Under the pieces are notes generated by a model that saw nothing but the letters and a program-made list of their open reading frames with translations, made no database searches and was not told the DNA's origin. Positions 1-64,000 of a stretch of DNA of 64,000 bases are shown here, one piece after another; position 1 is the stretch's first letter; every line of letters begins with the position of its first letter. The DNA comes from Anaerolineae bacterium (GTDB lineage Bacteria; Chloroflexota; Anaerolineae; Aggregatilineales; UBA3940). The stretch spans positions 1 through 64,000 of the forward strand of contig JAFGOY010000005.1 of the NCBI GenBank assembly GCA_016926255.1, given 5' to 3'. A program made the translations under genes and the position numbers.

Positions 1-188
1 ACCAAACCCCCTCCTATTTCTAACACCGTTTTGCATGGTCTCTTAGAGACTTTATGCTACGCTGCCTGAAATGGATAAAGTCGAGTTGCAGAGCAGCCAC
101 GAAATCCTTTGCGGTGATACAATCTATGCAGGCTTGAGCAAGCCGCCGGATTTGCCAACTTCATATATTTCACAGTAACCTAGATTTG

Positions 189-194
189 TATAAT
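189..194 (+). promoter_or_regulatory. Putative -10 box ahead of the first receiver gene
   Basis: TATAAT lies 21 bases before the start codon at 216 in an AT-rich stretch. No good -35 hexamer is seen at normal spacing (a weak TTTCAC sits 15 bases upstream), so the promoter is tentative. The rest of bases 1-215 shows no gene; a small GTCTC-TTA-GAGAC hairpin at 38-50 is the only other structure. Confidence 0.35.
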
Positions 195-215
195 AGAATT
201 TAGAGCAGGAAGAAG

Positions 216-584
216 ATGAAGAAAATACTCATCGTTGACGATCAGTTGGAAGTACGTGAACTGGTAAGCGTAACGCTAGAAATCGGCCCATACACCATTT
301 TAACCGCCGAAAACGGTAACGAGGCACTTGAAATCGCGCGAGTCGAGATGCCCGATCTCATTCTCCTTGATGTCATGATGCCCAACGGTCCAGATGGGTT
401 AGAAGTCTGTTCCGCGCTCAAGAATGATCCAGCCACCCAGGGCCTCTATGTCATCATGCTCACGTCAAAAGGCCAGGAGTGGGACGTCAAAGCCGGGTAT
501 GACTCCGGAGCTGATGACTATTTCATCAAGCCGTTCAGCCCGCTCGATTTGATGAACAAAGTAGAAGAAGTATTGGAGGGCTGA
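216..584 (+). CDS. Stand-alone response regulator receiver (CheY-like)
   Basis: A 122-residue single receiver domain that should accept a phosphoryl group from a histidine kinase. Visible family residues are the acidic pair in IVDD near residue 8, the phospho-acceptor Asp in LLDVMMP near residue 52, Thr in MLTSK and Lys in IKPFSP. The loop after the acceptor (MPNGPDG) is one residue longer than the usual MPGMDG, a trait shared with the receiver at 7111, so the two are likely paralogues. There is no output domain, which fits a shuttle in a phosphorelay or a protein-protein effector. An AGCAGGAAGAAG ribosome site precedes the start. It is followed at 40 bases by the kinase gene at 625, its likely partner. 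Confidence 0.9.
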   Translation: MKKILIVDDQLEVRELVSVTLEIGPYTILTAENGNEALEIARVEMPDLILLDVMMPNGPDGLEVCSALKNDPATQGLYVIMLTSKGQEWDVKAGYDSGADDYFIKPFSPLDLMNKVEEVLEG

Positions 585-624
585 CAGCCATCTCTCCAAT
601 CGGGAGGCTCTCCAATAACAATGT

Positions 625-2361
625 ATGTCTGATACTCAGCCATTATCACCGGATGCTCCTTCAGAAGCCGAACAAGCCTATCAACAGGCCCTGGAATACG
701 GCAAGGACCTGGCCCGCGTTTATGTTGCCGAGCAAACCCGGAGAAAAGAAGTCGAAGCTGCCAACCAGCTCCTGAGCGCTGTCTTTACCAGCACCCCAGA
801 CGGGCTGGCCGTCCTCAACGAAGCCCTGGTCGTCCGGCAGGCAAACCCGACTTTTGGAGAATTCTTCAAAACAACCCCCGAACAATTAATCGGCGAGTCT
901 TTGCATTCCCTGCCCATAGCTGACGGACTGCTGCCGCTGCTGGAACGCCTGCGATCCGCACCCAGCGAACACGCCGAAGCCGAACTCATCCTCGGCCAAC
1001 CTGAGTGGCGGTCACTGCTGGCAACTGCGGCGCGATTAGAGACTCCGCATTTGCAGGGCTGGGTGATCGTTCTCCACGACCAAACGGAGCGAAAACGGGC
1101 ACAGGAAGCACTGCGGCGCGCCCATGACGAACTGGAAATTCGCGTCGAGGAGCGGACCGCGGAACTGGTCATGGCGAATGAGCGGCTCAAACGCGAGGTG
1201 GAAGAACGCAAACAGGCAGAAGCCGCCGAACGCGAACAGCGCACGCTGGCCGAAGCCCTGCGCGATACCGCCGCCGCTGTCAGCAGCACGCTCGACCTCA
1301 ACGAAGTCTCGAAGCGAATCCTGGCGAACGTCGGGCAGGTGATGCCGCACGATTCGGCCAGCATCATGTACATCGACGAAGAGGGAATGGCGCAGGTTGT
1401 CCACCTGCAAGGCAGAACGCCGCCGGAAAACGCAGAGGTATTAAAAAAACTCAGGTTCCCGGTAGACGAAACACCAAACCTGCGCCGGGTGATCGATAGC
1501 AGGGAGCCTTATATCATCGCCGATACCCGCGAGTATGACGGCTGGGTCAGCCACCCGGCCCACGACTGGATACGGTCAAATATCAGCATCCCCCTCATCT
1601 CCGAAGATGTCATCATCGGGTTTCTGAACCTGGACAGCACCGAACCGAATTTCTTCGACCAGGTGCAGGCGGAGCGTCTGCGAACTTTTGCCGACCAGGC
1701 CGCCATTGCCATCCGAAACGCACGGCTTTACGAGCAGGCTCAGGAACTGGCTGTCATCGAAGAGCGGCAGCGATTGGCCCGCGACCTGCACGACGCCGTC
1801 AGCCAGACCTTATGGTCGGCCAGCCTGCTGACAGACACCCTTCCTGCTCTATATGAGGCCAACCCGAACGAAGGGCAGCACACACTCGGCGAACTCCAGG
1901 GACTGATCCGGGGGGCGCTGGCCGAGATGCGGACACTGCTGCTGGAACTGCGTCCCGAAACACTGATCGAGAAAGACCTGGAAAGCCTGATCCGCCAGTT
2001 GATTAACTCCCTGGTAGGCAGAACCGGGATCGAGGCGGTGCTGGAATCTACAGGGAAAACCAACCTCCCGCCCAGAGTGCATGAGGCGATCTATCGCATC
2101 ACGCAGGAATCGATCAATAATATTATGAAGCACGCCGAGGCAACCTGGCTCCGGATAGAGATGATCAGCGAATCAGACCGGTTTTCCATATCGATCCAGG
2201 ACAACGGGCATGGCTACGATCCGGGCGACACCCTTCCCGGACACCTTGGAATCGGGATCATGAAGGAACGAGCGGCAGCCGTCAATGCCCAATTAAGCAT
2301 CGACAGCGCAGTCGGCACAGGGACAACGGTTCGCGTTGTATGGCCGAACCCAGAAATATAA
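625..2361 (+). CDS. PAS-GAF sensor histidine kinase, NarL/DegS-type (HisKA_3)
   Basis: A 578-residue cytosolic kinase with no membrane segment. Order of parts: a helical N-terminus with YGKDLARVYVAEQTRRKE (residues 25-42), a PAS domain at about 50-155, a long charged coiled coil at 155-210, a GAF domain at about 215-370, HisKA_3 with the phosphorylated His389 in the ARDLHDAVSQTL motif, and a C-terminal ATPase domain with the N-box around QESINNIMKH and the glycine loops DNGHGYD and GHLGIGIMKERA. It probably senses an internal signal and phosphorylates the LuxR-type regulator 39 bases downstream, the standard pairing for this kinase class. The N-terminal helical module plus PAS is shared with the kinase at 5243. 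The signal cannot be read from the sequence. Confidence 0.92.
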   Translation: MSDTQPLSPDAPSEAEQAYQQALEYGKDLARVYVAEQTRRKEVEAANQLLSAVFTSTPDGLAVLNEALVVRQANPTFGEFFKTTPEQLIGESLHSLPIADGLLPLLERLRSAPSEHAEAELILGQPEWRSLLATAARLETPHLQGWVIVLHDQTERKRAQEALRRAHDELEIRVEERTAELVMANERLKREVEERKQAEAAEREQRTLAEALRDTAAAVSSTLDLNEVSKRILANVGQVMPHDSASIMYIDEEGMAQVVHLQGRTPPENAEVLKKLRFPVDETPNLRRVIDSREPYIIADTREYDGWVSHPAHDWIRSNISIPLISEDVIIGFLNLDSTEPNFFDQVQAERLRTFADQAAIAIRNARLYEQAQELAVIEERQRLARDLHDAVSQTLWSASLLTDTLPALYEANPNEGQHTLGELQGLIRGALAEMRTLLLELRPETLIEKDLESLIRQLINSLVGRTGIEAVLESTGKTNLPPRVHEAIYRITQESINNIMKHAEATWLRIEMISESDRFSISIQDNGHGYDPGDTLPGHLGIGIMKERAAAVNAQLSIDSAVGTGTTVRVVWPNPEI

Positions 2362-2400
2362 GAGTGTCTGACGTTTTCGCGCAGCACCTGGGGGAAAATT

Positions 2401-3039
2401 ATGAGTCAAGAAGAAACCATTCGGGTAATGATCGTCGACGACCACGCGATGGTGCGCAAAGGGCTGGCGACTTTTCTCAATATCTCGCCGAACCTGGAAC
2501 TGGTCGCCGAGGCTTCCAGCGGCCCAACTGCTCTAAGGCTGTGCGAGGAGTATCAGCCCGACGTGGTGCTGATGGATATGATCATGCCCGGTATGGACGG
2601 AATCGAAACCACGCGGGCGATCCGGAAGGCTTTCCCGGCGATCAAGGTGATCATCCTGACGAGCTTCACCGAGAACGACCTCGTGCAAAAAGCGCTGCAA
2701 GCAGGCGCGTTGAGCTACCTTCTCAAGGATGTAGGAGCCGAGCAGCTGGCCGAAGCAATCGAGGCAGCGATGGAAGACCGGCCCAGTCTGGCACCGGAAG
2801 CAATGCAGGCATTGATCGGGGCGATGACCCAGCCGCCTGCTCCAGGTTTCGACCTGACCCCACGTGAGCGTGAAGTGCTGGCATTGATGGCCGAAGGGCT
2901 TCAGAACCCGGAGATCGCTGAGCGGCTGTTCGTCAGCCGTTCGACGGTCAAAACCCATGTCAGCAGTATTCTCTCCAAGCTGGACGTTTCCAGCCGGGTG
3001 GAAGCGGTGACCGTCGCCCTGGAAAACAAACTCGTCTAG
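2401..3039 (+). CDS. NarL/FixJ-family response regulator
   Basis: A 212-residue DNA-binding regulator. The receiver domain fills residues 1-120 (VDDH acidic pair, acceptor Asp in [12 protein letters not shown], Thr in ILTSF, Lys in LLKD). The C-terminal LuxR-type helix-turn-helix covers about 145-210, with the typical [15 protein letters not shown] start and the recognition helix in [16 protein letters not shown]. It follows the HisKA_3 kinase directly, so the two form a normal two-component pair. The start has a GGGGGAAAATT ribosome site. Its targets are unknown. Confidence 0.95.
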
Positions 3040-3257
3040 CCGCCGATCTGAGATACGCCTTGCTCGGACAATCGAGGCCGGTGTCGATATGCATCGAGCC
3101 CCAAGGCAGAAGCCGCCAAGCTAAACGTCTGTGGCCTGCGGGTGTATTTCCGCAGACATTTGTGCCCTCTATTGGGCTTGCAACATCGTTCAATATGATG
3201 AGATGTTACATTACTTGCTAGAAAGAGCGCCTTCTTGCAATCTGAAAGGAACTCGTC

Positions 3258-3971
3258 ATGACTGGAAGTCCCACACCTCCGCTCGATTCCCACAAGCAGT
3301 CAAACGCAGAAGATTTCCTAAAGATGGAATACAAGCAACTCAGCGAATGGGCTGTCCACAGCGAGGATGTTGCTCACCGGATTTTTAACTTTTACGTATC
3401 CATTTTGACCGCCAGTCTTGGCGGCCTTTTTATTCTCATCCAGCTTATTGTAACCAGTCCACAAGTCGCTTTGTTAGTCATCGCCGGGACCTGCGGTTTG
3501 TTGTTCATGTTTGGGGTAGTTTTTTACGACTCACTGGTAGCAGTCAACATTCGCAGCGCTTACTATCGTACCAGTATTTTGTCGATCCAGAATTACTTCC
3601 GTATATATCCGATAGTTAAACAAGTGCTTGTTCAGCTACCAACATACCATACCCACAATGAGCCAGAAAACCGGGTATCAGTTGGTAAGCGGTACGTCAT
3701 GGTAGACTTCAGTTTCCCCGGCGGAAATCAGCAACCCTTAATGGCCGGGATCAACAGTTTACTACTAGGTGTTCTGATCTGGACTCTGACGTGGGGGATC
3801 GGGGGGATCGGCTATCGTTTACTAAGCGTATCGCTCTTGAGCGCTGCAAGTGTGATTATAAGTCTACTGGCGCACAGTCAATTGTCGAGGATAATGGTGA
3901 CCCAGAATATGCTGGATATGGAATCACGATTCTCCCAGCACCAATTTCCAGAAGAAGCCGATCCGGATTAA
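3258..3971 (+). CDS. Four-helix membrane protein of unknown function
   Basis: A 237-residue protein that I do not recognise. A soluble N-terminal stretch of about 45 residues is followed by two hydrophobic segments (about 45-68 and 70-92), a soluble middle of about 70 residues and two more hydrophobic segments (about 165-208), then a polar tail. The two paired helices around a cytosolic middle loosely recall SLATT-type membrane effectors, but no diagnostic motif is visible and I do not claim it. Sequence just before the ATG contains AAAGGAACTCGTC, a good ribosome site. It is more AT-rich than its neighbours and stands alone between two signalling genes. Confidence 0.6.
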   Translation: MTGSPTPPLDSHKQSNAEDFLKMEYKQLSEWAVHSEDVAHRIFNFYVSILTASLGGLFILIQLIVTSPQVALLVIAGTCGLLFMFGVVFYDSLVAVNIRSAYYRTSILSIQNYFRIYPIVKQVLVQLPTYHTHNEPENRVSVGKRYVMVDFSFPGGNQQPLMAGINSLLLGVLIWTLTWGIGGIGYRLLSVSLLSAASVIISLLAHSQLSRIMVTQNMLDMESRFSQHQFPEEADPD

Positions 3972-4316
3972 TCCTGTCCAACCACTTCAGAATTATCTCC
4001 AGTCACTTACAATATCCACCATTGCGATGAACTTCAGGTTTTAAAGAGTTTTTCTCTGATTCACTACGTTAATCAGAATGGTAACATATTAAAATATTTC
4101 TGACCCCGAAACCATCCCCCGGATAGTGTAGACAGCCCTCCCCCATCTGGCCGATAAAAGCCTCGCCCACAGCACCGGTCAATCATTCAACCAATCGCTG
4201 TAACCATAAATCACTCCGATGCCGGACGTATCGGAGTGATTTATTTTCTAGACTCTAAGTATAAGTGGAAGATTTATTGGTAGCAGGTATCTGGACGGGA
4301 AGAAGGGGAAACCGGG
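3972..4316. other. 345-base non-coding stretch with two hairpins
   Basis: No credible gene is seen. A 7-bp hairpin (TCTGATT/AATCAGA, about 4055-4077) lies in an AT-rich part, and a strong 13-bp terminator-like stem lies at 4208-4242 (listed separately). Both flanking genes are on the + strand, so the stretch probably holds the end of one transcript and the promoter of the next. Confidence 0.5.
4208..4250 (+). terminator. Strong intrinsic-terminator-like hairpin
   Basis: A perfect 13-bp inverted repeat AAATCACTCCGAT / ATCGGAGTGATTT with a 9-base loop, followed by ATTTTCTA. Placed 236 bases after the gene ending at 3971 and 67 bases before the ATG at 4317, it probably separates the two units. 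The A-run on the 5' side would let it also work on the - strand. Confidence 0.7.
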
Positions 4317-4748
4317 ATGCGCGGCAAAATGCATCACAGAACATTTACAACCTTCTCTCTCAAATCGTTGAAGGAAATCGCCGTCGTGCTGGCAAGCGCG
4401 GCAATCCTGGCAAACATCATCATCTTCGCAGCAGGCAGCCATTTCTCCCTGGTCAACAAAGCCGAAGCATCCTCCACCACTTTCGACAGCGCCATCTCAC
4501 CCACCGCCTTCACCATTTCAGATGTCGAGTATCAGGTTTCCCCCTCCGGCCCAGATAACTTAAAGAGCGTTTCTTTTACAGCTTCGTCACCCAATGGTGC
4601 AGCACCTGCCGGGGTCAAGATCAGGTTGGTTCAGGGCAGCAGCACATGGTTCACCTGCTCCCCGATCAGCGGCGGCGGGTGGTACTGCCCCATATCGGGG
4701 TTATCCATCGAGGATACCGACGTTTTCGAGACCTCGGTTACACAGTAA
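4317..4748 (+). CDS. Small exported or membrane-anchored protein
   Basis: A 143-residue protein of unknown function. A basic N-terminus is followed by one hydrophobic segment (about residues 20-42) and then roughly 95 residues rich in Ser, Thr, Gly and Pro with a beta-sheet look, containing two cysteines (FTCSP and WYCPI) that could form a disulfide outside the cell. The hydrophobic segment could be an uncleaved anchor or a signal peptide. A GAAGGGGAAACC ribosome site precedes the ATG. It sits just upstream of a receiver gene, in the middle of a signalling cluster, but nothing links it functionally. Confidence 0.65.
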   Translation: MRGKMHHRTFTTFSLKSLKEIAVVLASAAILANIIIFAAGSHFSLVNKAEASSTTFDSAISPTAFTISDVEYQVSPSGPDNLKSVSFTASSPNGAAPAGVKIRLVQGSSTWFTCSPISGGGWYCPISGLSIEDTDVFETSVTQ

Positions 4749-4803
4749 TCACGGACACCAACTTCAATCATTGAGCATAACTCGAATGAACAAGGACAAT
4801 ACC

Positions 4804-5190
4804 ATGACCGCAACAATAGTACGAACAACCAGAGTTCTCATCGTCGACGACCACACCAGGGTACGGTTGGCTCTATCGGCCTTTATAAAAGCAGCAGCCA
4901 ACCTCGAACTGGCGGGAGAAGCGACGAATGGGGTCGAAGCACTTGAAGCCTGCGCCAAATACCAGCCCGACGTGGTGCTGATGGACCTGGTCATGCCCCA
5001 GATGGACGGCATCACGGCGACCCGGCTGATCCGGCAGACTTTTCCGGGGATCAAAGTGATCATCCTGACTGGCTTTGGCAAAGACGACATGGTCGATATG
5101 GCAATGAAATCAGGGGCAAGCTGCTACCTGAACAAAGACATCCCGGCATCAGACCTGGCAAATACGATCAGCGCCACGCGCTGCCAGTAA
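4804..5190 (+). CDS. NarL-type receiver lacking its DNA-binding domain
   Basis: A 128-residue receiver domain, closely similar to the receiver half of the LuxR-type regulator at 2401 (shared [14 protein letters not shown]-like loop, IKVIIL and the C-terminal Lys in LNKD). The frame stays open upstream, but the start chosen here has AAGGACAATACC directly before the ATG; an ATG at 4786 is possible. The protein stops where the helix-turn-helix would begin, and the 52 bases to the next gene cannot encode one in any frame. It is therefore a genuine lone receiver, perhaps derived by loss of the output domain, and may act as a phosphate sink or adaptor for the kinase at 5243. Confidence 0.85.
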   Translation: MTATIVRTTRVLIVDDHTRVRLALSAFIKAAANLELAGEATNGVEALEACAKYQPDVVLMDLVMPQMDGITATRLIRQTFPGIKVIILTGFGKDDMVDMAMKSGASCYLNKDIPASDLANTISATRCQ

Positions 5191-5242
5191 CAAGGGTCGA
5201 TGGGCGCGGAACAACAACGACGGCATAGAACAGGAAGCAAAC

Positions 5243-7090
5243 ATGGCTGATCGAATGGACCGATCACTGGATAGCCCGGGAGGCGATCTCAATCCGACAC
5301 AGCTCGCCTACCGGCAGGCGATGAAATATGGCACCGACCTGCGGCGCGTTTACCTCGCGGAGAAAAGCCGCCGCCAGGAGCTGGAATTAAGCAACCAACT
5401 TTTCAACGCGATATTCTCCAGCACACCGACCGCGCTGGTGGTGCTGGACTCGACGCTTACCATCCGGCAGGCCAACCCGATCTTTACCACACTGCTGGAA
5501 CTGGATACAGACAGCATCCGGGGCAAACCGCTGCGCGAGGTCATCGACGAAGAAACCCTGTTCGCAGCCCTCCATGACATCGACACAAGCCGCCACGCCC
5601 CAACCCAGATCGAATTACAACTGGAGCAGCCGGTCAAACGCTCGCTGCTGGTCGATATCGCCCGGTTGAGGGCCGGGAATTTCTCCGGCTGGATCATCGT
5701 TTTTCACGACCAGACCGAGCGGCGACGCCTCGACTATCAAAAATCGGAGTTCATCAATATTGCTGCACACGAACTGCGTACCCCACTGACGTCGATTATC
5801 GGGCTGAGTGAACTGCTCAAGGAGGGCTACAGCGACGGACTCGCAGACGATCAGCGGCAGTGCGTTTCCGGCATTCTCGAAGGAGGAAAACGACTGGCAA
5901 ACATCGTCGATCAACTGGTGGCATTCACTCAGCTAACCGAAGGCAAAGTCGCGCTGACCGATTCGTCAGAATATAACCTGCTCGACGTGATCCGGGACGA
6001 AATAGTTGATCTCCAGACTTACGCTGAAACGAAAGAGATCACGCTGAAACTAGAGACATCGCCGCTGGAGATCAAGACCAACATCAACCCGGTACTGCTG
6101 CGGACGACGATCCACCAACTGCTGCTCAACGGCATCAACTTCAACGAACCGACCGGCAGTGTTGCTATACGGGTCGAACGGACAGACGAACATGTGACTA
6201 TCCAGGTGATCGATGACGGGCTCGGTATCCCTCGGAGCGAACTCGAATCGATTTTCCAGCCGTTCTTCCAGGTTGAAGATCACAATATCCGGCGGGTGGG
6301 CGGCCTGGGATTAGGATTGTCGATTGTCAAGCGGGTGGTCGCCGAGTTAGGCGGCGTCCTGTCTGTCGACAGCATTTACAGGCAGGGGTCAACCTTTACG
6401 ATCACCGTCCCCCTCAAACGGACTAACTTTGACGGCGAACTGGCGGTGCTGCAAGATCAGCTGCGCGCAAGCCATGAACAATCGCTGGCCTATGCCCGCG
6501 ATATCCAGGCGCTCTACCGCCAGCAGCATCTCCATATCGTCAACACCCTCTCAGCGATCACCGAGACACTCGAAGCCCGCGACCCCTTCGTGGCAGGCCA
6601 CACCGAGCGTGTCACCGAACTGTCGCTGAGACTGGGGCAGTTGCTGGGCTTGTCCAAATCAGAACTACGCACGCTGGAAACCGCCAGCCGCATTCACGAT
6701 ATCGGGAAGATCGGCGTCTCGGACGACGTATTGAACAACGTCGACGGCCTGCCCGATCACGAATACATGATCGTACAGCATATCGAAAAAGCACGTGAAA
6801 TCCTCGATCCGCTGACCTTCCTGGACGACGCGATCCCAATCGCACTTTCTCACCACGAACGCTACGACGGGCAGGGATACCCCGGCCTGCTGGTCGGCGA
6901 AGACATCCCCTTCGGGGCACGCATCCTGGCAGTAGCCAATGATTTCGACGTTATGACTTCACCACGACCGCAGCGAGAAGCTCTTTCGACATCCGAAGCA
7001 CTCGATGCCTTCAGTGTCGGTGCCGGAACCCACTGGGACCCGCAGGTCGTCGAGGCTTTGATTGCCTTGATGAGTACTTCTCCAAAGTAA
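5243..7090 (+). CDS. PAS histidine kinase fused to HD-GYP phosphodiesterase
   Basis: A 615-residue fusion. Parts in order: helical N-terminus (YGTDLRRVYLAEKSRRQE, residues 29-46), PAS about 50-160, HisKA with His176 in AAHELRTPL, ATPase domain to about 392 (DDGLGIP and GGLGLGLSIVKR), a helical linker with AYARDIQALYRQQ (416-428), then a complete HD-GYP domain at about 430-605 with HTERV, HD at 485-486 in RIHDIGKIG, HHERYDGQGYP (537-547) and GTHWDP. HD-GYP domains normally hydrolyse cyclic di-GMP, so phosphorelay and second-messenger turnover may be joined in one chain. All key residues look intact. It lies between two lone receivers (4804, 7111) that are likely partners. Confidence 0.92.
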   Translation: MADRMDRSLDSPGGDLNPTQLAYRQAMKYGTDLRRVYLAEKSRRQELELSNQLFNAIFSSTPTALVVLDSTLTIRQANPIFTTLLELDTDSIRGKPLREVIDEETLFAALHDIDTSRHAPTQIELQLEQPVKRSLLVDIARLRAGNFSGWIIVFHDQTERRRLDYQKSEFINIAAHELRTPLTSIIGLSELLKEGYSDGLADDQRQCVSGILEGGKRLANIVDQLVAFTQLTEGKVALTDSSEYNLLDVIRDEIVDLQTYAETKEITLKLETSPLEIKTNINPVLLRTTIHQLLLNGINFNEPTGSVAIRVERTDEHVTIQVIDDGLGIPRSELESIFQPFFQVEDHNIRRVGGLGLGLSIVKRVVAELGGVLSVDSIYRQGSTFTITVPLKRTNFDGELAVLQDQLRASHEQSLAYARDIQALYRQQHLHIVNTLSAITETLEARDPFVAGHTERVTELSLRLGQLLGLSKSELRTLETASRIHDIGKIGVSDDVLNNVDGLPDHEYMIVQHIEKAREILDPLTFLDDAIPIALSHHERYDGQGYPGLLVGEDIPFGARILAVANDFDVMTSPRPQREALSTSEALDAFSVGAGTHWDPQVVEALIALMSTSPK

Positions 7091-7110
7091 GGAACCGGAA
7101 GGAGAAAGGA

Positions 7111-7521
7111 ATGTTGACAATATCCGAAGTGCAAAAGGCAGGAGCGAATAAAATAAAAACAATCCTGGCAGCCGACGATAGGAAGGAAATCCTTGAACTG
7201 GTTTCGGTAACACTTGAGGGCAGCCCCTACGAGGTGATGCTGGTTACCAACGGCACGCAGGCTTTGCAGGCCGCGCAGAAATATCACCCGGACCTGATCC
7301 TGCTTGATATCGTCATGCCGGGCGGTATCGACGGGTTGGAAGTCTGCCGCAGGCTCAAAGGCGATCCGGAAACAAGCGACATTAACATCCTGATCATGAC
7401 CTCGAAGTATTCCGACGAGATCGCGCTGGAGATTTACGAATCACAGGCCAATGGGCTGCTTCCGAAGCCATTCAGCCCCAGAGGGCTGCTGATTACCGTC
7501 GAACGCCTGCTGGAAAATTAA
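7111..7521 (+). CDS. Stand-alone response regulator receiver
   Basis: A 136-residue receiver with a short N-terminal extension. The acidic pair is kept in an unusual setting (LAADDRKE), the acceptor Asp is in LLDIVMPGG, followed by Thr in IMTSK and Lys in LPKPFSP. The acceptor loop MPGGIDG and the C-terminus resemble the receiver at 216, so these are likely paralogues bracketing the cluster. No output domain is present. A GGAAGGAGAAAGGA ribosome site and a 20-base gap after the kinase/HD-GYP gene suggest co-expression with it. Confidence 0.88.
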   Translation: MLTISEVQKAGANKIKTILAADDRKEILELVSVTLEGSPYEVMLVTNGTQALQAAQKYHPDLILLDIVMPGGIDGLEVCRRLKGDPETSDINILIMTSKYSDEIALEIYESQANGLLPKPFSPRGLLITVERLLEN

Positions 7522-7657
7522 AAGCATGAACAAAACTATTCTCCCCTCCCGATTTCACCCTTCTCTACACGGTTTCTAACCTTTCTCCTTTTTACATTCA
7601 CCGAACTCGACCACCAATCAATGTTTGACGTCTAATCGTCAGGCGGTACACTATTAA

Positions 7658-7693
7658 CCTATCCGCAAAACCGCTTCGCGGACTTCGGATAGG
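7658..7693. repeat. 36-bp dispersed palindromic element, copy A
   Basis: Arms CCTATCCG and CGGATAGG enclose a 20-base core that itself holds a CCGC-TTC-GCGG hairpin. One extra A-T pair lengthens the outer stem to 9 bp. Two further copies of exactly the same length lie at 20285 and 52231. Copy A sits in the 286-base gap between 7521 and 7808, which otherwise shows no gene. Confidence 0.8.
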
Positions 7694-7807
7694 TCGAAAT
7701 CGACTGTGTTAGTTTTATCCGGTTTTCACCTGGGTCGAGAACCAGGGGCGGCAATTATCGAACCGCCTGCCTGCTTTGCCCGGCGTGTTTACCGTTTCGA
7801 GTAATCT

Positions 7808-9232
7808 ATGACCAAACGTTTCAGCCTTGGCTTTTCGCTGTTCCTCGTCTTCTCAGACCTGGCAATCGTGGTGCTGGCATTGCTGCTGGCAACGCATGTC
7901 CGGATGACGCTGCCCTATGGTCGGGAAGCCTCAACGACAATCCTGACGCTGCCGGTGGCGATCTACATCCTGACTTCGGCGATCTGGTTCATCACCTACC
8001 TGCTGTCCGGCGTCTACGATCCAAAACACACCGTGCGGCTGGTAGGCGAGCTTCAGGTGATCATTCAGGCCACGTTCTTCGCCTTCTTTGCGCTGGCCGG
8101 TGCGCTGTTCATGACCTACCGGGCGATCTCCCGACTGCAAATCATCTATTTCGCAATCATTGCATTGGTACTGGTCTGCCTGCACCGTGTCGCCGTACGG
8201 GGATTTTTCAGGCTGATCGGCGGACGGACATTCGACGCCCGCAAGGTGCTAATCATCGGCACCGGGGAAACTGCCCAGGACACGGGGAGGACGATCAAAT
8301 CGTATGGCTGGGCGGGCCTTTACCTGGTGGGCTTCGTTTCGGAAAGCGATCAGGAGCCAACGCCAGATCAGACCGGCGATCTCCCCGGCCCGGTATTGGG
8401 GCCGCTCTACAAACTCACCGATTTCGTCGAATTCTACGACGTGAACGAAGTTGTTTTCGCCCTACCCCCGGACGTGTCGATAGAAATTCGCCCGATTGTC
8501 TCCGCGCTGACCGAGCTTTCGGTTAACATCCGCATCGTCCCCGATTACACCGACCTGGCCTTCCTCCAGGTGCAGGTCGAGGACTTCGGCGGGATGCCGC
8601 TCCTGAGCCTTAAAGAACCGGCGCTCAGCCCCTTCCAACGGCTGGTGAAACGCATCTTCGACCTCATCGTGTCGATAATTGGCCTGATCCCGGCGCTGCT
8701 GGTGATGGGGATCATCGCCCTGGTGATCCGGCTCGACAGCCCCGGCCCGGCGATTTTCAAACAGGAGCGCTATGGCGAGGGCGGGAAAATCTTTACGATG
8801 ATCAAGTTCCGCACGATGTACATCGACGCGGAAAAGCGGCGCGATGAAGTGATCACTCATGACGAAAACGGCAATATCATTCACAAGCGGGCCGACGATC
8901 CGCGCGTGACGCGCGTGGGGCGCTGGCTGCGCCGGACGAGCCTCGATGAGCTGCCCAATTTATTTAACGTCCTGACCGGTGATATGAGTCTGGTCGGGCC
9001 GCGCCCGGAGATGCCCTGGCTGGTCGAGAAATACGAACCCTGGCAGCGCAAACGCTTCGAGGTGCCGCAGGGAATGACCGGCTGGTGGCAGATCAGCGGA
9101 CGGGCTGACAAGCCGATGCACCTCCACACCGAGGAAGACCTCTTCTATATTCGAAACTATTCGCTGTGGCTCGACATTCAAATCCTGCTGCGCACCGCCG
9201 GGGCGGTCACCCGGCGGCGAGGAGCTTTCTAA
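7808..9232 (+). CDS. Undecaprenyl-phosphate sugar phosphotransferase (WcaJ/WbaP type)
   Basis: A 474-residue membrane enzyme that transfers a sugar 1-phosphate from a UDP-sugar to polyprenyl phosphate, the first committed step of exopolysaccharide assembly. Four or five hydrophobic segments fill about residues 10-125, a Rossmann-like cytosolic domain follows (KVLIIGTGE, about 145-245), and the C-terminal catalytic domain starts at about 280 with [31 protein letters not shown] and the [11 protein letters not shown] and LVGPRPE signatures. The length is normal for the family. The sugar donor cannot be told. It is unlinked to the glycan genes at 41-54 kb but could start the same glycan. Confidence 0.92.
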
Positions 9233-9245
9233 CCAGGCTGGCTTT

Positions 9246-9331
9246 TTCGGGGCGCCGCCCCGAACCCCGGAAGGGGACTCAGTCCCCTTCACCCTGAGAA
9301 CCATCTGTATCATGCGCAGCATGATACAGAT
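9246..9331. terminator. Three hairpins between convergent genes
   Basis: Three perfect stems follow one another: TTCGGGGC-GCC-GCCCCGAA (9246-9264), GAAGGGGAC-TCA-GTCCCCTTC (9270-9290) and a 13-bp stem ATCTGTATCATGC-GCA-GCATGATACAGAT (9303-9331), each with a 3-base loop. No U-run follows. The flanking genes converge here, so a two-way transcription barrier is the simplest reading. Confidence 0.65.
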
Positions 9332-9379
9332 AGATGCTCACTCCATGTAACAATCGAAAAAAACGGTAAACAACACCGA

Positions 9380-9844
9380 TTATCGATCCCCAGCCGGGCG
9401 GACGATCACCAGCCCGGAGTCCATCGCATAGGCCTTGATGTCGTCACGGGTGGGGTTGTCAGGCACACCCGCCGAACGCATCACCCGGCCAACGAAGCGG
9501 GGCCGCTGCTTGAGACGGTACTCCAAAAAATCGGTGATTCGCTCGATGTCGGCGACCGGCTCTGCGATCCCTTCGAAGCGCAGCCGACCGACCTGTATCT
9601 CCACATATGGATCGGCCAGAATGTTTCGATACCAATCGGCTTTATCACCGCGCGCCGAACCGAGGTAGTACGCGCCGTCGATCAGCTCGTATTGCAGCGG
9701 GGTGACGCGCTTCAGGCCGGATTTACGCCCGGTGGTGGTCAGCAGCAGGATCGCCCGCCCGATCAGCGGCCCTAAGCCCAGCTTATAGGCGTTCTGGGGG
9801 CCTTGTTTCATCAGACGGTACAGCCACTTTGGAAGGTTTCGCAT
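9380..9844 (-). CDS. Nitroreductase/quinone reductase family protein (F420-dependent, DDN-like)
   Basis: A 154-residue split-barrel protein of the deazaflavin (F420)-dependent reductase family, which reduces quinones and nitro compounds with F420H2. The hallmark TTTGRKSGLKRVTPLQYE is at about residues 37-55, followed by GSARGDKADWYRNILADPYVEIQVG (seen in pieces at about 76-100), the usual cofactor and substrate region. A short basic, hydrophobic N-terminus may touch the membrane, as in DDN. Start supported by GGAGAGGTCG. The gene has its own promoter with a TetR-type operator at 9876-9889, so it is probably inducible. No TetR gene is in the window. Confidence 0.88.
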   Translation of the reverse strand: MRNLPKWLYRLMKQGPQNAYKLGLGPLIGRAILLLTTTGRKSGLKRVTPLQYELIDGAYYLGSARGDKADWYRNILADPYVEIQVGRLRFEGIAEPVADIERITDFLEYRLKQRPRFVGRVMRSAGVPDNPTRDDIKAYAMDSGLVIVRPAGDR

Positions 9845-9875
9845 CGACCTCTCCGCTCTCGTTGATTACGCAATG

Positions 9876-9889
9876 AACGAACGTTCGTT
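9876..9889. promoter_or_regulatory. TetR-type operator palindrome
   Basis: A perfect 14-base palindrome, AACGAACGTTCGTT, lies 32 bases upstream of the reductase start and just downstream of its -10 box, over the expected transcription start. This form matches the operator style of many TetR/AcrR repressors. A repressor bound here would block transcription of the reductase gene. Confidence 0.65.
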
Positions 9890-9892
9890 TGT

Positions 9893-9922
9893 ATTGTAAA
9901 TCGGGAAGCGGAGGGATGTCAA
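9893..9922 (-). promoter_or_regulatory. Sigma-70-type promoter of the F420-type reductase gene
   Basis: Read on the - strand: TTGACA (9917-9922), an 18-base spacer and TACAAT (9893-9898). Both hexamers are near consensus, and the position fits the gene starting at 9844. Confidence 0.65.
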
Positions 9923-9990
9923 GAGTATCGACTGCCGGACATTACAATCGGCGGGCACAGCGTGCTGTTCCCGCACGACCCCGGATCGAC

Positions 9991-11214
9991 TCAGGGGGCG
10001 AACTGGATCACGCCCCAGAGGCCGTCAAAGCGCCAGTCCGGGTCACGCGCATCGAGGGCGGCGATCTGCGATTCGGTCAGCCCGGCGGCGACCTCGGATT
10101 TGTGGGTGCGAAGCGCCACCAGCGGCGCGGGGAAATAAGCAACGATATCCTCGAAAGGGGTGGTAAACGCCCAGTGACGGTCGTGGAGCAGGCGGCGGTA
10201 GTTGGCGTCGCCTTTGGCGATCACAAGCTGCGAGGCAGCAAGCTCATCGAACAATTCGGGGGGCATCTCCCACATCGGCAGCGGCGAATCCCAGAAGAAG
10301 TGATCGCCCACCGCCAGCCGATCCGCCGCAAGGTGCGCCCGAATCCGCCCGGCCAACTGCCTGACCGGTTCGACCGGATCAGATTCCAGGTAAGCGAGTG
10401 TTTTCTCGACATCGGGGATGATGACATCGGAGACGAGAACGGGGTGGGCCTTAACGTGCAGCCGCACCATCAAAGCAATCTCGGCGTTGAGCAGGTAATC
10501 GGCCAGCGCCAGGTCAGAGACAAATTCGACCCCGGCGTTGTCAATCAGGAAATCGACCCGGCGCGGGGATTCCAGATTCAGTAGATGGTCGACGACCTGC
10601 GTGGTGTGGTCGACCAGCAGGTGCTCTTGCTGGATTTCAGCGTCGGCGTGATCGGGCTTGTCGTCGTCATCGGCGGGCCACAGGCTCAGGTCTTTCTGAT
10701 TGCCCCACAGGTCAATCGACAGCAGGCGAGCGAGCACGTCGGCATGGTTGGTATCGGGATAGAGCCAGAGCCGGAGATTGTCGCACAGGGCACGGATGGA
10801 ATCGACCGCCGTCTCCAATCCCTGCTGCTTCTGGTAGGTATATGGGTCGAAGCCGGTCAGTCCATCGGACCGGAAATAGCCGGTGATCTGCAGGATGCGG
10901 CGGTAGAAATAGAACTCGGAATAGAACCAGGGCACTTCGAGCCAGTTTAGCCCAGCGTACTGCGCCCCGTACCGTTTCCAGTCTGCCTCGTCGGGCGCGC
11001 CAGGGTCGTCGATGAGGGGCATGGGGGCATGGGGGATTTCATCGATGAAAGTTTCGTATTCACGGCGGATACCGGGCGGGAAGTCGTTCTCGGCAAGCAC
11101 CCGGCGGCCAATCGTCGGCAAGCGGACGGCAACGCTTTTCTCGGTGAAGGTGCCGATTTCCGCAGCCCGCAGCGATTCGGGCAGGGGAAGAAGCGGCTGT
11201 GAGGGTCTAGACAT
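9991..11214 (-). CDS. ARMT1-like (DUF89) damage-control phosphatase
   Basis: A 407-residue protein of the DUF89/ARMT1 family, metal-dependent phosphatases that hydrolyse damaged or excess phosphometabolites such as sugar phosphates. Family features seen: PWFYSEFYFYRRIL near residues 95-108, LWGNQKDLSLWP near 170, FLIDNAGVEFVSDLALADYLL (two segments near 224-244), a second acidic site in GDHFFWDSPLPMW, and VIAKGDANYRRLL near 333. The Asp/Asn metal ligands of the DNAG motif are kept. An ARMT1-like call fits better than pantothenate-kinase-linked DUF89 types because of the extended N-terminus. Upstream AAGGAGC is rather far (12 bases) from the ATG. Substrate unknown. Confidence 0.85.
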   Translation of the reverse strand: MSRPSQPLLPLPESLRAAEIGTFTEKSVAVRLPTIGRRVLAENDFPPGIRREYETFIDEIPHAPMPLIDDPGAPDEADWKRYGAQYAGLNWLEVPWFYSEFYFYRRILQITGYFRSDGLTGFDPYTYQKQQGLETAVDSIRALCDNLRLWLYPDTNHADVLARLLSIDLWGNQKDLSLWPADDDDKPDHADAEIQQEHLLVDHTTQVVDHLLNLESPRRVDFLIDNAGVEFVSDLALADYLLNAEIALMVRLHVKAHPVLVSDVIIPDVEKTLAYLESDPVEPVRQLAGRIRAHLAADRLAVGDHFFWDSPLPMWEMPPELFDELAASQLVIAKGDANYRRLLHDRHWAFTTPFEDIVAYFPAPLVALRTHKSEVAAGLTESQIAALDARDPDWRFDGLWGVIQFAP

Positions 11215-11292
11215 CAGGCTGTGATTGCTCCTTGCAGATACGGCAGACTCTTTTCAGCGATCAGCTTGCAGCCAGTGCTCTTTCCCGGCCTG

Positions 11293-12594
11293 CTACTCCG
11301 ATTCGATTTCAGGAGTGGTCAGCACATCGACCGGCACAGGGGTCGGCTGTGAGCAGTAATCAAAGCCTTCCTGAACAGCATCGAGGATGCGTTCGTCTTC
11401 TTCCGCTCGCCGCTGGGCTTCTTCCAGGAAACGGATCGCGGTGCTGCACTGCCCCTGGTAAGCGTAAGACAACCCAAGCTGATAGTACAGGTCGTCGCTT
11501 TCTTCCTGAAGCTCAAGAGCCTTCTCCAAAGCGACGGAAGCCCCGGTGTAGTCCATCAGGTAGTAACGCAGCGTACCGATCCGGAGCCAGGGGCGGCCAT
11601 AGGCCGGATCGAGTTCGACCGACCGTTCGTAGTATTCAAGGGCCGTACTCGGATCGCCGAGATAAGTCTCGTAGGTTACACCCAGTTCGAAGGGGACGAT
11701 CACACTGCTCGGGGCAAGCACCTGGGCCTCGAATAACTGGTCAAGGGCTTCATCATAACGCCCCAGAACACGATAGATACGGGCCAGCGAAACGCGGATG
11801 AACGGTAACCTGGAATGCAGCTGGACGGCCATTTCATATTCGGCGGCAGATTCTTCGTAGTTCCCCAGACTTTCGAGCACATAGCCATAATCGCGCCGGA
11901 TGTCGAAGCTCTCCGGTTCCTGTTCCACAGCGTATTCAATCGCTTCCAACGCCTGATCCCAGCGATCCAGGTCGACCAGCGCCTCGGCATAATAGGACTG
12001 GGCGATGGCATAATTCGGATCGACGTCGATGGCCTGCAATATCGTCGATGAAGCCTGGTCAGCGCGGCCCTGCCAGTCATAGATTTTACCCATAATGGCA
12101 TAACCAGCCGGATCGAACGGATCGGACAACACCGCATTGTTGGCCGCTTCCAACGCCAGGTCAAGGGTGCCCACCCGTTCATCTCCATACTGCATCGCCG
12201 ATTCAAAGATCAACAGCCGGGCGATCTGAGAATAATAAGGAGCCGGGTCGGTGGTAAGTTCAGCCGCCGTTTGATAGTGCTCAACGGCGACATCCAGATT
12301 GCCGTCCAGATAAGCCTGTTCAGCTTCGGCAACAATCTCTTCGAAGGAGGGCCCTGGGGTATTCGTCTCTTCGATGGCGACCTCGGTATCCTCGGCGGAC
12401 CGCTCGAATTGAGGTATCCAACCGATTACCGTATCCAGGTTGCGATAGGCCCAGATGCCAAACCCAATCACGGCCAGGTAAAAAATGATCCGGAAGGGAT
12501 CGTTACGCGGCCCGCGATTGGGATCAGGGGGGCGATAGCTCGCATAACTGCGCCGCCGGGTTCGACGCCGCCGATCTTTTAACGATATACCCAA
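11293..12594 (-). CDS. Membrane-anchored TPR protein
   Basis: A 433-residue protein with a very basic N-terminus (RRRRTRRR), one membrane segment at about residues 33-50 and a large outside domain of tandem TPR units (about 90-410), recognisable from repeated patterns such as YYAEALVDLDRWDQALEAIE and YERSVELDPAYGRPWLRIG. A TTG start is chosen because AGGAGAATCCGGT precedes it. It probably acts as a scaffold on the outer face of the membrane. The gene directly upstream (12722) encodes a similar protein with the same plan, so the two look like a tandem duplication. No enzyme motif is visible. Confidence 0.85.
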   Translation of the reverse strand: MGISLKDRRRRTRRRSYASYRPPDPNRGPRNDPFRIIFYLAVIGFGIWAYRNLDTVIGWIPQFERSAEDTEVAIEETNTPGPSFEEIVAEAEQAYLDGNLDVAVEHYQTAAELTTDPAPYYSQIARLLIFESAMQYGDERVGTLDLALEAANNAVLSDPFDPAGYAIMGKIYDWQGRADQASSTILQAIDVDPNYAIAQSYYAEALVDLDRWDQALEAIEYAVEQEPESFDIRRDYGYVLESLGNYEESAAEYEMAVQLHSRLPFIRVSLARIYRVLGRYDEALDQLFEAQVLAPSSVIVPFELGVTYETYLGDPSTALEYYERSVELDPAYGRPWLRIGTLRYYLMDYTGASVALEKALELQEESDDLYYQLGLSYAYQGQCSTAIRFLEEAQRRAEEDERILDAVQEGFDYCSQPTPVPVDVLTTPEIESE

Positions 12595-12634
12595 ACCGGA
12601 TTCTCCTCACCGGCATCTGTTTTCCGGCTGCTTG

Positions 12635-12663
12635 GGGAGTTTCGCGCTGCGGGCGAAACTCCC
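12635..12663 (-). terminator. 11-bp hairpin between the two TPR genes
   Basis: GGGAGTTTCGC and GCGAAACTCCC flank a 7-base loop in the 127-base gap between the tandem TPR genes. There is no U-run, so it may be a weak terminator, an RNA stability element or a small REP-like repeat. Confidence 0.5.
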
Positions 12664-12721
12664 ACCAACTGCCTTCCCAACCAGTACCACTGATTACTAT
12701 GCGTTACAACACCCACCATCG

Positions 12722-14173
12722 CTATTCCTGAATGCCCTCGACTGAGGTTTCGTCATCACCATCGACTCCTTCACCGCCTGGTTCCTCGCCGGTGGTATCG
12801 CCGGGGCGTTCCAGCAGCACGGTCGGTTCTTCGTAACCGGCAGGGAACTCGTAGGCAATCGTCGGGGGAGTGTTGGCATAGTCACGGCAGAGCACAAACA
12901 CGCTCAGGATATTAGTCAAAGCAACCGGCTCATCAAGGCGGCGATCTTCATAAACGTCGAGCGCCTCAAATGCCCTGGGCACAGCTATATCACATAAATC
13001 GAGATAATAATAGTCCGAGGCAGTGACCAGGTACGCTTCGAGCGGCACATCGACATCGTTGGCGATGTCCCAGGCGATCAACTCCTCGTAGGTGGCAATT
13101 GCATCTTCGTAGTTCCGGCGGGTGTGATAGACGTTCCCCAGACGCAGCCAGGCCGGGGCATAGATTTCGTCGGGCAGGTCGCCCGAAGGATACGTATACC
13201 CCGCAGCCTCAATCTCCTCGAAGGTGTACTGCGGGCAGTCCTCACAAACCAGGCTGACCGCGCGCTCCAGGTTGATCTGGGCAGCTTCATCCTCACGGAC
13301 TTCGAAGTAAGTGCGCCCTAACTCGACATAGGTGCGCGGATCTTCAGGTATGCGCATGATGATCTGCTGGTAGGTCTCGACCGACTTTTCAAACATTTCC
13401 ATGGAGCCACTGGCCGCTGACGCTCCCCGGTAGTTGCGGGCCAGCCCATACCACAAATCGAGCAGGTTGGGTTGAAGTGCCAGCGCCTGTTCATACTGCT
13501 GGATCGCGCCGCCGTAGTCGCCGTAGGATTCGAGTACGTAGGCATAATTGCGGCGGGCATCCACGTTGAACGGGTCGATCTCGATAGCGAGTTCGGCTTC
13601 CTCACGCGCCTGCCGGAGCTGCCCCAGGTCGGTATAAGCCTCTGATAGATAGGCATGAGCATACGCATAATTCGAATCGAGTTCCAGCGCATGGAGCGCC
13701 TCAACCGCCGCCTGGTCATAATCTCCCATCCAGTCAAGCGTCCGAGCCTTCGCTGCATAGCCACGCGGGTCTTCCGGCGCAAGCAGGATCATCTGGTCTT
13801 CAATGCCCAGTGCCTCTTCAAGATTATCTACATCCTCGGTCAGGGTCAGCAGGCGGGCCAGTTCGAACAGAATTTGTAAATCCTCCGGGGACAACTCAAG
13901 CGCCTGCTGGTAATACACGACGGCCTGCTCCAGTTCGCCATTATAATAGGCAGCCTCGGCCTGGGTTATATAATGGTCGATGGAGGGTGTCGGAGTCGGC
14001 TCAGGGCCGATCTTCGCCAGCACCGCCGGTTGGATCGTGTCCATCCGGAAGAAAACGAAGACCGCCGCAGCCAGCACCAGCACATATAGAATGATCAGTA
14101 TGACCGGGTAGCGCCGTTTACGCTTCCCGAACCGCAGATTACCTTCTCCGAGGGGGCGTCGCTTGATATACAT
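12722..14173 (-). CDS. Membrane-anchored TPR protein, tandem paralogue
   Basis: A 483-residue protein: basic N-terminus (FGKRKRRYP), one membrane segment at about residues 22-42, a short Pro/Thr linker (PEPTPTPS), then TPR repeats over about 68-440 and an acidic Gly/Glu-rich tail. The repeats align with those of the downstream gene (ARRNYAYVLESYGDYGGAI here against IRRDYGYVLESLGNYEESA there), which supports duplication. A likely role is an extracytoplasmic protein-binding scaffold; the partner is unknown. An AGGAG lies rather far from the ATG. The gene reads away from the ABC operon that begins at 14510. Confidence 0.85.
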   Translation of the reverse strand: MYIKRRPLGEGNLRFGKRKRRYPVILIILYVLVLAAAVFVFFRMDTIQPAVLAKIGPEPTPTPSIDHYITQAEAAYYNGELEQAVVYYQQALELSPEDLQILFELARLLTLTEDVDNLEEALGIEDQMILLAPEDPRGYAAKARTLDWMGDYDQAAVEALHALELDSNYAYAHAYLSEAYTDLGQLRQAREEAELAIEIDPFNVDARRNYAYVLESYGDYGGAIQQYEQALALQPNLLDLWYGLARNYRGASAASGSMEMFEKSVETYQQIIMRIPEDPRTYVELGRTYFEVREDEAAQINLERAVSLVCEDCPQYTFEEIEAAGYTYPSGDLPDEIYAPAWLRLGNVYHTRRNYEDAIATYEELIAWDIANDVDVPLEAYLVTASDYYYLDLCDIAVPRAFEALDVYEDRRLDEPVALTNILSVFVLCRDYANTPPTIAYEFPAGYEEPTVLLERPGDTTGEEPGGEGVDGDDETSVEGIQE

Positions 14174-14509
14174 GGTTGGTACCGGAGTTTCTCCTAATCA
14201 TATTCGCGTCGGGATCATACCGTTCTAAACAGAGACGTGTCAAGGCGACAGCCGCACCCTCACCCTATGACCAGGCCACGCTTCCCGAAATGTTAGCTTC
14301 CTGTTAGCTCCCTTGACAATCGAACCGTTACAGGTGTATCATCACCCGGCATTGAGATAGCGTGTATCTCTAAAGCAGCACCGTGAGATGACGCTTTTTC
14401 TTTGCGAGGTAAGAGATGCTTTCTCTTAACTGTTTGTTTATCCGCAGAGTTATCCTTCACGCACTAACAACCAACACTTTTCAGTGCGAAGACTAGAGGG
14501 AGAAGCAGT
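14174..14509. other. 336-base divergent intergenic region
   Basis: This separates the - strand TPR genes from the + strand ABC operon. It holds a good + strand promoter (14313-14342, listed separately) and a small GAGATA/TATCTC hairpin just downstream. The long leader of about 160 bases before the ATG at 14510 has no gene that I can support. Confidence 0.5.
14313..14342 (+). promoter_or_regulatory. Promoter of the gliding-type ABC operon
   Basis: TTGACA at 14313-14318, an 18-base spacer and TATCAT at 14337-14342, the latter preceded by TG. The orientation and place fit transcription of the genes from 14510 to 19351. Confidence 0.6.
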
Positions 14510-15454
14510 ATGATACAGGTTGAAGGACTGACGAAGTACTACGGTAACTTCAAAGCCATCGACAGCCTGTCCTTTTACATTGATGCGGGTGAAGTGGTCG
14601 GTTTTCTCGGCCCCAACGGTGCCGGAAAAACCACGACGATGCGTATCCTGACAGGCTTTATGCCCCCCAACGAGGGCACAGCCACCATTGCCGGGTACGA
14701 CGTTCTCGACCAGCCGCTCGAAGCACGTCAAAGGGTAGGTTATCTGCCGGAATCGGTGCCGCTATATAAGGAAATGACCGTCTGGCAGTACGTCGATTAT
14801 GTCGCCAAGCTCTACAATATGCGCAATCCCATTCGCGCCAACCGCGTTGACGAGGTGCTGGATCAGGTCGGCATGATCGATCGTGCCGACAGTTTGATCA
14901 GCAGCCTCTCAAAAGGTATGCGCCAGCGAGTTGGTCTGGCACAGGCACTGGTTCACGAGCCGGATGTGCTGGTTCTCGACGAGCCGACGATCGGGCTTGA
15001 CCCCGGACAGGTTCGCGAGTTCCGCGAGTTGATCCAGCAGGTTGGCAAAGAACATACCGTGCTGCTCAGCACCCACATCCTCTCGGAAGTCGAGCAGGTG
15101 TGTGACCGGGTGCTGATCATCCACAACGGCCAGATCGTGGCCGAAGACCGGCCCGATGCACTGTCGGCCCGGCTGCAAGGCTCGCATCGCTTCAAGGTGA
15201 AGGTCGGAAATGCCAAACCAGAAGCCATCGCCGAAGTGATCGGCGGGCTACCCGGCGTGATCAATGTCACCTCCACCGACGACGGCGTAGAAGTGCTGTC
15301 CGAGGAGGAACAGGACACGCGCCCGGCAGTCGCCGCAGCCATCGTCGGCAAAAAGTGGGATTTACTCGAACTGCGCCCGCTGGATATGTCGCTGGAGGAA
15401 ATATTCCTTGAGCTGACCACCAACGATCGCCAGACTTACGAGGAGGAGGGTTAA
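14510..15454 (+). CDS. ABC transporter ATP-binding protein (GldA-like)
   Basis: A 314-residue ATPase that should power the ABC-2 permease encoded next to it. Walker A GPNGAGKTT is near residue 37, the signature LSKGMRQRVGLAQAL near 130, Walker B VLVLDEPTIGLDP near 152, and the His switch STHILSEV near 185. The C-terminal 90 residues form the extra domain usual in GldA/NatA-type proteins. A strong GAGGGAGAAGCAGT ribosome site precedes the ATG. The next gene begins 4 bases after the stop, so translation is coupled. The exported substrate is unknown. Confidence 0.93.
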   Translation: MIQVEGLTKYYGNFKAIDSLSFYIDAGEVVGFLGPNGAGKTTTMRILTGFMPPNEGTATIAGYDVLDQPLEARQRVGYLPESVPLYKEMTVWQYVDYVAKLYNMRNPIRANRVDEVLDQVGMIDRADSLISSLSKGMRQRVGLAQALVHEPDVLVLDEPTIGLDPGQVREFRELIQQVGKEHTVLLSTHILSEVEQVCDRVLIIHNGQIVAEDRPDALSARLQGSHRFKVKVGNAKPEAIAEVIGGLPGVINVTSTDDGVEVLSEEEQDTRPAVAAAIVGKKWDLLELRPLDMSLEEIFLELTTNDRQTYEEEG

Positions 15455-15458
15455 AGCG

Positions 15459-16220
15459 ATGCAGTTTTTTAAAGTAATCGGTCGCTCACTCCGATCAATC
15501 GGGATTGTCTTCAGCCACGAGTTCAATCTGTTCTTCACGTCACCGATTGTTTATCTAATCGGGTCGGTCTGGCTGTTCCTGGCCGGAGGGTTCTTTGCGC
15601 TTTCGCTGAGCGCAATAAACACCGGGCAGTACGAACCTGATATGCTCGGTATGTTCAGCCCGATGGTCTTCCTGATGATCTTCATGGCCCCAGCGCTGAC
15701 CATGCGACTGGTCGCCGAGGAGTACCGGAACGGCACAAACGAACTGCTCTACACCGCCCCGGTGCGCGACTGGGAAGTGATTTTCGCCAAATGGCTGGCA
15801 GTATGGGCGGTCTTCAGCGTGTTCATGCTGATCTCGTTTGTCTACCCGTTGATTTTGTTTTCACGCGGGAACCCCGACCCAGGGCTGATCATCACGGGGT
15901 ACCTGGGGTTGTGGCTGATGGCTGGCGCAACACTGGCGCTGGGCGTATTTGCCTCATCGCTCACCCAGTATCAACTCGTCGCGTTCTTCGTCACGATGGG
16001 CACACTGCTTGTCCTGTGGCTGGCCCAGCAGCTTACCTATATCATCACCAGCCCGAAGATCACCCCGGTGCTGGCTGAAATATCGCTGGTCAGTCACTAC
16101 CAGAACTTAGTCAGCCGGGCAATCATCGACCCCATCGACGTAGGCTATTTCGTTGGCATAATCACCGTGTTTCTTTTCCTGGCAACGCAAATGCTCAGCA
16201 CGAGGAGGTGGAGCTCGTGA
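15459..16220 (+). CDS. ABC-2 type permease (GldF-like)
   Basis: A 253-residue integral membrane permease with six hydrophobic segments between about residues 20 and 250. The section MRLVAEEYRNGTNELLYTAPV after the second helix is the typical cytosolic coupling region of this family (seen also in NosY and GldF). A GAGGAGGAGGG ribosome site lies before the ATG, inside the end of the ATPase gene. Its stop overlaps the start of the GldG-like gene in GTGA, so the three proteins are made together and probably form one complex. Confidence 0.92.
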   Translation: MQFFKVIGRSLRSIGIVFSHEFNLFFTSPIVYLIGSVWLFLAGGFFALSLSAINTGQYEPDMLGMFSPMVFLMIFMAPALTMRLVAEEYRNGTNELLYTAPVRDWEVIFAKWLAVWAVFSVFMLISFVYPLILFSRGNPDPGLIITGYLGLWLMAGATLALGVFASSLTQYQLVAFFVTMGTLLVLWLAQQLTYIITSPKITPVLAEISLVSHYQNLVSRAIIDPIDVGYFVGIITVFLFLATQMLSTRRWSS

Positions 16221-18715
16221 ACGAGCAAAACAACATCCAAATTGACCGTAACGTACTTCGCTGGGTATCCCTCGGCATCGGCCTGCTGGCCCTGCTGGCT
16301 ATGCTGGTCGCCTGGATTGCCGAAGGAAAATTCAGCACCGCAAGTTGGATTTCGCTGGGTGTGAGCGTCGCCGGTATCGCCGGTTTCATTCTGGTCGATG
16401 CCCGCGCCTTCGTAAGCGCGATCACCGGGCGGCAGGGGCTGTTTGGCCTGACCACCGCTTTCATGACCATTTTCTTCCTTGCGGTGATGGTCGCCCTGTA
16501 CCTGCTGCTCAAGCAGGCCAATATCGAACCGTGGGACGTGAGCGAATCGCAGGAATACACGCTCTCCGATACGACGACGCAGCTCCTTTCCGAACTGGAC
16601 GGGCCGGTGCAGGTTCTGGCTTTTTATGCACCGAGCGACTACGGTAAAGAAGAAGCCAAACTGCGACTCGACCAGTACGAGCGTGAGAGCGATGGCAAAC
16701 TGACCGTCGATTTTATCGATCCCGATGCTGACCCGGCCCTGGCCGGTAAATACGAGGTCGAGAGTTCGGGCACCATCGTCTTCGAGCAAGGTGACCAGAC
16801 ATCCAAAGCCGACAGCGTCACAGAGAACGAACTGACCGGCGCGCTGGCCCGCGTGATGCTCGGCGACGAACGCCATCTTTATGCCATCGTTGGGCACGGC
16901 GAACGCACCTTTACCGGTTATGATACGACCGGCTACTCTACCATCAACCGGCACCTGGAAAACTTCAACATCATCACCGACGAGATCAACCTGCTGGAAA
17001 CCGGCGAAATCCCGGCAGATGCCGACATGGTCCTGATTGCCGGGCCGACCGCGACGTTTACCGATACCGAAATAGCGATCCTTTCCGCGTACCTGGACGA
17101 AGGTGGCGCGGCGATGATCCTCAGCGAACCCGGTACGGGTGGTGGGACGATGGGCAACGGCGTCATGGGCGTGGCTTTCAGCCCGGATGGTGACACCATC
17201 GCCACCGGCGGAGCCGACGGCACCATCCGCTTGTGGGATGCGGCTAACGGCGATGAAATCGGCGTCATTCGCGGGCATACCGCCGGATTGACCGACGTAG
17301 CCTTCTCGCCCGATGGCAGCCGGATCGTCTCAACCAGCATCGACAACACCGTCCGCGTCTGGGACGTGGAAAGCGGCGAACAACTGGCCGTTCTGGAAGG
17401 CGAGACAGCCGCCGTTCGCCGGGCAACCTTTTCGCCCGACGGGAACCTGATCGCCAGCGTGGGCGAAAATCAGGCAGTCAACATCTGGGATGCCGACACC
17501 TACCAGCCAATGGCCTATTCTCCGCTGGCAGTGCCGGTTCCACTGATGACACTGGCCTTCTCACCCGACAGTGCCCATATCGCCGTTGGCGGTGGTTCCA
17601 GTACCGAAGGACCGATCTACGTGTGGAATACCGAGACCGGCGAAGTGGAAATCTCGGAGCCGCTGCACTCGAGCTTTGTGTTCAGCATGGCCTTCTCACC
17701 CGACGGGCAGACGTTAAAAAGCGCCGCCGTCGATGGAACGATTGGCAGCCTTGACATAGAGAGCGGCGAAGGCAGCGCCACACCTCGCTACGCCGATACA
17801 GGAACATCGGCGATAGCGATCGCCAAGGACGGCACGATAGCCTATGCCCTGGTCGATGCAACCGTCCACCTGCAAACGGATACCGGCGCACAACCGGATA
17901 AGGATATCGTTCTTTCCGGGCACACTGACGTCATCTGGGACCTGGCTTTCTCCCCCGATGGGAGCAGGGTAGTTTCAGTAGGTCGCGACAATATCATCGA
18001 CGTCTGGAACGTCGACGAGGGAACACTCGACTATATGATTTCGGGGCATTCCGCCGTCGATCCGCTGCTCCAATATCTTGAAAACAACTGGAAAATCCGG
18101 CTGAACGACGACATCGTCATCGACCTGGGAACGGCCCAGCAGTTCGACGAGTTCACACCAATCGTCTATACATACGATGAGTTCTCGCCGATCACAGCGC
18201 CGATCCTCAACCAGTACACCTTCTTCCCCGACGCGCGAAGCATCACCCGGCTAGACACCAGTGCTTCAAGCCTGAGCCTCATCGCGCTGGCCCTGACTTC
18301 TTCCTCATCCAGCGGGGTAACTTCCTGGGGTGAAACGACCGATCCGTACACCGTCGGCACCTACGGTTTCGACGAAGCCGACATCCCCGGCCCGGTCACA
18401 CTGGCTGTCAGCGCGGAAGATCTTGAGAGCGGGGCGCGGCTGGTCGTCGTTGGCGACTCAGACTTTGTTTCAAATGCCATGCTCGAATACTCGAACTTCG
18501 ACAACTCGCAGTTCTTCATCAAGGCCGTCGAGTGGTTGACTGAATCGGAAGACAGCATCGAACTGCCGCCGGTGAACTTCGAAGATCGCCGGTTTGATCC
18601 CCAGTTCGGCCTGGTACAGCTCCGGCTGGTGCAGATCAGCGCGGCCTGCCTGATGCCGATTGCGTTCATTGTCGCCGGGTTGGGCGTCTGGATCACCCGC
18701 CGCAGCAGACGGTAG
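16217..18715 (+). CDS. GldG-like ABC auxiliary protein with inserted WD40 propeller
   Basis: An 832-residue protein. The GTG start at 16217 is chosen because AGGAGGTG sits 6 bases before it and the start overlaps the previous stop (GTGA). Two or three membrane segments lie within about residues 10-100, followed by the outside GldG/ABC_transp_aux domain (VLAFYAPSDYG, FIDPDADP, YAIVGHGERTF, MVLIAGPTATF). At about residue 312, right after the MILSEP strand, a block of seven WD40 units (313-611; repeated VAFSPDG and LWD/VWD motifs) interrupts the domain, which resumes with DPLLQYLENNWKI and DDIVIDLG and ends in one membrane helix. Ordinary family members lack the propeller. Function: partner of the permease, probably substrate or peptidoglycan-side interactions. 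Confidence 0.9.
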   Translation: MNEQNNIQIDRNVLRWVSLGIGLLALLAMLVAWIAEGKFSTASWISLGVSVAGIAGFILVDARAFVSAITGRQGLFGLTTAFMTIFFLAVMVALYLLLKQANIEPWDVSESQEYTLSDTTTQLLSELDGPVQVLAFYAPSDYGKEEAKLRLDQYERESDGKLTVDFIDPDADPALAGKYEVESSGTIVFEQGDQTSKADSVTENELTGALARVMLGDERHLYAIVGHGERTFTGYDTTGYSTINRHLENFNIITDEINLLETGEIPADADMVLIAGPTATFTDTEIAILSAYLDEGGAAMILSEPGTGGGTMGNGVMGVAFSPDGDTIATGGADGTIRLWDAANGDEIGVIRGHTAGLTDVAFSPDGSRIVSTSIDNTVRVWDVESGEQLAVLEGETAAVRRATFSPDGNLIASVGENQAVNIWDADTYQPMAYSPLAVPVPLMTLAFSPDSAHIAVGGGSSTEGPIYVWNTETGEVEISEPLHSSFVFSMAFSPDGQTLKSAAVDGTIGSLDIESGEGSATPRYADTGTSAIAIAKDGTIAYALVDATVHLQTDTGAQPDKDIVLSGHTDVIWDLAFSPDGSRVVSVGRDNIIDVWNVDEGTLDYMISGHSAVDPLLQYLENNWKIRLNDDIVIDLGTAQQFDEFTPIVYTYDEFSPITAPILNQYTFFPDARSITRLDTSASSLSLIALALTSSSSSGVTSWGETTDPYTVGTYGFDEADIPGPVTLAVSAEDLESGARLVVVGDSDFVSNAMLEYSNFDNSQFFIKAVEWLTESEDSIELPPVNFEDRRFDPQFGLVQLRLVQISAACLMPIAFIVAGLGVWITRRSRR

Positions 18716-18730
18716 GAGGAAGAGACGAAC

Positions 18731-19351
18731 ATGCAAACACGCAATCGTCTGATCAGCGGGCTGGTACTCCTGGGAGTGGCCGCTGCATTGATCACCACCT
18801 TCGTCCTGCTCGGCAAAAGGGAAGAAGAACCCGAAGTCGACGAAACCGCTGAGGCGGAGACGGTCGACCTGTTCCCCGACGCAGTGTTCGGGGTCGTCGA
18901 AGCGTTCTCGGTAACAGACAACGAAACCGGGGACACCTTCGCGGCGAGTATCGACGAAGACAGTTTCGAGTGGGTGATCGACGAGATGCCCACCGAACCC
19001 GACCCGGCACTGGTCGTTGACAGCAACCAGATCACCAGTTCGCTGTTCAGCCTGCCCAGCCTGCAATCGAGCCGCGTCCTGAGCGAAATCGAGGCGCTGG
19101 CCCCCTTCGGGCTGGAAGAGGCTCACTACACGATCACCTTCAGGGTGACCTCAGGCGGCGAACATACCATCTATGTCGGGTCACAAAACCCGACCGGTAC
19201 CGGGTACTATGTTCGCCTCACCGAATCGGTTGACCTGACCCAGGAAGTCTACCTGGTCGATACGTACAGCCTCGACAGCGTGATCTGGTTCCTGGAGAAT
19301 CCACCGCTGATCGAGCCGACGCCGGAGGAGGAACAGCCCGAAGGGGCCTGA
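18731..19351 (+). CDS. DUF4340-type membrane-anchored protein
   Basis: A 206-residue protein with one N-terminal membrane segment (about residues 7-27) and an outside domain typical of the DUF4340 family, which is often encoded beside GldG-like genes. Visible family traits are VVDSNQITSSLFSLPSLQSS and the segment FGLEEAHYTITFRV followed by YVGSQNPTGTGYYVRL. It is the last gene of the operon, 15 bases after the GldG-like gene with a GTAGGAGGAAGAG ribosome site, and a strong terminator follows at 19381. Molecular role unknown; the context makes it part of the same ABC system. Confidence 0.8.
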   Translation: MQTRNRLISGLVLLGVAAALITTFVLLGKREEEPEVDETAEAETVDLFPDAVFGVVEAFSVTDNETGDTFAASIDEDSFEWVIDEMPTEPDPALVVDSNQITSSLFSLPSLQSSRVLSEIEALAPFGLEEAHYTITFRVTSGGEHTIYVGSQNPTGTGYYVRLTESVDLTQEVYLVDTYSLDSVIWFLENPPLIEPTPEEEQPEGA

Positions 19352-19380
19352 TCTTCAGGGTCAGTCAGTAAAGATTGTTC

Positions 19381-19418
19381 AAAGTGGATGCCGGCAGCGG
19401 TATCCACTTTTGTTTTTC
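19381..19418 (+). terminator. Intrinsic terminator of the ABC operon
   Basis: A 13-bp stem (AAAGTGGATGCCG / CGGTATCCACTTT, one G-U pair) with loop GCAG, followed by TGTTTTTCT, 29 bases after the stop at 19351. This is a textbook rho-independent terminator. Confidence 0.88.
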
Positions 19419-19495
19419 TATTGGCTCTCATGTAGAGAATCGCCTATACTGTTCGGGGGGACGAGACCACCAAAGCCTGAGCACAGCGAGAACTG

Positions 19496-20281
19496 ATGAA
19501 AGGTAAAGCACTCAACCGCCTGATACTCCAGATAGTCGCGTATATCGGCATCGCCCTGATTTTGGGAGGGGTGATCCTGCTGTACGTGCCTGACCAGGTC
19601 TTCATGCCCCCTGGCGCGTTGATCGGATTCGGGCTGGCGGCGCTGGGAATCAATATCGTTCTGGGCGGTGACCTGGTGATCGGGCCAACGCCCCGCACAT
19701 TTTCGGCGAAGGGACAGGTGGTACGCGGCTATCTCGACGTTTCCGCCGGGCCAGCCGACCTGGACATCAACGGCGGCACGAAAAGTCGTATCGCCTCGGT
19801 GACACACGGGCCGCTCGGCAAACCCAACTTCGTCGTCGAGGAGGGAATCGCCCGGCTGCGGCTCCATAACAACGTTCTCATCCCCAATATCACCCAGTGG
19901 CGGGCCAACCTCGCCTCGAACATATTGTGGGACATCTACGCCCGCAGTTCGCTGGGCGAACTGATGCTCGACCTGACCCAGCTCAGGCTGGAAAAAGTGA
20001 TCGCCGCGACCTCCTGGGGCCATTTGCAGATCATCTGCCCCAAACGCGGCTACGCACAGATCGACCTCAAGACAACGGCAGGGCTGATCGAAGTCACCAT
20101 CCCCGACGGCGTCGGCGCACACGTCACCATCGAAAGCGGCACGCTGGCTAACATCGACATCCAAAACGAAAGACTGCTGGCCGAAGACCAGCAGACGTTT
20201 ACCTCGCTCGATTTTGAAACCGCAGCGGCAACGGTCGAGATTCGCATCAAGGCCGATGCCGGAGACGTCCACATTAAATAG
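19496..20281 (+). CDS. Membrane protein with a LiaF/toast-rack-like beta domain
   Basis: A 261-residue protein with two N-terminal hydrophobic segments (about 8-30 and 38-60) followed by a repetitive beta-rich domain of about 190 residues, with runs such as GYLDVSAGPADLDINGG and GHLQIICPKRGYAQIDLKTTAGLIEVTIPDG that recall the stacked beta-helix of LiaF/DUF2154 or DUF4097 proteins. The match is by pattern only. Such domains face the outside or the membrane interface and often belong to envelope-stress circuits. It stands alone: a terminator precedes it and min genes converge on it. Confidence 0.6.
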   Translation: MKGKALNRLILQIVAYIGIALILGGVILLYVPDQVFMPPGALIGFGLAALGINIVLGGDLVIGPTPRTFSAKGQVVRGYLDVSAGPADLDINGGTKSRIASVTHGPLGKPNFVVEEGIARLRLHNNVLIPNITQWRANLASNILWDIYARSSLGELMLDLTQLRLEKVIAATSWGHLQIICPKRGYAQIDLKTTAGLIEVTIPDGVGAHVTIESGTLANIDIQNERLLAEDQQTFTSLDFETAAATVEIRIKADAGDVHIK

Positions 20282-20284
20282 AAA

Positions 20285-20320
20285 CCTATCCGAAATAAAG
20301 CAAGCGCAATCTCGGATAGG
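20285..20320. repeat. 36-bp dispersed palindromic element, copy B
   Basis: Arms CCTATCCG and CGGATAGG around a 20-base core, total length equal to copies A (7658) and C (52231). An inner A-T pair lengthens the stem to 9 bp. It begins 4 bases after the stop at 20281 and lies between convergent genes, a place that suits a two-way terminator. Confidence 0.8.
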
Positions 20321-20372
20321 CAAAGAAAAGCTCTATTGAATTTGAAACCCGATCCCGGTCTACCTCACTGCT

Positions 20373-20654
20373 TTAATTGGTGGGCACCCCACGCCGCCGG
20401 GAATCGGGAATAATCGGTATTTCGGCTGTCAAAATACTGTCACGATCCACGCTGGTCAGGTTGATATTCACCGCTTCACGATCATATTCGACATAGCGGG
20501 CGATCACCTCCAGGATTTCGTCTTTCATCGCCTCGACCAGCTCAGGAGTCAGGTTGCTTCTATCGTGAACCAGCACCAACCGGAGCCGCTCTTTGGCAAC
20601 ATCACTGCTCGATGGTTCTCGCCCCCCAAACAACCGATCAATCAAGCTTGCCAT
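20373..20654 (-). CDS. minE: Cell division topological specificity factor MinE
   Basis: A 93-residue protein that stimulates the MinD ATPase and relieves MinC inhibition so that the division septum forms at mid-cell. The N-terminal membrane-targeting and MinD-binding part (SLIDRLFGG, then AKERLRLVLVHDRSNLTP) and the C-terminal dimer domain (EILEVIARYVEYDREAVNINL) are clear. Length is normal. It is the third gene of minC-minD-minE, with AGGAGAACAAACCTT before the ATG. Confidence 0.95.
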   Translation of the reverse strand: MASLIDRLFGGREPSSSDVAKERLRLVLVHDRSNLTPELVEAMKDEILEVIARYVEYDREAVNINLTSVDRDSILTAEIPIIPDSRRRGVPTN

Positions 20655-20700
20655 AAGGTTTGTTCTCCTCTCGCACAGGCCCGTCGGATTTGATGTGCCG

Positions 20701-21861
20701 TTATAGTATCGCCTTCTTCTCTGTGCTGGCGGCAGGCGTTTTGTTTACTTCTTTGCTTTCGGCAGGCTTTTCATCTTCCTTCGGCGCAGGCGGTTCGATT
20801 TTGGCGGGTTCAGCCTTGACGACGGCTGGTTTCTCATCATCCGAATCGGCTTTGCTTTCGGCAGAACGAGTCGGGGCGCTGGCCACCGGTTCGTTATTGG
20901 ACGGCTTCTCCTCGGCCTTTGGCTTGCCGTCGGCATTGTCGCTTACCATAACCGGTTTGATCAGCCGGGCCGCGGCCCGCTCCTCTTCTATCTCTTTCTT
21001 TGGAGGTTCGACCACGCTTGGCTTTGGGCCAGCAGCGATTTTGTCAGCAGCGTTCTCCGCGCCTCTCACCTTTGCCACAAGGCGCTTCAGCCAGCCGGTT
21101 TCTTCCTCCATCGGCATGAAGGGCACATTTTCACCGGTAATCCGGCGCGCAATATTGCGGAAAGCCACCCCTGCCCGTGACTGATCATCGGTGTTCAATG
21201 CGGCAGGCAGCCCCCGGTTGGTCGAAACGAGGATCGTTTCATCTTCCGGCACCAGGCCGATCAGCTTGACAGCCAGAATGTCGATAATGTCTTCCGGGCT
21301 GAGCATATCACCCTTTTTGACCATCTCCGACTTCACCCGGTTGATCACCAGGTGGCCGGGGCCTTTGCCCTCGGCCTCGATCAACCCGATGATCCGGTCA
21401 GCGTCACGAACCGACGACACTTCGGGGTTGGTCACAATAACCACGACATCGGCGGGGGCGATGGCATTCCGGAAGCCGCGCTCGATGCCCGCCGGGGAGT
21501 CGATCACCACGTAATCGACGACTGGGCGCAGTTCATCACAAACGCGCACCATATCGCTGGGACTGACGGCGGTCTTATCGCGGGTCTGCGCGGCGGGGAT
21601 CAAATACAATTCTTCCTTCAACCGCTTGTCTCTGATCATCGCCTGGCGCAGCTTGGCCCGCCCCTCGACAATGTCGACCAGATCATAGACGATCCGGTTC
21701 TCCAACCCCATAACAACGTCGAGATTGCGAAGCCCAATGTCAGCATCAATGCAGACAACTTTATTTCCCAGAGAAGCCAGTGCAACGGCGATATTGGCCG
21801 TCGCGGTCGTCTTCCCGACTCCACCTTTTCCTGAGGTAACTGTAATGACCCTAGCTGCCAT
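20701..21861 (-). CDS. minD: Septum site-determining ATPase MinD with long C-terminal tail
   Basis: A 386-residue ParA-type ATPase that recruits MinC to the membrane. The deviant Walker A (TSGKGGVGKTT, residues 10-19), the switch regions (CIDADIGLRNLD, VIDSPAG) and the family core end at about 250. An amphipathic helix, TGWLKRLVAKVRG (255-267), matches the membrane-targeting sequence that normally ends MinD. Here about 117 more residues follow, rich in Lys, Glu, Pro, Ala and Ser and probably disordered. Usual MinD is about 270 residues. The frame is clean up to the stop, so the tail looks real rather than a frameshift product. GGAAGGTCTGC precedes the ATG. Confidence 0.95.
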   Translation of the reverse strand: MAARVITVTSGKGGVGKTTATANIAVALASLGNKVVCIDADIGLRNLDVVMGLENRIVYDLVDIVEGRAKLRQAMIRDKRLKEELYLIPAAQTRDKTAVSPSDMVRVCDELRPVVDYVVIDSPAGIERGFRNAIAPADVVVIVTNPEVSSVRDADRIIGLIEAEGKGPGHLVINRVKSEMVKKGDMLSPEDIIDILAVKLIGLVPEDETILVSTNRGLPAALNTDDQSRAGVAFRNIARRITGENVPFMPMEEETGWLKRLVAKVRGAENAADKIAAGPKPSVVEPPKKEIEEERAAARLIKPVMVSDNADGKPKAEEKPSNNEPVASAPTRSAESKADSDDEKPAVVKAEPAKIEPPAPKEDEKPAESKEVNKTPAASTEKKAIL

Positions 21862-21971
21862 GCAGACCTTCCTAGCAACATTTTCTGTTTATAGTCAACG
21901 AACGAAAAGCATCTCTCCAGCAGTACCCTTATTCTACTTGCAAACTGCCGAGGCGATTTCTGGACAGATTG

Positions 21972-22664
21972 TTAATTCGATCCCCACTCCTCCGCCACGA
22001 TCTGCCCGTCACGCACCATCGCGTATTCCGGGCGCGGGCGTCGCTGCCCGTCGTCGGCGGCAATTGCCACATAATTGGCGATCCGAAGCTGCATCGGGCG
22101 CATATCGAGCGCACAAACCAGAGCCGTCTCATCGCCATTCGCCCCGGCGTGGACCGTTCCGCGCAACCTGCCCCAGACCAGGACATCGCCCCCGGCGATA
22201 ATCTGCGCGCCGGGATTGACATCACCGATCACGACCACATGCCCAACATGACGAATGACCCGCCCTGAGCGCAGCGTGTTTTTGACCAACACACCGCCAG
22301 TGCCTTTTTCAGTCGAATCGAGGGGTGGCAGTTCGCCAGTATCGTCTTTTTCTAAGGGTGATACCCCTTCCGGCAGATCGGTGTCGATTCCTGCCCGGCG
22401 TGCCGCCCGGATCGTCTCAGCCGCCTCACCCAGGATCGAAGCCAGGTGAACATCGTGCTCGGCCAGTTTATCTTGCAGTTTACGGATATCGTCGCGATTC
22501 AACGCCCGATCACCCACTTTGATAGCTACTCGCGCACCTCGGAAGAAATCATTCCGCTGCTCGATGATTAAAAAAAGGCGCTCGCTTACTTCGTTCCAGG
22601 GAGCGTCATCGTTCAAGGAGACGAGAAGGATGTCCCGCACTCCCTTGATTGAAATGATTGACAT
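21972..22664 (-). CDS. minC: Septum site-determining protein MinC
   Basis: A 230-residue inhibitor of FtsZ assembly. The N-terminal FtsZ-interacting domain spans about 1-100 and the beta-helical C-terminal dimer and MinD-binding domain about 125-215, with the hallmark GDVNPGAQIIAGGDVLVWGR followed by GTVHAGANGD and the MRPMQLRIAN run. First gene of the min operon; GGGAAGGGTGCGGC before the ATG is a strong ribosome site. The gap to minD is 110 bases, larger than usual, with no feature I can name. Confidence 0.95.
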   Translation of the reverse strand: MSIISIKGVRDILLVSLNDDAPWNEVSERLFLIIEQRNDFFRGARVAIKVGDRALNRDDIRKLQDKLAEHDVHLASILGEAAETIRAARRAGIDTDLPEGVSPLEKDDTGELPPLDSTEKGTGGVLVKNTLRSGRVIRHVGHVVVIGDVNPGAQIIAGGDVLVWGRLRGTVHAGANGDETALVCALDMRPMQLRIANYVAIAADDGQRRPRPEYAMVRDGQIVAEEWGSN

Positions 22665-22771
22665 GCCGCACCCTTCCCATACGTTGAGGCGATTGTAGTA
22701 TAACGCCCATTACGGCGCAACCGATTTGCAGAGCAACGGTACAATCGCCTTGCAAAACAAGGCACACCGAC

Positions 22772-22978
22772 CTACAGCAGAGTCGCCTTTCGACCGGGCC
22801 GGGGATCGTAGTTGCTGGCAAACTGTTCCAGGGTGGTCTTCTCGATCAACCAGGCGTTGGCAAATTTACTTGCCGGAAGTTTTCCGCTGCGGATCAACCG
22901 CCTTACCGATTCAGGGTGGATATTCAATCGTCTGGCCGCCTCGGCCACCGTCACGTAGTTCCCAAAATTATCTGCCAC
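22772..22978 (-). CDS. Small helix-turn-helix protein (excisionase/MerR-like fold)
   Basis: A 68-residue DNA-binding protein. A GTG start is chosen since AGGATGGCCT precedes it; an ATG 33 bases upstream is in frame but has no ribosome site. VTVAEAARRLNIHPESVRRLI followed by RSGKLPASKFANAWLI is the winged-helix pattern of excisionase/HTH_17 proteins. No integrase or phage gene is near, so it is more likely a small regulator than a recombination factor. A TTGTTG/CAACAA inverted repeat just upstream may be its own operator. Confidence 0.8.
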   Translation of the reverse strand: MADNFGNYVTVAEAARRLNIHPESVRRLIRSGKLPASKFANAWLIEKTTLEQFASNYDPRPGRKATLL

Positions 22979-23000
22979 AGGCCATCCTAATTGGTGTGAA

Positions 23001-23019
23001 TTGTTGTGCAATGCAACAA
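23001..23019. promoter_or_regulatory. Inverted repeat ahead of the small HTH gene
   Basis: TTGTTG and CAACAA, spaced by 7 bases, lie 23-41 bases upstream of the chosen GTG start. Size and spacing suit an operator, possibly for autoregulation. No binding evidence is available. Confidence 0.35.
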
Positions 23020-23068
23020 CATGAAGTATAGGTGATTTCCGGCGTCTGTCAAATAACCGGTATAAAAA

Positions 23069-23668
23069 TCAGCTATTCTGTCTCTCCAGCCATTCGGATC
23101 GGATCATGGCAAAGAGCAGGGTGTCGCGCAGGCTGTTCCCATCGGCGCTGCGAGACTGTCGGCACAGGCAGGCTTCCAGTGTATAACCCACCCGACGAGC
23201 GACCGCTGCGCTGCGCTCGTTCAACGCATCACAACGTATTTCGATCCGCTCGGCATTCAGGGTATCGAAAGCAAAATTGGTGATCCCGGTCACTGCCTCG
23301 GTGATATAGCCCTGGCCCTGCATGCTGTTCCGCACCCAGTAGCCGATCTCGAAGCGCGGGACAGTCCAGTCGATGTTATGCAGGCCGCTGCTCCCCACCA
23401 GTAAGCCGTCGGATTTGCGATAGAGGCTCAAACGCATCGACTCCCGTGTATAGAAATTGACCACCGCCTGCCGGACCGCTTCCTCAGCGACAGCGACTGT
23501 CTGCTCAACCTGCACCCAAGGCAGCCAGGCACGCAGATCGTCCAGCGATTCGAGCACCGCCTTGTTGATCTCCGCGCCGTCGCCGGGGCGCGGCACGCGG
23601 ATCAGCAGGCGCTCGGTTTCGAACTGGTCGGGGATATCCAGTAACATAGGGTTGATTGGTTGACACAC
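23069..23668 (-). CDS. GNAT-family acetyltransferase (RimJ/RimL type)
   Basis: A 199-residue N-acetyltransferase that uses acetyl-CoA, with the layout of ribosomal-protein or small-molecule acetylating enzymes of the RimJ/RimL group. The opening FETERLLIRVPRPGD, the middle FEIGYWVRNSMQGQGYITEAV containing the acetyl-CoA loop, and the segment RIEIRCDALNERSAAVARRVG are diagnostic. A GTG start with AGGAACGTAAA upstream is well placed. It ends the surE-side group on the - strand, 13 bases after surE. The substrate is not known. Confidence 0.9.
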   Translation of the reverse strand: MCQPINPMLLDIPDQFETERLLIRVPRPGDGAEINKAVLESLDDLRAWLPWVQVEQTVAVAEEAVRQAVVNFYTRESMRLSLYRKSDGLLVGSSGLHNIDWTVPRFEIGYWVRNSMQGQGYITEAVTGITNFAFDTLNAERIEIRCDALNERSAAVARRVGYTLEACLCRQSRSADGNSLRDTLLFAMIRSEWLERQNS

Positions 23669-23681
23669 TTTACGTTCCTGT

Positions 23682-24455
23682 TCAGGACGAGAATGTCCAT
23701 TGATCGATGGGCCAGCTTTGCATACTCTCCAGAAAGCGGTGGGCGGTCATGTCCAGACGGATCGGGGTGATCGAGAGGCAGCCCTGAGCCACCGCCCAGA
23801 CATCGGTACCGACCTCATCCGTATCACCAGTAGGAGCCTCACCACCAATCCAGTAGTAAGGCCGCCCACCCGGATCGATGCGCTCGACCAGTTCGTCGTG
23901 ATAGCGCCGCCGCCCCTGGCGGGTTACCTGCACCCCTTTGATCTCGCCAACAGGCACGTTGACATTGAGCAGGGTCAGTTCCGGTAGTTCCCGGCTCATT
24001 ACAAAGGGAACGAACTGCCGGGCGAATTTCGCTGCTATGTCGAAGATCGGCTCCTGCCACGAATCGATTAAAAAGGCGATGGCAGGAATGCCATATAACA
24101 CAGCCTCCATCGCCGCCGTCACTGTGCCGCTGTAGGTGATGTCCTGGGCCAGATTCGGCCCCTGGTTGATGCCGCTCACCACCAGGTCAACCGGCTCTTT
24201 GACAAAGCCCATCAGAGCCAGAGCGATGGCGTCGGCGGGCGAACCGGAGCAGGCGAATGCCTCGACACCCCCATTCAGCGTCACCGGGTCGATACGCATC
24301 GGGTTGTGGAGAGTTTTGCGATGGCCGACCGCGCTCTGATTTTCAGCCGGGGCGACAATCGTCAGCCGGACATCGGGCAGAGTGCGCAAAGCCGCCTGTA
24401 AAGCATAGATACCGGGTGCCCAGACACCATCATCGTTCGTGACCAATATATGCAT
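23682..24455 (-). CDS. surE: 5'/3'-nucleotidase SurE
   Basis: A 257-residue metal-dependent nucleotidase that removes phosphate from nucleoside monophosphates (and short polyphosphates in some species). The N-terminal MHILVTNDDGVWAPGI carries the catalytic Asp pair, followed by APAENQSAVGH with the metal-ligand Asn, and VSGINQGPNLAQDITYSGTV near residue 95. Length is standard. The downstream acetyltransferase gene is only 13 bases away. Confidence 0.95.
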   Translation of the reverse strand: MHILVTNDDGVWAPGIYALQAALRTLPDVRLTIVAPAENQSAVGHRKTLHNPMRIDPVTLNGGVEAFACSGSPADAIALALMGFVKEPVDLVVSGINQGPNLAQDITYSGTVTAAMEAVLYGIPAIAFLIDSWQEPIFDIAAKFARQFVPFVMSRELPELTLLNVNVPVGEIKGVQVTRQGRRRYHDELVERIDPGGRPYYWIGGEAPTGDTDEVGTDVWAVAQGCLSITPIRLDMTAHRFLESMQSWPIDQWTFSS

Positions 24456-24509
24456 CGAGACCTCGTTCCTGTGTGTGGGGGCTGTTTACCAGTGTAGACC
24501 TATCAACCG

Positions 24510-25370
24510 CTACTGGCCATCGACCGGGGCCGGTTCTACAGTCAGCCTGCCTTTTTCGTCTTCGGTAAACCGCCCGGTCGGTATTTTGCCGTCGTGATTG
24601 AAGATCAGCAGCGCGTCATGTTCACGGACCCACTGCTGCCAGCATCGCTTTGATTCCAGCGAGACGAGCGGTTCAACATCGTAGGCGGGTATCCAGGCCA
24701 GTCTTTCAAAATGGACGGCCAGCATCGCCAGATCAGCCGGGTAGAAGGCTGCCTGACCGTCCTGTTCGAAGACAAGGCTCATATGGGCACGGGTGTGGCC
24801 GGGGGTGATCACGCAGCGAACACCGGGGACAATCTCTATTTCGCCGTCGATCAGCCGCATCCGACCCGATTCATAGAGTGGAGCGAAGTTCTCAGCAAAG
24901 TAGGTGCCGCGCGTGCGCTCGTTAGGGAAAGAGGCATCGGCGTATTCACGGCGCTGCGCCAGATATTCGGCATTGGGAAAGGTCGGCACGATCTGCCCGT
25001 TCTCGGCGAATCGGGTGTTTCCTCCGCAGTGATCGCCGTGCAGGTGGGTGTTGATCACCAGATCGACCGCGCCCGGCTCGACGCCGTGCCGGGCCAGATT
25101 TTCGACGAGGGTTCCCTCCGGGCGTTCGAGTCCGATCCGCTCACACTGCCGCTCGGAGAGCTTCGTCCCGTTGCCGGTATCGACCAGGATCGTCTTACCG
25201 GCGGCCCTGACCAGCAAACAGTGATGGGGGACGATCAGCAGGCCGTCGTCCTCCGGCTGATAGTAACGCGACCACAAGACTTTCGGGACCAGCCCGAACA
25301 TCCCGCCGGTATCCGAGCGGATCGTGGATTCGTTGAGTATGGTAATGTCTATGTCGCCTACTCTGATCAT
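24510..25370 (-). CDS. Metallo-beta-lactamase fold hydrolase
   Basis: A 286-residue MBL-fold enzyme. The di-zinc motif THLHGDHCGGN is near residue 107, with further ligands His in TPGHTRAHM, Asp in YPADLA and His in FNHDGKI. This order matches the lactonase/phosphotriesterase-like branch that includes quorum-quenching lactonases, but the branch has many activities and I make no substrate claim. GGTGAGGAACC precedes the ATG. It is divergent from the Mth938-type gene at 25536. Confidence 0.88.
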   Translation of the reverse strand: MIRVGDIDITILNESTIRSDTGGMFGLVPKVLWSRYYQPEDDGLLIVPHHCLLVRAAGKTILVDTGNGTKLSERQCERIGLERPEGTLVENLARHGVEPGAVDLVINTHLHGDHCGGNTRFAENGQIVPTFPNAEYLAQRREYADASFPNERTRGTYFAENFAPLYESGRMRLIDGEIEIVPGVRCVITPGHTRAHMSLVFEQDGQAAFYPADLAMLAVHFERLAWIPAYDVEPLVSLESKRCWQQWVREHDALLIFNHDGKIPTGRFTEDEKGRLTVEPAPVDGQ

Positions 25371-25535
25371 GGTTCCTCACCGATAATTGACTGGATAGCT
25401 GCCGCACAACCGGACAGTTCGACATTACCGCAAATCCGGCGCGGACACAACGATAGTCCCAGGTGGGATGTATTCCCCATTCCGGACACGTTATACTCAA
25501 ATCAGGCAGGGTTCAGCGGTAAGGGAGACAGGGCG

Positions 25536-25889
25536 ATGCACGCCAGGTTAGTCAAGTTTGGACTGATCGAAATAGACGGGCAGCACTACGACTACGATGT
25601 CTCGATAACCGCCGGGAAAATCACAAAACGCAAGAAGAAACCGTCAAAAGTTTTCCGCAGCCGCTACAATCACACGCCGCTTTCCGCCGACGAGCCTATT
25701 CCCTGGGGCGGTGAAAAGCTGATCGTCGGGACGGGGGTTTATGGGGCGCTCCCGATCATGGAGCAGGTCTACGAGGAAGCTAACCGGCGCGGGATCGAGA
25801 TTGTCACCGCGCCGACCGGTGAAGCCTGCCGCCTGCTGGAAACCCTGGACGATGGCGACATCTACGCCATTTTACACATCACCTGCTGA
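25536..25889 (+). CDS. Mth938-like (DUF498/AAMDC-type) protein
   Basis: A 117-residue protein of the MTH938 family. The frame is open far upstream, but a ribosome site (TAAGGGAGACAGGGCG) fixes the start here. Family marks: FGLIEIDGQHYDYDV at the N-terminus, WGGEKLIVGTGVYGAL in the middle (the family's GTG core), and EACRLLETLDDGDIYAILH at the end. The biochemical role of the family is not settled; relatives include mitochondrial complex I assembly factor 3. Confidence 0.85.
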   Translation: MHARLVKFGLIEIDGQHYDYDVSITAGKITKRKKKPSKVFRSRYNHTPLSADEPIPWGGEKLIVGTGVYGALPIMEQVYEEANRRGIEIVTAPTGEACRLLETLDDGDIYAILHITC

Positions 25890-26020
25890 TCCACGCCCTG
25901 CCCCGGCTTCTATATGCGCACCGTACCCGAAATCATTCACCGTGATTGTTTGAAAATAGTTAAAATCGAATCTACAATTGACCAGGAAATGACTTTTATT
26001 AGAATCAGGAGAGCAACACT

Positions 26021-26323
26021 GTGAGTATCATGGATAAAGCTTGGAACCTATACATCGGCGGTTCCTGGCTTGGAACCCTCACGCCAACCGGATCGGACGA
26101 CAACTGGTACTATGCAGATTTCGCCGAGGGCGACGCCTGGTTGAACTTTCGCCCCTGGTTTATTCAGGCACTGGAAGCACAGCAGGCCGGTGATGATGCC
26201 GCCTGGCGCGCCGTATACGATCAACTCTATGCGATGAACCTCGTGATCACCGCCGACGACGGCGAAAGCTACAACAGCCCAACCGTCTTTGTCGACGGCG
26301 GCAGCGCCTGGTTTATCGTCTAG
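26021..26323 (+). CDS. Small acidic protein of unknown function
   Basis: A 100-residue acidic protein, unusually rich in Trp, Tyr, Asp and Ala (WYYADFAEGDAWLNFRPWF), with no signal peptide or membrane segment. I do not recognise it. The GTG start has AGGAG 9 bases upstream, better placed than for the ATG at 26030. Base composition and codon choice fit the neighbours, so it is likely a real gene. It lies 49 bases before uvrC on the same strand, which could mean shared transcription. Confidence 0.6.
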   Translation: MSIMDKAWNLYIGGSWLGTLTPTGSDDNWYYADFAEGDAWLNFRPWFIQALEAQQAGDDAAWRAVYDQLYAMNLVITADDGESYNSPTVFVDGGSAWFIV

Positions 26324-26372
26324 GCGGCCCGACCAGAGTGATAATGGTGCCAATTGTTGACACTTTGAATAT

Positions 26373-28247
26373 ATGACTACTGTCTCCACGCACCTTCAGC
26401 AAATTTTAGATACCCTGCCCACCCGCCCTGGCGTTTACCTGATGAAGAATGACCAGGGCGATGTGATCTATGTGGGTAAGGCGGTCAATCTACGCAGCCG
26501 GGTGCGCTCCTATTTTCAGCCCAGCACCCTCAGCAACAGGGCCAGCAAAACCGCCCGGATGGTTACCCACATCTCTGACATCGAGGTGATCGTCGTCGAC
26601 AGCGAGCTGGACGCCCTGCTGACCGAGATCAACCTGATCAAGGCTCACCAGCCGCTCTACAACATCCGGCTCAAGGACGACAAACGCTACCCTTACATCA
26701 AAGTCCACTGGCAGGCCCCCTACCCCAGGCTGACCGTCACCCGCCGGATGATCGAGGACGGTGCACGCTACTTCGGCCCGTATACCAGCGCCGCCGCTGT
26801 CCACCAGACGCTCGACGTGCTGCGCAAGGCTTTTCCCTATCTCACCTGCGACCGGGAGATTAACGGAGAGGACGACCGCGCCTGCCTGTATTACGACATC
26901 AAGCTGTGCAGCGGGCCATGCATCGGGGCAATCGACCAGGAGGAGTACCGGGCCAGCATTCAAAACCTGATGGACTTTCTACAGGGGCGCTCGACCGAGA
27001 TCATCCGCCGCCTGAACGACCGGATGTGGCAGGCCGCCGACCGGATGGAATACGAAAAGTCGGCAAGGCTGCGTGACCAGATTCAGGCGATGGAACGGAT
27101 CGCGCAGCAGCAGAAGGTCGTCTCGCCGACCAGCGCCAACCAGGACGTGATCGCCTTTGCCCGCGCCAACGGCGACGCCTGCGTGCAGATTTTCTTCATC
27201 CGATCCGGCAAGATCATCGGGCGCGAGCATTACGTGCTGGAAGGCACCGAGGAAGACGAACCGCAGGAAGCAGTGCTGACCGATTTCATCAAGCAGTTCT
27301 ACGACAAAGCCGCCGAAGTTCCGCCCGAAGTGCTGCTTCCCCACGAACTGGAAGAAGCACAGGTGATCGAAAGCTGGCTGCGCTGCAAACGCGGCAACAA
27401 AGTCGTGCTGAACGTCCCCAAGCGCGGGCAGAAGAAGGAACTGGTCGAGCTGGTATCGGAGAACGCCGAGGAAACGCTGGCGATGCTGCGCGCCCAGTGG
27501 GAAGCCGACACGACCAGGCAGGAGATCGCGCTCCGCGAGGTGCAGGAAGCGCTGGGGCTGGCCGGGCCGCCCGCGCGGATCGAGTGCTACGACATCAGCA
27601 ACACGCAGGGCACGGCGATTTCGGCCAGCCGGGTGGTGTTCGTGCAGGGCGTGGCCCGCAAGAGCGAGTACCGCCGCTACAACATCCGCAGCGTACAGGG
27701 TCATGGCGACGACTACGCCTCGATGCGCGAGGTGCTCGACCGGCGCTTCCGGCGCTGGCAGGAATCGCAGAGTGAGGATCACAAGCCGGGCCAGAAGAAA
27801 GATCACACCTGGAGCCTGCTACCCGACCTGCTGATCGTCGATGGGGGCAAGGGTCAGCTTGGGGTAGCGGTCGAGGTGCTCGAATCCTACGGGCTGCTCG
27901 GACAGGTGCCGGTGGTCGGCTTAGCCAAGCAGCACGAAGAAGTGTTTATGCCGGGGCAACGGAAACCGATCATCCTGCCCCGGCGGTCGCAGGGACTTTA
28001 CCTGCTCCAGCGGGTGAGAGACGAAGCACACCGCTTTGCGATCACCCATCACCGCAAGCGTCGGGCCAAGATGGGGATCGCCTCGATCCTCGATTCGATC
28101 CCCGGCGTAGGCCCGATTCGGCGAAAGGCGCTGCTGGCGAAATTCGGTTCGCTCGACGCGATCCGGCGGGCAACGCTCGACGAGATCGCCGCGACTCACA
28201 ACATCGGTCCCGAACTGGCGGCGGTGATCAAAGAGGAACTGGAATAA
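26373..28247 (+). CDS. uvrC: Excinuclease ABC subunit C
   Basis: A 624-residue nuclease that makes both cuts in nucleotide excision repair with UvrA and UvrB. The GIY-YIG domain opens the protein (RPGVYLMKNDQGDVIYVGKA, residues 18-36), a UVR motif lies near 205-235 (MWQAADRMEYEKSARLRDQI), the RNase H-like endonuclease domain spans about 385-550 (ECYDISNTQGT and LLIVDGGKGQL), and a C-terminal helix-hairpin-helix pair ends the chain (SIPGVGPIRRKALLAKFGS). All parts look intact and the length is normal. Confidence 0.97.
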   Translation: MTTVSTHLQQILDTLPTRPGVYLMKNDQGDVIYVGKAVNLRSRVRSYFQPSTLSNRASKTARMVTHISDIEVIVVDSELDALLTEINLIKAHQPLYNIRLKDDKRYPYIKVHWQAPYPRLTVTRRMIEDGARYFGPYTSAAAVHQTLDVLRKAFPYLTCDREINGEDDRACLYYDIKLCSGPCIGAIDQEEYRASIQNLMDFLQGRSTEIIRRLNDRMWQAADRMEYEKSARLRDQIQAMERIAQQQKVVSPTSANQDVIAFARANGDACVQIFFIRSGKIIGREHYVLEGTEEDEPQEAVLTDFIKQFYDKAAEVPPEVLLPHELEEAQVIESWLRCKRGNKVVLNVPKRGQKKELVELVSENAEETLAMLRAQWEADTTRQEIALREVQEALGLAGPPARIECYDISNTQGTAISASRVVFVQGVARKSEYRRYNIRSVQGHGDDYASMREVLDRRFRRWQESQSEDHKPGQKKDHTWSLLPDLLIVDGGKGQLGVAVEVLESYGLLGQVPVVGLAKQHEEVFMPGQRKPIILPRRSQGLYLLQRVRDEAHRFAITHHRKRRAKMGIASILDSIPGVGPIRRKALLAKFGSLDAIRRATLDEIAATHNIGPELAAVIKEELE

Positions 28248-28253
28248 TCACGA

Positions 28254-29138
28254 TCATCCCCAGATGATCCCGCAGAGGCGCTCGGAAAGCGCCCACAGCC
28301 GGGCGGCTTCGTCCTCGTTCAGAGCGTCGGCGCTGGGAACTTTGGGCTGACATTCCTTCCAGTAGACATCGCCAGAACCATTGACCGAGGGGTCGACCGC
28401 GAGAAAAATCAGCGTCTCGGCGGCCTGCTCCGGGCTGACCCCCTTTTTCTTCCGCCTGCGCCATACCCATTTCTCGATGCCGCTGGTGCCCTTAAAGCCG
28501 ATCTCGGTATTGACCAGCCCCGGATCGACGGCGTAGGCGTGGACGGACGATCCCGCACCCAGGCGGCGGTTGAGTTCAGCCGAGAAGAGGATGTTCGCCA
28601 GCTTGGACTGCATGTAGACCTTCAGGCAGCCGTAGCCCTTGCGATACATCACGTCGTCCCAGTGAATCTCCGCTTTGTAGTGCGACCCTGAACTGACGGT
28701 CACCACGCGGCCCGACGGGGCCTGCTCCAGCAGGGACAGCAGTTCATGGGTCAATAAGAACGGAGCAAGGTGATTGACGGCGAACTGCAATTCGTAGCCG
28801 TCGGCAGTGGCGACGTACCAGCTCGATACCGTCCCGGCATTGTTGATCAGCGCGTCGATCTTCCCCCCGCCGATCTCGCCCACCAACCGGGTGATTTCCG
28901 ATGCGAGGTCGCGCACCTGCTGCTGCGACGACAGATCGGCGACGACAAACACGATCCGGGCAGCGGGGAATTCGGCCAGCACAGCCTGCTTCGCCTGCTG
29001 GCAGCGATCTGCCGAGCGCCCCACCCCGATCACGTTCGCTCCGCGCGAGGCAAGGGCATGAAGCGCCGCGCGGCCAATCCCGGCGGTCGCCCCGGTGATG
29101 ACAATCGTTTTATCTGCAAGGTCGTTGTGTAGTTCCAT
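28254..29138 (-). CDS. Short-chain dehydrogenase/reductase (retinol-dehydrogenase-like)
   Basis: A 294-residue NAD(P)-dependent oxidoreductase. The cofactor motif TGATAGIG is near residue 18, NNAG near 94, catalytic Ser in VVTVSSGSHYK and Tyr-Lys in VYMQSKLANILF. The order and the long C-terminal part resemble the retinol dehydrogenase/WWOX branch. The ATG at 29138 is preferred because GGAGAATCTCTG precedes it. Its stop lies 6 bases from that of uvrC (convergent). Substrate unknown. A second SDR gene lies upstream on the same strand. Confidence 0.9.
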   Translation of the reverse strand: MELHNDLADKTIVITGATAGIGRAALHALASRGANVIGVGRSADRCQQAKQAVLAEFPAARIVFVVADLSSQQQVRDLASEITRLVGEIGGGKIDALINNAGTVSSWYVATADGYELQFAVNHLAPFLLTHELLSLLEQAPSGRVVTVSSGSHYKAEIHWDDVMYRKGYGCLKVYMQSKLANILFSAELNRRLGAGSSVHAYAVDPGLVNTEIGFKGTSGIEKWVWRRRKKKGVSPEQAAETLIFLAVDPSVNGSGDVYWKECQPKVPSADALNEDEAARLWALSERLCGIIWG

Positions 29139-29224
29139 CAGAGATTCTCCAACCATCATTCAACTATACCAAACAGCCATATGAGGGCAGGGACAAGCTC
29201 TGCCCCTGCCAGCGGGATCAGGAT

Positions 29225-30058
29225 TTATTTCGACGCCGCCGGATGGGCCAGCGCCTGCCCGCCGCCGCTCGACTTCTGATATGATTTGCGCCAGCGTTTG
29301 TCGATCACATAGGCGACAAGCTGCGGGGGGAACATCCCGCCGAGGACGCGCAGCACTTGGTTGATTACCCCCGGAATATAGATCGTGCGACCAGACAGCG
29401 CCCGGTCGATGGTGCGCGCGGCGACATCGCCGACGTTCATCGTCGTAATGCGGCCCATCCAGCCCTGGGCGTCGATGGCACGGGTGACCTCTGGATTGGA
29501 CGGCATTCCCGCCGGGCACAGCGCAGTGACCGTCACACCGGTCGAGCGTAGTTCCTGGTTTAGAGCCAGCGACCAGTCGAGCAGGAAGCGCTTCGACGAG
29601 GCGTAGACCGCCTTGACCGGCATCGGGTAGAAGGCAGCGAGACTACACACGTTGACGATCCGAAAGGGCTGTACCGGGTCACGGAACTGCAAAGCGCGAC
29701 GGGTCGTCTCGACGGTCGACTCGACGTTCAGGCGCAGGATGCTGCGAATTTCGCCGACCTTCCGCTCGTTGAACAGGCCCTCATAGTCGATCCCGGCCAC
29801 GTTGAACAGGGAGTGGAAGCGCAGGCCAGATTCCTCGATATGCTGCCACAACGCCTCCCGCTCGTCCTCGCCCGTCAGGTCGGCGGCGAAAGTCTGCACC
29901 TGGATACCATACATACGGTTCAAACCGGCGGCGACCGATGCAAGAGCCGCCCCGTTTAGATCGGTCAGGAACAGGTTCCAACCCCGTGATGCACATTCAG
30001 CGGCGAAGGCTTTACCCAGGCCACCCGTCGCACCGGTGATCAATACACTGCTGTTCAT
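29225..30058 (-). CDS. Classical short-chain dehydrogenase/reductase
   Basis: A 277-residue classical SDR. TGATGGLG at the N-terminus binds NAD(P); NVAG near residue 88, Ser in VNVCSLAAF and YASSK near 155 complete the catalytic set. The C-terminus has a hydrophobic stretch (IYIPGVINQVLRVLGGMFP) that may attach to membranes, as in some lipid-acting SDRs. GGAGGATAAACGAGA gives a good ribosome site. It is 86 bases upstream of the next SDR, likely co-transcribed, which hints at a short reaction sequence. Confidence 0.9.
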   Translation of the reverse strand: MNSSVLITGATGGLGKAFAAECASRGWNLFLTDLNGAALASVAAGLNRMYGIQVQTFAADLTGEDEREALWQHIEESGLRFHSLFNVAGIDYEGLFNERKVGEIRSILRLNVESTVETTRRALQFRDPVQPFRIVNVCSLAAFYPMPVKAVYASSKRFLLDWSLALNQELRSTGVTVTALCPAGMPSNPEVTRAIDAQGWMGRITTMNVGDVAARTIDRALSGRTIYIPGVINQVLRVLGGMFPPQLVAYVIDKRWRKSYQKSSGGGQALAHPAASK

Positions 30059-30162
30059 TCTCGTTTATCCTCCATCAGTACCTTTGAACATCACACTCAC
30101 AGTATGGCGGGTGAGCGGGTGTAATCACATCCACCCAAAGGTACATCGGAGGGTACATCGGG

Positions 30163-30202
30163 GAGAGAAAAAGCGAAAAGCACTTCTCGACGAGAAGTGC
30201 TT
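30163..30202 (-). terminator. Intrinsic terminator after the gene at 30225
   Basis: On the - strand an 11-bp stem AAGCACTTCTC/GAGAAGTGCTT with a 3-base loop is followed by TTTTCGCTTTTTC. It lies 22 bases after the stop at 30225. Confidence 0.85.
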
Positions 30203-30224
30203 CGACTGCACGGCAGCGGTTCGA

Positions 30225-30920
30225 TCATCGCTCCCTGGAGTCGTCGCCGAGAGCCTCCCACTCCACAATCACCTGATCGACTTTCTGGGCGCGGCCCCGG
30301 AAGTAGTAGACCAGATAGATCAGGCCGCCAGCGGTGAGGAGCAGCAGAATCGCAATCGACAGGGCAGTAGGCAGCAGGCCAACCACAGCGGTATAGACAA
30401 AGAACGTAATCAGCGAGCCGGGCCACAGGGCATAGGTGATCCAGTTCCAGGCTTTGTGACCGCTCCACAGCGAAAAGGCATAGGACAGCCCACCGACAAC
30501 GGCAAATAACACCGACAGGGCCAGCGCGGTGTGCATCATATGGCCTTCGGTCAGGAAGACGGTAATCGCCGACAGCCCACCCAGCAGCAGCAGGTAAACG
30601 AGGATCAGCACCAGGTTGATCATCAGGTTGTAGCGTTTGCTCTGCGCGTGCAGCTTACGCTGGGCTTCAGCATCGAGCACGTTGACGGCCAGCAGCGGCA
30701 CCGCCAGATCGCGCAGGCGGGAGAGCAGACCATAGAGCGCAGCGTGATCGGGAAGCGTGCCGCGCAGGATCGACTCGCCTTTAGCGGTCGATACCGACAC
30801 ATTGTCAAACCAGGCCGACCACTGCTCACCCGACAGCCGCCCCCTAACGCGAATCTCGTAAAAGAAGGGTTGGGCGGCAAGATCGGTCGTGCTGGTTGCC
30901 AGTTCTGTCGTCTTTCTCAT
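30225..30920 (-). CDS. Membrane protein with N-terminal small-domain typical of actinobacteria/Chloroflexota
   Basis: A 231-residue protein. The first 80 residues form a soluble domain (FFYEIRVRGRLSGEQWSAWF then LRGTLPDHAALYGLLSRLRD) that I know as a widespread short domain in actinobacterial and Chloroflexota proteins, often alone and without known function. Five hydrophobic segments follow (about 95-215), with a polar end. Combining this domain with a membrane part is less common. It has its own terminator, so it is likely a single-gene unit. Confidence 0.65.
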   Translation of the reverse strand: MRKTTELATSTTDLAAQPFFYEIRVRGRLSGEQWSAWFDNVSVSTAKGESILRGTLPDHAALYGLLSRLRDLAVPLLAVNVLDAEAQRKLHAQSKRYNLMINLVLILVYLLLLGGLSAITVFLTEGHMMHTALALSVLFAVVGGLSYAFSLWSGHKAWNWITYALWPGSLITFFVYTAVVGLLPTALSIAILLLLTAGGLIYLVYYFRGRAQKVDQVIVEWEALGDDSRER

Positions 30921-31046
30921 CTGTTCGATCCTGTAAAGCTCGCAGACAAATCACACTTTCGATGGTCGAAGTATCCCATAAAACGGCGGAGATTCAATCC
31001 ACCGAAAGGTACATTTGGGTTTCATGAGCCGGTTCATCAAGCCACC

Positions 31047-31892
31047 CTATTGTGTGAGATCAGAAGGAGCAGGTGTAGGTTGATCGAATAGGGGAACAAC
31101 ATCTATAAGCGAGGGGAAAATACGTACATTGTCAGTATAACTGGTAACAATACCAGCCCTGCCCTGCGCGATATCTTCCTCTGAGTGAGCCCGCCAGACC
31201 TGAACAGCTCGCTTGAAATTGGCCTGACGCAGGGCTTCTGCGTCTGAGGGCACGACTGAGCCAACGAGCTCATCATCCATATAACAACTGAAGGCTACCG
31301 TTTCCGGGTCGGCGACAAGCCGGAACGTGTACCAGCGGTCATATTCAGCCGGAAGTGAATTCCCGAAATCGAAGGTTCCCAGACCAAAATTCTGCACATT
31401 GAAGTTGCCCATTATGCCGTCAGAGTTGACCGCAAGCCCACATTCAGCCCACCAGAATTCCCCGCTGATGTCATGGGTGATATACAGAATGGTCTGCGTC
31501 GGTTCACCGCCCTTGTAATCGCTGGCGATGCGCTGCTGGGCCTCGAAAATGCCGAGTTCGTCAAGTGGCACCACTTCCGGGTTCAAAACATCGACTTCAC
31601 AGCTTCCGAAATCCCCGGCGGCAAGACCGACCATAACACCCTGGCGCTGGATGACATCCTGAGCGCAGCCGGGATCAAGCTGCCAGAGCGTATAGTTGAG
31701 TGCCCCGTCATACTGCGGATCGTCGAAGTCGTCGTATAGATTCGGCTGCTTATTCCCCTGACGCACGGCGCAGCCCACGATAAGCACCATCAACAGAATT
31801 ATCCACACCCCAGAGACATACATCGGGAGTCGTCGCAGGCGATACGGCACTACGGTTCCTAAATCATCACCGGTTCGCAAGAATATTTCCAC
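31047..31892 (-). CDS. Lipoprotein with a probable jelly-roll (LamG-like) domain
   Basis: A 281-residue protein. A GTG start is chosen on the basis of a GGGAGATGGTATT site upstream; the frame is open further. After a basic stretch comes a hydrophobic segment ending in LIVGC, a lipobox-like sequence, so it is probably a lipoprotein. The rest is beta-rich and has a pattern (YDDFDDPQYDGALNYTLWQ then WYTFRLVADPETVAFSCYMDDELVGSV in two parts) seen in concanavalin-like or LamG-type domains. It may bind a glycan. It ends in a Pro/Ser tail. Similarity is by pattern, so the call is soft. Confidence 0.55.
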   Translation of the reverse strand: MEIFLRTGDDLGTVVPYRLRRLPMYVSGVWIILLMVLIVGCAVRQGNKQPNLYDDFDDPQYDGALNYTLWQLDPGCAQDVIQRQGVMVGLAAGDFGSCEVDVLNPEVVPLDELGIFEAQQRIASDYKGGEPTQTILYITHDISGEFWWAECGLAVNSDGIMGNFNVQNFGLGTFDFGNSLPAEYDRWYTFRLVADPETVAFSCYMDDELVGSVVPSDAEALRQANFKRAVQVWRAHSEEDIAQGRAGIVTSYTDNVRIFPSLIDVVPLFDQPTPAPSDLTQ

Positions 31893-32255
31893 AATACCAT
31901 CTCCCTGAACAAAGACTATCTTCAGAGGGCTACAACTATTCTGATTTTCGAGAGTAATTTCGTAAAACCTTGTCTTATGTAAAACTGTTTTCCACATTTC
32001 ACTTTACACCAGTTGACAGAATATTGTAAAAGTCAGGCACTTAAAGCACACCTGGCACTCACACGAACCGGGATACAGTTAAATCAACTATCTGCCACTG
32101 CGCCCTCCAACGGTAGAAAGATCGACTCGACCTTCGCTGGCGATATTCAGTAAACTGAGACAAAATTGACTTCAAGGAGCCTGCTCCGAATGCCACTACT
32201 TAGGCTGATAGGTTCCCTATCGGGAGCATTTTTCCATTCTCAATGACAGAGGTCC
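31893..32255. other. 363-base divergent intergenic region
   Basis: No gene is supported. A TTGACA occurs near 32018 without a convincing -10 partner, and a small GATAGG-TTC-CCTATC hairpin followed by a T-rich run is at 32207-32235, 20-49 bases before the start at 32256. The hairpin sits in a leader position, where an attenuator is possible but unproven. Confidence 0.4.
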
Positions 32256-33221
32256 ATGATGGAGAGGTCGAAGGCCCCCGCAGGGGCACTCATTGGATTT
32301 TTGTCCGGCGCTTTGGCCGGTGCAGGGATTGTCAGGTTATCCGGTACTGACAATCTCAGGGGCGGGATCATCTTTATGCTGGTTTCCGCCTTGCTCTGTA
32401 CGATGGCTGGCTGGGTAATAGGCATGCTTCTCAAAGAGAAGAAACCAGAAAACACTATTCCCAACACGGGCCAACCACTGGAAATCACCTATGACCCGGA
32501 AGCACTGGAAACGCTCTTACCAACGTCTACCCAAACCTATACCGTGGATTCGTTCCGGCTGCTTGGCCTGACAGGGCTGTTCGGCTTTCTTGGCGCTTGT
32601 TTTCTCTACTTTCTATCACAGTCTGAGAAAAGTATAGTGTTTGCTATTTTCGCCATACTCTTTTTGGGAGTCGCTCTTTTCTATTTTATCAACTGGCTCG
32701 TGAATAGCAGCCTCATGGTCAGAGTCAGCCCCAGCGGATTAGAGTACACCTCAAATCGACAAAGACAGTTCATAGAGTGGAGCAGCATCGAAAAGGTCTG
32801 GGAGACCCGTATTTTCGAAAGCCACGGGTTTGTTATCAGGAATATTCATATACTACGGATTATCACTCAAGATAAAAGAGAGATAACAATTGACCGCAGA
32901 TTACGACGGTTTAGTTCTCTGGCACAAACAATCAATGCAGCGGTCACCCCCTGCCAGTTACCAGGGATTGTCGAAACACTGAACGAGGACAGTTTCGTAG
33001 ATTTTGCCGAGTTCCAGCTTTCAAAACAGGGGATTTACAGTAACGGCAGTTTCCTTGCGTGGCATGAAGTAGAGCAAATCATCGTTTCAAACGGACGGGT
33101 TCAAATCAGAAAGACCGGGAAAAACTGGATGAGTTGGGCTGAAACACAGGCGTGGGAAATCGCCAACTTCCCGGTCTTCGTTAAGATCGCATCACTTTTT
33201 ACCACAGTAAAGCTACGGTAG
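32256..33221 (+). CDS. Membrane protein with PH-like (DUF6585-type) domains
   Basis: A 321-residue protein with two pairs of hydrophobic segments (about 8-60 and 103-150) followed by a soluble C-terminal half. That half has the PH-fold pattern RVSPSGLEYTSNRQRQFIEW..I and a second LSKQGIYSNGSFLAWHEVEQI with VQIRKTGKNWMSW, typical of bacterial PH/DUF6585 domains, whose exact role is unknown. It is more AT-rich than its surroundings and converges on the diterpene-synthase gene with only 5 bases between the stops. Confidence 0.6.
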   Translation: MMERSKAPAGALIGFLSGALAGAGIVRLSGTDNLRGGIIFMLVSALLCTMAGWVIGMLLKEKKPENTIPNTGQPLEITYDPEALETLLPTSTQTYTVDSFRLLGLTGLFGFLGACFLYFLSQSEKSIVFAIFAILFLGVALFYFINWLVNSSLMVRVSPSGLEYTSNRQRQFIEWSSIEKVWETRIFESHGFVIRNIHILRIITQDKREITIDRRLRRFSSLAQTINAAVTPCQLPGIVETLNEDSFVDFAEFQLSKQGIYSNGSFLAWHEVEQIIVSNGRVQIRKTGKNWMSWAETQAWEIANFPVFVKIASLFTTVKLR

Positions 33222-33226
33222 CACCC

Positions 33227-34153
33227 TCACCCAGGCGGCGAGAGCCGGGGCCGCCAGGTGCTGGTCGGCTCGTGGAAATCGCCCACGCCGAGGATCACCT
33301 CATGATTTTTGTCGATATACTCGCGCAGCTCGGCGACCGCATCCGCATCGTATTCCGCATAATCACGATGGCTGCCCCGCCGCGCAAACAGGTGATCGTA
33401 GAGAATGCTGCGCCAGTGGGTCTTGTTGAGATAGTAATTCGGAACCGCCATGTAATAAACATCACCGACTGTCAGCAAGGCCGGAAGCTGGCTGTGGAGG
33501 GTCGGCTTGTTGTGGCTGATGAAGATATCGACGTGCCGGAGTGGGCGTCCATAATACGCCCGGCTGAGTTCGGCCCGATCCGGCACCTGGCCGCTTTCCT
33601 GAAACCGATCAACCAGGAACGGCGCGATCCCCGGCGGGAGCGGCTCCTCCTCGGAAAGCCAGATCATCCATCGATCATTTTCGGCGGTGGATTGCAGTTC
33701 CAACCGCTTGCATGCCTCGTACATATCGGAGATTTCGAGCTGTTCGAACACCTGCTTCCAGGCACCCCGGAACATCACCCCGATCCCGTGATCGGCATAA
33801 AGCTGCCGGGCCTCTTCCCCGGCGAGCATCCGCAGCGACTGCCCCAGGTTGGCGCTGTATTTTGCCGAACGCAGACGCTGCCCCGGCATCACCCCGACGA
33901 CAAAGAGCGTCCGCAGGCCATCCTGAAACATCAGGTCGGCGATCTCGACCGTCCGGTGCAGCCCCTTCAGGCTGTAATCGGCGAACTGCTCCACGCTGTC
34001 ATACCCGGCGGAGAATTCGCCGTATTCAAGAAAATACCAGCGGGAAGACCCCCCCGGAGAGAATACGACCGTCTTATCCTGGATCAACGGACTCACTTTT
34101 TCGGAAGGCCAGCTCAGAAATTCGTCTAGGGGTGGATGTGGTTCGCTGCTCAT
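33227..34153 (-). CDS. Terminal diterpene synthase, Rv3378c-like (cis-prenyltransferase fold)
   Basis: A 308-residue protein. By recall it lines up over its whole length with M. tuberculosis tuberculosinol/isotuberculosinol synthase Rv3378c: an LDEFLSWPSEKVSPL opening, FSPGGSSRWYFLEYGE at 31-46, YYGRPLRHVDIFISH, YYMAVPNYYLNKTHWRSILYDHLF (in parts) and VGDFHEPTSTW near the end. That enzyme removes diphosphate from a bicyclic diterpenyl diphosphate. It does not look like UppS (no HPDGNRRW, no C-terminal RxSxF). The Asp of the FDGTRRW motif (Asp34 in Rv3378c) is Gly34 here, while Arg38 and Trp39 stay. AGGAGTTTCGTA precedes the ATG. It ends the cyclase-Nudix-synthase operon. Confidence 0.85.
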   Translation of the reverse strand: MSSEPHPPLDEFLSWPSEKVSPLIQDKTVVFSPGGSSRWYFLEYGEFSAGYDSVEQFADYSLKGLHRTVEIADLMFQDGLRTLFVVGVMPGQRLRSAKYSANLGQSLRMLAGEEARQLYADHGIGVMFRGAWKQVFEQLEISDMYEACKRLELQSTAENDRWMIWLSEEEPLPPGIAPFLVDRFQESGQVPDRAELSRAYYGRPLRHVDIFISHNKPTLHSQLPALLTVGDVYYMAVPNYYLNKTHWRSILYDHLFARRGSHRDYAEYDADAVAELREYIDKNHEVILGVGDFHEPTSTWRPRLSPPG

Positions 34154-34190
34154 TACGAAACTCCTACTATCAGGCAGTAGTCAAGAAGCA

Positions 34191-34221
34191 AGTGCCGGGC
34201 AGCAAAATGCAACCCGGCACT
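34191..34221 (-). terminator. Hairpin between Nudix and diterpene synthase genes
   Basis: A 9-bp stem AGTGCCGGG/CCCGGCACT with a 13-base loop, 28 bases after the Nudix stop. No U-run follows on the - strand, so it may tune the mRNA level of the last gene (partial terminator or processing site) rather than stop transcription. Confidence 0.5.
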
Positions 34222-34248
34222 CACCAGGACCGGAACACCGGTAACACC

Positions 34249-34746
34249 TCAGGATTTAGGCTGCCCGCCGTTGCGAACACGCTCGAAGAGAGCGCCATAT
34301 GCCAGTGCAATATGCCCCAGCAAACGTTCAGGCAATGGAAGATCGATGGTTCGAACTCCGTCCGCTGGCCGATCGTCGACGACATCGGCTATGAAACGCC
34401 TGGCATCTTTGTACAACGTAAAGGGCAGTTTGTCCAGCGGGTACCAACCGACAGCCAATGTTTCAGGGCCAGACTCGATGGGTTCCCCACCGGTGACATG
34501 CGCCGCATAGACATGAATCATCTGCCCACCAACCGGCACCTGGGGGAGATGATACTGCCCGGTAAAGCGATCAATGGCGACCTCGTACCCGGTTTCTTCG
34601 AGCACTTCCCTGGCAGCGGCATTTTCCATCGATTCTTCCGGATCGATCCCTCCGCCGGGCAGTGCCCAGATGATTCCATAATCTCGACGGCGATGCAGCA
34701 AAACCTGATCGCCGTCAAGGACAACAACGGTAACAGTAGTTTTCAT
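34249..34746 (-). CDS. Nudix hydrolase inside the diterpene operon
   Basis: A 165-residue Nudix protein. The full Nudix box is present: GGIDPEESMENAAAREVLEE then TGYE, residues about 32-55, with all metal-binding Glu. The N-terminal MKTTVTVVVLDGDQVLLHRR is MutT-like. Nudix enzymes cleave X-linked diphosphates (NTPs, nucleotide sugars, sometimes prenyl diphosphates). It lies 36 bases after the class II cyclase stop and 95 bases before the Rv3378c-like gene, same strand, so a part in terpenyl diphosphate handling is an attractive inference, but a housekeeping sanitising role cannot be excluded. Confidence 0.9.
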   Translation of the reverse strand: MKTTVTVVVLDGDQVLLHRRRDYGIIWALPGGGIDPEESMENAAAREVLEETGYEVAIDRFTGQYHLPQVPVGGQMIHVYAAHVTGGEPIESGPETLAVGWYPLDKLPFTLYKDARRFIADVVDDRPADGVRTIDLPLPERLLGHIALAYGALFERVRNGGQPKS

Positions 34747-34782
34747 TCAAACTCTCTAACAGGACAGGCGCAGGCAGACCAA

Positions 34783-36294
34783 TCAGGCAGCCATTTCAAT
34801 AGACGCCATGTATCCCATTTCCTGCAACTTGGTTTTAGCGGCAAACAACGTCGCCTCGACAATGCCTTCAGGATGATACAGGGTTTTCCCGATCCACAGG
34901 CTTTCTTCAGGACCAGCCTCATCGACCTCGAGGAAATCGGCGGCACGTTCCAACACACCTTCATCTTCCAGCAGGCCATGTTCGAACGCCTGCGTCAAGG
35001 CTAACACACAATGGGAGGTTTCTTCCACTGTACTCCGGGAAAATCCCCACCCACCATCTTCATGCTGTTTTTCAACCAGATCAGACACACACAACTGGGC
35101 CATCTGATCATCGATACCGGCAAATGCCGTGACTGCATGCGATACCGAATACATCGGAGAGATATGCCATTTATCATCGAACAGCACATCTTTCTTCATC
35201 TGGGCACGCAGCCAACCGACCAGCGGATCGATCAAATTATGATGAGGACAACCCGGCTGAGAACGCAGAGCGGTCAGCGCGTGGATATTGACCGATGCCG
35301 ACGCGCCACGCTCGCCTTTGTATCCTGCGAAATGATCGCCATCCCAGAAATCCATCACCGCTTCATCGGATGGATCGCAGCCCGCCCAGTTCAGAACGGC
35401 AAACCCAACCAGCGTATCATCTGCATCGTTGACGAAGAACGTATCGCTGTAGGCCAGCCCAGGTTCGTGGGCATCCCACGAGGCACGAACATCATCGACA
35501 ATATCCTTGATATCCAGATCGTCCGGACTGAGACCGGCCCGCATCAGGCTGTCGAGCACCCAGACCCGCTCGAAAACTTCGAAAGGCCAGCCGACCGGCA
35601 CTGCCCCACCGCCGATCTCGATTACCTGCTGGAGGTACTCCGCCGCACGCGGCGAATCGGCACCAGCCCGGCGCTTGGCCATCAGGTAGGCGGCGGTCGC
35701 AGCGGTCGAGGTGGCAATCGCCCCCATCGCATCCAGGATTTTATCGTCGAACTGTCTGAGCTGTTCTTCCGGCAGCATTTCCATGCTGAACCACCAGGTT
35801 GCCTGCTGGAAGGGTTCCGGACGAAGGTTTTCGATCAATGCCAGTTTTTTACCATTCAGTTTATCGACATAGGCCCACTGATCGAGCGGCAGAGCATTAC
35901 CGAAACTGCTGACAGTATCTCTCCGCAGTGCCGGTAAGAGAAGCTCGAAGCCAATCGGCTCGTGTGGTTCGCCTTCCAATTTCGAAGCATACTGCCTGAG
36001 CGCGGCAAGGCCCTGTTCGACTCTGTAGCGGTCATCCGGTTCGGCCTGCCAGGTATACAAAGCCCGGATTGCCGCCAGTGTATTCAATGTACGCTCGTGA
36101 ACATAACACAACGCTTCCTCGCCCCACCCACCATCGTCGAGCTGGGTGTCTCGCAGGGTTTGAAGCGCTTCAGGCCAGGCCGGACAGTCTGGTTCAGCCA
36201 CCGATGGCACCAGCGCAACCCAGGCCGTGCTATACATATCCGAGCCTAACCATCCCCGTAAGTCATCGATCCACGCCGGACGCTTTTCAGTCAT
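34783..36294 (-). CDS. Class II diterpene cyclase (DxDD type), Rv3377c-like
   Basis: A 503-residue enzyme that should protonate geranylgeranyl diphosphate and close a bicyclic diterpenyl diphosphate (halimadienyl- or kolavenyl-type). The ATG is set by GGAGG 5 bases before it; the upstream GTG lacks a site. The acid motif DADD is at residues 290-293 in FVNDADDTLVGFAVL. Two QW-like repeats (LRDTQLDDGGWG near 47 and EKQHEDGGWGFS near 408), the opening SDMYSTAWVALVP and the end ESLWIGKTLYHPEGIVEA are those of Rv3377c and plant class II cyclases. No DDxxD class I site is seen. Length matches Rv3377c. No GGPP synthase gene is nearby. Confidence 0.9.
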   Translation of the reverse strand: MTEKRPAWIDDLRGWLGSDMYSTAWVALVPSVAEPDCPAWPEALQTLRDTQLDDGGWGEEALCYVHERTLNTLAAIRALYTWQAEPDDRYRVEQGLAALRQYASKLEGEPHEPIGFELLLPALRRDTVSSFGNALPLDQWAYVDKLNGKKLALIENLRPEPFQQATWWFSMEMLPEEQLRQFDDKILDAMGAIATSTAATAAYLMAKRRAGADSPRAAEYLQQVIEIGGGAVPVGWPFEVFERVWVLDSLMRAGLSPDDLDIKDIVDDVRASWDAHEPGLAYSDTFFVNDADDTLVGFAVLNWAGCDPSDEAVMDFWDGDHFAGYKGERGASASVNIHALTALRSQPGCPHHNLIDPLVGWLRAQMKKDVLFDDKWHISPMYSVSHAVTAFAGIDDQMAQLCVSDLVEKQHEDGGWGFSRSTVEETSHCVLALTQAFEHGLLEDEGVLERAADFLEVDEAGPEESLWIGKTLYHPEGIVEATLFAAKTKLQEMGYMASIEMAA

Positions 36295-36372
36295 TGTATC
36301 CTCCACCCCAAGATGTAGTTAGCGTATCAAGCGTTTCCCATTTGAAGTCATCCCCAATTGATGAGAACCGAT

Positions 36373-36384
36373 GGTTTTAAAACC
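36373..36384. promoter_or_regulatory. 12-base palindrome upstream of the cyclase gene
   Basis: A perfect palindrome GGTTTTAAAACC lies 79 bases upstream of the cyclase start, inside the 136-base gap after the receiver gene. It could be an operator of the diterpene operon. A clear -10/-35 pair could not be set. Confidence 0.3.
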
Positions 36385-36430
36385 GGCTCCTTTCCCTTTT
36401 ACCAACACAAAGAGCTAACCAGCTACCGTG

Positions 36431-36817
36431 TCAAGAAACGTCGTCTAGAGTCTGCTCCAGATCATGGACAAAAGTGCGCGAGTTAATGGGTTTAGGGAAA
36501 TAGGCCGCAAACCCGGCTTTCAGCGCTTCTTCCGCCACCGTAATCGAATGGAATGCCGTGATCGCCACTACCGGGATACGAGAAAGGAATGGGTCGTCCT
36601 GCATGGTCGCCAGCATATCCCAACCGTTCATTCCCGGCAGTCCCAGATCGACAACGGCCAGTGTAGGGCACTGCTCTTTGAGTTTGTCCAGCGCCTCTTC
36701 AGCTGTGAAGGCCGTGTCTACGGCGATGCTGTAATGCTCAAGAATAGGCACCAGAACCGCCTGAGCATCCTCTTCATCATCTACCAACAGTACATACCAA
36801 TTTGATAAATCCCGCAC
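36431..36817 (-). CDS. Stand-alone response regulator receiver
   Basis: A 128-residue receiver domain. A GTG start is chosen since AGGAGG sits 6 bases before it; an in-frame ATG further upstream would overlap the previous gene. Acidic pair in LVDDEED, acceptor Asp in AVVDLGLPGMNGW, Thr in ITAFH, Lys in YFPKPI. The spacing to the preceding receiver gene is 10 bases. It belongs to a kinase-receiver-receiver series and lies just upstream of the diterpene operon. Confidence 0.9.
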   Translation of the reverse strand: MRDLSNWYVLLVDDEEDAQAVLVPILEHYSIAVDTAFTAEEALDKLKEQCPTLAVVDLGLPGMNGWDMLATMQDDPFLSRIPVVAITAFHSITVAEEALKAGFAAYFPKPINSRTFVHDLEQTLDDVS

Positions 36818-36827
36818 AATACACCTC

Positions 36828-37220
36828 CTATGAAACACGTTCTAAACATTCAACCAGATCGTCTAGAAGCGTAAAGATAGCCAACGGTTTACTCATATAT
36901 CCCGCAAAACCCGCTCCGATGATCCGTTCCCGGTCGCCCAGCATGGCGTGAGCCGTCAGCGCGACTACCGGCACACTTGCCCCGTTCTTGCTTGCCTTGA
37001 TCTGCTTCAACATTTCCCAGCCATCCATCTCAGGCATGGAAATATCGCTCAAGACAAGTGTCGGATGCACACGTGAGAAGATATTCATGGCCTCTTTACC
37101 ATCACCCGCCTGGTAAACGGTCGCCCCGGCTGCACCGAGAACCATTTCGATTATCTCGATGCTGTCCGGCTCGTCATCGACAACCAGAACGCGCCATTCC
37201 GATAAATCTGGGCGATTCAT
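36828..37220 (-). CDS. Stand-alone response regulator receiver
   Basis: A 130-residue receiver domain, acceptor Asp in LVLSDISMPEMDGW, acidic pair in VVDDEPDS, Thr in ALTAHAM and Lys in YMSKPLA. The start is the ATG at 37220, right after the kinase stop at 37227; a TTG 3 bases upstream is possible. The near overlap with the kinase suggests translational coupling and a cognate pair. Confidence 0.9.
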   Translation of the reverse strand: MNRPDLSEWRVLVVDDEPDSIEIIEMVLGAAGATVYQAGDGKEAMNIFSRVHPTLVLSDISMPEMDGWEMLKQIKASKNGASVPVVALTAHAMLGDRERIIGAGFAGYMSKPLAIFTLLDDLVECLERVS

Positions 37221-37226
37221 CAAGTC

Positions 37227-38633
37227 CTATCCCTCTGGTTCGACGAACGGCAGTGTTACCGTAAACGTACTGCCTTCACCCGGCGCGCTGTCCACCCGGA
37301 CATTACCCTTCATCAACAGGGTCAGTTCTTTGACAATCGCCAGCCCCAGACCGGCCCCCATATACGCCCGCCTGGAAGTGCCGTCGACCTGCCGGAATTT
37401 ATCGAAAATGAACTCCTGGGCGTGCCGGGCGATACCTATGCCTGTATCGGCGACCTTGATACACCATTGATCCTCGTCGACCCGCTCCAGAGATACTTTG
37501 ATATGGCCCTCGTCGGTGAACTTCACCGCATTTCCGGCCAGGTTGATCATGATCCGTTCCAGCCGTTGAATATCCCCATACATCTTGGGAGGAAGGGCCG
37601 GGTCCGCTTCGGTGATGTAGGCAACATCTTTTTCAGCAGCCTGTGGTTCGATAACCCGTCTCACATTGTCCAGCAGGTCTTCCGGTTTGAATTCTGCCAC
37701 AATCAGGTCAACCCGGTTGGCCTCGATCCGGGAAATATCAAGCAGGTCGTCAATCAACGATAACAGCCGCTCGCTGTTGAAGTGGATTCGCTTGGTCGTA
37801 TGTCGAACTTTCTCGTCCATCGATCCCGCCAGCCCCATCAACATGACCTCAGCGAAACCGATGATGGCGTTAAGCGGCGTGCGCAGTTCGTGCGACATCG
37901 TCGCCAGGAACTCGCTTTTCAGCCGGTTTGCCTCCACCGCCTGCTTTACTGCCTGTTCCAGTTCACGCGACTGCCTCTCGATCTGCTGAATGTTCTGCTG
38001 GCGGATGCTGGCCGATACGATGATCAGGATCGACATGATGACGACGAAAATAAACGTGTTGGTTACCGCAGCGATGGTAATTTCCGGTGACAGCAGCGGC
38101 GGGATAAGCAGCACGATCAGGCTGTCAACAACAGCCAGGATCACCGTCCACATCAGCGGGAGCAGCAGGCTTGCCAGAAGCACGTCAAGGGCCAGATATC
38201 CCAGCATATCGGTTGCCGTTGCTGGGTCCTGAATCGCCGTGATGGTGGGAACGACAGCCACCGCAGCAACAGCAATGGCTGCACCGATGTTGTAGTGTTT
38301 AACCGAACGCGCCAGGAGATAAGCCACAATCAACAGCAGGTCAGCACCAATCAACACCAGGAAAATCGGGTTCTGCCATATTCCCGGGCTGAGCAGCAGT
38401 GACGGGTTGGCTAACGTCGAGACAACTACACCGACCAAACCCAGGGGGATGACCACCACCAGCAGCGATAGCAAGAAACGCATCTGGCGGCGCAGTTCTG
38501 CTCGCTTCACCTCTTCGGCAGGCTCGGTCAACTGACGCCAGATGCCCTGAATGGTTATTGGCTTTCTCGCTTTTACCTGACGCAAAGAAGCGCTTGTTTG
38601 CACACTCATTTCCTTAGTCCTTTTCTCATCCAT
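37227..38633 (-). CDS. Membrane-bound sensor histidine kinase
   Basis: A 468-residue kinase. A cytosolic N-terminus of about 45 residues is followed by about six hydrophobic segments (48-212) and a coiled coil (IQQIERQSRELEQAVKQAV). HisKA has the phospho-His in ATMSHELRTPLNAIIGFAE; the ATPase domain shows NLAGNAVKFTDEG, DTGIGIA and GAGLGLAIVKEL. The membrane part has short loops, so it may sense a membrane-borne or intracellular cue. It lies between receivers at 38640 and 36828 in one tight group, and that set probably forms a phosphorelay. Confidence 0.92.
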   Translation of the reverse strand: MDEKRTKEMSVQTSASLRQVKARKPITIQGIWRQLTEPAEEVKRAELRRQMRFLLSLLVVVIPLGLVGVVVSTLANPSLLLSPGIWQNPIFLVLIGADLLLIVAYLLARSVKHYNIGAAIAVAAVAVVPTITAIQDPATATDMLGYLALDVLLASLLLPLMWTVILAVVDSLIVLLIPPLLSPEITIAAVTNTFIFVVIMSILIIVSASIRQQNIQQIERQSRELEQAVKQAVEANRLKSEFLATMSHELRTPLNAIIGFAEVMLMGLAGSMDEKVRHTTKRIHFNSERLLSLIDDLLDISRIEANRVDLIVAEFKPEDLLDNVRRVIEPQAAEKDVAYITEADPALPPKMYGDIQRLERIMINLAGNAVKFTDEGHIKVSLERVDEDQWCIKVADTGIGIARHAQEFIFDKFRQVDGTSRRAYMGAGLGLAIVKELTLLMKGNVRVDSAPGEGSTFTVTLPFVEPEG

Positions 38634-38639
38634 CCCGTT

Positions 38640-39041
38640 CTACCCTAACAACGCGCGGTCGACCGGAACTTCATCCCCTAACACATCCAGAACCTTTCTT
38701 CGCAGGTCTGTCATCGACAGGCTGCCCTTCCGCAGCATCATCGAATAGGGGATTTTTAGCGCCTCAGCCTTTTCTCGCGTCACTTGTTGAGCAGTGAAAA
38801 TGATCACCGGCAGATCGGCTGTTCTTGGGTTTCCCCGCAGCTGTCTCATCACTGTTTCACCATCCAGGTAAGGCATGGTCAAATCGAGGATCACCAGCGA
38901 GGGAAGCTCTTTATTGATCAGGTTCAAGGCTTCAAATCCATCATAAGCCTGCCGAACAGGAACTCCCAACGTACCCAATATCAATCTTAGTATCTCTACA
39001 ACATCTCGGTTATCGTCAACAATAACAATATTTTTCTTCAT
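38640..39041 (-). CDS. Stand-alone response regulator receiver
   Basis: A 133-residue receiver domain with acidic pair VDDNRD, acceptor Asp in LVILDLTMPYLDGE, Thr in IIFTAQQ and a shifted C-terminal Lys/Arg in MMLRKGS where the usual KPF motif is lost. The changed end may alter phosphoryl transfer or signalling. GAGAAGGTTAATT precedes the ATG. It is 6 bases from the kinase start, and the first gene of the set. Confidence 0.88.
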   Translation of the reverse strand: MKKNIVIVDDNRDVVEILRLILGTLGVPVRQAYDGFEALNLINKELPSLVILDLTMPYLDGETVMRQLRGNPRTADLPVIIFTAQQVTREKAEALKIPYSMMLRKGSLSMTDLRRKVLDVLGDEVPVDRALLG

Positions 39042-39148
39042 AATTAACCTTCTCGCCCACGTCTATGCTATCAAGTCAACGTATAATACGTATATAAGCA
39101 CCCGGCAGGAAAGCATGGCGGCTGTTCATTTTGAACTCAACGCAGCGA

Positions 39149-39205
39149 AAAACCCCGGCAGCCTGTTATGCCATTGTAATTTTTACATTGCTGGATCGGG
39201 GTTTT
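39149..39205 (-). terminator. Terminator-like structure after the OmpR-type regulator
   Basis: Outer stem AAAACCCCG/CGGGGTTTT with a 39-base internal part that includes smaller complementary runs. On the - strand it ends in GGGGTTTTTCGC, 17 bases after the stop at 39222, so it probably ends the regulator transcript before the next operon. Confidence 0.65.
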
Positions 39206-39221
39206 AGAGGAGGGTAACCAC

Positions 39222-39914
39222 CTATACCTGGGACACGAACCGGTATCCAATACCACGTTCGGTCACGATATAGCGGGGATTAGAAGGCTCAGGTTCAATG
39301 ATTTTCCTGAGCCGACCAACGTAGATTCGAACATACTGCGAATAGTCGTCTTGAATCGATTCAGACCACAACGTTTCGATGATATCGAGGGACGATACAA
39401 CATGGTTGATATTCCGGACAAGCAGGGAAAGCAACTGGTAATCGAGGAATGACAGCGTAACCCGCTGCCCGTCGACGACAACCTCTTCACGATGAAGATC
39501 AATCGTCAGGCGCTCGTCGACGTAGGCCACACGCCCTTTTCGCCACGAAACATCGACGCTACGCCGCAGCAGCGCCGTCAGGCGCGCTTTCAGAATGGTG
39601 GGGCGAATCGGTTTGAGGAGATAGTCATCCGCTCCCAGCCCCAGCCCGCGTATGATATCTTCTTCCTCCTGTGCCACCGACGAAATCATCAGGATCGGGA
39701 CGTTGGTGAACGACCGTATCTGCTGGCAGACATCCCAACCATTCATTCCCGGCAGCTGGATATCCAGGAGCACCACATCCGGATCGTAGCGCTTTATTTG
39801 CGCGATCCCATCAGCCCCGGTGCCGGAGGTAAAGACCTCGTACCCCTCGGATTCAAGATAAATGGTGATATATTCCTGAGTGTCCGGATCATCCTCGATA
39901 ATGGCTACTCGCAA
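39222..39914 (-). CDS. OmpR/PhoB-family response regulator
   Basis: A 230-residue DNA-binding regulator. Receiver in 1-120 (IEDDPD, acceptor in VVLLDIQLPGMNGW, Lys in LLKPIRP), winged helix in 130-230 (LTIDLHREEVVVDGQ, LSFLDYQLLSLLVR, YVRIYVGRLRKII, ERGIGYRF). A TTG start with AAGGGAAACGTTCG upstream. A terminator separates it from the kinase set at 36.8-39.0 kb, yet it is the nearest DNA-binding output and could take phosphate from that kinase. Confidence 0.92.
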   Translation of the reverse strand: MRVAIIEDDPDTQEYITIYLESEGYEVFTSGTGADGIAQIKRYDPDVVLLDIQLPGMNGWDVCQQIRSFTNVPILMISSVAQEEEDIIRGLGLGADDYLLKPIRPTILKARLTALLRRSVDVSWRKGRVAYVDERLTIDLHREEVVVDGQRVTLSFLDYQLLSLLVRNINHVVSSLDIIETLWSESIQDDYSQYVRIYVGRLRKIIEPEPSNPRYIVTERGIGYRFVSQV

Positions 39915-40049
39915 CGAACGTTTCCCTTCGCAAACAAAGATCGGTCCGCAGGCACCACTATCCAGGCAAAGATGCCGGGTGGTGCCTCGCCCACACCACC
40001 AAATGGGTAAATCCCAATGGCATTATCATTTATCATACACTTACTCTGA

Positions 40050-40832
40050 TTATTCTGACATTCTCTGGCTCTTAACCACCGCCAATACATCATCGATGAT
40101 TTCCTGCATTCGCCGGGTATGCATACCGCGCCAGTAAACCTGCCCGCACTCCATACATTGGCGAAACACCTCGATATAGCGTGCCGTATCAGGCATGAGT
40201 TGATCAAGAACCTGTTCTTTTTCGACGGGTTCCAGCAGCCCGTTGCACCTGATACAGCGCACAAAAGGTGAAACCCTCGTATCCAGTTCAAACCGCTCGA
40301 CAATCTCCACCAGACGGTCGCGCGGCTTCATGCTGCGTACCCAGTACCCATAGGTGACCATCGAACGTTTAAGCAGGCCAATATCGCGGGTCAACAGGAT
40401 ACGGTCTTCGTCGTGGGCAAGTCGGGCCAGTGCGGGGTCAGCGAAATCCTGGTCGTGGTTGTTCGTATCGCCATAGATTGTATCGAATCCCATCATCCGC
40501 AGGTAAGCCGCCAGCCGTCCCAGATGGATATCGAGTACAAAACGCGGCGGATCGGACAGCGGCGGGCGCAGTCGAACCTTTTGATCGATCTCCACGCCCT
40601 CAAATCGCGGGTAGACTTTCACCACGTCCCGATCCTCGACAATTGTCTCGAACCCGACCGACTGGTCATTGACAGCGATCAGCTCGATTTCGGCGTGAGG
40701 GATGCCCAGCGATTCGATCATATCTTTGATGTTTCCACGCCAGTCAAACCACCGTTCGACCACCTGCCCGCGCTGTTTGCGGGGGAGGAAATCGTTCAGT
40801 TCGCCATAAAAACGAAAGCTGGCACAGGCCAC
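40050..40832 (-). CDS. Mut7-C RNase-domain protein with N-terminal ubiquitin-like domain
   Basis: A 260-residue protein. The GTG at 40832 is preferred (AGAAGGAAAAAGACC before it), giving the usual beginning ASFRFYGELNDFLP; an ATG 84 bases upstream is also in frame. Residues 1-90 are a ThiS/MoaD-like ubiquitin fold, and about 100-260 the Mut7-C PIN-like RNase domain (FVLDIHLGRLAAYLRMMGFD, ILLTRDIGLLKR), ending in a zinc ribbon (CIRCNG, CMECGQVYWRG). The family is thought to be an RNase or toxin-like nuclease; substrate unknown. It is divergent from the glycosyltransferase gene. Confidence 0.88.
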   Translation of the reverse strand: MACASFRFYGELNDFLPRKQRGQVVERWFDWRGNIKDMIESLGIPHAEIELIAVNDQSVGFETIVEDRDVVKVYPRFEGVEIDQKVRLRPPLSDPPRFVLDIHLGRLAAYLRMMGFDTIYGDTNNHDQDFADPALARLAHDEDRILLTRDIGLLKRSMVTYGYWVRSMKPRDRLVEIVERFELDTRVSPFVRCIRCNGLLEPVEKEQVLDQLMPDTARYIEVFRQCMECGQVYWRGMHTRRMQEIIDDVLAVVKSQRMSE

Positions 40833-40967
40833 GGTCTTTTTCCTTCTCGACGACAAGATATCATTATAACTGACCCCGGCCAGATAGGAGAATCGTCCGA
40901 GGAACGTATTTGTCACATCATCCGGCTTCGATATACAATCCGCCGCATGGTTGAACCAGATAGTAAA

Positions 40968-42101
40968 ATGAACCTCTTAATGTTGAGCGGTGACTCATCA
41001 GTAGCCCAGGGGCGAGAAAGCACCTTCTACCGGATGCTCCACCGCTTTTCGATGCATTGGGAACGGATCGATGTGATCTGCCCGCGTGCAGAAGGCGCAG
41101 AAGCGCGAACCGTCCACGGGAACGTCTACCTGCATCCCTCACCCTGGCACAAAGCCCGCCAGCCCCGGTTCATCAAACAAAAAGTCGAAGAACTCTTTGA
41201 TCAACGCCCTTATGCATTGATCACCAGCCACGACTTCGGGTTCTTCTACAACGGGATCGGTGCGCGCTGGCTGTCGAAGAAAAGCGGAGTGCCGATCGTC
41301 AGCGAGATTCACCACGTGGAAGGCTATCCGCACGCGGTTACTTCGAAAGAACGCCTTTACCGCACCCTGGCCCGCCGGTACATCAAGTGGGCGCGGCGCT
41401 GGGCGGCGGCGTTCCGGGCGGTCAATCAGCACGAAGTGCCCGATCTACTGCGCGAATGGGGCGTGGACGAGGAAAAGATTCTCGTCCTACCTTCCCTGTT
41501 CATCGACTATGACGTCTTCCGCCCACTGCCCGACGTGGAAAAGGTCTACGACGTGGCCTTCGTGGGGCGGCTGGTAGCAAACAAGGGGCTGTTCACGCTG
41601 ATCGACGCTTTCGCGCAGGCGCGGACGATGTACCCTGACATCAAACTCGGCATTCTGGGCAGCGGCCCACTCCGCAAGGAGATCGACAAACACATGAGGT
41701 TGAATCTATTAACCGACAACGTGACGATCATCGACCGGGTGGACAGCGCAGAAGAGGTCGCTCGCTTCTACAACCAATCGAAGATGCTTGTCTGCGCATC
41801 GACGGCGGAAGGCGGCCCACGGGTGACGGTCGAGGCGATGGCCTGCGGCATCCCGGTGATCTCCACCCCGGTTGGCGTGATGGGCGATCTGATTACGGAC
41901 GGGGAAAACGGCCTGCTGTTCGAGTGGCAGACCGCGCAGCTTGCCGCAAAGATCAGACTGCTGCTGCACGATCAGGCAAAGCGGGAAGAGATCGGCGAGG
42001 CGGGGCGCGAATCAGTGCAGGGCTTCGGCGTTAATACCGTGATCGACGCCTACGCACGCGGCTACCTGGATTTGATCGACAGGCTGGGAGGCGCTGACTG
42101 A
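40968..42101 (+). CDS. Glycosyltransferase family 4 protein
   Basis: A 377-residue GT-B fold sugar transferase. The N-terminal MNLLMLSGDSSVAQG is the acceptor-side start of GT4 enzymes, and the C-terminal donor site is clear from DVAFVGRLVANKGLFTLIDA, LGILGSGPLRKEID and the AEGGPRVTVEAMACGIPVI segment with its conserved Glu. An ATG at 40947 is also possible; neither has a clear ribosome site. First gene of the glycan cluster; its stop overlaps the next start (TGATG). Confidence 0.92.
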   Translation: MNLLMLSGDSSVAQGRESTFYRMLHRFSMHWERIDVICPRAEGAEARTVHGNVYLHPSPWHKARQPRFIKQKVEELFDQRPYALITSHDFGFFYNGIGARWLSKKSGVPIVSEIHHVEGYPHAVTSKERLYRTLARRYIKWARRWAAAFRAVNQHEVPDLLREWGVDEEKILVLPSLFIDYDVFRPLPDVEKVYDVAFVGRLVANKGLFTLIDAFAQARTMYPDIKLGILGSGPLRKEIDKHMRLNLLTDNVTIIDRVDSAEEVARFYNQSKMLVCASTAEGGPRVTVEAMACGIPVISTPVGVMGDLITDGENGLLFEWQTAQLAAKIRLLLHDQAKREEIGEAGRESVQGFGVNTVIDAYARGYLDLIDRLGGAD

Positions 42102-43162
42102 TGCGCGTGCTGATGCTGGTGCAGCTCATCGACGAGCAGGAATGGCTGCGCGGTTTTACCGTGAAGTGGGTGCGGGCGCTGGCGGCACGCGTCGAGCGGG
42201 TCGAGGTGATCACGCTGGAGATGGGGCAGGCCAGCCTGCCGGAAAACGTCCGCGTGCAGTCGATGGGCAAGGAAAAGGGCAAGAACCGCCTGCGGGAATT
42301 GATCGGGTTCCACCGGGCGATGGTCAACGTGATCCGCGACGTGGATGTTATTTTCAGCCACATGACGCCGCGCTATACCTGGTTATCCGCGCCCTATGCC
42401 TGGATGTACCACAAGCCGCAGGTTCTATGGTACACGCACAACCACGCCAGTTGGGAGCTTCGATTAGCCCACGCTGCCGCCAGACAGATCGTCACCGCGA
42501 TACCGCAGAGCTACCCGCTGCCCGGCGACAAAGTCCACACTATCGGGCATGGGATCGATATGGAACAGTTCAAACCCACCGGCCAGCCGCCCGAAGAGCG
42601 CACCATATTGGCCGTCGGACGCCTGATGCCGCGCAAGCAGCACGAGCTATTAATCGAGGCGATGGCGAATCTGATCGCCCGCCCCGGCTTCGAGGACGTC
42701 CGGCTGATGATCGCCGGGGGGGAGACGCCGCAGTATCCCGGTTATGCCGAGCACTTACAGGCATTGATCGACGAGCGCGGGCTGACCGGCCAGGTCGAGA
42801 TGCTCGGCGCGGTGCCCTTCACCGAGATTCAATCGCTCTATCAGCAGGCGGCGGTCGTCGCCAACTTATCGACGACTGGCGGATTGGACAAGGTGGTATT
42901 GGAGAGCATGGCAAGCGGCGTACCGGTCGTCGTACAGGACGAACTTTACTCATCGCTGCTCGAAGATAACGCCGACCGTCTCCGCTGTGAAACACTCGCC
43001 CCGGAGATCATCGCCGGGAAACTGGCAGGCGTATTGAGCCTGTCACCGGTAGAACGGCGGGCACTGGGCCTCGAACTTGCCGAACAGGTGCATTCCGAGC
43101 ATGATATCGAGGGCCTGTTCGACCGGTTGGTCGGCATTTTTGAGCAAATCATCGCCGGATAG
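42101..43162 (+). CDS. Glycosyltransferase family 4 protein
   Basis: A 353-residue GT4 enzyme. ILAVGRLMPRKQHELLIEAM, MIAGGETPQYPGY and LVGAVPFTEIQ-like text at the donor domain are typical, and the conserved Glu lies in GLDKVVLESMASGVPVV. The N-terminal part is shorter than usual. Coupled to the previous gene by a one-base overlap. Likely adds one sugar of a surface glycan. Confidence 0.92.
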   Translation: MRVLMLVQLIDEQEWLRGFTVKWVRALAARVERVEVITLEMGQASLPENVRVQSMGKEKGKNRLRELIGFHRAMVNVIRDVDVIFSHMTPRYTWLSAPYAWMYHKPQVLWYTHNHASWELRLAHAAARQIVTAIPQSYPLPGDKVHTIGHGIDMEQFKPTGQPPEERTILAVGRLMPRKQHELLIEAMANLIARPGFEDVRLMIAGGETPQYPGYAEHLQALIDERGLTGQVEMLGAVPFTEIQSLYQQAAVVANLSTTGGLDKVVLESMASGVPVVVQDELYSSLLEDNADRLRCETLAPEIIAGKLAGVLSLSPVERRALGLELAEQVHSEHDIEGLFDRLVGIFEQIIAG

Positions 43163-43168
43163 AAGATC

Positions 43169-45553
43169 ATGACGACGAGTGCGTCCCCCAGACGGGAAGA
43201 CCTGTGGAAGCTGGCAAAGCCGGTGCTGATCGGTTTTGGGCTGATGCTGCCGGTGCTGTTCTGGCTGCGCGGCTGGAGTCTCTACAAAGGCACCTATCGC
43301 CACGACCCGCTGATGCCCGCCGGGGTGCAGTTGACAGTCGAGAGCCTGCGATCCCCGGTGCTGCCGACTTTCTTCATCTTCGGCCTGCTGATGCTGCTCT
43401 ACCACGAATGGCGAAATGACCGCCTCTCGCGGACGCTGATCGCGGTGGGCGGACGGCGGCGCTGGCTGGCGCTGGCACTGCTGGCGATCACCGGTCTGCT
43501 GGTCGGGCAGATTTTGCTGCCGGGCGGCCCCTCGCGGGTCGATGGGGTGATCGTCGCCCAGAACGGCTGGAACGCCTTCCAGACGCTCCTGCGCGGGCAG
43601 GTGCCGATCTGGACGAACTACGCCAGCCTCGGCTATCCCTTCGGGCAGTTCAGCTCGAGCCTGATCAAGATCGTCCACGCGCTGATCATGATCGTCACGG
43701 CGGGGGAGGCTCACCTCGCCGCCAAGCTGCTGATCTTCGGGCTGCACCTGCTTTCCACATGGTTGATGTTCGTCTGGATGAAACGGCTGACCGGTTCGAA
43801 GTGGGCCGGGGTGCTGGCCGCATTTGCCTACGGGCTGACTTTCTACCATTACAAGGTGGTTGTCTACATCGGGCGCTATCACCAATCGCTGGTCTTCGTG
43901 ACCTTCCCCCTGCTCCTGCTCTGTGTCGACTGGCTGCTCGGCGATTCGACGCGCCGCCGCTGGCCCATCGGGGCGCTGGCGCTGTGCATCGGGCTGGCAG
44001 TGTGGGGACATGTCACCTACGGCACACTGGGAGTCGGACTGGCGGCGGGCTACGGCGTTATTCGCCTGCTGGCGCTTGAGGGACTATCACGCCGCGAACG
44101 GCTGCGCCGCCTGGGTCGACTCGCCGCCGGGTTTGCGCTCGGCGGGCTGCTGATCCTGCCCCGGCTGATCCCCCTGATGCTCGAAAGCGGGTTGATCTAC
44201 AAGGTCGGGGCCTTCGTCGAAAGCGGCTTTAGCGACGGCACGATTTCTATCGGGCAGGTATTGAATTTCAAGCAGAATATGCGCAGTGAAAACCCGTATG
44301 ACATCTACGCAGGGTATATCGGCCTGAGCATCGTCGCCCTGTCGCTGATCGGGTTGATCGGTGGGCTGGTGCGGCATTTCAGAAAGACGCTGCCAGTTGC
44401 CGGGCTGCTGCTTGTGGGCCTGTTCCTGTGCTTCGGGCCGCACTATTTACCCTTCGACGCCATCGTGCAGGCGATCCCCTTCGGGCGGATGATCTACGCG
44501 GGGAAGTCGCCGGGGCTGTACCTCGTGTTTCTGATCGTGCCCGTCTGCGCCTTTGCCGGGCTGTCGCTCGACGCGATCACGGCGGCGATCAGCCGCTTGA
44601 GCCAGCGGCCCTGTGACCGGATCGCGCTGGCGCAGTGGGGGATGGGGATCGCGGCGCTGATCGCCCTCGACCTGTTCCCGCCGACTCTCCAGGCATACGC
44701 CTATGAGATGCCCTACCCGCCGGAAGACATCGCCCCGGCCTACGCGTGGATCGCCGGTCAGCCCGCCGACTTCTCGCGGATCGCCACCGGCAGTGCGGGC
44801 GCAGGCTTCGAAATGCCCCTGACCGGGCATCCGGGGCTGTTCCTCTCGGTCGAGGAAATCCCGGCCCGCGCCGGTGAACTGACCCGCACGGGCCGCTCGG
44901 AGATCGAATCCGAAATCGACGAAACCGGCACATTATCGACAGCAGGCGCAAACCTCGCTTACCTGATGGACATCGGCTACGTGGCGATGGAAGGACTCGA
45001 CAGTGGCACCCCGACCGTTTCCTTCGGCGAGGACACAATCCCGGTGATGCCGGTCGACCATTCGCCGCTGATCGCCAGCCTTGAGACTTATGCCGTCTCA
45101 CCAGCACGGGAGCCGGTCGAGGTTGCCGGGGAGATGGAGATCGACGGCGATCACCATACCGCCGAAGCGATCCCGGTGCTGTACCCTGCCGAGAGTCGAA
45201 CCCTCGACGGCAGCGCCGCCGATCTCGACGCCGCCGTGATCGATTATCAGATCGAGCCGCAGCGCATGTCATTGACCTATAAGATCAGCCAGCCCGCCTT
45301 CGTCCAGATCGCCTGGGCCTGTTACCCCTACCTCGAAGTCTCAATCGACGGGGAGCGAATCGAGCCGGTCGAGACCGGCCTGGGCTTGATCGGCTTCTGG
45401 TCGGAGGGCGGAACGCATACCGTATCGACCCGCCCAGTGCTTTCGCCGGTGCGTAAAGTGACCGGCCTGCTGGCGCTGATCGGGCTGATCGCCGCGCTGG
45501 GATCGGGCATCGCCGACCGGGTAAAGAATCGGAAAGAGGAGCCGACCGAATGA
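43169..45553 (+). CDS. Large multi-pass membrane protein (YfhO/PTPS-related type)
   Basis: A 794-residue protein with about 12 hydrophobic segments over residues 18-510, a large outer loop after the third (GGPSRVDGVIVAQNGWNAFQ), then a soluble outside domain of about 200 residues and a final membrane helix. The pattern NYASLGYPFGQFSSSLIK and the late beta domain with ACYPYLEVSIDGERIE fit the membrane family annotated as YfhO-like or 6-pyruvoyl-tetrahydropterin-synthase-related, thought to be GT-C-like glycosyl or modifying enzymes. The next gene overlaps it by 4 bases (ATGA). A related, larger protein is encoded at 48856. Confidence 0.8.
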   Translation: MTTSASPRREDLWKLAKPVLIGFGLMLPVLFWLRGWSLYKGTYRHDPLMPAGVQLTVESLRSPVLPTFFIFGLLMLLYHEWRNDRLSRTLIAVGGRRRWLALALLAITGLLVGQILLPGGPSRVDGVIVAQNGWNAFQTLLRGQVPIWTNYASLGYPFGQFSSSLIKIVHALIMIVTAGEAHLAAKLLIFGLHLLSTWLMFVWMKRLTGSKWAGVLAAFAYGLTFYHYKVVVYIGRYHQSLVFVTFPLLLLCVDWLLGDSTRRRWPIGALALCIGLAVWGHVTYGTLGVGLAAGYGVIRLLALEGLSRRERLRRLGRLAAGFALGGLLILPRLIPLMLESGLIYKVGAFVESGFSDGTISIGQVLNFKQNMRSENPYDIYAGYIGLSIVALSLIGLIGGLVRHFRKTLPVAGLLLVGLFLCFGPHYLPFDAIVQAIPFGRMIYAGKSPGLYLVFLIVPVCAFAGLSLDAITAAISRLSQRPCDRIALAQWGMGIAALIALDLFPPTLQAYAYEMPYPPEDIAPAYAWIAGQPADFSRIATGSAGAGFEMPLTGHPGLFLSVEEIPARAGELTRTGRSEIESEIDETGTLSTAGANLAYLMDIGYVAMEGLDSGTPTVSFGEDTIPVMPVDHSPLIASLETYAVSPAREPVEVAGEMEIDGDHHTAEAIPVLYPAESRTLDGSAADLDAAVIDYQIEPQRMSLTYKISQPAFVQIAWACYPYLEVSIDGERIEPVETGLGLIGFWSEGGTHTVSTRPVLSPVRKVTGLLALIGLIAALGSGIADRVKNRKEEPTE

Positions 45554-46779
45554 AACTGATCGTCCTGGCGAACGCCCGCATTCCCAGCGAGAAAGCCCAC
45601 CCGTACCAGATCGTACAGATGTGCGAGGCATTCGCCAGCACCGGGGCGGAAGTCAGGCTGATCTACCCCTATCGCAAGAATGCTCCTGACATCGAAACCG
45701 CCGACATCTGGAGTCATTACGGCGTCGCGCAGAACTTTGAAGCAGTGCGTCTGAACTGCACCGATCTCTACCCGCTGGCGCAGCGGCTGCCGCGTCGATT
45801 GGGGCTGCTGTGGGAAAAGCTGGCGGCGCTGGTGCTCCAATCGATCTACCAGGTGCGGGCGATGCGCCAGCTTGCCCGCGAGCCGGAAGCGGTGATCTAC
45901 TCGCGCAACGCGGTCACCCTGTTCTGGATCGCCCTGCTGCGCCCGCGATGGGCGCGCCGCGCCTTCTACGAAGGGCACAAGTTCCCGGCATCGACCGCCG
46001 CCCGGCGGCTGCGCTGCTGGCTCATCGAGCGGGTGGGCGGGGTGATCGTGGTCACCGGGCATCTGCGGGATCGCACCCTCGAACTGGGCATCGCGCCGGA
46101 GCGGATCGCCGTGGCCCACGACGGCATACGGGCGGAGCGATTCGCCATCGAAGGTGATCAGGACGCATGGCGCGAGAAATTCGGCTGGCCGCGTGAGGCG
46201 TTCATTGCCGGATACGTAGGACGATTCCACACGCTGGGGATGGACAAGGGGCTGACCGATTTAGCCGAAGCGGTGATCGCGCTGGCGGGCGACAAATCGG
46301 ATCGACCGGTGCGGCTGGGATTGGTTGGCGGGCCTGATTCTTATGTTGGGCAGGTGCGGCAGCGGATCGAAGCGGCGGGGTTGCCGCAATCGACGGTACT
46401 TTACGCGGGGCAGGTGCCGCCCGCCGATGTGCCCGGCTATCTGCGGGCCTTCGACGTCTGCGCGATGCCCTTCCCCTGGACGGAGCATTTTGCCTACTAC
46501 GCCTCGCCGATGAAGCTGTTCGAGTACATGGCATCGGGCAGTGCGCTGCTGGCAACCGATCTCCCCTCGACCGCCGAGATCGTCCGCGACGGCGAAAATG
46601 GGTTGCTGGTGCCGCCTTCAGACATCGAGGCGCTGGCCGATGCGCTGCGCCGCCTGCGCGATGACCCGGCACTGGCGGCGCGGATCGCGGCGCAGGCCGC
46701 CGAAGACGTGAAACATTACACCTGGGAGGCGCGGGCCAAACAGATCTTCGCCTTTATTGACAGCCATCTAGCCGGGTAA
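45550..46779 (+). CDS. Glycosyltransferase family 4 protein
   Basis: A 409-residue GT4 enzyme. The donor domain has AGYVGRFHTLGMDKGLTDLAEA, LGLVGGPDSYVGQV and YASPMKLFEYMASGSALLAT with the conserved Glu. The N-terminus starts with LIVLANARIPSEKAHPYQIV, an acceptor-side loop common in exopolysaccharide GTs. ATGA overlap with the membrane protein gene shows strict coupling. Confidence 0.92.
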   Translation: MKLIVLANARIPSEKAHPYQIVQMCEAFASTGAEVRLIYPYRKNAPDIETADIWSHYGVAQNFEAVRLNCTDLYPLAQRLPRRLGLLWEKLAALVLQSIYQVRAMRQLAREPEAVIYSRNAVTLFWIALLRPRWARRAFYEGHKFPASTAARRLRCWLIERVGGVIVVTGHLRDRTLELGIAPERIAVAHDGIRAERFAIEGDQDAWREKFGWPREAFIAGYVGRFHTLGMDKGLTDLAEAVIALAGDKSDRPVRLGLVGGPDSYVGQVRQRIEAAGLPQSTVLYAGQVPPADVPGYLRAFDVCAMPFPWTEHFAYYASPMKLFEYMASGSALLATDLPSTAEIVRDGENGLLVPPSDIEALADALRRLRDDPALAARIAAQAAEDVKHYTWEARAKQIFAFIDSHLAG

Positions 46780-46789
46780 GTGAACGCCA

Positions 46790-48136
46790 ATGCGTGATTT
46801 TATTAAGCGACTTGTTGAGCAGATCAAAGGGTTAATCAGGAGCCAGATCGCCCGCGATTCGGGCGTGCTGCTGATCGCCAATTACGCCTCGACAGGGCTG
46901 TCGGTGGTCACCTCGATCATCCTGGCGCGGACACTGGGAGCCTACAACCTGGGACTGGTGATCCTCGCGCAGACGCTGGTCACGACGATCATCCAGTTCA
47001 TGGACATCCGCACCGGTGACGTGCTGATCCGGTTCATGGGCAGCGCCATCGTGCGGGAGAAGCCGCGCGAGGCGGCGACTTACCTCAACATCGCCCTGCT
47101 ATCCGATTTCGTGCTGATGCTGGTGACGGTCGGCATCACCGCGCTGCTGATCCCCTGGGCCTCGACGTTCTACCAGGAACCGGAAACGATCCACAGGCTG
47201 GCGATGATCTTCCTCTACATGGTGCCCACCATGACCATCGAAGGGCCGTTCTCCTCGATCCTCAATATGTACAAGAAGTTCAACCTGCGGGCCGCCGGAA
47301 CGCTGATCATCGGGCTGGTGCGGCTGGGCGTGCTGGTCGGGTTTTCGCAGCACGGTATGGAAGCCTTGAGCTGGGGCTACGTGATCGTCTCCACGTTCTC
47401 CTTCCTGTTGTGGTTCGTGCTGGCGATCTGGCTGCTGGTGAAGAACCTCCCCACCCTGCGCGGCGAAAACTACCGCGAGGCGTGGAAGCAGTTTTTGCCG
47501 TTCGCCTTCCATTCGAGCGTCACCACCTCGATCAAGGCGATTGCGATCAACATCGACGTGCTGATTCTGGGTGCGCTGCGCCCGGCCAACATCGTCAGCT
47601 ACTATGAGATCGCCAACAGCGCCGCCAGTTTGATCACCATCCCGACCGCGCCGGTCAGCATGGTGATCTACCCGGAGTTGAACGAAGCCTGGGCACTCGA
47701 AAAGATGGATCGGGTCAAACGCCTGATCAAAAAGTACACGCGGGCGACGTTCATCATCACCTTTGCGATCTACGCTTTCCTGGCGGCATTTGCCAACGGG
47801 CTGGTCAGGCTGCTCTACGGCGTCGAATACATGCCGGTCGCTTCGCTGATCCGCATCGTCGGGCTGGGGTGGGCACTGGAGAGCCTGCTGCGCTGGGTGC
47901 GCCCGGCGACGCTCGCCAGGGGCAAGCCGCAGTTAGCGACCTTCTACAGCGTAGCGGCGATCCTGGTGCGGATCGCGCTGCTCATCCCGCTGATCTACTT
48001 CTTTGGGGCGGTTGGTGCCGCGTGGACGTATGTGCTGGTGGTGATCTTCACGATTGGGCTGGTGGCGTTCTACGTCATGCCCCGGTTGGGATTGGGATTG
48101 TCGGGCTGGCGCGGGGCGGAGGATGCAGTGAACTAG
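46790..48136 (+). CDS. Oligosaccharide flippase family protein (Wzx-like)
   Basis: A 448-residue MOP-superfamily transporter with about 12-14 membrane segments, which moves polyprenyl-linked oligosaccharides to the outer face. Family features: ASTGLSVVTSIILARTLGAYNLGLVI at the N-terminus, then YEIANSAASLITIPTAPVSMVIYPEL near residue 270. It follows the GT4 gene by 10 bases and ends the + strand glycan operon. Confidence 0.92.
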   Translation: MRDFIKRLVEQIKGLIRSQIARDSGVLLIANYASTGLSVVTSIILARTLGAYNLGLVILAQTLVTTIIQFMDIRTGDVLIRFMGSAIVREKPREAATYLNIALLSDFVLMLVTVGITALLIPWASTFYQEPETIHRLAMIFLYMVPTMTIEGPFSSILNMYKKFNLRAAGTLIIGLVRLGVLVGFSQHGMEALSWGYVIVSTFSFLLWFVLAIWLLVKNLPTLRGENYREAWKQFLPFAFHSSVTTSIKAIAINIDVLILGALRPANIVSYYEIANSAASLITIPTAPVSMVIYPELNEAWALEKMDRVKRLIKKYTRATFIITFAIYAFLAAFANGLVRLLYGVEYMPVASLIRIVGLGWALESLLRWVRPATLARGKPQLATFYSVAAILVRIALLIPLIYFFGAVGAAWTYVLVVIFTIGLVAFYVMPRLGLGLSGWRGAEDAVN

Positions 48137-48215
48137 ACGTTTCTTAACTTTGTGGAAGCCCTATCTAAATGTGTTAATCCATCACCTCATAGACAAGCAG
48201 GCAGTTAGGTGAATC

Positions 48216-48770
48216 GTGACAGTTACAAATAAGCTAAAAAAAGCAATAGAAGACAAGGCACTCTCTAATAATCTGCGAGGTCAGTTGGCAGTAGCTCTTC
48301 GGATGATACCAGAGAGAATAAGCAAGGTACTCGCCTGCGACTATTCAGAACACGTACTTTGGATAGTGGATTCAGTTAGGCCCAATATTGAATACCCTTT
48401 ATCCACAAACCAACTTCGCAATTATATAAACGGTTCAGGCACGATTCAGGAAGTCATTGAACTCCGTTCACAAGCTTTACAGCTTCGTCACAAGTTAACG
48501 AAAAATGACGCAACAGGCTATATTGCATTAAAAGCTTTGTGGACACTTGTTCTTGCGATCAGAGTATGCGCACAAAGAGAATTGGAACACCTAGCTGTCG
48601 TTGTAAAGGAAAATAGACAAACAACTACAATGGATGTCGCGCATCAGGCATCTCTGGCGGTTGCTAGATACACAGCGGGCGTAAATTGGAATTCTCCAAA
48701 TGCGAAACAGAAGGAACTTGCACGCAAAAAGGTTCCGAGGCTTCTCTACTTGAAACACAATGGCAAATAG
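48216..48770 (+). CDS. AT-rich orphan gene, unknown function
   Basis: A 184-residue helical protein that I do not recognise. Its base composition is far more AT-rich than any neighbouring gene and its codon use differs (many AAA, ATA and TTA codons), a sign of recent transfer. The helical repeats with ALWTLVLAIRVCAQRELEHLAVV weakly recall Imm5-like immunity or defence-related helical proteins, but the evidence is thin. A GTG start follows TTAGGTGAATC. It lies alone between the + strand glycan operon and the convergent - strand membrane-protein gene, with AT-rich flanks. Confidence 0.6.
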   Translation: MTVTNKLKKAIEDKALSNNLRGQLAVALRMIPERISKVLACDYSEHVLWIVDSVRPNIEYPLSTNQLRNYINGSGTIQEVIELRSQALQLRHKLTKNDATGYIALKALWTLVLAIRVCAQRELEHLAVVVKENRQTTTMDVAHQASLAVARYTAGVNWNSPNAKQKELARKKVPRLLYLKHNGK

Positions 48771-48855
48771 AAAAACTATTGGAGCGTGCTAGCACTGTAA
48801 ACAACTGAGACTTCAGACCGTATACGACTCTCCTGATTTTTCAACACAGTGAACC

Positions 48856-51800
48856 CTACGCCCCGATCACGATCACCTGGGGCAAAATGTAAAACTCGCC
48901 GCCATCGGCCAGCGCACTGATCGCGCCGCCGGGCGTCGCTTTCCACCCGACCCGCAGTCGATAGCTCCCCGGCGGGATCGACTCGCCAAGCACCAATCCA
49001 TACGCTACATCGACCACTTCGCCGGGTGCCCAGCCGGTCGTCGGGCGGCTGCCGTTCGCCGGAATCTGCTCCCACTGCGCCCGCACCTGCCCCGCCTCGT
49101 CGATCAACTGCACCACCGACGTCAGGTTATCGGTGAGCGGCTGCTGCGGCTGGTAATAGAGCGTCAGGTGCAGCCCATCTCCCTGACTGAAGCGCGTTTG
49201 CGGCAGATCGTAGCCCAGCAGGCGAATCCCGTTGGCCCAGTCGGCAGCAGCGGCGATCTGCATCGGCGGCAGCTCGAAACTGCGCGGCGGCGTGCTGACC
49301 GTCATCGAGCCGACGACGACCTGATCGCCGGTCGGCTGGCCACCGGCATCGACAAGCTGCACGGCGACATCGTAGCGGCCCGCGTCGAGGCTACCGGGAA
49401 CGTGGAGCATGTGGGCTCCGCGCCACACATCGCGCTTCCGCCATTGATCGGTCGGGTAGCCGGTGGCAGGCGGCACCGACCGTGACACCGCCGCGATCTC
49501 CCCTTCCCCATCGATCCAGATCAGCCGGGCATCGAGCGCCCCCGATGGCACCTCCCGCGCCCGCCACACCCAGATCACCGGCAGCGGCTGTCCGACCTCG
49601 GCCCCGGTGGGGATCGTGTTCATGGTGACCAGCGTCAGCGCCCCGTCGAGGTTCGCATTGAGCAGCGGCCCGATCTCCAGGTCGCCGGTGCTCGCTGCCC
49701 GCCGGGGCGAGACAACTTCGACCGCTGCCAGATCGAGCAGAATACCGGACTGCCCCACCGCGTCGATCACACCCAGGTTGTACCCGGATGCAGGATCATC
49801 CAGCGCGATTTGTAAGGTGTACACACCGGGCGGGGTGCCGGGCGGCAGCGGCAGATCGACCGGCTGGCTGACGTAGAATCCGGGCACCCATTCGGTAGTG
49901 GAAATACCACCGGGCGCGGCGAAATCAAGCTGCGAAACGATGATCCCCGCCGAATCGCGCAGCAGCAGCGATCCGCCGATCTGCTGCGGGATCATCCTCC
50001 CGGAGGGCGTCCAGTAGAGCGTCAGCGGAAGGGATTGACCGGAGCGGAAGGCTGAATCAGGCAGATCATAGCCAATCAGCCTGATCTGCTCCCCGAATAC
50101 GGCATCGACCGGGTGATCAAGCCCGGCAATCATACCTTCGCTGTACCGATTGGTCTTGAACGGCGATTGAATATTGTCGATCACCAACGCCTTGAGCGAA
50201 AAAGCCAGCAGCCCGGCGATCAGCACCCCGGCGAAAACCGGCCCGGCCTGCGGCCATTGATCGATAGGTGGCAGTTCCGGCGGTGACCAGATCGGCAGGG
50301 CGCGGCGGGGGGCCAGCAATACCACCAGTAGGATCACAAGCATCACCCCGCTGACGATCCCCGCCGCCAATTGAACGCGGGTTGGGGAGAAGCCGATCTC
50401 CAGCAGGTGAATGCCTTCCGGCACGGCGATGCTGATCAGGCCGTCGGGCGTATTGGGCCGGATCGTCACCGGTTCATTGTCGAGCAGCGCCCACCAGCCG
50501 GGGAAATAGAACCAGTCGAAAACGAGCGTCGTGTCTTCCTCAGCGACGAACACCATCCACCCACCGTCTTTGTCCCAGCGAAGCTGCGATTCGGCAATCG
50601 CCGGGTTGGGCTGCAAACGGGGGATGGTATCCGATTCGGCGTAAAGCCCGGTCAGGCGATCCGCATCGGGGAGCGTCGTCACCCAGCGCGGGTAGCTCAC
50701 CGCGTCGAGTGGTGCGCCCTGAATCAGTTGTTCCCGTTCGATGTTCTGCGCGTCGACAATCGACCCGGTGGCATCGTTCGGCAGGAAAGTCGTATAAAGC
50801 CAGGGCAGGCTGTAGATGATCAGCAGCAGGACGATCCCCCCGGCAGCGATCCCGCGCAGCAGCCCGGATCGCAGCCGCCGGGCGGCGAGAGCCATTCCAC
50901 TCCCCGCAGCGGCGGCCAGAATCAGGCTGGCCGGGCTGATCATCCGCCGAGGATACCGGATCAATTGCAGGCGGGGGATCGCTTTCCACAGCAGCCCCGA
51001 TGCAGGCAGCGTCAGCACGACGAGGCCGACAAGCAGCGGGGCGGCGATCAACAGCCAGTGGCGAAGCGGAGCGCGTTCGGGATGACGGCGGGTGCCCTTC
51101 CGGGCAACCAGCCCCGCCCCGGCGAGTGCCAGCAATAGCTGAGGCCAGCCCAGCGGATGGCGATCAGGGTGTGACAGGCGAGTGAGATCGGCGGTTTGGG
51201 GCAAAGAAAACACCTGCCGCAGTGATTGGAAATGCGTTGCAAACCCTTCGCCTGCAATCAGCCGATCCAGTTGAAGATATTCCCCTTCGACAAGTGCGGG
51301 CACCCAGAAAAACGCCGCCAGCCCGGCCCCAAGCAGAATCGCCAGCGTCAGGCGGAGAAACGCCCGGTGCGGGTCGGGGCTGATCCACCACAGGGCCAGC
51401 GCGTAGGCGAACAAGAGAACAAACCCAACAGGCGACATGGCCGGGTCGGCCAGCAGAAGCGCGGCGAGCAGCACCGCTCCCAGCAGCAGATCGCCCCGCC
51501 GCCCGCCAATCGCCACGCGGCGCAGCGTGAAGAAATTCCACGCCAGCAGCGCCAGCGCCAGTAGTTCCGAAAGCGCCCCATGCCCCGCCCACAGGATCAG
51601 CAGGTAGGGCGAATAGACAAACGCGGCAGTGGTCACCAACCCCATCAGCGGACCGCCCCACGACTCGCCAAGCCGATAAGCCCCCAGCGCGCCGAAGATC
51701 GTGTAGAGGGCGGCAGAGAGCAGCAGCGCGCCAACGAAGCTCATACCAAGCAGGTGAAACAGTTCAGGGAACAGCAGGTAGAGCGGGGAAAGGGTGACGA

Positions 51801-52092
51801 AAAGCGGCAGCCCATAGCCGAAGCCCAAACCGGGTAAAAAACGCGGCCAGAGCTTACCGGCATGGCTCAAACCGATCAGCCGGGTGAGGTGCAGCGTCGA
51901 TTCGGTGCCGGAGGGCAGCGATCCGAAGAACAGCGGATGCAGCGCGGTGAGCGTCAGCACACCAACGACCAGCACGATCACCACCGAGCGCCCCCAGGGG
52001 GAACAGGTAAGCCAGCCCCAGAAAGCGCGGGCACGGCTTCGCACACCCTCTATGAACCACGCTATACGTGATGACCTCGGTCTGGTTATCAT
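48856..52092 (-). CDS. Very large multi-pass membrane protein (YfhO/PTPS-related type)
   Basis: A 1078-residue protein. About 14 hydrophobic segments fill residues 35-430 and another helix near 565-590 and 615-635; the rest is outside and beta-rich, with two repeated units of the style PLTLYWTPSG/HLTLYYQPQ and GVYTLQIALDD/GSYRLRVGW that look like duplicated carbohydrate-binding or sandwich domains at about 655-800 and 960-1075. The N-terminal LHPLFFGSLPSGTESTLHLTRL matches YfhO/PTPS-related membrane proteins. A distant relative of the gene at 43169, with a longer outer part. Probably a glycan-modifying or lipid-linked sugar enzyme; substrate unknown. Confidence 0.78.
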   Translation of the reverse strand: MITRPRSSRIAWFIEGVRSRARAFWGWLTCSPWGRSVVIVLVVGVLTLTALHPLFFGSLPSGTESTLHLTRLIGLSHAGKLWPRFLPGLGFGYGLPLFVTLSPLYLLFPELFHLLGMSFVGALLLSAALYTIFGALGAYRLGESWGGPLMGLVTTAAFVYSPYLLILWAGHGALSELLALALLAWNFFTLRRVAIGGRRGDLLLGAVLLAALLLADPAMSPVGFVLLFAYALALWWISPDPHRAFLRLTLAILLGAGLAAFFWVPALVEGEYLQLDRLIAGEGFATHFQSLRQVFSLPQTADLTRLSHPDRHPLGWPQLLLALAGAGLVARKGTRRHPERAPLRHWLLIAAPLLVGLVVLTLPASGLLWKAIPRLQLIRYPRRMISPASLILAAAAGSGMALAARRLRSGLLRGIAAGGIVLLLIIYSLPWLYTTFLPNDATGSIVDAQNIEREQLIQGAPLDAVSYPRWVTTLPDADRLTGLYAESDTIPRLQPNPAIAESQLRWDKDGGWMVFVAEEDTTLVFDWFYFPGWWALLDNEPVTIRPNTPDGLISIAVPEGIHLLEIGFSPTRVQLAAGIVSGVMLVILLVVLLAPRRALPIWSPPELPPIDQWPQAGPVFAGVLIAGLLAFSLKALVIDNIQSPFKTNRYSEGMIAGLDHPVDAVFGEQIRLIGYDLPDSAFRSGQSLPLTLYWTPSGRMIPQQIGGSLLLRDSAGIIVSQLDFAAPGGISTTEWVPGFYVSQPVDLPLPPGTPPGVYTLQIALDDPASGYNLGVIDAVGQSGILLDLAAVEVVSPRRAASTGDLEIGPLLNANLDGALTLVTMNTIPTGAEVGQPLPVIWVWRAREVPSGALDARLIWIDGEGEIAAVSRSVPPATGYPTDQWRKRDVWRGAHMLHVPGSLDAGRYDVAVQLVDAGGQPTGDQVVVGSMTVSTPPRSFELPPMQIAAAADWANGIRLLGYDLPQTRFSQGDGLHLTLYYQPQQPLTDNLTSVVQLIDEAGQVRAQWEQIPANGSRPTTGWAPGEVVDVAYGLVLGESIPPGSYRLRVGWKATPGGAISALADGGEFYILPQVIVIGA

Positions 52093-52161
52093 GCCGCCGA
52101 TATACCCTGCTAGAAACGCTTCAGCCGATTATACGATCAACCCCGGTAGAGAACACAAAAA

Positions 52162-52197
52162 GGACGACCCTTTCTGGCCAAAGGCCGTCGGTCGCCC
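52162..52197 (-). terminator. Terminator-like hairpin after the sugar dehydrogenase
   Basis: Outer GGACGACC/GGTCGCC pairs (one G-U) and an inner GGCC-AAA-GGCC hairpin; on the - strand it ends in CCTTTTTGTG. It lies 73 bases after the stop at 52270 and 70 bases before the next gene start. Confidence 0.6.
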
Positions 52198-52230
52198 CTG
52201 TCTATTCGTTTCGATAGGTGATCCAAAATT

Positions 52231-52266
52231 CCTATCCGAAGTTCGCGAAGCGAATTGTCGGATAGG
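52231..52266. repeat. 36-bp dispersed palindromic element, copy C
   Basis: Arms CCTATCCG/CGGATAGG and a 20-base core with an inner TTCGC-GAA-GCGAA hairpin. Read on the - strand, its core matches copy A at 15 of 20 positions, so the two share ancestry. It starts 3 bases after the dehydrogenase stop. Confidence 0.8.
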
Positions 52267-52269
52267 AGA

Positions 52270-53586
52270 CTACAGCAGTTCGACCAGCGCCTTCGGGTTC
52301 TTGATGTTCTTCAGCGCATTGCGCGTATCGACGATGATCCGGGCGTGCTCGGCAAGCCACGCATAGTCGATGGTCGTGTGGTCGGTGACGATCACCACGC
52401 AGTCGGCGGCGCTGACCGCTTCCTCGGTCAGGTCGACCGATTCCATCTTCAACCCTTCGTGGTGCATCGTCGGGACGAACGCATCGTGGTAGCTGACTTC
52501 CGCGCCCCGGTCTTGCAGCAGGTGGATGATATCGAGCGCCGGGCTTTCACGCAGGTCGTCGATGTCGCGCTTGTAGGCCACGCCCATCACCAGAACTTTC
52601 GCCCCGTTCACCGACTTTTTAACCGTGTTCAGCGTGTCCATCACCTTGGTGACGACATAGGGCGGCATGCTGCTGTTGATCTCTGAAGCCATCTCGATGA
52701 AGCGGGCGTTATAGTTGAGCGCCTTGAGCTTCCAGCTCAGGTAGAGCGGGTCGATCGGGATGCAGTGCCCACCCAGACCGGGGCCGGGATAGAAGGTCAT
52801 GAAGCCAAACGGCTTGGTGCTCGCTGCCTCGATCACTTCCCAGACGTTGACATCGAGCTTGTCGCACATAATCGCCATCTCGTTGACCAGCCCAATATTG
52901 ACCGCCCGGAAAGTGTTTTCGAGCAGCTTCACCATTTCCGCTGCTGCTGTCGAAGAGACAGGAATAATCGTGTTGATCGCCTTGCCGTATAACGCAGTGG
53001 CGACTTCGACGCAGTTGGGTGTCGCCCCGCCAATCACCTTCGGCGTGTTGCGCGTGTTATAAACCGGATTGCCGGGATCGACGCGCTCCGGGGAGAAGCA
53101 AATGAAGATGTCTTCGCCAAGCGTGAACCCGTTCTTCACCAATCGGGGGATGATCAACTCGTCGGTGGTGCCGGGATAGGTGGTGCTTTCCAGCACGATC
53201 AACTGCCCCTTGCGGCAATACTTGACGATCTCGTCGGTGGCGGCGATGATGTAGCTCATGTCGGGGTCTTTGGTCTTGCGCAGCGGCGTCGGGACGCAGA
53301 TGCTGATCGCATCGACCTCGCCCAGCACGCTGAAATCGGTGCTCGCCGAGATCAGCCCCTTATCGACCAGCCCGGCCAGTTCTTCAGTCGGCACGTCGGG
53401 GATGTAGCTGTGCCCCTCGTTGATCAGCCTGACCTTTTCGGCGTTCACGTCGACGCCCGTCACATGGTAGCCCTCTTTGGCAAACTCCACCACCAGCGGA
53501 AGCCCCACATACCCGATGCCGATCACGGCGATGCGAACTTCCCGGTTTTCGATTTTTTCTAGAAGTGTTTCTTTCATGGTACTCAC
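52270..53586 (-). CDS. Nucleotide-sugar dehydrogenase (UDP-GlcNAc/ManNAc type)
   Basis: A 438-residue NAD-dependent enzyme that oxidises the C6 hydroxyl of a UDP-sugar to a carboxylate. Rossmann motif AVIGIGYVGLPL near residue 20, catalytic Cys in GPGLGGHCIPIDP near 260, and the C-terminal VLVMGVAYKRDIDDLRESPA. HCIPIDP suggests the WecC/WbpA/TviB branch (UDP-HexNAc) rather than UDP-glucose. A GTG start is set by AGAGGACACCT; an ATG 9 bases downstream is possible. It is followed by copy C of the palindromic repeat. With the epimerase gene upstream it should supply a uronic-type sugar for the glycan cluster. Confidence 0.93.
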   Translation of the reverse strand: MSTMKETLLEKIENREVRIAVIGIGYVGLPLVVEFAKEGYHVTGVDVNAEKVRLINEGHSYIPDVPTEELAGLVDKGLISASTDFSVLGEVDAISICVPTPLRKTKDPDMSYIIAATDEIVKYCRKGQLIVLESTTYPGTTDELIIPRLVKNGFTLGEDIFICFSPERVDPGNPVYNTRNTPKVIGGATPNCVEVATALYGKAINTIIPVSSTAAAEMVKLLENTFRAVNIGLVNEMAIMCDKLDVNVWEVIEAASTKPFGFMTFYPGPGLGGHCIPIDPLYLSWKLKALNYNARFIEMASEINSSMPPYVVTKVMDTLNTVKKSVNGAKVLVMGVAYKRDIDDLRESPALDIIHLLQDRGAEVSYHDAFVPTMHHEGLKMESVDLTEEAVSAADCVVIVTDHTTIDYAWLAEHARIIVDTRNALKNIKNPKALVELL

Positions 53587-53674
53587 AGGTGTCCTCTTTG
53601 GATGCAAACAAATACCGGAAGCGATCAGCCCTCGCGAGCAGAAACGCTTGATCGTTCGTTGAATCAGCTCGAAT

Positions 53675-54646
53675 TTAATCGCTGCGATTTCGGAAATAGG
53701 CGATGACCTCGTCCAGAGTCTGGTCAAGGTTCTTCTGAGGTTTCCAGCCGATTACCCGGTCGATCTTTGAGATGTCTGGCTGGCGGCGCTGCATATCTTC
53801 GAAGCCCTCTTCGTAGGCTTCGTTGTAGGGGATCAGCCTGATCTCCGACTCGCTGCCCGCCCGCGCTTTGACCCGGTGGGCAAGTTCGTAGATGGTCACC
53901 TCTTCCTGCGTGCCGACGTTGAAGACTTCGCCGATGGCGGCGTCGTTTTCGGAAAGCAGCGTGACCGCATTGACGACATCGCTGACGTTGGCGAAGCAGC
54001 GTGTCTGCTGACCGTCACCGTAAACCTGGATGTCTTCACCGGCCAGAGCCCAGCGCACGAAGCGGGGGATCACCATGCCGTACTGGCCACGCTGGCGCGG
54101 TCCGACAGTGTTGAACAGCCTGAAGATCACCACCGGCAGGCCGATTTCCTTGTGGTAGGCCAGCGCCAGGAACTCGTCGAGCGCCTTGCTGGTCGCATAA
54201 CTCCACCGGCTGCGGGTGGTCGATCCCTGGATGCGGTCGTCGTCCTCGGCAAAGGGGGCCTTGTTGCTCTTGCCGTAAATCTCCGACGTCGAGGCAAGCA
54301 TCACCTTTTTACGGTAGCGCCGCGCCGTTTGCAGGACGATATTGGTGCCCATCACGTTTGTTTCGATGGTGTGGATCGGCCTACTGACGATCAGGCTGAC
54401 GCCGACCGCCGCCGCAAGGTGGAAAATCAGGTCGCACTCGCTGACCAGCCGGTCCATCACGTTGATGTTGGTGATCGTCTCGATGGCAAAGTGAAAACGC
54501 GGGTTGTCGGTCAGATGCGCGATATTCTCAAAACGCCCCGTCGACAGATCGTCGATGACGGTGACCTCGTAGCCCTTCGCCAGCAAAGCTTCGCATAAGT
54601 GGCTGCCGATGAAGCCGGCACCACCGGTAATTAACGCATGTGTCAT
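53675..54646 (-). CDS. NAD-dependent nucleotide-sugar epimerase/dehydratase
   Basis: A 323-residue extended SDR. GGAGFIGSHL at the N-terminus binds NAD; the catalytic set is STSEIYG plus YATSK near 155-159, and FRLFNTVGPRQ is the sugar-site motif. The group includes UDP-glucuronate decarboxylases and UDP-sugar 4-epimerases; paired with a TviB/WbpA-like dehydrogenase, a 4-epimerase (TviC-like) or decarboxylase role is likely. The start was moved to the ATG nearest the Rossmann motif; an in-frame ATG lies 21 bases upstream. The dehydrogenase gene lies downstream across an 88-base gap. Confidence 0.9.
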   Translation of the reverse strand: MTHALITGGAGFIGSHLCEALLAKGYEVTVIDDLSTGRFENIAHLTDNPRFHFAIETITNINVMDRLVSECDLIFHLAAAVGVSLIVSRPIHTIETNVMGTNIVLQTARRYRKKVMLASTSEIYGKSNKAPFAEDDDRIQGSTTRSRWSYATSKALDEFLALAYHKEIGLPVVIFRLFNTVGPRQRGQYGMVIPRFVRWALAGEDIQVYGDGQQTRCFANVSDVVNAVTLLSENDAAIGEVFNVGTQEEVTIYELAHRVKARAGSESEIRLIPYNEAYEEGFEDMQRRQPDISKIDRVIGWKPQKNLDQTLDEVIAYFRNRSD

Positions 54647-54765
54647 TGATTGTGTCCATTTGAGCATGTGCGGATGGGCTGATTCTGGTCACAAACCCTC
54701 CATCCAGGCTCTATACAGTGGCGTGGATTGTAGCAAGCCCCCCCTACTCTGTCCACCGGAATACC

Positions 54766-55494
54766 CTACGAACGCCAGTCGTTATTAAACCGCCGGGGGT
54801 CTTTCTTCTCCTCGTCTTCTTTTTCTTTTTTCTTTTGCTCTTCCTGCCGTTTGCGATAATACGCCTGACGCTCACGCACCGCATGGCAGCTAACCAACGC
54901 CATCAGTGAAGGGAAGAACAGTATGGTAAAAGGCCATTTGAGCAGCAGGAAGAAAAGCAGGAACGAAAACAATCCGGCTACGACAATCGTGTAGATCAGC
55001 GAGGCTGACACGGTCAGGGAACTTAAACGGAACGCTTCCTTTACTTTCGGCTCCTCCAGACTGACCAGGTAAGCCGGGACGTAAAACTGAACGATGATCC
55101 ACAGGATGGAAATCGACACCATCACCGAGCGGGCCGCCACTGCCCAGGTCGTCTCGATCTGGCTGTAATAGTAGACATTGAAAAGCGTCAGCCCGATCAT
55201 AAGCAGGTTGAGCGCCGCAAGAATCCACGCCCGCCCGAAATGCTGACGTGCCCCGTCGTACATATCGCGCAGTTTTATCACGCGCCCCTCAGCGACCTTA
55301 CTTGCAGCGGCATACATGCCGATCAGCGCCGGTGGGCCCAATACGATTGTAGCCATGCTCAGAACGACAATAAGGTTCATGCCAAGCATGATCAGGAACT
55401 CTTCGAACCAGTCGGCAAAGCCGCGTGCGATCACCCGCAGCGGCGCAGGCAGCCGCTCAATGAAATTTGATACTCTTCGGTATCGTTCAGACAC
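54766..55494 (-). CDS. YesL/DUF624-like membrane protein
   Basis: A 242-residue protein with five or six hydrophobic segments (about 30-205) and a very charged C-terminus (KKKEKEDEEKK). Its arrangement, with the N-terminal helix after GFADWFEEFLIMLGMN, resembles DUF624/YesL-type proteins often found near sugar-use genes. A GTG start follows GGGGGAATATC. Role unknown. Confidence 0.65.
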   Translation of the reverse strand: MSERYRRVSNFIERLPAPLRVIARGFADWFEEFLIMLGMNLIVVLSMATIVLGPPALIGMYAAASKVAEGRVIKLRDMYDGARQHFGRAWILAALNLLMIGLTLFNVYYYSQIETTWAVAARSVMVSISILWIIVQFYVPAYLVSLEEPKVKEAFRLSSLTVSASLIYTIVVAGLFSFLLFFLLLKWPFTILFFPSLMALVSCHAVRERQAYYRKRQEEQKKKEKEDEEKKDPRRFNNDWRS

Positions 55495-55520
55495 GATATT
55501 CCCCCTGACAAGTACACTTG

Positions 55521-56345
55521 TTAAACATCGAGATCGTAGATTTTCCGCCGGGGCCAGCCGGATTCTTCGGCCAGTGCCCTCGCCGCGCTGCTGCGCGATT
55601 CGCCCTGGGCCAGAAGGTCGGCGAGCCGGACGCGGATTTCATCTTCAGCCCATATTATTTCCGAATCGGGATCGGCCCCGGAAACGACCAGTGTGAACTC
55701 GCCGCGCGGCGGCTTCTGCGTGAAATAGTCCGCCGCCTCGTCGAGTGTCCCCCGCCAGATTTCCTCGTAGAGCTTGGTCAACTCCCGCGCCGCGCAGACC
55801 TCGCGCGGGCCGAGCACCGCTTGAAGATCGGCCAGCACGTCGAGCAGCCGGTGGGGAGCCACATAGAAAACCAGCGACCCTTCCCAGTTGCGCAGATCAG
55901 CCAGTACTGCTCGCCGCGCCGCCGATTTGCGGGGCAGGAACCCGACAAACGCAAATCGGTCGGTGGGCAACCCCGAAGCGACCACCGCCGGGAGCAGCGC
56001 ACTTGCACCGGGCAGCGGTACGACGGTCAGACCGGCAGCGATGGCGGCCTGGATCAACTCGAACCCCGGATCGGAGAGGCCCGGTGTTCCGGCATCCGAC
56101 ACCAGGGCGACATCGCCCACTGCCAGCTTTTCGAGAATCCGGTCGAGTTTGACCAGCTTGTTGTGCTCGTGATAGCTCGTCTGAGGCGTCTCGATCTCGT
56201 AATGGGCCAGCAGCCGCCCGGTGGTCCGGGTGTCCTCGGCGGCGATCAGGTCGACTTCACGCAGAACGCGCAGCGCCCTCAGGGTGATATCTTCCAGGTT
56301 CCCAATTGGCGTGGGGACAATGTAGAGAATTCCAGCCATAGCCAT
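55521..56345 (-). CDS. rsmI: 16S rRNA (cytidine(1402)-2'-O)-methyltransferase RsmI
   Basis: A 274-residue SAM-dependent methyltransferase that 2'-O-methylates C1402 of 16S rRNA. Diagnostic motifs: LYIVPTPIGNLEDITLRALRVL at the start (seen in two parts), AAEDTRTTGRLL, ALVSDAGTPGLSDPGFEL and PLPGASALLPAVVASGLPTD. Length is standard. No clear ribosome site; a second ATG 6 bases downstream is an alternative start. Confidence 0.96.
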   Translation of the reverse strand: MAMAGILYIVPTPIGNLEDITLRALRVLREVDLIAAEDTRTTGRLLAHYEIETPQTSYHEHNKLVKLDRILEKLAVGDVALVSDAGTPGLSDPGFELIQAAIAAGLTVVPLPGASALLPAVVASGLPTDRFAFVGFLPRKSAARRAVLADLRNWEGSLVFYVAPHRLLDVLADLQAVLGPREVCAARELTKLYEEIWRGTLDEAADYFTQKPPRGEFTLVVSGADPDSEIIWAEDEIRVRLADLLAQGESRSSAARALAEESGWPRRKIYDLDV

Positions 56346-56426
56346 TCACAATACCAGATAAGGGCGACGGCATTTCTGGCCCCGTCGCCCCATTAATCGA
56401 CCGTCATCAGTAACCATCGAAATCGC

Positions 56427-57239
56427 TCAGTCAGGCCCCACCTGAACAAAATTCACGATGGCAATATTCTCGCTGCACGAATCGGATGTTTCGACAACAA
56501 CGTTATCAGAAAGGGCCATCCCCGTTTCGCTCACCAGCTTCACCGTAAACGTTCCGGCATACGGGCTGGCATCGATATAAATCTCATAGCCTGCCGGGCC
56601 GTACTGCGTGGCATTCCCGGTGAAATCCAGCGCGGAGAACAGGTCGCCACCTTCGGCAACCACCGGCACGCCGAGCAGTGGGTCGCCATCGCCGTCAAAT
56701 ACCTGCCCGGCAATTGCCATATAGTTGCAGCCCTCCGCGCCAAGATGCGACATATAGGCGACCGAGGCTTGCAGGTCGAAGGGAAAACCGGTTTGCGTCA
56801 GCGTGGCTTCGAGGGGAGCAATCGCCCCGGTTGCAGTGAGTGCTGGTGTCTGGGTGGCCGAAGGCTCGTCGGTTGGGAAAGCAATCGGCGGGGTATTCGT
56901 CGGCTCGACGGCGATCTCCGGGGTGGGTGTCTCTTCCGGAGTCGGCGACATCTTCGGCATGTCGATTTCCCCCAACACCTGCACCGACTCCAGTGAAAAC
57001 AGAGTCGGCGTTGGCTGGGGAGTCGCCGGTGGAAACGGGTTGATCGCCAGCGTGGGGTTGCGGATCAGCAGAACGGTGACGATGCAGCAGCCCACCGTAG
57101 CCGCCAGGAAGAACAACGATATCGTATTGTAGATCAGGTTACGCTCGCGCGGGCTGCGTGTTGGGCCAACCGATTTTACTTCTTCAAGCGTCGCCGGTTG
57201 GTCGGCGGCGAAATCGCCGAACGGGTCGAAATCACTCAC
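56427..57239 (-). CDS. Anchored protein with Thr/Pro linker and Cys-paired beta domain
   Basis: A 270-residue protein: a cytosolic N-terminus of about 30 residues, one membrane segment (about 38-60), a long linker rich in Pro, Thr and Ala (62-145) and a C-terminal domain of about 105 residues. That domain starts at a Cys in GCNYMAIAGQVFDGDGDPL and ends with DSCSENIAIVNFVQVG, so two conserved Cys may join its ends; the GQVFDGDGDPLLGVPV run resembles carboxypeptidase-regulatory-like folds. The gene just upstream encodes the same layout, so they are tandem paralogues. A GTG start with TGGAGATTCTTTA upstream. Role unknown, likely cell-surface display. Confidence 0.75.
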   Translation of the reverse strand: MSDFDPFGDFAADQPATLEEVKSVGPTRSPRERNLIYNTISLFFLAATVGCCIVTVLLIRNPTLAINPFPPATPQPTPTLFSLESVQVLGEIDMPKMSPTPEETPTPEIAVEPTNTPPIAFPTDEPSATQTPALTATGAIAPLEATLTQTGFPFDLQASVAYMSHLGAEGCNYMAIAGQVFDGDGDPLLGVPVVAEGGDLFSALDFTGNATQYGPAGYEIYIDASPYAGTFTVKLVSETGMALSDNVVVETSDSCSENIAIVNFVQVGPD

Positions 57240-57281
57240 TAAAGAATCTCCAGAATAGGCCGCTAACCGAGCTTACCAGGA

Positions 57282-58046
57282 TCACTGAATCTGGTCAAAG
57301 ACCAGCAGTGCCAGGTTTTTGTCACAGCTTGGAACGGTAACAACCGGGACCGCATCGGACAGCGCCTTGCCACCTGATGTTTGAAGCTGGACGACAAAGT
57401 TTCCACTGATCGGCGCGCTGTCAAGATAGAGTTCCCAACCGCTGGCCCCGTATTCGGTCTTGCTGCCAGTGACACGGGTTTCGTCTATGCCGCCCCCGGT
57501 AATATGAACCGTGATGCCCACCGCGTGCTTCCCCTGCAAGTTGAACACCACCCCGGCGATGCCCGCCCAATCACAGCCCGCGGTATTTGCAAAGTTGGTT
57601 GTGTAGGTAACCTCGCCATCGCGCAGGATGTAATCAAAAGGCGCGCGGGTGGGAGTGAGCGTTGCCGTCGGCGTGGCGCTGGGTGTCAGTGTTTCGGTCG
57701 GCGTCTGGGTGATCGTCGGCGTGTTGGTCGGCGTTGGCGTGATCGTCGGCGTCATACTGGGCGTGAGGGTGATCGTCGGCGTGAGGGTGATCGTCGGCGT
57801 GAGGGTGAGTGTCACTGTCGGCGATGGCGTGTACGACGCGTTAGGCGTCGGCCCGACAACGGTCGGTGTGAAGGTTGGCAGCGTAAACAGGGTCGGTTCG
57901 GGCGTCTCCGGCTGCGTGTTCCCCCGGTTCGCCAGGGCAGTGGATACGACTACACAGCAGGCTACAACGGTAAGCGCCAACATCGCCGCCGTGACGAGGT
58001 TATAAATCTGTACGCGATTTCCTTTTTCCGGAGACTCGTCAAGCAT
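57282..58046 (-). CDS. Anchored protein with Thr/Pro repeats and Cys-paired beta domain
   Basis: A 254-residue protein like that of the next gene: N-terminus, membrane segment (about 14-36), an extended Thr/Pro linker with tandem TLTPTI units (about 50-140) and a C-terminal domain of about 100 residues from [20 protein letters not shown] to [15 protein letters not shown], with the same two Cys and the [19 protein letters not shown] core. AAGGAGCAGCAAA precedes the ATG. The stop is 43 bases from the next start, so both are made from one transcript. Confidence 0.75.
57755..57812. repeat. Tandem 18-bp repeats coding for a Thr/Pro linker
   Basis: About three near-perfect copies of an 18-base unit (GTGAGGGTGATCGTCGGC on the + strand) encode repeated Thr-Leu-Thr-Pro-Thr-Ile. 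Such repeats change in number by slippage, so linker length may vary between strains. Confidence 0.75.
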
Positions 58047-58098
58047 TTTGCTGCTCCTTCCCGGTTTCCAGCCGCCCTCACCAGCAGGGCTTTATGAT

Positions 58099-59025
58099 CT
58101 ACGACGCAAACGTGACAAGCTGCTGGATATCGGCACCGTCACGTAGTTCCTGACGCCAGTCTTGAATGGCCTGATCCAGCAAACGCTGGCGTGTTTCGAA
58201 TTCGATCTCGCGTGCCGGGTCGAACTCAAGAGTCTCGACGATGTGGAACCCCCACGCGCTGGAAATGACCCCGCTCACCTGCCCCGGCTGCTGGCTGAAA
58301 GCAGCCTCCTCGACTTCCGGGACGAGCAGCCCACCCCGCGGGAACCATCCGAGGTCGCCACCGGTGGAAGCAGTCGTCACGTCGACCGAATGGGCCGCTG
58401 CCAGTTCAGCGAAATCCTCGCCGCTGTTCAGCCTCACCAGAATATCCTGCGCTTCGGCTTCCGTTTTCACCAGGATATGCCGGGCATGGACATGCTCGGC
58501 GGCGGTCGGCACTGCTTCGATGACCGGTCCTAACAGTTCGCCAGTCAGCAGGTCAAGACGCAGCACTTCACGGAACTCGTCCTGTGTGTAGTAGTTCGCC
58601 TTGATCCAGTTGTCAAAGTATTCCGCACCGGTTTCGGCGATCATCGTGTTGATCTCGGCATCGACCGCTTCGTCGGTGATTATAATCCCCTGCTGTGCGG
58701 CGAGCTGACGCAGCAGTTCGTTTTCGACCAGCAGGTTGAGCACCTGCTGCTGGTAGCCTGCCTGATCGGCCACTTCATATCCCAGCGCCGCCTGCCCCGC
58801 TTCAAAGCGGGCCAACTCGCGCTGGTAGGTAACCAGACTGATCGGCTGACCATTGACGATCACCGCGATCTCTTCTTCTTCGACATTACCCGCAGCGCTT
58901 TCTTCCTGCTGAGGAGCGCCCGGTGTATAGTTCATCGACGGTGTTGGGGCCACCGGCCCTGCACACCCTGCAAAAACAAGGCAGGCCAGCAAACCGGCCA
59001 ACCCGTATCTCTTTACCAAAACCAA
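58099..59025 (-). CDS. Peptidyl-prolyl isomerase lipoprotein (PrsA/SurA type)
   Basis: A 308-residue protein. The signal ends in LVFAGC, a clear lipobox, so the mature protein starts at that Cys and is lipid-anchored. A SurA-like N-terminal chaperone part (VNGQPISLVTYQRELARFE) is followed by a PpiC/rotamase domain near 180-275: HARHILVKTEAEAQDI, FAELAAAHSVD, GGDLGWFPRG and VSGVISSAWGFHIVETLE. It should help exported proteins fold outside the membrane. A TTG start, with GAGG 10 bases upstream, is the only reasonable one. Confidence 0.92.
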   Translation of the reverse strand: MVLVKRYGLAGLLACLVFAGCAGPVAPTPSMNYTPGAPQQEESAAGNVEEEEIAVIVNGQPISLVTYQRELARFEAGQAALGYEVADQAGYQQQVLNLLVENELLRQLAAQQGIIITDEAVDAEINTMIAETGAEYFDNWIKANYYTQDEFREVLRLDLLTGELLGPVIEAVPTAAEHVHARHILVKTEAEAQDILVRLNSGEDFAELAAAHSVDVTTASTGGDLGWFPRGGLLVPEVEEAAFSQQPGQVSGVISSAWGFHIVETLEFDPAREIEFETRQRLLDQAIQDWRQELRDGADIQQLVTFAS

Positions 59026-59056
59026 TCTCTGATTGCCTCACCTGTTCCATGTAGGT

Positions 59057-59096
59057 AAAAACCGATAAGGTCTGTCATGACAATCCTTCCGGTTTT
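59057..59096 (-). terminator. Terminator-like hairpin between the EF-like gene and the PpiC gene
   Basis: Stem AAAACCG with CGGTTTT and an inner AAGG/CCTT pair around a 16-base loop; on the - strand it ends in TTTTTACC. It lies 120 bases after the stop at 59216. Confidence 0.5.
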
Positions 59097-59215
59097 CACG
59101 TAAGCTCAACCTGGGTTAAATCAATTGTAGTGATTATCTGCCAAAGCAAAAACAGTCTACTCGGAAGTAGGGCTTTTGGCAAGACTGCCGGGAGGCACCC
59201 CCTGCATCATGATGA

Positions 59216-59479
59216 TCATTCAATGACATACGGATAGATCCAATCGCCTTTTTGCACCCGGTCGATGACCTGCAGGGCAATTTCCTGGTCGGCAAACGCC
59301 TCGTCGATAGGTTCGTGTTCGATTTGCATGCTTTCAACCTGCTGGATGAAATTGGTCATGCCGCCGTAAATCTGAACCCAATCGCCGATGGCAAGATGAT
59401 CCCAGAGATGGATCACCGCCACGCCTATCCGGTTGAAATAATGAGTAACCTCTCCAATAGGTTGAAGTTCCTCGCCCAT
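59216..59479 (-). CDS. Translation elongation factor-like small protein
   Basis: An 87-residue beta-barrel protein that resembles EF-Tu domain II, in the family annotated as translation elongation factor-like protein, often encoded near U32 peptidases. Key text: IGEVTHYFNRIGVAVIHLWD, LAIGDWVQIYGGMTNF and VESMQIEHEPIDEA. It has no GTPase domain. GGGGGGATCAGACG precedes the ATG. It is divergent from feoB. Function not settled. Confidence 0.82.
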   Translation of the reverse strand: MGEELQPIGEVTHYFNRIGVAVIHLWDHLAIGDWVQIYGGMTNFIQQVESMQIEHEPIDEAFADQEIALQVIDRVQKGDWIYPYVIE

Positions 59480-59616
59480 CGTCTGATCCCCCCATCCCTC
59501 TTTATTTCTGTCAGTATATCACAGAAGGCAGAATTTACTGCGCAGGAAACGATCGGGTACAATTGCCGGGCTTTTGCACACGGACAATCATCACCCGGTG
59601 ACATGACGTTTTACAC

Positions 59617-59644
59617 TGACATGATTTTTAGCCATGCCTATAAT
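59617..59644 (+). promoter_or_regulatory. Promoter of the feo operon
   Basis: TGACAT at 59617-59622, a 16-base spacer and a consensus TATAAT at 59639-59644, giving a strong sigma-70 type promoter reading towards feoB. Confidence 0.7.
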
Positions 59645-59650
59645 TTTGTA

Positions 59651-59664
59651 TAAGGTCACCCTTA
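59651..59664. promoter_or_regulatory. Putative DtxR/IdeR operator
   Basis: An inverted repeat TAAGG-TCAC-CCTTA lies 7 bases downstream of the -10 box, over the expected start of transcription. The TnAGG...CCTnA form is near that of DtxR-family boxes, and the operon itself ends in a DtxR-family gene. Binding by that protein would give iron-dependent repression. Confidence 0.55.
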
Positions 59665-59716
59665 CAATTACTTATCACACACGACAGGCGAGCAAGAAGG
59701 AACGAAACAGCAAGAC

Positions 59717-61960
59717 ATGGTAGATACAATCGTACTGGCCGGTAACCCGAATGTCGGCAAGAGTTCGCTGTACAACGCCCTTACCCGAACCTGGCAGCAT
59801 GTCGGCAACTGGCCGGGGAAAACAGTCGAGAAGAAGGAAGGCAAGACCTGGATCGACGACCAGGAGTACAATGTCGTCGATCTGCCGGGCATCTACAGCC
59901 TGACCGCCTACTCGATGGAGGAGATCATCACCCGAGACTTCATCGTCGACGAACAACCCCGGCTGGTCGTCGCAGTGGTCGATGCCTCCAACCTGGAGCG
60001 GAACCTTTACCTCGTCACCCAGCTTATTGAATTGGAAGTCCCCCTGCTGCTTGCCCTGAACATGGCCGATGTCGCCCACCAGCACCATATTGGCATCGAC
60101 CGGCAGCGGTTGTCAGAACAGCTTGGTGGTATCCCCATCGTGGAGACGGTCGGCAACCGCCGGGTCGGGATCGACGGTCTCAAACAGGCGATCCGATCCG
60201 CCTGCGAACAGTTTCCGGCGGGCCAGCCGCCGATATCTTACAGCCCCGAAGTAGAAAACGAGATCGGAGCCTTAGCCGGAATGGTCGAGGATCGAAAGCC
60301 GCTCGGCGGGCACTACCCGGCCCGCTGGATGGCGATCAAGCTCCTAGAATCGGATGAAGACATCATCGACCGCCTGAAGGACGATGGGCATGCTGTCCTC
60401 CTCGAAGCCGCCCAACAGTCGATCTCCCGAATCGCAGAGGCAACCAAAGAAGACCCGGAGACGCTGATCGCTGACAGCCGCTACAGTTTCATCGGTGACG
60501 TGGCCTGCCAGTCGGTCGAACGGGACAGCGAGTGCAGAGAAACCCCCTCTGACCGGATCGATCAGGTGGTCACCCATCCCATCTTTGGCACCGTGATCTT
60601 CTTCGCCCTGATGTGGCTGGTCTTCCAGTTCACCACCAACGTCAGCGCGCCCTTCGTCGACTGGATCGACGGGGTGATCGGCGGGCCGGTCACTCACTGG
60701 GTCACGGCGATACTGGGCTGGATCGGGCTGACCGGCACCTGGGTCGAAAGCCTGTTCGTCGACGGGATCATCGCCGGGGTTGGGGGTGTGCTGGTTTTCG
60801 TACCGGTCTTGTTGACCCTGTTTTTCGTCCTGGCGATCCTTGAGGATTCGGGCTACATGGCCCGCGCCGCGTTTGTGATGGAACACATCATGAAGCTGAT
60901 CGGCCTGCCGGGGAAAGCGTTTCTACCACTGATCGTCGGGTTTGGCTGCACCGTCCCGGCGATCTACGCCTCGCGCACGCTTGACAACGAGGACGACCGC
61001 AAACTGGTTTCATTTTTGACCACCTTCATAAGCTGCGGTGCACGCCTGCCCATCTATGTATTGTTCGGGATCGCGTTCTTCGGCGCACAATCCGGGCTGC
61101 TGGTATTCGGGATGTACGGCCTGGGGATCGCCATCGCCCTGCTGACCGGGTTTGCGCTCAAGAAACTCTTTTTCAGCGACAAAGAACCGACCCCGTTCGT
61201 GATCGAACTCCCGCCGTACCGCGCCCCTACCCTGCGCGATGTGCTGCGCCAGATGTGGCAGCGCACCGAAGAGTTCCTGCGCAAGGCGTCGACCGTCATC
61301 CTGGCCTTTTCGGTCGTTCTCTGGCTGATGCTGTCCATCCCGGTCGGCAGCGGCAGCTTCAACAATGTCGCCACCGGGGACAGCCTGTTCGGGACAATCT
61401 CCAGAACCATCGCCCCGGCATTCGAGCCAGCCGGGTTCGGCACCTGGCAGGCGTCCGGCTCGCTGCTCTCCGGGTTCGTGGCGAAAGAGATTATCATCGT
61501 CACCATGAATCAGATTTACCTGGAAGAAGACAGCGCTCAACTACTGGAAGATGATTCGATAGAGCCGACGCCCACCTTCGCGCAGGACCTCGAGGAGATC
61601 GTCACCTCGTTTGTGATGGCAGTCGTCAAAGCGGTGGAAGAGATCGCCAACATCGTGCCGCGCACTGTCAGCCTGCTCCCCGGCATCAACCTGCGGGATG
61701 TCAGCCTGATCCCCGCCGAGACAGACGCCAGTGACACCTCCACGCTCCAGGCCATCCTTCGCACACATTTCACCCCGCTGACCGCCGTCGCGTTTTCCGT
61801 GTTTGTGCTGCTCTATATCCCCTGTATTACGTCGATCTCGGCCATGCGGCACGAATTCGGCACGCGCTGGATGCTCTACCAGATCGCTTACACATCGATC
61901 ATTGCCTGGGCTGCCGCCGTCGCCGTCAATCAGGCTGGCCGGTTATTGGGATGGGGATGA
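59717..61960 (+). CDS. feoB: Ferrous iron transport protein B
   Basis: A 747-residue inner-membrane Fe(II) transporter with an N-terminal G-protein domain. GTPase motifs: G1 AGNPNVGKSS near residue 8, the G2 switch TVEKKEG, G3 DLPGIYSL near 55, G4 NMAD near 115. A helical spacer follows to about 275, then the membrane part: SGYMARAAFVMEHIMKLIGLPGKAF (in two parts), the FGCTVPAI Gate motif and CGARLPIY with conserved Cys, and a second Gate-like segment near the C-terminus. The linker after the last loop (residues 605-660) is rather long. No feoA gene lies next to it, but an SH3/FeoA-like part ends the DtxR protein. Confidence 0.96.
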   Translation: MVDTIVLAGNPNVGKSSLYNALTRTWQHVGNWPGKTVEKKEGKTWIDDQEYNVVDLPGIYSLTAYSMEEIITRDFIVDEQPRLVVAVVDASNLERNLYLVTQLIELEVPLLLALNMADVAHQHHIGIDRQRLSEQLGGIPIVETVGNRRVGIDGLKQAIRSACEQFPAGQPPISYSPEVENEIGALAGMVEDRKPLGGHYPARWMAIKLLESDEDIIDRLKDDGHAVLLEAAQQSISRIAEATKEDPETLIADSRYSFIGDVACQSVERDSECRETPSDRIDQVVTHPIFGTVIFFALMWLVFQFTTNVSAPFVDWIDGVIGGPVTHWVTAILGWIGLTGTWVESLFVDGIIAGVGGVLVFVPVLLTLFFVLAILEDSGYMARAAFVMEHIMKLIGLPGKAFLPLIVGFGCTVPAIYASRTLDNEDDRKLVSFLTTFISCGARLPIYVLFGIAFFGAQSGLLVFGMYGLGIAIALLTGFALKKLFFSDKEPTPFVIELPPYRAPTLRDVLRQMWQRTEEFLRKASTVILAFSVVLWLMLSIPVGSGSFNNVATGDSLFGTISRTIAPAFEPAGFGTWQASGSLLSGFVAKEIIIVTMNQIYLEEDSAQLLEDDSIEPTPTFAQDLEEIVTSFVMAVVKAVEEIANIVPRTVSLLPGINLRDVSLIPAETDASDTSTLQAILRTHFTPLTAVAFSVFVLLYIPCITSISAMRHEFGTRWMLYQIAYTSIIAWAAAVAVNQAGRLLGWG

Positions 61961-62262
61961 TGATGGGGACGACACTGACACAGGTGCTGGCGGCAATCGA
62001 AAACAACAAGGGGCCGCTTTCGTTGAACCGGTTGGCCGATCAATTCGATGTCAGCCGGGGGATGCTCGAAGATATGCTCCAGTTCTGGGTGCGGAAAGGC
62101 AGGCTCAGGGTGATCGAGGCGGGAGCGGAGGTCGATTGTTCGTGCTGTGCTGCCAGGGCTGGCTGCCCGCTGGTGGCAAAGATGCCCAGACGCTACGAAA
62201 TCGTCGACAGCAATTCGAACGCCGGTACGGAGAACTGCTGCGAGTATCAGCAGCCGGAATGA
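61951..62262 (+). CDS. FeoC-like winged-helix protein
   Basis: A 103-residue protein. An N-terminal winged helix (LTQVLAAIENNKGPLSLNRLADQFDVS) is followed by a short Cys-rich loop CSCCAARAGCPL, as in FeoC proteins that bind an iron-sulfur cluster and control FeoB turnover or operon expression. Its start overlaps the feoB stop; of several in-frame ATGs, the one at 61957 makes an ATGA overlap and is equally possible. The gene is 10 bases before the DtxR-family gene. Confidence 0.82.
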   Translation: MGMMMGTTLTQVLAAIENNKGPLSLNRLADQFDVSRGMLEDMLQFWVRKGRLRVIEAGAEVDCSCCAARAGCPLVAKMPRRYEIVDSNSNAGTENCCEYQQPE

Positions 62263-62272
62263 GGAAGAAATC

Positions 62273-62926
62273 ATGATCAGGTCTGAAAGTACCGAGATGT
62301 ATCTGAAGACGATCCTTGAATTAGGCACCGGTAAAGAACCGGTCGCCATCTCGCAGGTCGCCGAACGCTGGGGGGTGACGCCTGTTTCGGCCAACGAGAT
62401 GATCAAGCGGCTGGCCGAATACGGCATGATCCGCCACGAGCCGTACAAGGGCGTATCTCTAACCGAAACCGGCCTTCGCCAGGCGACCAACATCCTGCGG
62501 CGGCACCGCCTCTGGGAGCGCCTGCTGGTCGATCACCTGGGCGTCGACTGGGCAGAATCCCATGATGCCGCCTGTCAACTCGAACATGCCACCGCCGAAG
62601 CGGTCACCACGGCGCTCGACGCATTCCTTGGCCATCCGACAACCTGTCCACACGGCAACCCGATCCCTGATCCCGGCCAGCCTGTGAACGAGGCAGAGAC
62701 TCGCCCCCTCAGCACGCTGGAGATCGGGCAGCAGGCGACGATCATCTGCATTCACCCGGAAGAAACCGCGCTGCTAAACTACCTTGCCGAACATGGAATC
62801 TATCCTCAACGCACCGTCGAAGTGGAAGAGATCGCTCCCCTGGATGGGCCGCTCACTGTGCGGGTCGGGGAGCAGCGTACGGTCATCGGGCGGGAAGCGG
62901 CCAGCCGCGTTCACGTCGCAGTCTAA
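62273..62926 (+). CDS. DtxR/IdeR-family metal-dependent regulator
   Basis: A 217-residue metal-responsive repressor. Winged helix in 1-75 (STEMYLKTILEL then ISQVAERWGVTPVSANEMIKRL), dimer and metal domain in 76-140 (RRHRLWERLLVDHLGVDW, EAHD-like SHDAACQLEHATAEAV and CPHGNPIPD), then an SH3/FeoA-like domain (LEIGQQATIICIHPEETALLNYLAEHGI). GAGGAAGAAATC precedes the ATG. Iron is the probable ligand because the gene ends the feo operon, but Mn cannot be ruled out from residues seen. The inverted repeat at 59651 is its likely target. Confidence 0.93.
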   Translation: MIRSESTEMYLKTILELGTGKEPVAISQVAERWGVTPVSANEMIKRLAEYGMIRHEPYKGVSLTETGLRQATNILRRHRLWERLLVDHLGVDWAESHDAACQLEHATAEAVTTALDAFLGHPTTCPHGNPIPDPGQPVNEAETRPLSTLEIGQQATIICIHPEETALLNYLAEHGIYPQRTVEVEEIAPLDGPLTVRVGEQRTVIGREAASRVHVAV

Positions 62927-62941
62927 AAGCCGATTCGCCGT

Positions 62942-63505
62942 TTAAGCCCGGTCATCACAAACATGGGTGGGCGTGATCTCAGCGCCGCACTGCACGCAGT
63001 ATTTCGAACGCGGCAGCGGATCGCCACAGTGCGAACAGTGGCGGGGCATCAACAGGTGCGGGGGGCAGGCGTGTGGGGCTGGTTCGCTCCGGCAGATATG
63101 CGGTGGCGTGATCTCCATTCCACACTTTGTGCAGAATTGTTTCCCCGGCAGCAGTTCCTTGCATGACGGGCAGCGCTGGAGCTTCATCGAGGGGCAAACG
63201 TGTACCGGGTCGGCACGGTGAACGTGAGTCGCGGGTGCTGCCGAACAGTGATGCGACGGAGTGATCTCCTCGCCGCAGGTTTCACAGTACTGTTTTACCG
63301 GCAGCAGTTGGCCGCAGTCAAGGCAGCGGCCCGGCGCGGGCTGAGGCGGGCAGACATGCGGGAGCGGTCTGGGTGCGCAGACATGCGGCGGCGAAATCTC
63401 CTCACCGCACGTTTCACAGTAGACCGGGGGTGAGATCGATTCGCCACACAGGGAGCAGGTTTGCGCCGAACGTGGCAAACAGTGGTGTTCGACCGGCTTT
63501 TCCAT
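62942..63505 (-). CDS. Four-fold zinc-ribbon repeat protein
   Basis: A 187-residue cysteine-rich protein made of four tandem zinc ribbons of about 27 residues each: a CxxC pair, a short turn with Pro, then YCxxCGxEI and PPHxC. Examples: CETCGEEISPPHVC, CETCGEEITPSHHC, CTKCGMEITPPHIC and CVQCGAEITPTHVC. Linkers are rich in Pro, His and Cys (PHVCPPQPAP). The ATG at 63505 is chosen because AGAGGAATACCTG lies before it; a GTG 30 bases upstream is possible. No DNA- or membrane-binding part is seen. Probably a metal-binding or protein-interaction module. Confidence 0.75.
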   Translation of the reverse strand: MEKPVEHHCLPRSAQTCSLCGESISPPVYCETCGEEISPPHVCAPRPLPHVCPPQPAPGRCLDCGQLLPVKQYCETCGEEITPSHHCSAAPATHVHRADPVHVCPSMKLQRCPSCKELLPGKQFCTKCGMEITPPHICRSEPAPHACPPHLLMPRHCSHCGDPLPRSKYCVQCGAEITPTHVCDDRA

Positions 63506-63553
63506 CAGGTATTCCTCTTCGTGAGTGTGCTTCACAGATCAATACGCACCGGC

Positions 63554-63665
63554 ACCCGGAATTGTTTCACAAACAAGTTGGCATAGAAACAACATGGCGA
63601 TCTTTAGCCCGGCGGCTTCAGCCCCGGGCTTTGTTAGCCTTCATACACTGGAACCCGGAATTGTT
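63554..63665. repeat. 13-bp direct repeat around a REP-like hairpin
   Basis: ACCCGGAATTGTT occurs at 63554-63566 and again at 63653-63665, 99 bases apart. Between them lies a hairpin AGCCCGG/CCGGGCT with an inner GGC/GCC stem (63606-63630). The arrangement might be the trace of a small inserted element in the divergent gap between the zinc-ribbon gene and mutY. Confidence 0.5.
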
Positions 63666-63697
63666 GCAGAGCGCACCGGTACGGTATTATCACCCCT

Positions 63698-64000
63698 ATG
63701 ATTGATCCTTCGCCACTCCACACCGCGCTGATCGCCTGGTTCAAAACCCATCGAGAAGACCTCCCCTGGCGGCATACCGGTGATCCTTATGCCGTATGGG
63801 TATCCGAGATCATGCTCCAGCAGACCCAGGTCGCCACCGTGATCCCCTATTTCGAGCAGTTCATGGCGCAGTTTCCAACCGTCGAGGCGCTTGCCGCCGC
63901 CCCGCTCGACAAGGTACTCAAGCAGTGGGAGGGATTGGGCTACTACAGCCGCGCCCGGAACCTGCACCGAGCCGCCCGGATGGTGGTCGAGCAGTTCGGC
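63698..64000 (+). CDS. mutY: A/G-specific adenine glycosylase (5' part)
   Basis: The first 101 residues of a MutY-type base-excision repair glycosylase; the rest lies beyond the window. [20 protein letters not shown] then [14 protein letters not shown] gives the catalytic Glu region ([10 protein letters not shown]), and [19 protein letters not shown] is the typical second signature. It removes adenine mispaired with 8-oxoguanine. Endonuclease III is less likely because of the LPWR and [11 protein letters not shown] motifs. Truncated only by the window edge. Confidence 0.93.

Follow-up and report, generated by a model that had tools for sequence, protein, structure and literature searches.

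An HD-GYP domain is almost routinely annotated as a phosphodiesterase of cyclic di-GMP (c-di-GMP), and the locus described here raises the question of what such a domain does when it is joined to a histidine kinase in one chain. The DNA analyzed, referred to below as the window, is a stretch of 64,000 nucleotides, and the gene in question lies at 5243-7090 on its plus strand. A check of the open reading frames of the window indicated that this is a single, real frame; the ORF is complete and encodes 615 amino acids, arranged as signalling helix, PAS, HisKA, HATPase_c, helical linker and HD-GYP according to the translation and Pfam.

The PAS domain (residues 58-162, positions 5414-5728, +; Pfam PAS_4, E 2.6e-8) follows a helical segment also found in the kinase encoded at 625-2361, and residues 18-164 are 42% identical to the front end of that kinase (C74:664-1104). 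The HisKA dimerisation and phosphoacceptor domain (residues 166-234, 5738-5944, +; E 1.5e-17) contains the H-box AAHELRTP with H176 (codon 5768-5770), which is invariant between the window protein and its one full-length relative. In the HATPase_c catalytic domain (residues 283-392, 6089-6418, +; E 2.5e-25), the N, G1 and G2 boxes are kept as N296, D324-G326-G328 in D324xGxG, and GLGLG from G354. With these motifs intact in both domains, the product is classified from its sequence as a class-I histidine kinase, and the intact HisKA-ATPase core claimed in the preliminary description stands. The HD-GYP domain (residues 441-602, 6563-7048, +; Pfam HD_5, E 5.7e-37) carries HHERYDGQGYP at 537-547, in agreement with the family signature HHExxDGxGYP. 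No receiver (Response_reg) was matched by Pfam in the 615-residue chain, which is therefore not a hybrid histidine kinase, and Pfam reported no transmembrane domain. The single ORF and its Pfam domains thus bear out the description of a direct kinase-HD-GYP fusion with no receiver in the chain.

The same description had called the fusion unusual, and the architecture searches agree. When eight candidates were scored per genome across the 154 genomes of the order, only two genomes had matches spanning both the kinase and the HD-GYP domain, the window's own (G000) and that of a relative, G013 (JAFGMM010000035.1, Anaerolineae bacterium isolate Zod_Metabat.474). In a sample of 400 genomes of the phylum (E 1e-48, scoring limited to three candidates per genome), the window's protein was alone in covering the two parts; each of the other listed matches is confined to one of them, either HD-GYP or kinase. 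HD-GYP domains similar to that of the window are common there (308 of the 400 genomes). The fetched loci gave 118 HD-GYP ORFs, a count that includes repeats of the window and G013 and some long ORFs cut by locus ends, and the kinase-bearing ones were the window's and G013's only. Scanning genome contigs with two short kinase peptides returned 50 loci, among which L078 was the single full-length one. This census covers Chloroflexota. Phrase searches, titles and the opening parts of abstracts yielded no paper on a direct histidine kinase-HD-GYP fusion; HD-GYP is described as occurring in very many architectures, and the fusion may be listed in the tables of that source (PMC8846402).

The relatives of the kinase core have variable C-termini. 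In a tree of histidine kinase cores, the six closest form one clade with a support of 100: the window protein, its own-genome paralogue (L002), and kinases of G013, G007, G055 and G059. What follows the core differs among them, being HD-GYP in the window and G013, a second HisKA-HATPase in G055 and G059, GAF plus a second kinase in G007, and nothing in the paralogue. The window's linker (residues 393-440, 6419-6562, +), which contains YARDIQALYRQ, has the pattern YAxxxxxLYR in common with L012, L013 and L014; in L013 this shared linker runs into a GAF-kinase, and in both L012 and L014 into a second kinase, while it is largely missing from L078/L011. AlphaFold2 was run on the two fused proteins, and only the linker helix was used from the model, which places a helix at 398-446 with low confidence (pLDDT 55, pTM 0.34). 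The HD-GYP domain of the window thus occupies the slot where relatives place a second kinase, and the C-terminal slot of this core accepts three kinds of partner: HD-GYP, a GAF-kinase or another kinase.

The full-length proteins of the window and G013 are 40% identical, and their two halves tell different stories. In the kinase-core tree, the window pairs with G007 (support 96) and not with G013, whereas in the HD-GYP tree it pairs with G013 (support 96), a grouping flagged for long branches meeting. The idea that the fusion arose once was not upheld, as the two trees conflict. With a core that pairs with G007 and an HD-GYP domain that pairs with G013, replacement or separate gain has occurred at least once, and both one fusion followed by replacements and separate gains remain compatible with the trees. 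We also considered a contaminating contig and rejected it, as the nearest relative of the kinase core sits in a genome of the same family. Elsewhere in G000, the helix-PAS front end of the kinase family also occurs by itself, as a stand-alone protein (L032, 3690-4184, -, on contig C32) encoded beside the closest paralogue kinase and a photolyase-like gene.

Lone receivers had been noted on each side of the kinase gene, and both are confirmed on the same plus strand. A stand-alone NarL-type receiver without HTH lies 52 bases upstream (4804-5190, +; Response_reg, E 1.8e-27), and a second stand-alone receiver lies 20 bases downstream (7111-7521, +; E 3.1e-24). Response_reg is the sole Pfam match in the two, besides a sub-threshold PDE8A_N in the downstream one, and the alignment places the conserved Asp pair, phospho-Asp, Thr and Lys in both. 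The downstream receiver is 45-52% identical to that at 216-584 and to the receivers beside the kinases of G055, G059 and G013. The receiver at 216-584 is part of a sister module (216-3039, +; Pfam) that also comprises the PAS-GAF-HisKA_3 kinase at 625-2361 and a NarL-type regulator with HTH at 2401-3039. Within the core family, a lone receiver of one subfamily stands beside five of the six kinases, those of the window, G013, G055, G059 and G007, and not beside the paralogue. A complete kinase core accompanied so regularly by a lone receiver suggests ordinary phosphotransfer, which leaves the earlier proposal of signalling without phosphotransfer unsupported. Two other features of the window may be recorded here. 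A small ORF with a signal-peptide-like start (4317-4748, +) directly precedes the receiver-kinase-receiver group and has no match in Pfam or NCBIfam, and a second two-component cluster, read from the ORF translations, occupies 36431-39914 (-) with a membrane-type histidine kinase (37227-38633), three lone receivers and an OmpR-type regulator.

The catalytic potential of the HD-GYP domain can be read against PmGH, in which the metal ligands are E185, H189, H221, D222, H250, H276, H277 and D305, while D183, K225 and D308 are also needed and G284-P286, I294, R314 and K317 are reported to have little importance for catalysis (PMC4159591). Alignment gives Phe449, H453, H485, D486, H513, H537, H538 and Asn566 as the window equivalents of the eight ligands. 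For the dinuclear set H...HD...H...HH...D, six of seven ligands are canonical, and the set is left incomplete by Asn566 (codon 6938-6940, +), which replaces the last metal-ligand Asp in the motif AVAND. The claim that all metal and GYP residues are present therefore holds for GYP and for six of the seven dinuclear ligands, and fails at the last Asp. D183, K225 and D308 are all kept, as D447, K489 and D569; GYP (545-547) and I294 (I555) are kept in an alignment to PmGH and about 100 HD-GYP domains; and the R314 and K317 positions are kept as R575 and R578 in the window and lost in the G013 relative. Phe449 in place of E185 puts the domain in the 'Y/F' class, for which the PmGH authors expect two metals, not three (PMC4159591).

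Among the domains compared, substitution of the last Asp is confined to this order. We aligned 101 distinct HD-GYP domains, including the window's own, which were picked as best matches to it and not at random. Asp occupies the D305 position in 94 of the 100 others. Asn replaces it in five (L011 of G013 and L022-L025 of G047, G055 and G059) and Gly in the remaining one (L020 of G039). The six without Asp all come from the window's own order, and every domain from outside it keeps Asp. An absent Asp as proof of inactivity was ruled out, since PmGH D305A is reported to retain weak, detectable activity (PMC4159591), and a V. cholerae survey states that an Asp-to-Asn change in VCA0681, which is active, may preserve activity (PMC4212101). 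Asn566 would thus lower, without excluding, phosphodiesterase activity of the window domain.

Twelve catalytic and metal positions are identical in the HD-GYP domains of the window and G013 despite a domain identity of about 41%. Under free drift, the chance of this is about 0.41^12 = 2e-5, a rough figure that ignores shared ancestry, and the retention of all other catalytic residues in both fused proteins suggests that selection has maintained a functional metal site. With the metal site kept in this way, the domain is predicted still to bind metal and probably a phosphorylated ligand.

The assembly of G000 has 4.61 Mb in 82 contigs and a completeness of 96%, which leaves room for a cyclase outside it. 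The HD_5 model has a single match there, this gene. Searches for EAL and PilZ gave zero matches in the seven genomes tested, G000 and G013 included, and the positive controls matched. For GGDEF, G000 gave two matches that are weak and partial (40 and 24 bits); both fall in receiver proteins, whose motifs have degenerated to GGDNF and QDDHF. No canonical GGDEF was found in this genome, where the DNA pattern GG[DE]EF matched six times and never inside a GGDEF domain. One survey counts only GGDEF, GGEEF, SGDEF and AGDEF as active cyclase motifs and treats c-di-GMP signalling as impossible without an active cyclase (PMC9239204). With no other HD-GYP, no EAL or PilZ, and only degenerate GGDEF, control of c-di-GMP breakdown is unlikely here, and the suggestion that the kinase state is coupled to such breakdown, by a domain in which one metal Asp is changed, is not supported.

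Loss of c-di-GMP is not order-wide, as strong GGDEF domains occur in some other genomes of the order, such as G009, G021, G046 and G053. A motif filter recovered six of 20 GGDEF-like stretches of relatives, all of them GGDNF or GNDNF. Receivers with a conserved degenerate GGDEF-like domain (GGDNF/GNDNF) recur across the order, in L030 (425-1381, G000:C32), L188, L190, L199-L201 and L203. G000 and G013 each have one DAC (c-di-AMP cyclase) domain, and c-di-AMP is the single cyclic dinucleotide with an identified cyclase domain in these two genomes.

We favor, with moderate confidence and from sequence, a soluble class-I kinase that would pass phosphate to lone receivers, in which the divergent HD-GYP domain would serve as a regulatory or ligand-sensing input. 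The kinase core would autophosphorylate on H176, as its intact motifs suggest, and the phosphate would move to the flanking receivers, as the gene order and recurrent pairing suggest. A nucleotide bound at the metal site, most of which is kept, would alter how the dimer stalk packs, and this would in turn affect the kinase through the helical linker. We infer the dimer coupling, the direction of signalling and the ligand.

The strongest rival keeps the domain catalytic and makes it a kinase-controlled phosphohydrolase that acts on something other than c-di-GMP; candidates include c-di-AMP, 3'3'-cGAMP and linear dinucleotides. The largely kept metal site would serve such an enzyme, the DAC domains of G000 and G013 would supply one candidate substrate, and the solved chain closest in sequence to the window's HD-GYP domain is V-cGAP3, a 3'3'-cGAMP phosphodiesterase (5z7c). 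However, sequence closeness does not give specificity and the HD-type enzymes known to act on c-di-AMP (PgpH) are not HD-GYP proteins, both of which make this rival doubtful. Most described HD-GYP enzymes cut c-di-GMP according to a review, which also counts against it (PMC8177086).

If c-di-GMP were the substrate, the domain would be an active phosphodiesterase output that follows phosphorylation or conformation of the kinase without phosphotransfer. Six of seven dinuclear ligands, the counterparts of D183, K225 and D308, GYP and the base-binding Arg positions all agree with this, as does the weak activity of PmGH D305A (PMC4159591). We nevertheless consider it improbable, and less so the foregoing, as D305 is Asn, the R314 and K317 positions are lost in the G013 relative, the nearby lone receivers point to phosphotransfer, and the genome has neither EAL nor PilZ, another HD-GYP or a canonical GGDEF. 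A role as the cell's c-di-GMP phosphodiesterase is unlikely in a genome with no visible route to c-di-GMP synthesis. Least probable of all is an inert leftover that only aids dimerisation or is decaying; the HD-GYP domain is swapped or missing in sister kinases, its last Asp is changed and it is the sole one of its genome, but the twelve positions identical in two domains as divergent as these would be hard to explain by drift. The input role remains our preferred reading, and for an altered HD-GYP domain wired to a histidine kinase where no c-di-GMP synthesis is recognisable, the annotation as phosphodiesterase is probably wrong. The window protein is thus a tractable case for seeking another HD-GYP ligand.

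Other HD-GYP proteins of the order have comparable features. HD_5 matches were found in six of 61 relatives, and all six other HD-GYP domains found there are without the last metal Asp. Four of these proteins (L022 and L025 of G059, L023 of G047 and L024 of G055) have a tandem HD-[HD-GYP] followed by a C-terminal LuxR HTH (GerE), with GYH replacing GYP; they are candidate nucleotide-sensing transcription factors, and the closest PDB match of L022, the one of the four that was searched, is again V-cGAP3. Counting the kinase fusions, six of seven HD-GYP proteins carry either a kinase or a DNA-binding domain in the same chain, and the seventh, L020, lies at a contig start. We tentatively suggest that, in an order that largely lost c-di-GMP signalling, HD-GYP domains could have found a second use as inputs, for phosphotransfer when attached to a histidine kinase (G000, G013) and for transcription when attached to LuxR DNA-binding domains (G047, G055, G059), always with the last metal Asp replaced. 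These recycled modules may read another nucleotide, and the role of HD-GYP without c-di-GMP becomes testable in a small set of proteins.

Pathways of the RpfC/RpfG type also link a histidine kinase input to an HD-GYP domain, but there the kinase and the HD-GYP protein are separate and phosphotransfer goes to a receiver on RpfG, whereas the window has both in one chain. PmGH of Persephonella marina shares with the window protein the HD-GYP fold, the HD and GYP motifs and most metal ligands; it is a GAF-HD-GYP phosphodiesterase with E185 and D305, where the window has Phe449, Asn566 and a complete kinase in front (PMC4159591). Bd1817 of Bdellovibrio likewise has Asn for the last metal Asp and, as reviewed, is inactive on c-di-GMP with two irons still held, but it also lacks the Tyr of GYP, which the window keeps (PMC8177086).

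SgmT of Myxococcus xanthus provides the precedent for a degenerate c-di-GMP enzyme domain at the C-terminus of a kinase; like the window protein, this histidine kinase is soluble, has its sensor at the N-terminus and reaches an orphan-type partner by phosphotransfer, the latter being predicted for the window (PMC3509222). SgmT differs in having GAF, an internal receiver and GGDEF, whereas the window has PAS, no in-chain receiver and an HD-GYP domain with a nearly complete metal site, and c-di-GMP is reported to have had no effect on SgmT kinase activity in vitro, the receptor domain only placing the protein (PMC3509222). For HD-GYP as a receptor, the precedent is DvhD of Desulfovibrio vulgaris, whose HD-GYP domain binds and does not cut c-di-GMP and acts through stalk movement, behind PAS and a dimer stalk helix as we propose for the window (PMC13090378). 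Both proteins align with AVAN.F in place of VAD.FD. DvhD is, however, a membrane receptor that controls a periplasmic protease and has no kinase, and it lost far more of the metal site (HD to SQ, HH to M-N), whereas the window keeps HD and HH (PMC13090378).

Follow-up and report, generated by a model that had tools for sequence, protein, structure and literature searches.

GldG-like domains are placed extracytoplasmically. Subunits of this type, whose role in the transporter is poorly understood, were common in the phylum sampled in this study. In Flavobacterium, GldF and GldG are required for the membrane localization of GldA and for gliding (PMC9127263). A WD40 domain is found in PorE of the type 9 secretion system, together with TPR, CRD, and OmpA_C domains (PMC9127263). 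For IFT52, which contains a GIFT domain, the TPR proteins IFT88 and IFT70 were reported to wrap its central disordered part (PMC10191852). We analyzed the first 64,000 nucleotides of contig JAFGOY010000005.1 from an Anaerolineae bacterium (assembly GCA_016926255.1), hereafter called the window, in which a GldG-like ABC auxiliary protein carries a WD40 propeller within its GIFT domain. Both modules are well known. However, no report of WD40 combined with GldG was found in the open-licence literature, and neither the exact insertion into the GIFT loop nor its family-wide retention was reported in the literature searched. Apart from this one domain insertion, which one GTDB-level family has retained throughout, the operon is an ordinary ATPase-permease-GldG-DUF4340 operon.

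The features of the locus are listed in Table 1. The reading frame of the GldG-like gene was open already from a GTG at 16208 and continued as a single frame without stops to 18715, and an AGGAGG at 16203–16208, with an 8-nt spacer, supports the start at GTG 16217. Residues are counted from GTG 16208 throughout, so that the WD40 region given as residues 313–611 in the initial annotation becomes 316–614.

Table 1. Positions in the window of the GldG-WD40 gene, its parts, and the neighboring genes and signals.
Feature	Positions	Strand	Remarks
Second TPR protein	11293..12594	-	N-terminal hydrophobic stretch, under the helix threshold used
TPR protein, divergent neighbor	12722..14173	-	one N-terminal membrane helix
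Divergent promoter-like site before TPR genes	14214..14243	-	TTGACA-18-TATGAT; 11/12 consensus; consensus scan
Promoter-like site before operon	14313..14342	+	TTGACA-18-TATCAT; 11/12 consensus; consensus scan
GldA-like ABC ATPase	14510..15454	+
GldF-like ABC-2 permease	15459..16220	+
GldG-like ABC auxiliary membrane protein with WD40 insert	16217..18715	+	832 aa from GTG 16217
Three N-terminal transmembrane helices	16250..16528	+	residues about 15-107; hydropathy
Thioredoxin-like (DUF7088-type) ectodomain part, Cys-free	16580..16867	+	thioredoxin matches E 0.005
GIFT/ABC_transp_aux domain, first part	16877..17137	+	residues 224-310 = PF09822 profile 4-84; ends ...AAMILSEP
Seven-bladed WD40 propeller insert	17156..18049	+	residues 317-614, about 298 residues
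Blade 1	17156..17278	+
Blade 2	17279..17404	+
Blade 3	17405..17536	+
Blade 4	17537..17671	+
Blade 5	17672..17794	+
Blade 6, most degenerate	17795..17923	+
Blade 7	17924..18049	+
GIFT/ABC_transp_aux domain, second part	18050..18523	+	nt 18086-18523 = PF09822 profile 109-287; start near DPLLQYLENNWKI
C-terminal transmembrane helix, then RRSRR	18605..18700	+	hydropathy
DUF4340 protein	18731..19351	+	one N-terminal membrane helix
Terminator-like hairpin closing the four-gene operon	19381..19410	+	consensus scan
LiaF-like protein	19496-20281	+	PF09922 below cut-off; two N-terminal hydrophobic stretches

The WD40 profile PF00400 matched the protein with 149.6 bits against a cut-off of 27 (E 9e-45), and a chance match was thus excluded. 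PF09822 (ABC_transp_aux) scored 65.7 bits, above its gathering score of 34.7, placing the protein in this family, and its match was split in two by the insert. In contrast, the WD40-less relative L035 matched PF09822 in one piece (profile 1–288). WD40-less relatives gave uninterrupted PF09822 matches, together with DUF7088 and IFT52_GIFT matches; PF23355 in L035 reached 27.0 bits, slightly below the cut-off of 27.2. In the 15 WD40-less homologues that were aligned, the joint is spanned by a loop of 7–22 residues, whereas about 310 aa lie there in the insert-bearing proteins; the borders of the insert are thus clear at the sequence level. A profile built from 16 WD40-less relatives matched the crystal structure of IFT52 (5fmr) with an E value of 6.7e-10, the alignment crossing the insertion loop, and the IFT52 GIFT domain has only a short loop where the protein of the window has its insert. 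By homology, including this alignment to a solved GIFT domain, the two flanks probably form one domain. In the whole-protein AlphaFold2 model, the GldG halves mostly had pLDDT values of 20–40; the model was poor outside the propeller because it was made from a single sequence with no alignment supplied. The initial annotation had put seven blades precisely inside the GldG domain, and the split PF09822 match, the short loop of WD40-less homologues, and the IFT52 alignment bear this out. Its coordinates and blade count were also correct; seven blades lie between the two PF09822 pieces.

An assembly chimera or frame artefact could in principle have fused a WD40 gene to a GldG gene, and a check for a join at 17150 or 18060 had been proposed. 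Such a join was excluded because the insert recurs at this position in seven further genomes, each time in the genome's own contigs. The left joint was visible in all seven, and the right joint wherever the contig extends that far, which it does not in G001 and for one of the two G002 copies, where the genes are cut at contig ends. Moreover, the frame is free of stops and GC3 is similar in the insert (0.70) and in its flanks (0.72 and 0.77). No point was found in favor of a chimera, the seven independent homologues with the same insertion refute it, and we regard its probability as negligible. The similar GC3 is also consistent with an old event.

When the insert was modeled alone (residues 313–616; AlphaFold2, single sequence), a closed ring of seven blades with 27 strands was predicted with a pLDDT of 81 and a pTM of 0.85. 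Structural comparison of the insert gave a Z score of 38.4 to 2ymu (284 residues, 2.1 Å) and of 38.2 over 284 residues to the seven-bladed 7bie, and Foldseek with the whole-protein model agreed on a WD40 propeller. The isolated model and the Z scores of 38 to seven-bladed chains thus support the earlier view that the insert is a closed propeller able to fold by itself. Both ends of the insert are placed at the junction of blades 7 and 1 in the isolated model. The first strand of the insert is the inner one of blade 1, and its last strand is the outer one of blade 7. The ring would therefore be opened at a single inter-blade loop, with the two connections exiting from the same face.

The whole-protein model placed the N-terminal helices at residues 14–38, 44–72, and 78–103. 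DUF7088 was matched in WD40-bearing and WD40-less relatives alike. The ectodomain is strongly acidic and has no Cys, Cys 814 being the only one of the protein. The arrangement of three plus one helices given by hydropathy, the basic C-terminal end, and the Cys-free ectodomain suggest that the ectodomain and propeller lie outside the membrane, where the initial annotation had put the propeller. Because the topology was derived from hydropathy only, an inverted orientation may be considered, in which the propeller would be an ordinary WD40 scaffold in the cytoplasm. However, the odd number of N-terminal helices, the basic RRSRR end, the acidic and Cys-free ectodomain, and the general extracytoplasmic placement of GldG-like domains make it very improbable.

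The distribution of the insert was then considered. All seven other genomes of the same GTDB-level family in which the gene was found carry the insert, with the same joint, the same blade order, and 42–51% identity; the ninth family genome, which is 80% complete, gave no match to the gene. On the other hand, WD40 blades were absent from all 86 homologues inspected outside the family, which represent other families of the order, class, and phylum. These came from overlapping samples within one phylum, drawn at the level of the order (151 genomes), the class (249), and the phylum (301), and included the longest frames, of which those near 1000 aa were read in part only. The statement in the initial annotation that known GldG proteins lack a propeller therefore holds among the other GldG-like proteins sampled. 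No independent gain was seen in the longest ORFs read from other families (about 665–1092 aa), and the sampled ORFs of about 1000 aa (L112 and L114–L117) were blade-free, with their extra length upstream or elsewhere. In some class members (L114–L117), the nearest matches were ORFs of about 970–1090 aa in which the GldG-like match was split and the N-terminus carried a long extension; these are perhaps permease-GldG fusions. A phylogenetic tree built from the GldG part grouped the insert-bearing proteins in one clade (support 100/99). Because all family genes carry the insert, none of the 86 outsiders does, and the bearers form one clade, the most parsimonious explanation is that the insert was gained once, in the common ancestor of the family, and then retained.

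Only this one GldG-type gene was found in the genome of the window, so that the sole such subunit of the operon carries the propeller. Two similar partial GldG-WD40 copies (L098 and L099, on G002:C181 and G002:C98) were observed on separate contigs of one genome and represent paralogues or mixed strains. A search for related loci among genome contigs gave a WD40-only match (L063) and nothing else, and the plasmid search gave no match. The genome is rich in WD40 (97 matches), including kinase-WD40 and membrane-anchored WD40 proteins (L148–L154). Own-genome WD40 proteins aligned to the insert mostly as overlapping pieces of 2–4 blades; we name no donor because these alignments were partial and out of register.

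Given how abundant WD40 is in this genome, a propeller that landed in a membrane protein would not necessarily have a specialized role. A WD40 module could have been copied from one of these many genes into a permissive loop, one that varies in length elsewhere too, and have no specific function there. However, every family member that has the gene has retained the insert, at 42–51% identity and in conserved blade order, and no loss was seen. The host parts have diverged further than the propeller: identity to the protein of the window was 38–45% in the N-terminal ectodomain and 35–44% in the C part. A functionless passenger is therefore unlikely. Across species, blade n best matched blade n in 328/364 comparisons, and the unrotated blade order scored well above every rotation for all seven species, indicating that the insert was already a diversified seven-blade ring in the ancestor of the family and has been maintained since. 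Invariant positions made up 14% of the propeller, slightly fewer than in the GldG ectodomain (19%), and no conserved binding face was identified on the propeller.

The gene order of the operon (ATPase, ABC-2 permease, GldG-WD40, and DUF4340) is conserved in the family, and a LiaF-like gene and minD/minC follow in the family contigs that reach that far. A LiaF-like relative was also observed about 2–3 kb past GldG in several other families of the order. The 18 regions examined from other families have the ATPase-permease-GldG order, often with DUF4340, and contain no WD40 gene nearby; hence none of them shows a fusion precursor, that is, a free-standing WD40 gene beside a WD40-less homologue. 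Four family contigs extend far enough to show the other side of the operon, and in each of them a divergently transcribed tandem pair of TPR genes adjoins it. None of the 18 regions from other families has such a pair beside the operon; L144 has one TPR match that is weak and distant. In the window, the TPR genes are separated from the ABC operon by two strong divergent promoter-like sites (14214–14342).

We propose that the propeller serves as an extracytoplasmic docking platform, by which an external partner is docked to the ABC machine, a reading to which we give an even chance. A role in binding protein, as also suggested in the initial annotation, would follow from the WD40 fold. In this model, the GldG-like protein would sit on the neighboring ATPase and ABC-2 permease of its operon, and its GIFT domain would lie outside the membrane. 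As an added docking face, the propeller would then tie a glycan, or a protein of the envelope or extracellular space, to the ABC machine, and ATP-driven movement of the GldG-like subunit could act on the captured partner. The propeller may instead work inside the complex and have no external ligand. In that case it would stabilize or gate the transporter, serving as a lid, spacer, or dimer contact packed against its own GIFT domain, the permease, or the DUF4340 protein. Insertion within a domain anchors the propeller at two points, as suits an intramolecular role; the position of both ends at the blade 7/1 junction would turn one face towards the host domain; and the operon with DUF4340 is conserved. 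However, homologous operons are maintained without a propeller in other families, and we hold this intra-complex role to be possible but not probable.

For the docking platform, the two divergent TPR proteins would be the first candidates for the partner. This candidacy comes from gene juxtaposition only, and related tandem TPR genes were also found elsewhere in the genomes of other families of the order. It is conceivable, though the chance is small, that the GldG-borne propeller binds both neighboring TPR proteins in an ABC-driven extracytoplasmic GIFT-WD40-TPR assembly. If true, this would be a bacterial combination of modules that also build eukaryotic intraflagellar-transport complexes. 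A partner captured by the isolated propeller should reveal what such ABC machines work on. Moreover, a 300-residue disc built into one precise loop marks this loop as exposed and permissive. The insertion is also a clear example, bracketed by phylogeny, of an entire propeller that entered another domain and persisted throughout a bacterial family.

The locus was compared with known systems. Flavobacterium GldG, GldA, and GldF likewise comprise an ABC ATPase, an ABC-2 permease, and an auxiliary protein of the same domain family. However, the scores of the three subunits were far below the curated cut-offs (53.8 bits against 389.85 for TIGR03521, GldG; 316 against 402.6 for TIGR03522, GldA; 128.5 against 288.5 for TIGR03518, GldF), and they are therefore not GldA, GldF, and GldG equivalogs. 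The term gliding-type exporter used in the initial annotation is thus unsupported. Searches for GldL and SprA in the same genome gave no match, and the controls were likewise silent. The TIGR03521 family model has no WD40, and the protein of the window matches it only partially. At most, the Flavobacterium comparison points to a role of the auxiliary protein in assembling the complex.

Also comparable are uncharacterized GldG-like/ABC_transp_aux proteins encoded within the same class and phylum (for example, L035, L040, and L017), which share the membrane helices, DUF7088, PF09822, and the ATPase-permease-GldG order, often with DUF4340, but have the 7–22 residue loop instead of the propeller. 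The IFT52 GIFT domain (5fmr, 5fms) is homologous over the insertion loop, but is eukaryotic and soluble and has no inserted propeller. Thermomonospora PkwA (5yzv) and the highly repetitive propeller 2ymu have the same seven-blade WD40 fold; unlike that of the window's protein, their propellers are not inserted inside another domain of a transporter subunit. PorE likewise has an envelope-located propeller and belongs to a gliding/secretion machine, but its domains are arranged in tandem with no insertion, and the remainder of the protein is unrelated.

Follow-up and report, generated by a model that had tools for sequence, protein, structure and literature searches.

A stretch of 64,000 nucleotides from an Anaerolineae bacterium (GCA_016926255.1 JAFGOY010000005.1:1-64000; the window in what follows) carries relatives of Rv3377c and Rv3378c, the enzyme pair that in Mycobacterium tuberculosis gives rise to tuberculosinol and 1-tuberculosinyladenosine. 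Which of the neighbouring genes belong with the pair in this bacterium, and what would its product be for? A sequence-only reading had described a minus-strand run of cyclase (36294-34783), Nudix hydrolase (34746-34249) and synthase (34153-33227), and had highlighted the Nudix gene that sits within the pair. The run exists, but the partner that is conserved is the membrane histidine kinase next to it, together with its response regulators (36431-39041). On a single strand, the genes are ordered OmpR-RR, RR, HK, RR, RR, CYC, Nudix, SYN (RR, response regulator; HK, histidine kinase), with the following features:

33227..34153, minus strand: predicted Rv3378c-type terpene synthase (SYN), cis-prenyltransferase fold, 308 aa (PDB 3wqk, E 1.9e-20)
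34249..34746, minus strand: Nudix hydrolase, 165 aa, window-specific insertion (PF00293, E 1.6e-22, over cut-off)
34783..36294, minus strand: predicted class II diterpene cyclase (CYC), Rv3377c-like, 503 aa (PDB 6vpt match)
35416..35427, minus strand: DxDD acid motif, DADD, cyclase residues 290-293 (read directly from the sequence)
36431..36838, minus strand: receiver-only response regulator (PF00072, E 1.5e-21)
36828..37223, minus strand: receiver-only response regulator (PF00072, E 1.6e-24)
37227..38633, minus strand: membrane histidine kinase, 468 aa (HisKA and HATPase_c over cut-off)
37971..38501, minus strand: predicted six-helix membrane sensor domain of the kinase (six long helices in the AlphaFold2 model)
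38640..39041, minus strand: receiver-only response regulator (PF00072, E 1.4e-19)
39222..39914, minus strand: OmpR-type response regulator (Response_reg and Trans_reg_C)

The enzyme pair and the Nudix gene

All 13 PDB matches of the window cyclase are terpene cyclases or synthases, with Rv3377c (6vpt) the best; the alignment spans residues 15-488 (E 4.6e-50) and places the DADD of the window opposite the DCDT of Rv3377c. The presence of the DxDD motif and this near-full-length match bear out the earlier assignment to the class II cyclases. A grouping with squalene-hopene cyclases was checked and not found: the protein scores 24 bits against a model cut-off of 431 bits, and in the cyclase tree it is nested among the cyclases of related loci. 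By class, a class II diterpene cyclase is thus well supported from sequence, and a product from GGPP is predicted. Two related loci (L168 and L139) have two tandem cyclase genes in one operon, and the cyclase tree separates the two of L168 into different branches.

Residues 11-295 of the synthase align with Rv3378c, and no other protein is among its PDB sequence matches. An AlphaFold2 model (pLDDT 81) gives the same picture; its 14 best Foldseek matches in the PDB are all Rv3378c, with UppS-like enzymes well behind, and identity in the structural alignment is 22-24%. The end-to-end likeness to Rv3378c that had been proposed therefore stands as full-length homology with the same predicted fold. 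We rejected an assignment as UppS, since there is no Pfam Prenyltransf match and Rv3378c is ahead in both sequence and fold. The sole PF01255 gene of this genome (UppS) is separate and located elsewhere, as are two polyprenyl synthases, which makes a supply of GGPP plausible. Tyrosines Y51 and Y90 of Rv3378c, mutated in published crystal structures according to PDB titles, correspond to Y60 and Y99 of the window and are invariant in the family alignment. D34 of Rv3378c, at the position of the UppS-type catalytic aspartate, is replaced by G; because this position is likewise G in the Herpetosiphon-type synthases and N in most Anaerolineae members, it does not define the family, and the change is compatible with an active enzyme. 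R37 is S in the window synthase and its nearest relatives. Sequence and model together support well the class of Rv3378c-type terpene synthase, with a predicted product. In one related locus, the synthase gene overlaps at its 3' end with a streptomycin-adenylyltransferase-like gene (L055:10976-11968; PF04439, E 6e-38).

The window thus resembles Rv3377c/Rv3378c in both full-length enzymes, the synthase fold and the two tyrosine positions. Its proteins are distant in sequence, and it differs by D34 to G, R37 to S and DADD for DCDT, as well as by the neighbouring kinase, receivers and Nudix gene; in published descriptions the mycobacterial locus has other neighbours (PMC3470408, PMC11476799). 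The second known system is the kolavelool/O-methylkolavelool cluster of Herpetosiphon aurantiacus (Nakano et al. 2015, as cited in PMC8131916), which has a cyclase, a synthase and the same G at the D34 position. There, a methyltransferase follows and no Nudix gene is present, and the synthase of the window belongs to a different clade. In a genome that is a candidate H. aurantiacus (G110), a hybrid kinase and a receiver lie directly upstream of the pair, as a kinase and receivers do in the window. The kinship with both systems that had been proposed from the window alone is confirmed by homology.

By analogy with these enzymes, the cyclase would protonate GGPP via its DxDD motif to form a bicyclic diterpenyl diphosphate; the synthase would then ionise the diphosphate, and quenching of the cation by water or another acceptor would yield a hydrophobic diterpenoid. 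That this is a new diterpenoid, as had been suggested, is plausible from sequence.

The Nudix box is intact (GGIDPEESMENAAAREVLEETGY). The Nudix protein could strip phosphate from the bicyclic diphosphate as a required step, leaving a primary alcohol or a monophosphate as the real product. The gene does lie inside the run, the PDB matches include the geranyl diphosphate Nudix hydrolase of rose (6ypb, E 8.7e-7), and a HAD hydrolase occupies the equivalent slot in locus L090, indicating that phosphohydrolases joined such clusters more than once. We nevertheless consider a required step unlikely: nucleotide hydrolases rank better among the matches, the Rv3378c-type synthase itself removes the diphosphate, and a Nudix homologue within 400 bp of the pair was found in 0 of 98 non-redundant related loci. 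Across 60 related genomes, the closest relatives reach no more than ~47% identity and are located elsewhere. Of the linkage that had been proposed as a check in related genomes, the cyclase-synthase part therefore holds and the Nudix part does not; we rejected the Nudix gene as a conserved third member, and the cyclase-Nudix-synthase arrangement is local. The protein may be an accessory specific to this lineage that perhaps hydrolyses prenyl or bicyclic diphosphate left over by the pair.

Kinase linkage across the Chloroflexota

Related loci were gathered by synthase or cyclase similarity alone, with the kinase left out of the selection. The synthase is present in 24 of 400 Chloroflexota genomes, and a relative of the cyclase in 20 of 61 near relatives. 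A scan of 84,980 species, with patterns derived from Chloroflexota and limited sampling of other phyla, returned 79 named loci, nearly all in Chloroflexota MAGs, plus Legionella erythra. Where enough flanking sequence is available, a histidine kinase lies within 3.5 kb of the pair in 71 of 73 cases; the fraction to be expected is 7% if the far flanks serve as reference, or 19% if the genome of the window does. At a distance of 1-2 kb from the pair there are 0.37 kinases per kb, versus 0.007 per kb far out in the flanks of these loci. Because the loci are related, a binomial figure would overstate this evidence, and the better argument is that the link is kept through several gene orders. These comprise SYN-CYC-HK-RR, the commonest (40 loci), as well as CYC-HK-RR-RR-SYN, HK-RR-CYC-SYN (Herpetosiphon-type) and HK-CYC-SYN. 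The kinase is on the strand of the cyclase in 69 of 70 cases.

Within 400 bp, the pair also has an ICMT-like methyltransferase (25 loci), a GT87 protein (13) or a sulfotransferase (9) as neighbours. These tailoring genes vary by lineage, which suggests a tailored family of products, while the kinase is the most constant neighbour. Two pairs (L128 and L147) have no nearby kinase, and three genomes (L203-L205) encode a canonical-sensor kinase and a receiver with no synthases nearby. Among the 400 genomes, the synthase occurs in 24, a match to the sensor-kinase profile in 24 and both in 21, a co-occurrence to be read knowing that the profile included some of these kinases and that the cut-off was picked after the gap was seen. 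The Legionella erythra locus (L147:10034-12524), a rare case outside the Chloroflexota, consists of a synthase gene and a convergent cyclase match that is broken across two frames.

Might the diterpene operon of the window be an ordinary one to which the nearby kinase cassette is unrelated? The genome (4.6 Mb) encodes 96 kinase ATPase domains, a gap of 136 bp separates the window cyclase from the receivers, and a paralogous OmpR-kinase-receiver cassette, 46-53% identical to that of the window, stands without diterpene genes on another contig (L211; C51, about 24-27 kb). Several observations nevertheless make mere adjacency quite improbable. The strand is identical throughout, and the same-family locus L056, which opens with the last part of a kinase (G2-box residues GGTGLGLSIV), continues with RR, RR, CYC and SYN and has no Nudix gene. 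Its first and second receivers are 44% and 39% identical to the window receivers at 36828..37223 and 36431..36838, respectively. Elsewhere the kinase is 10 bp upstream of the cyclase (L055) or next to the synthase (L052). The OmpR-type regulator is probably also part of the run, with a 180-bp gap that leaves its membership unsure. Promoter and terminator scans gave somewhat more sites than shuffled sequences and nothing usable.

The membrane sensor and its possible ligand

In every kinase at the diterpene loci, 4-7 membrane helices are predicted ahead of the kinase core, in nearly all of them 5-6, and the AlphaFold2 model of the window sensor has six (pLDDT 86). The window sensor matches no Pfam sensor family; for 4 of 25 relatives, MASE6 comes up as a weak neighbour. 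Foldseek against the PDB gave no significant match; realignment of its candidates placed the membrane domains of adenylyl cyclases 9, 5 and 8, Rv1625c and the diguanylate cyclase ImcA best, with Z 10-13, values that support a shared fold and stop short of proof, as helical bundles can reach Z ~13 by chance. The sensor is accordingly predicted, on the model, to have the fold of the six-helix adenylyl cyclase membrane domains. It aligns with those of AC9, AC5, Rv1625c and ImcA over about 140-175 residues, and differs from them in sequence (about 10-16% identity) and in output domain. Adenylyl cyclase membrane domains have been reported as lipid receptors (PMC11606603, PMC12505454), and one can be replaced by the quorum-sensing receptor CqsS (PMC4821796).

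One membrane architecture of kinases is associated with the pair in all groups; a single receptor family is not supported by the profile test, and we do not claim one over all operon types. The canonical Anaerolineae sensor profile recovered none of the diterpene-locus kinases of the window, of the Herpetosiphon-type or of the f92/f96 genomes, and in profile-profile comparison the canonical sensor relates to the window group only (E 5e-9). Three nearby proteins in the window's own genome (L212; contig C74, about 95-103 kb) resemble the six-helix sensor profile weakly and do not match a kinase. At two loci with a synthase and no nearby cyclase or kinase, proteins that begin with a hydrophobic membrane region and end in a STAS output domain take up the position beside the synthase: one overlaps it in L084 (4418-5398), and two lie beside it in L086 (7742-8689 and 10707-11678). 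The output module may thus switch from kinase to STAS while the membrane domain stays.

A kinase beside nearly every Chloroflexota pair suggests that the diterpene is a signal with its own receptor. The cyclase and synthase would form the biosynthetic half of a synthase-receptor unit, making a membrane-soluble diterpenoid from GGPP; this would enter the membrane and bind the six-helix sensor of the neighbouring kinase, altering how phosphoryl groups pass to the response regulators, most of which are receiver-only (median ORF 141 aa at diterpene loci). We give this reading a probability of about 0.5; the product, the ligand and the direction of signalling are what we infer from the observed gene content, homology, linkage and membrane architecture. 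Its layout has precedent in CqsA/CqsS, Lqs and Phc, in which a signal synthase gene likewise adjoins those of a multi-helix membrane histidine kinase and a response regulator. The likeness is one of gene layout; unlike the signal proposed here, theirs is not a terpene but a ketone or a fatty-acid ester. The misses of the sensor profile, the paralogous cassette, the two pairs without a kinase and the lone kinases of L203-L205 all count against sensing of the diterpenoid.

Its main rival is control of the operon by another cue: the two-component system would only time the making of the diterpenoid in response to membrane state or something else, and the compound would be a membrane lipid or a defensive product. 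Many biosynthetic clusters bring their own regulators, the window run includes an OmpR-type regulator, and the tailoring genes of some lineages fit an ordinary natural product. A simple pathway regulator is, on the other hand, less easy to reconcile with regulators that mostly consist of a receiver and have no DNA-binding domain, with a kinase that remains while the tailoring genes change, and with the tight operon of the commonest type, in which synthase, cyclase, kinase and receiver genes overlap or are 6 bp apart (L077). We regard timing by another cue as possible, if rather doubtful, and favour sensing of the diterpenoid by the adjacent kinase. The literature searched yielded no bacterial diterpenoid signalling system and no report in which enzymes of the Rv3377c/Rv3378c type are connected with sensor kinases.

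Where the tuberculosinol genes fall

The M. tuberculosis proteins, read from PDB alignments with their ends missing, are 49-50% (Rv3378c) and 55% (Rv3377c) identical to proteins of Anaerolineales. Each falls inside the Anaerolineales group in single-protein trees (support 98/98 and 99/100), and in a concatenated tree they join loci L137, L160 and L078 within it (100/99). A position outside the Anaerolineales is rejected by both proteins together (AU p 0.001), and not by the single proteins (AU p 0.10 and 0.07). The nearest relatives noted are L160, L137 and L078/L158, and in L160 and L078 a kinase adjoins the pair. These results suggest that Rv3377c/Rv3378c belong to an Anaerolineales branch; a closer, unsampled group may exist, as scan patterns drawn from Chloroflexota sampled the other phyla thinly. 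PMC11476799 describes failed searches for orthologs outside Mycobacteria and proposes, from base composition, a plant-associated plasmid as the source. A tblastn search of 72,556 plasmids returned no Rv3378c-like protein, so that a plasmid source was rejected within that set, which leaves unsampled plasmids uncovered.

Taken across the phylum, a tentative picture, which we hold to be somewhat less than even in likelihood, is one of diterpenoid signalling in which the pair makes a signal, a six-helix adenylyl-cyclase-like receptor (kinase or STAS) reads it and tailoring diversifies it; Rv3377c/Rv3378c would then be a captured Anaerolineales-type pair without the receptor. The placement of both Rv proteins makes the source of the tuberculosinol locus directly testable. 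Should the kinase read the product, diterpenes would serve as a chemical language in a phylum that is poorly understood, with a receptor fold that both bacteria and mammals are now recognised to use as a lipid receptor.
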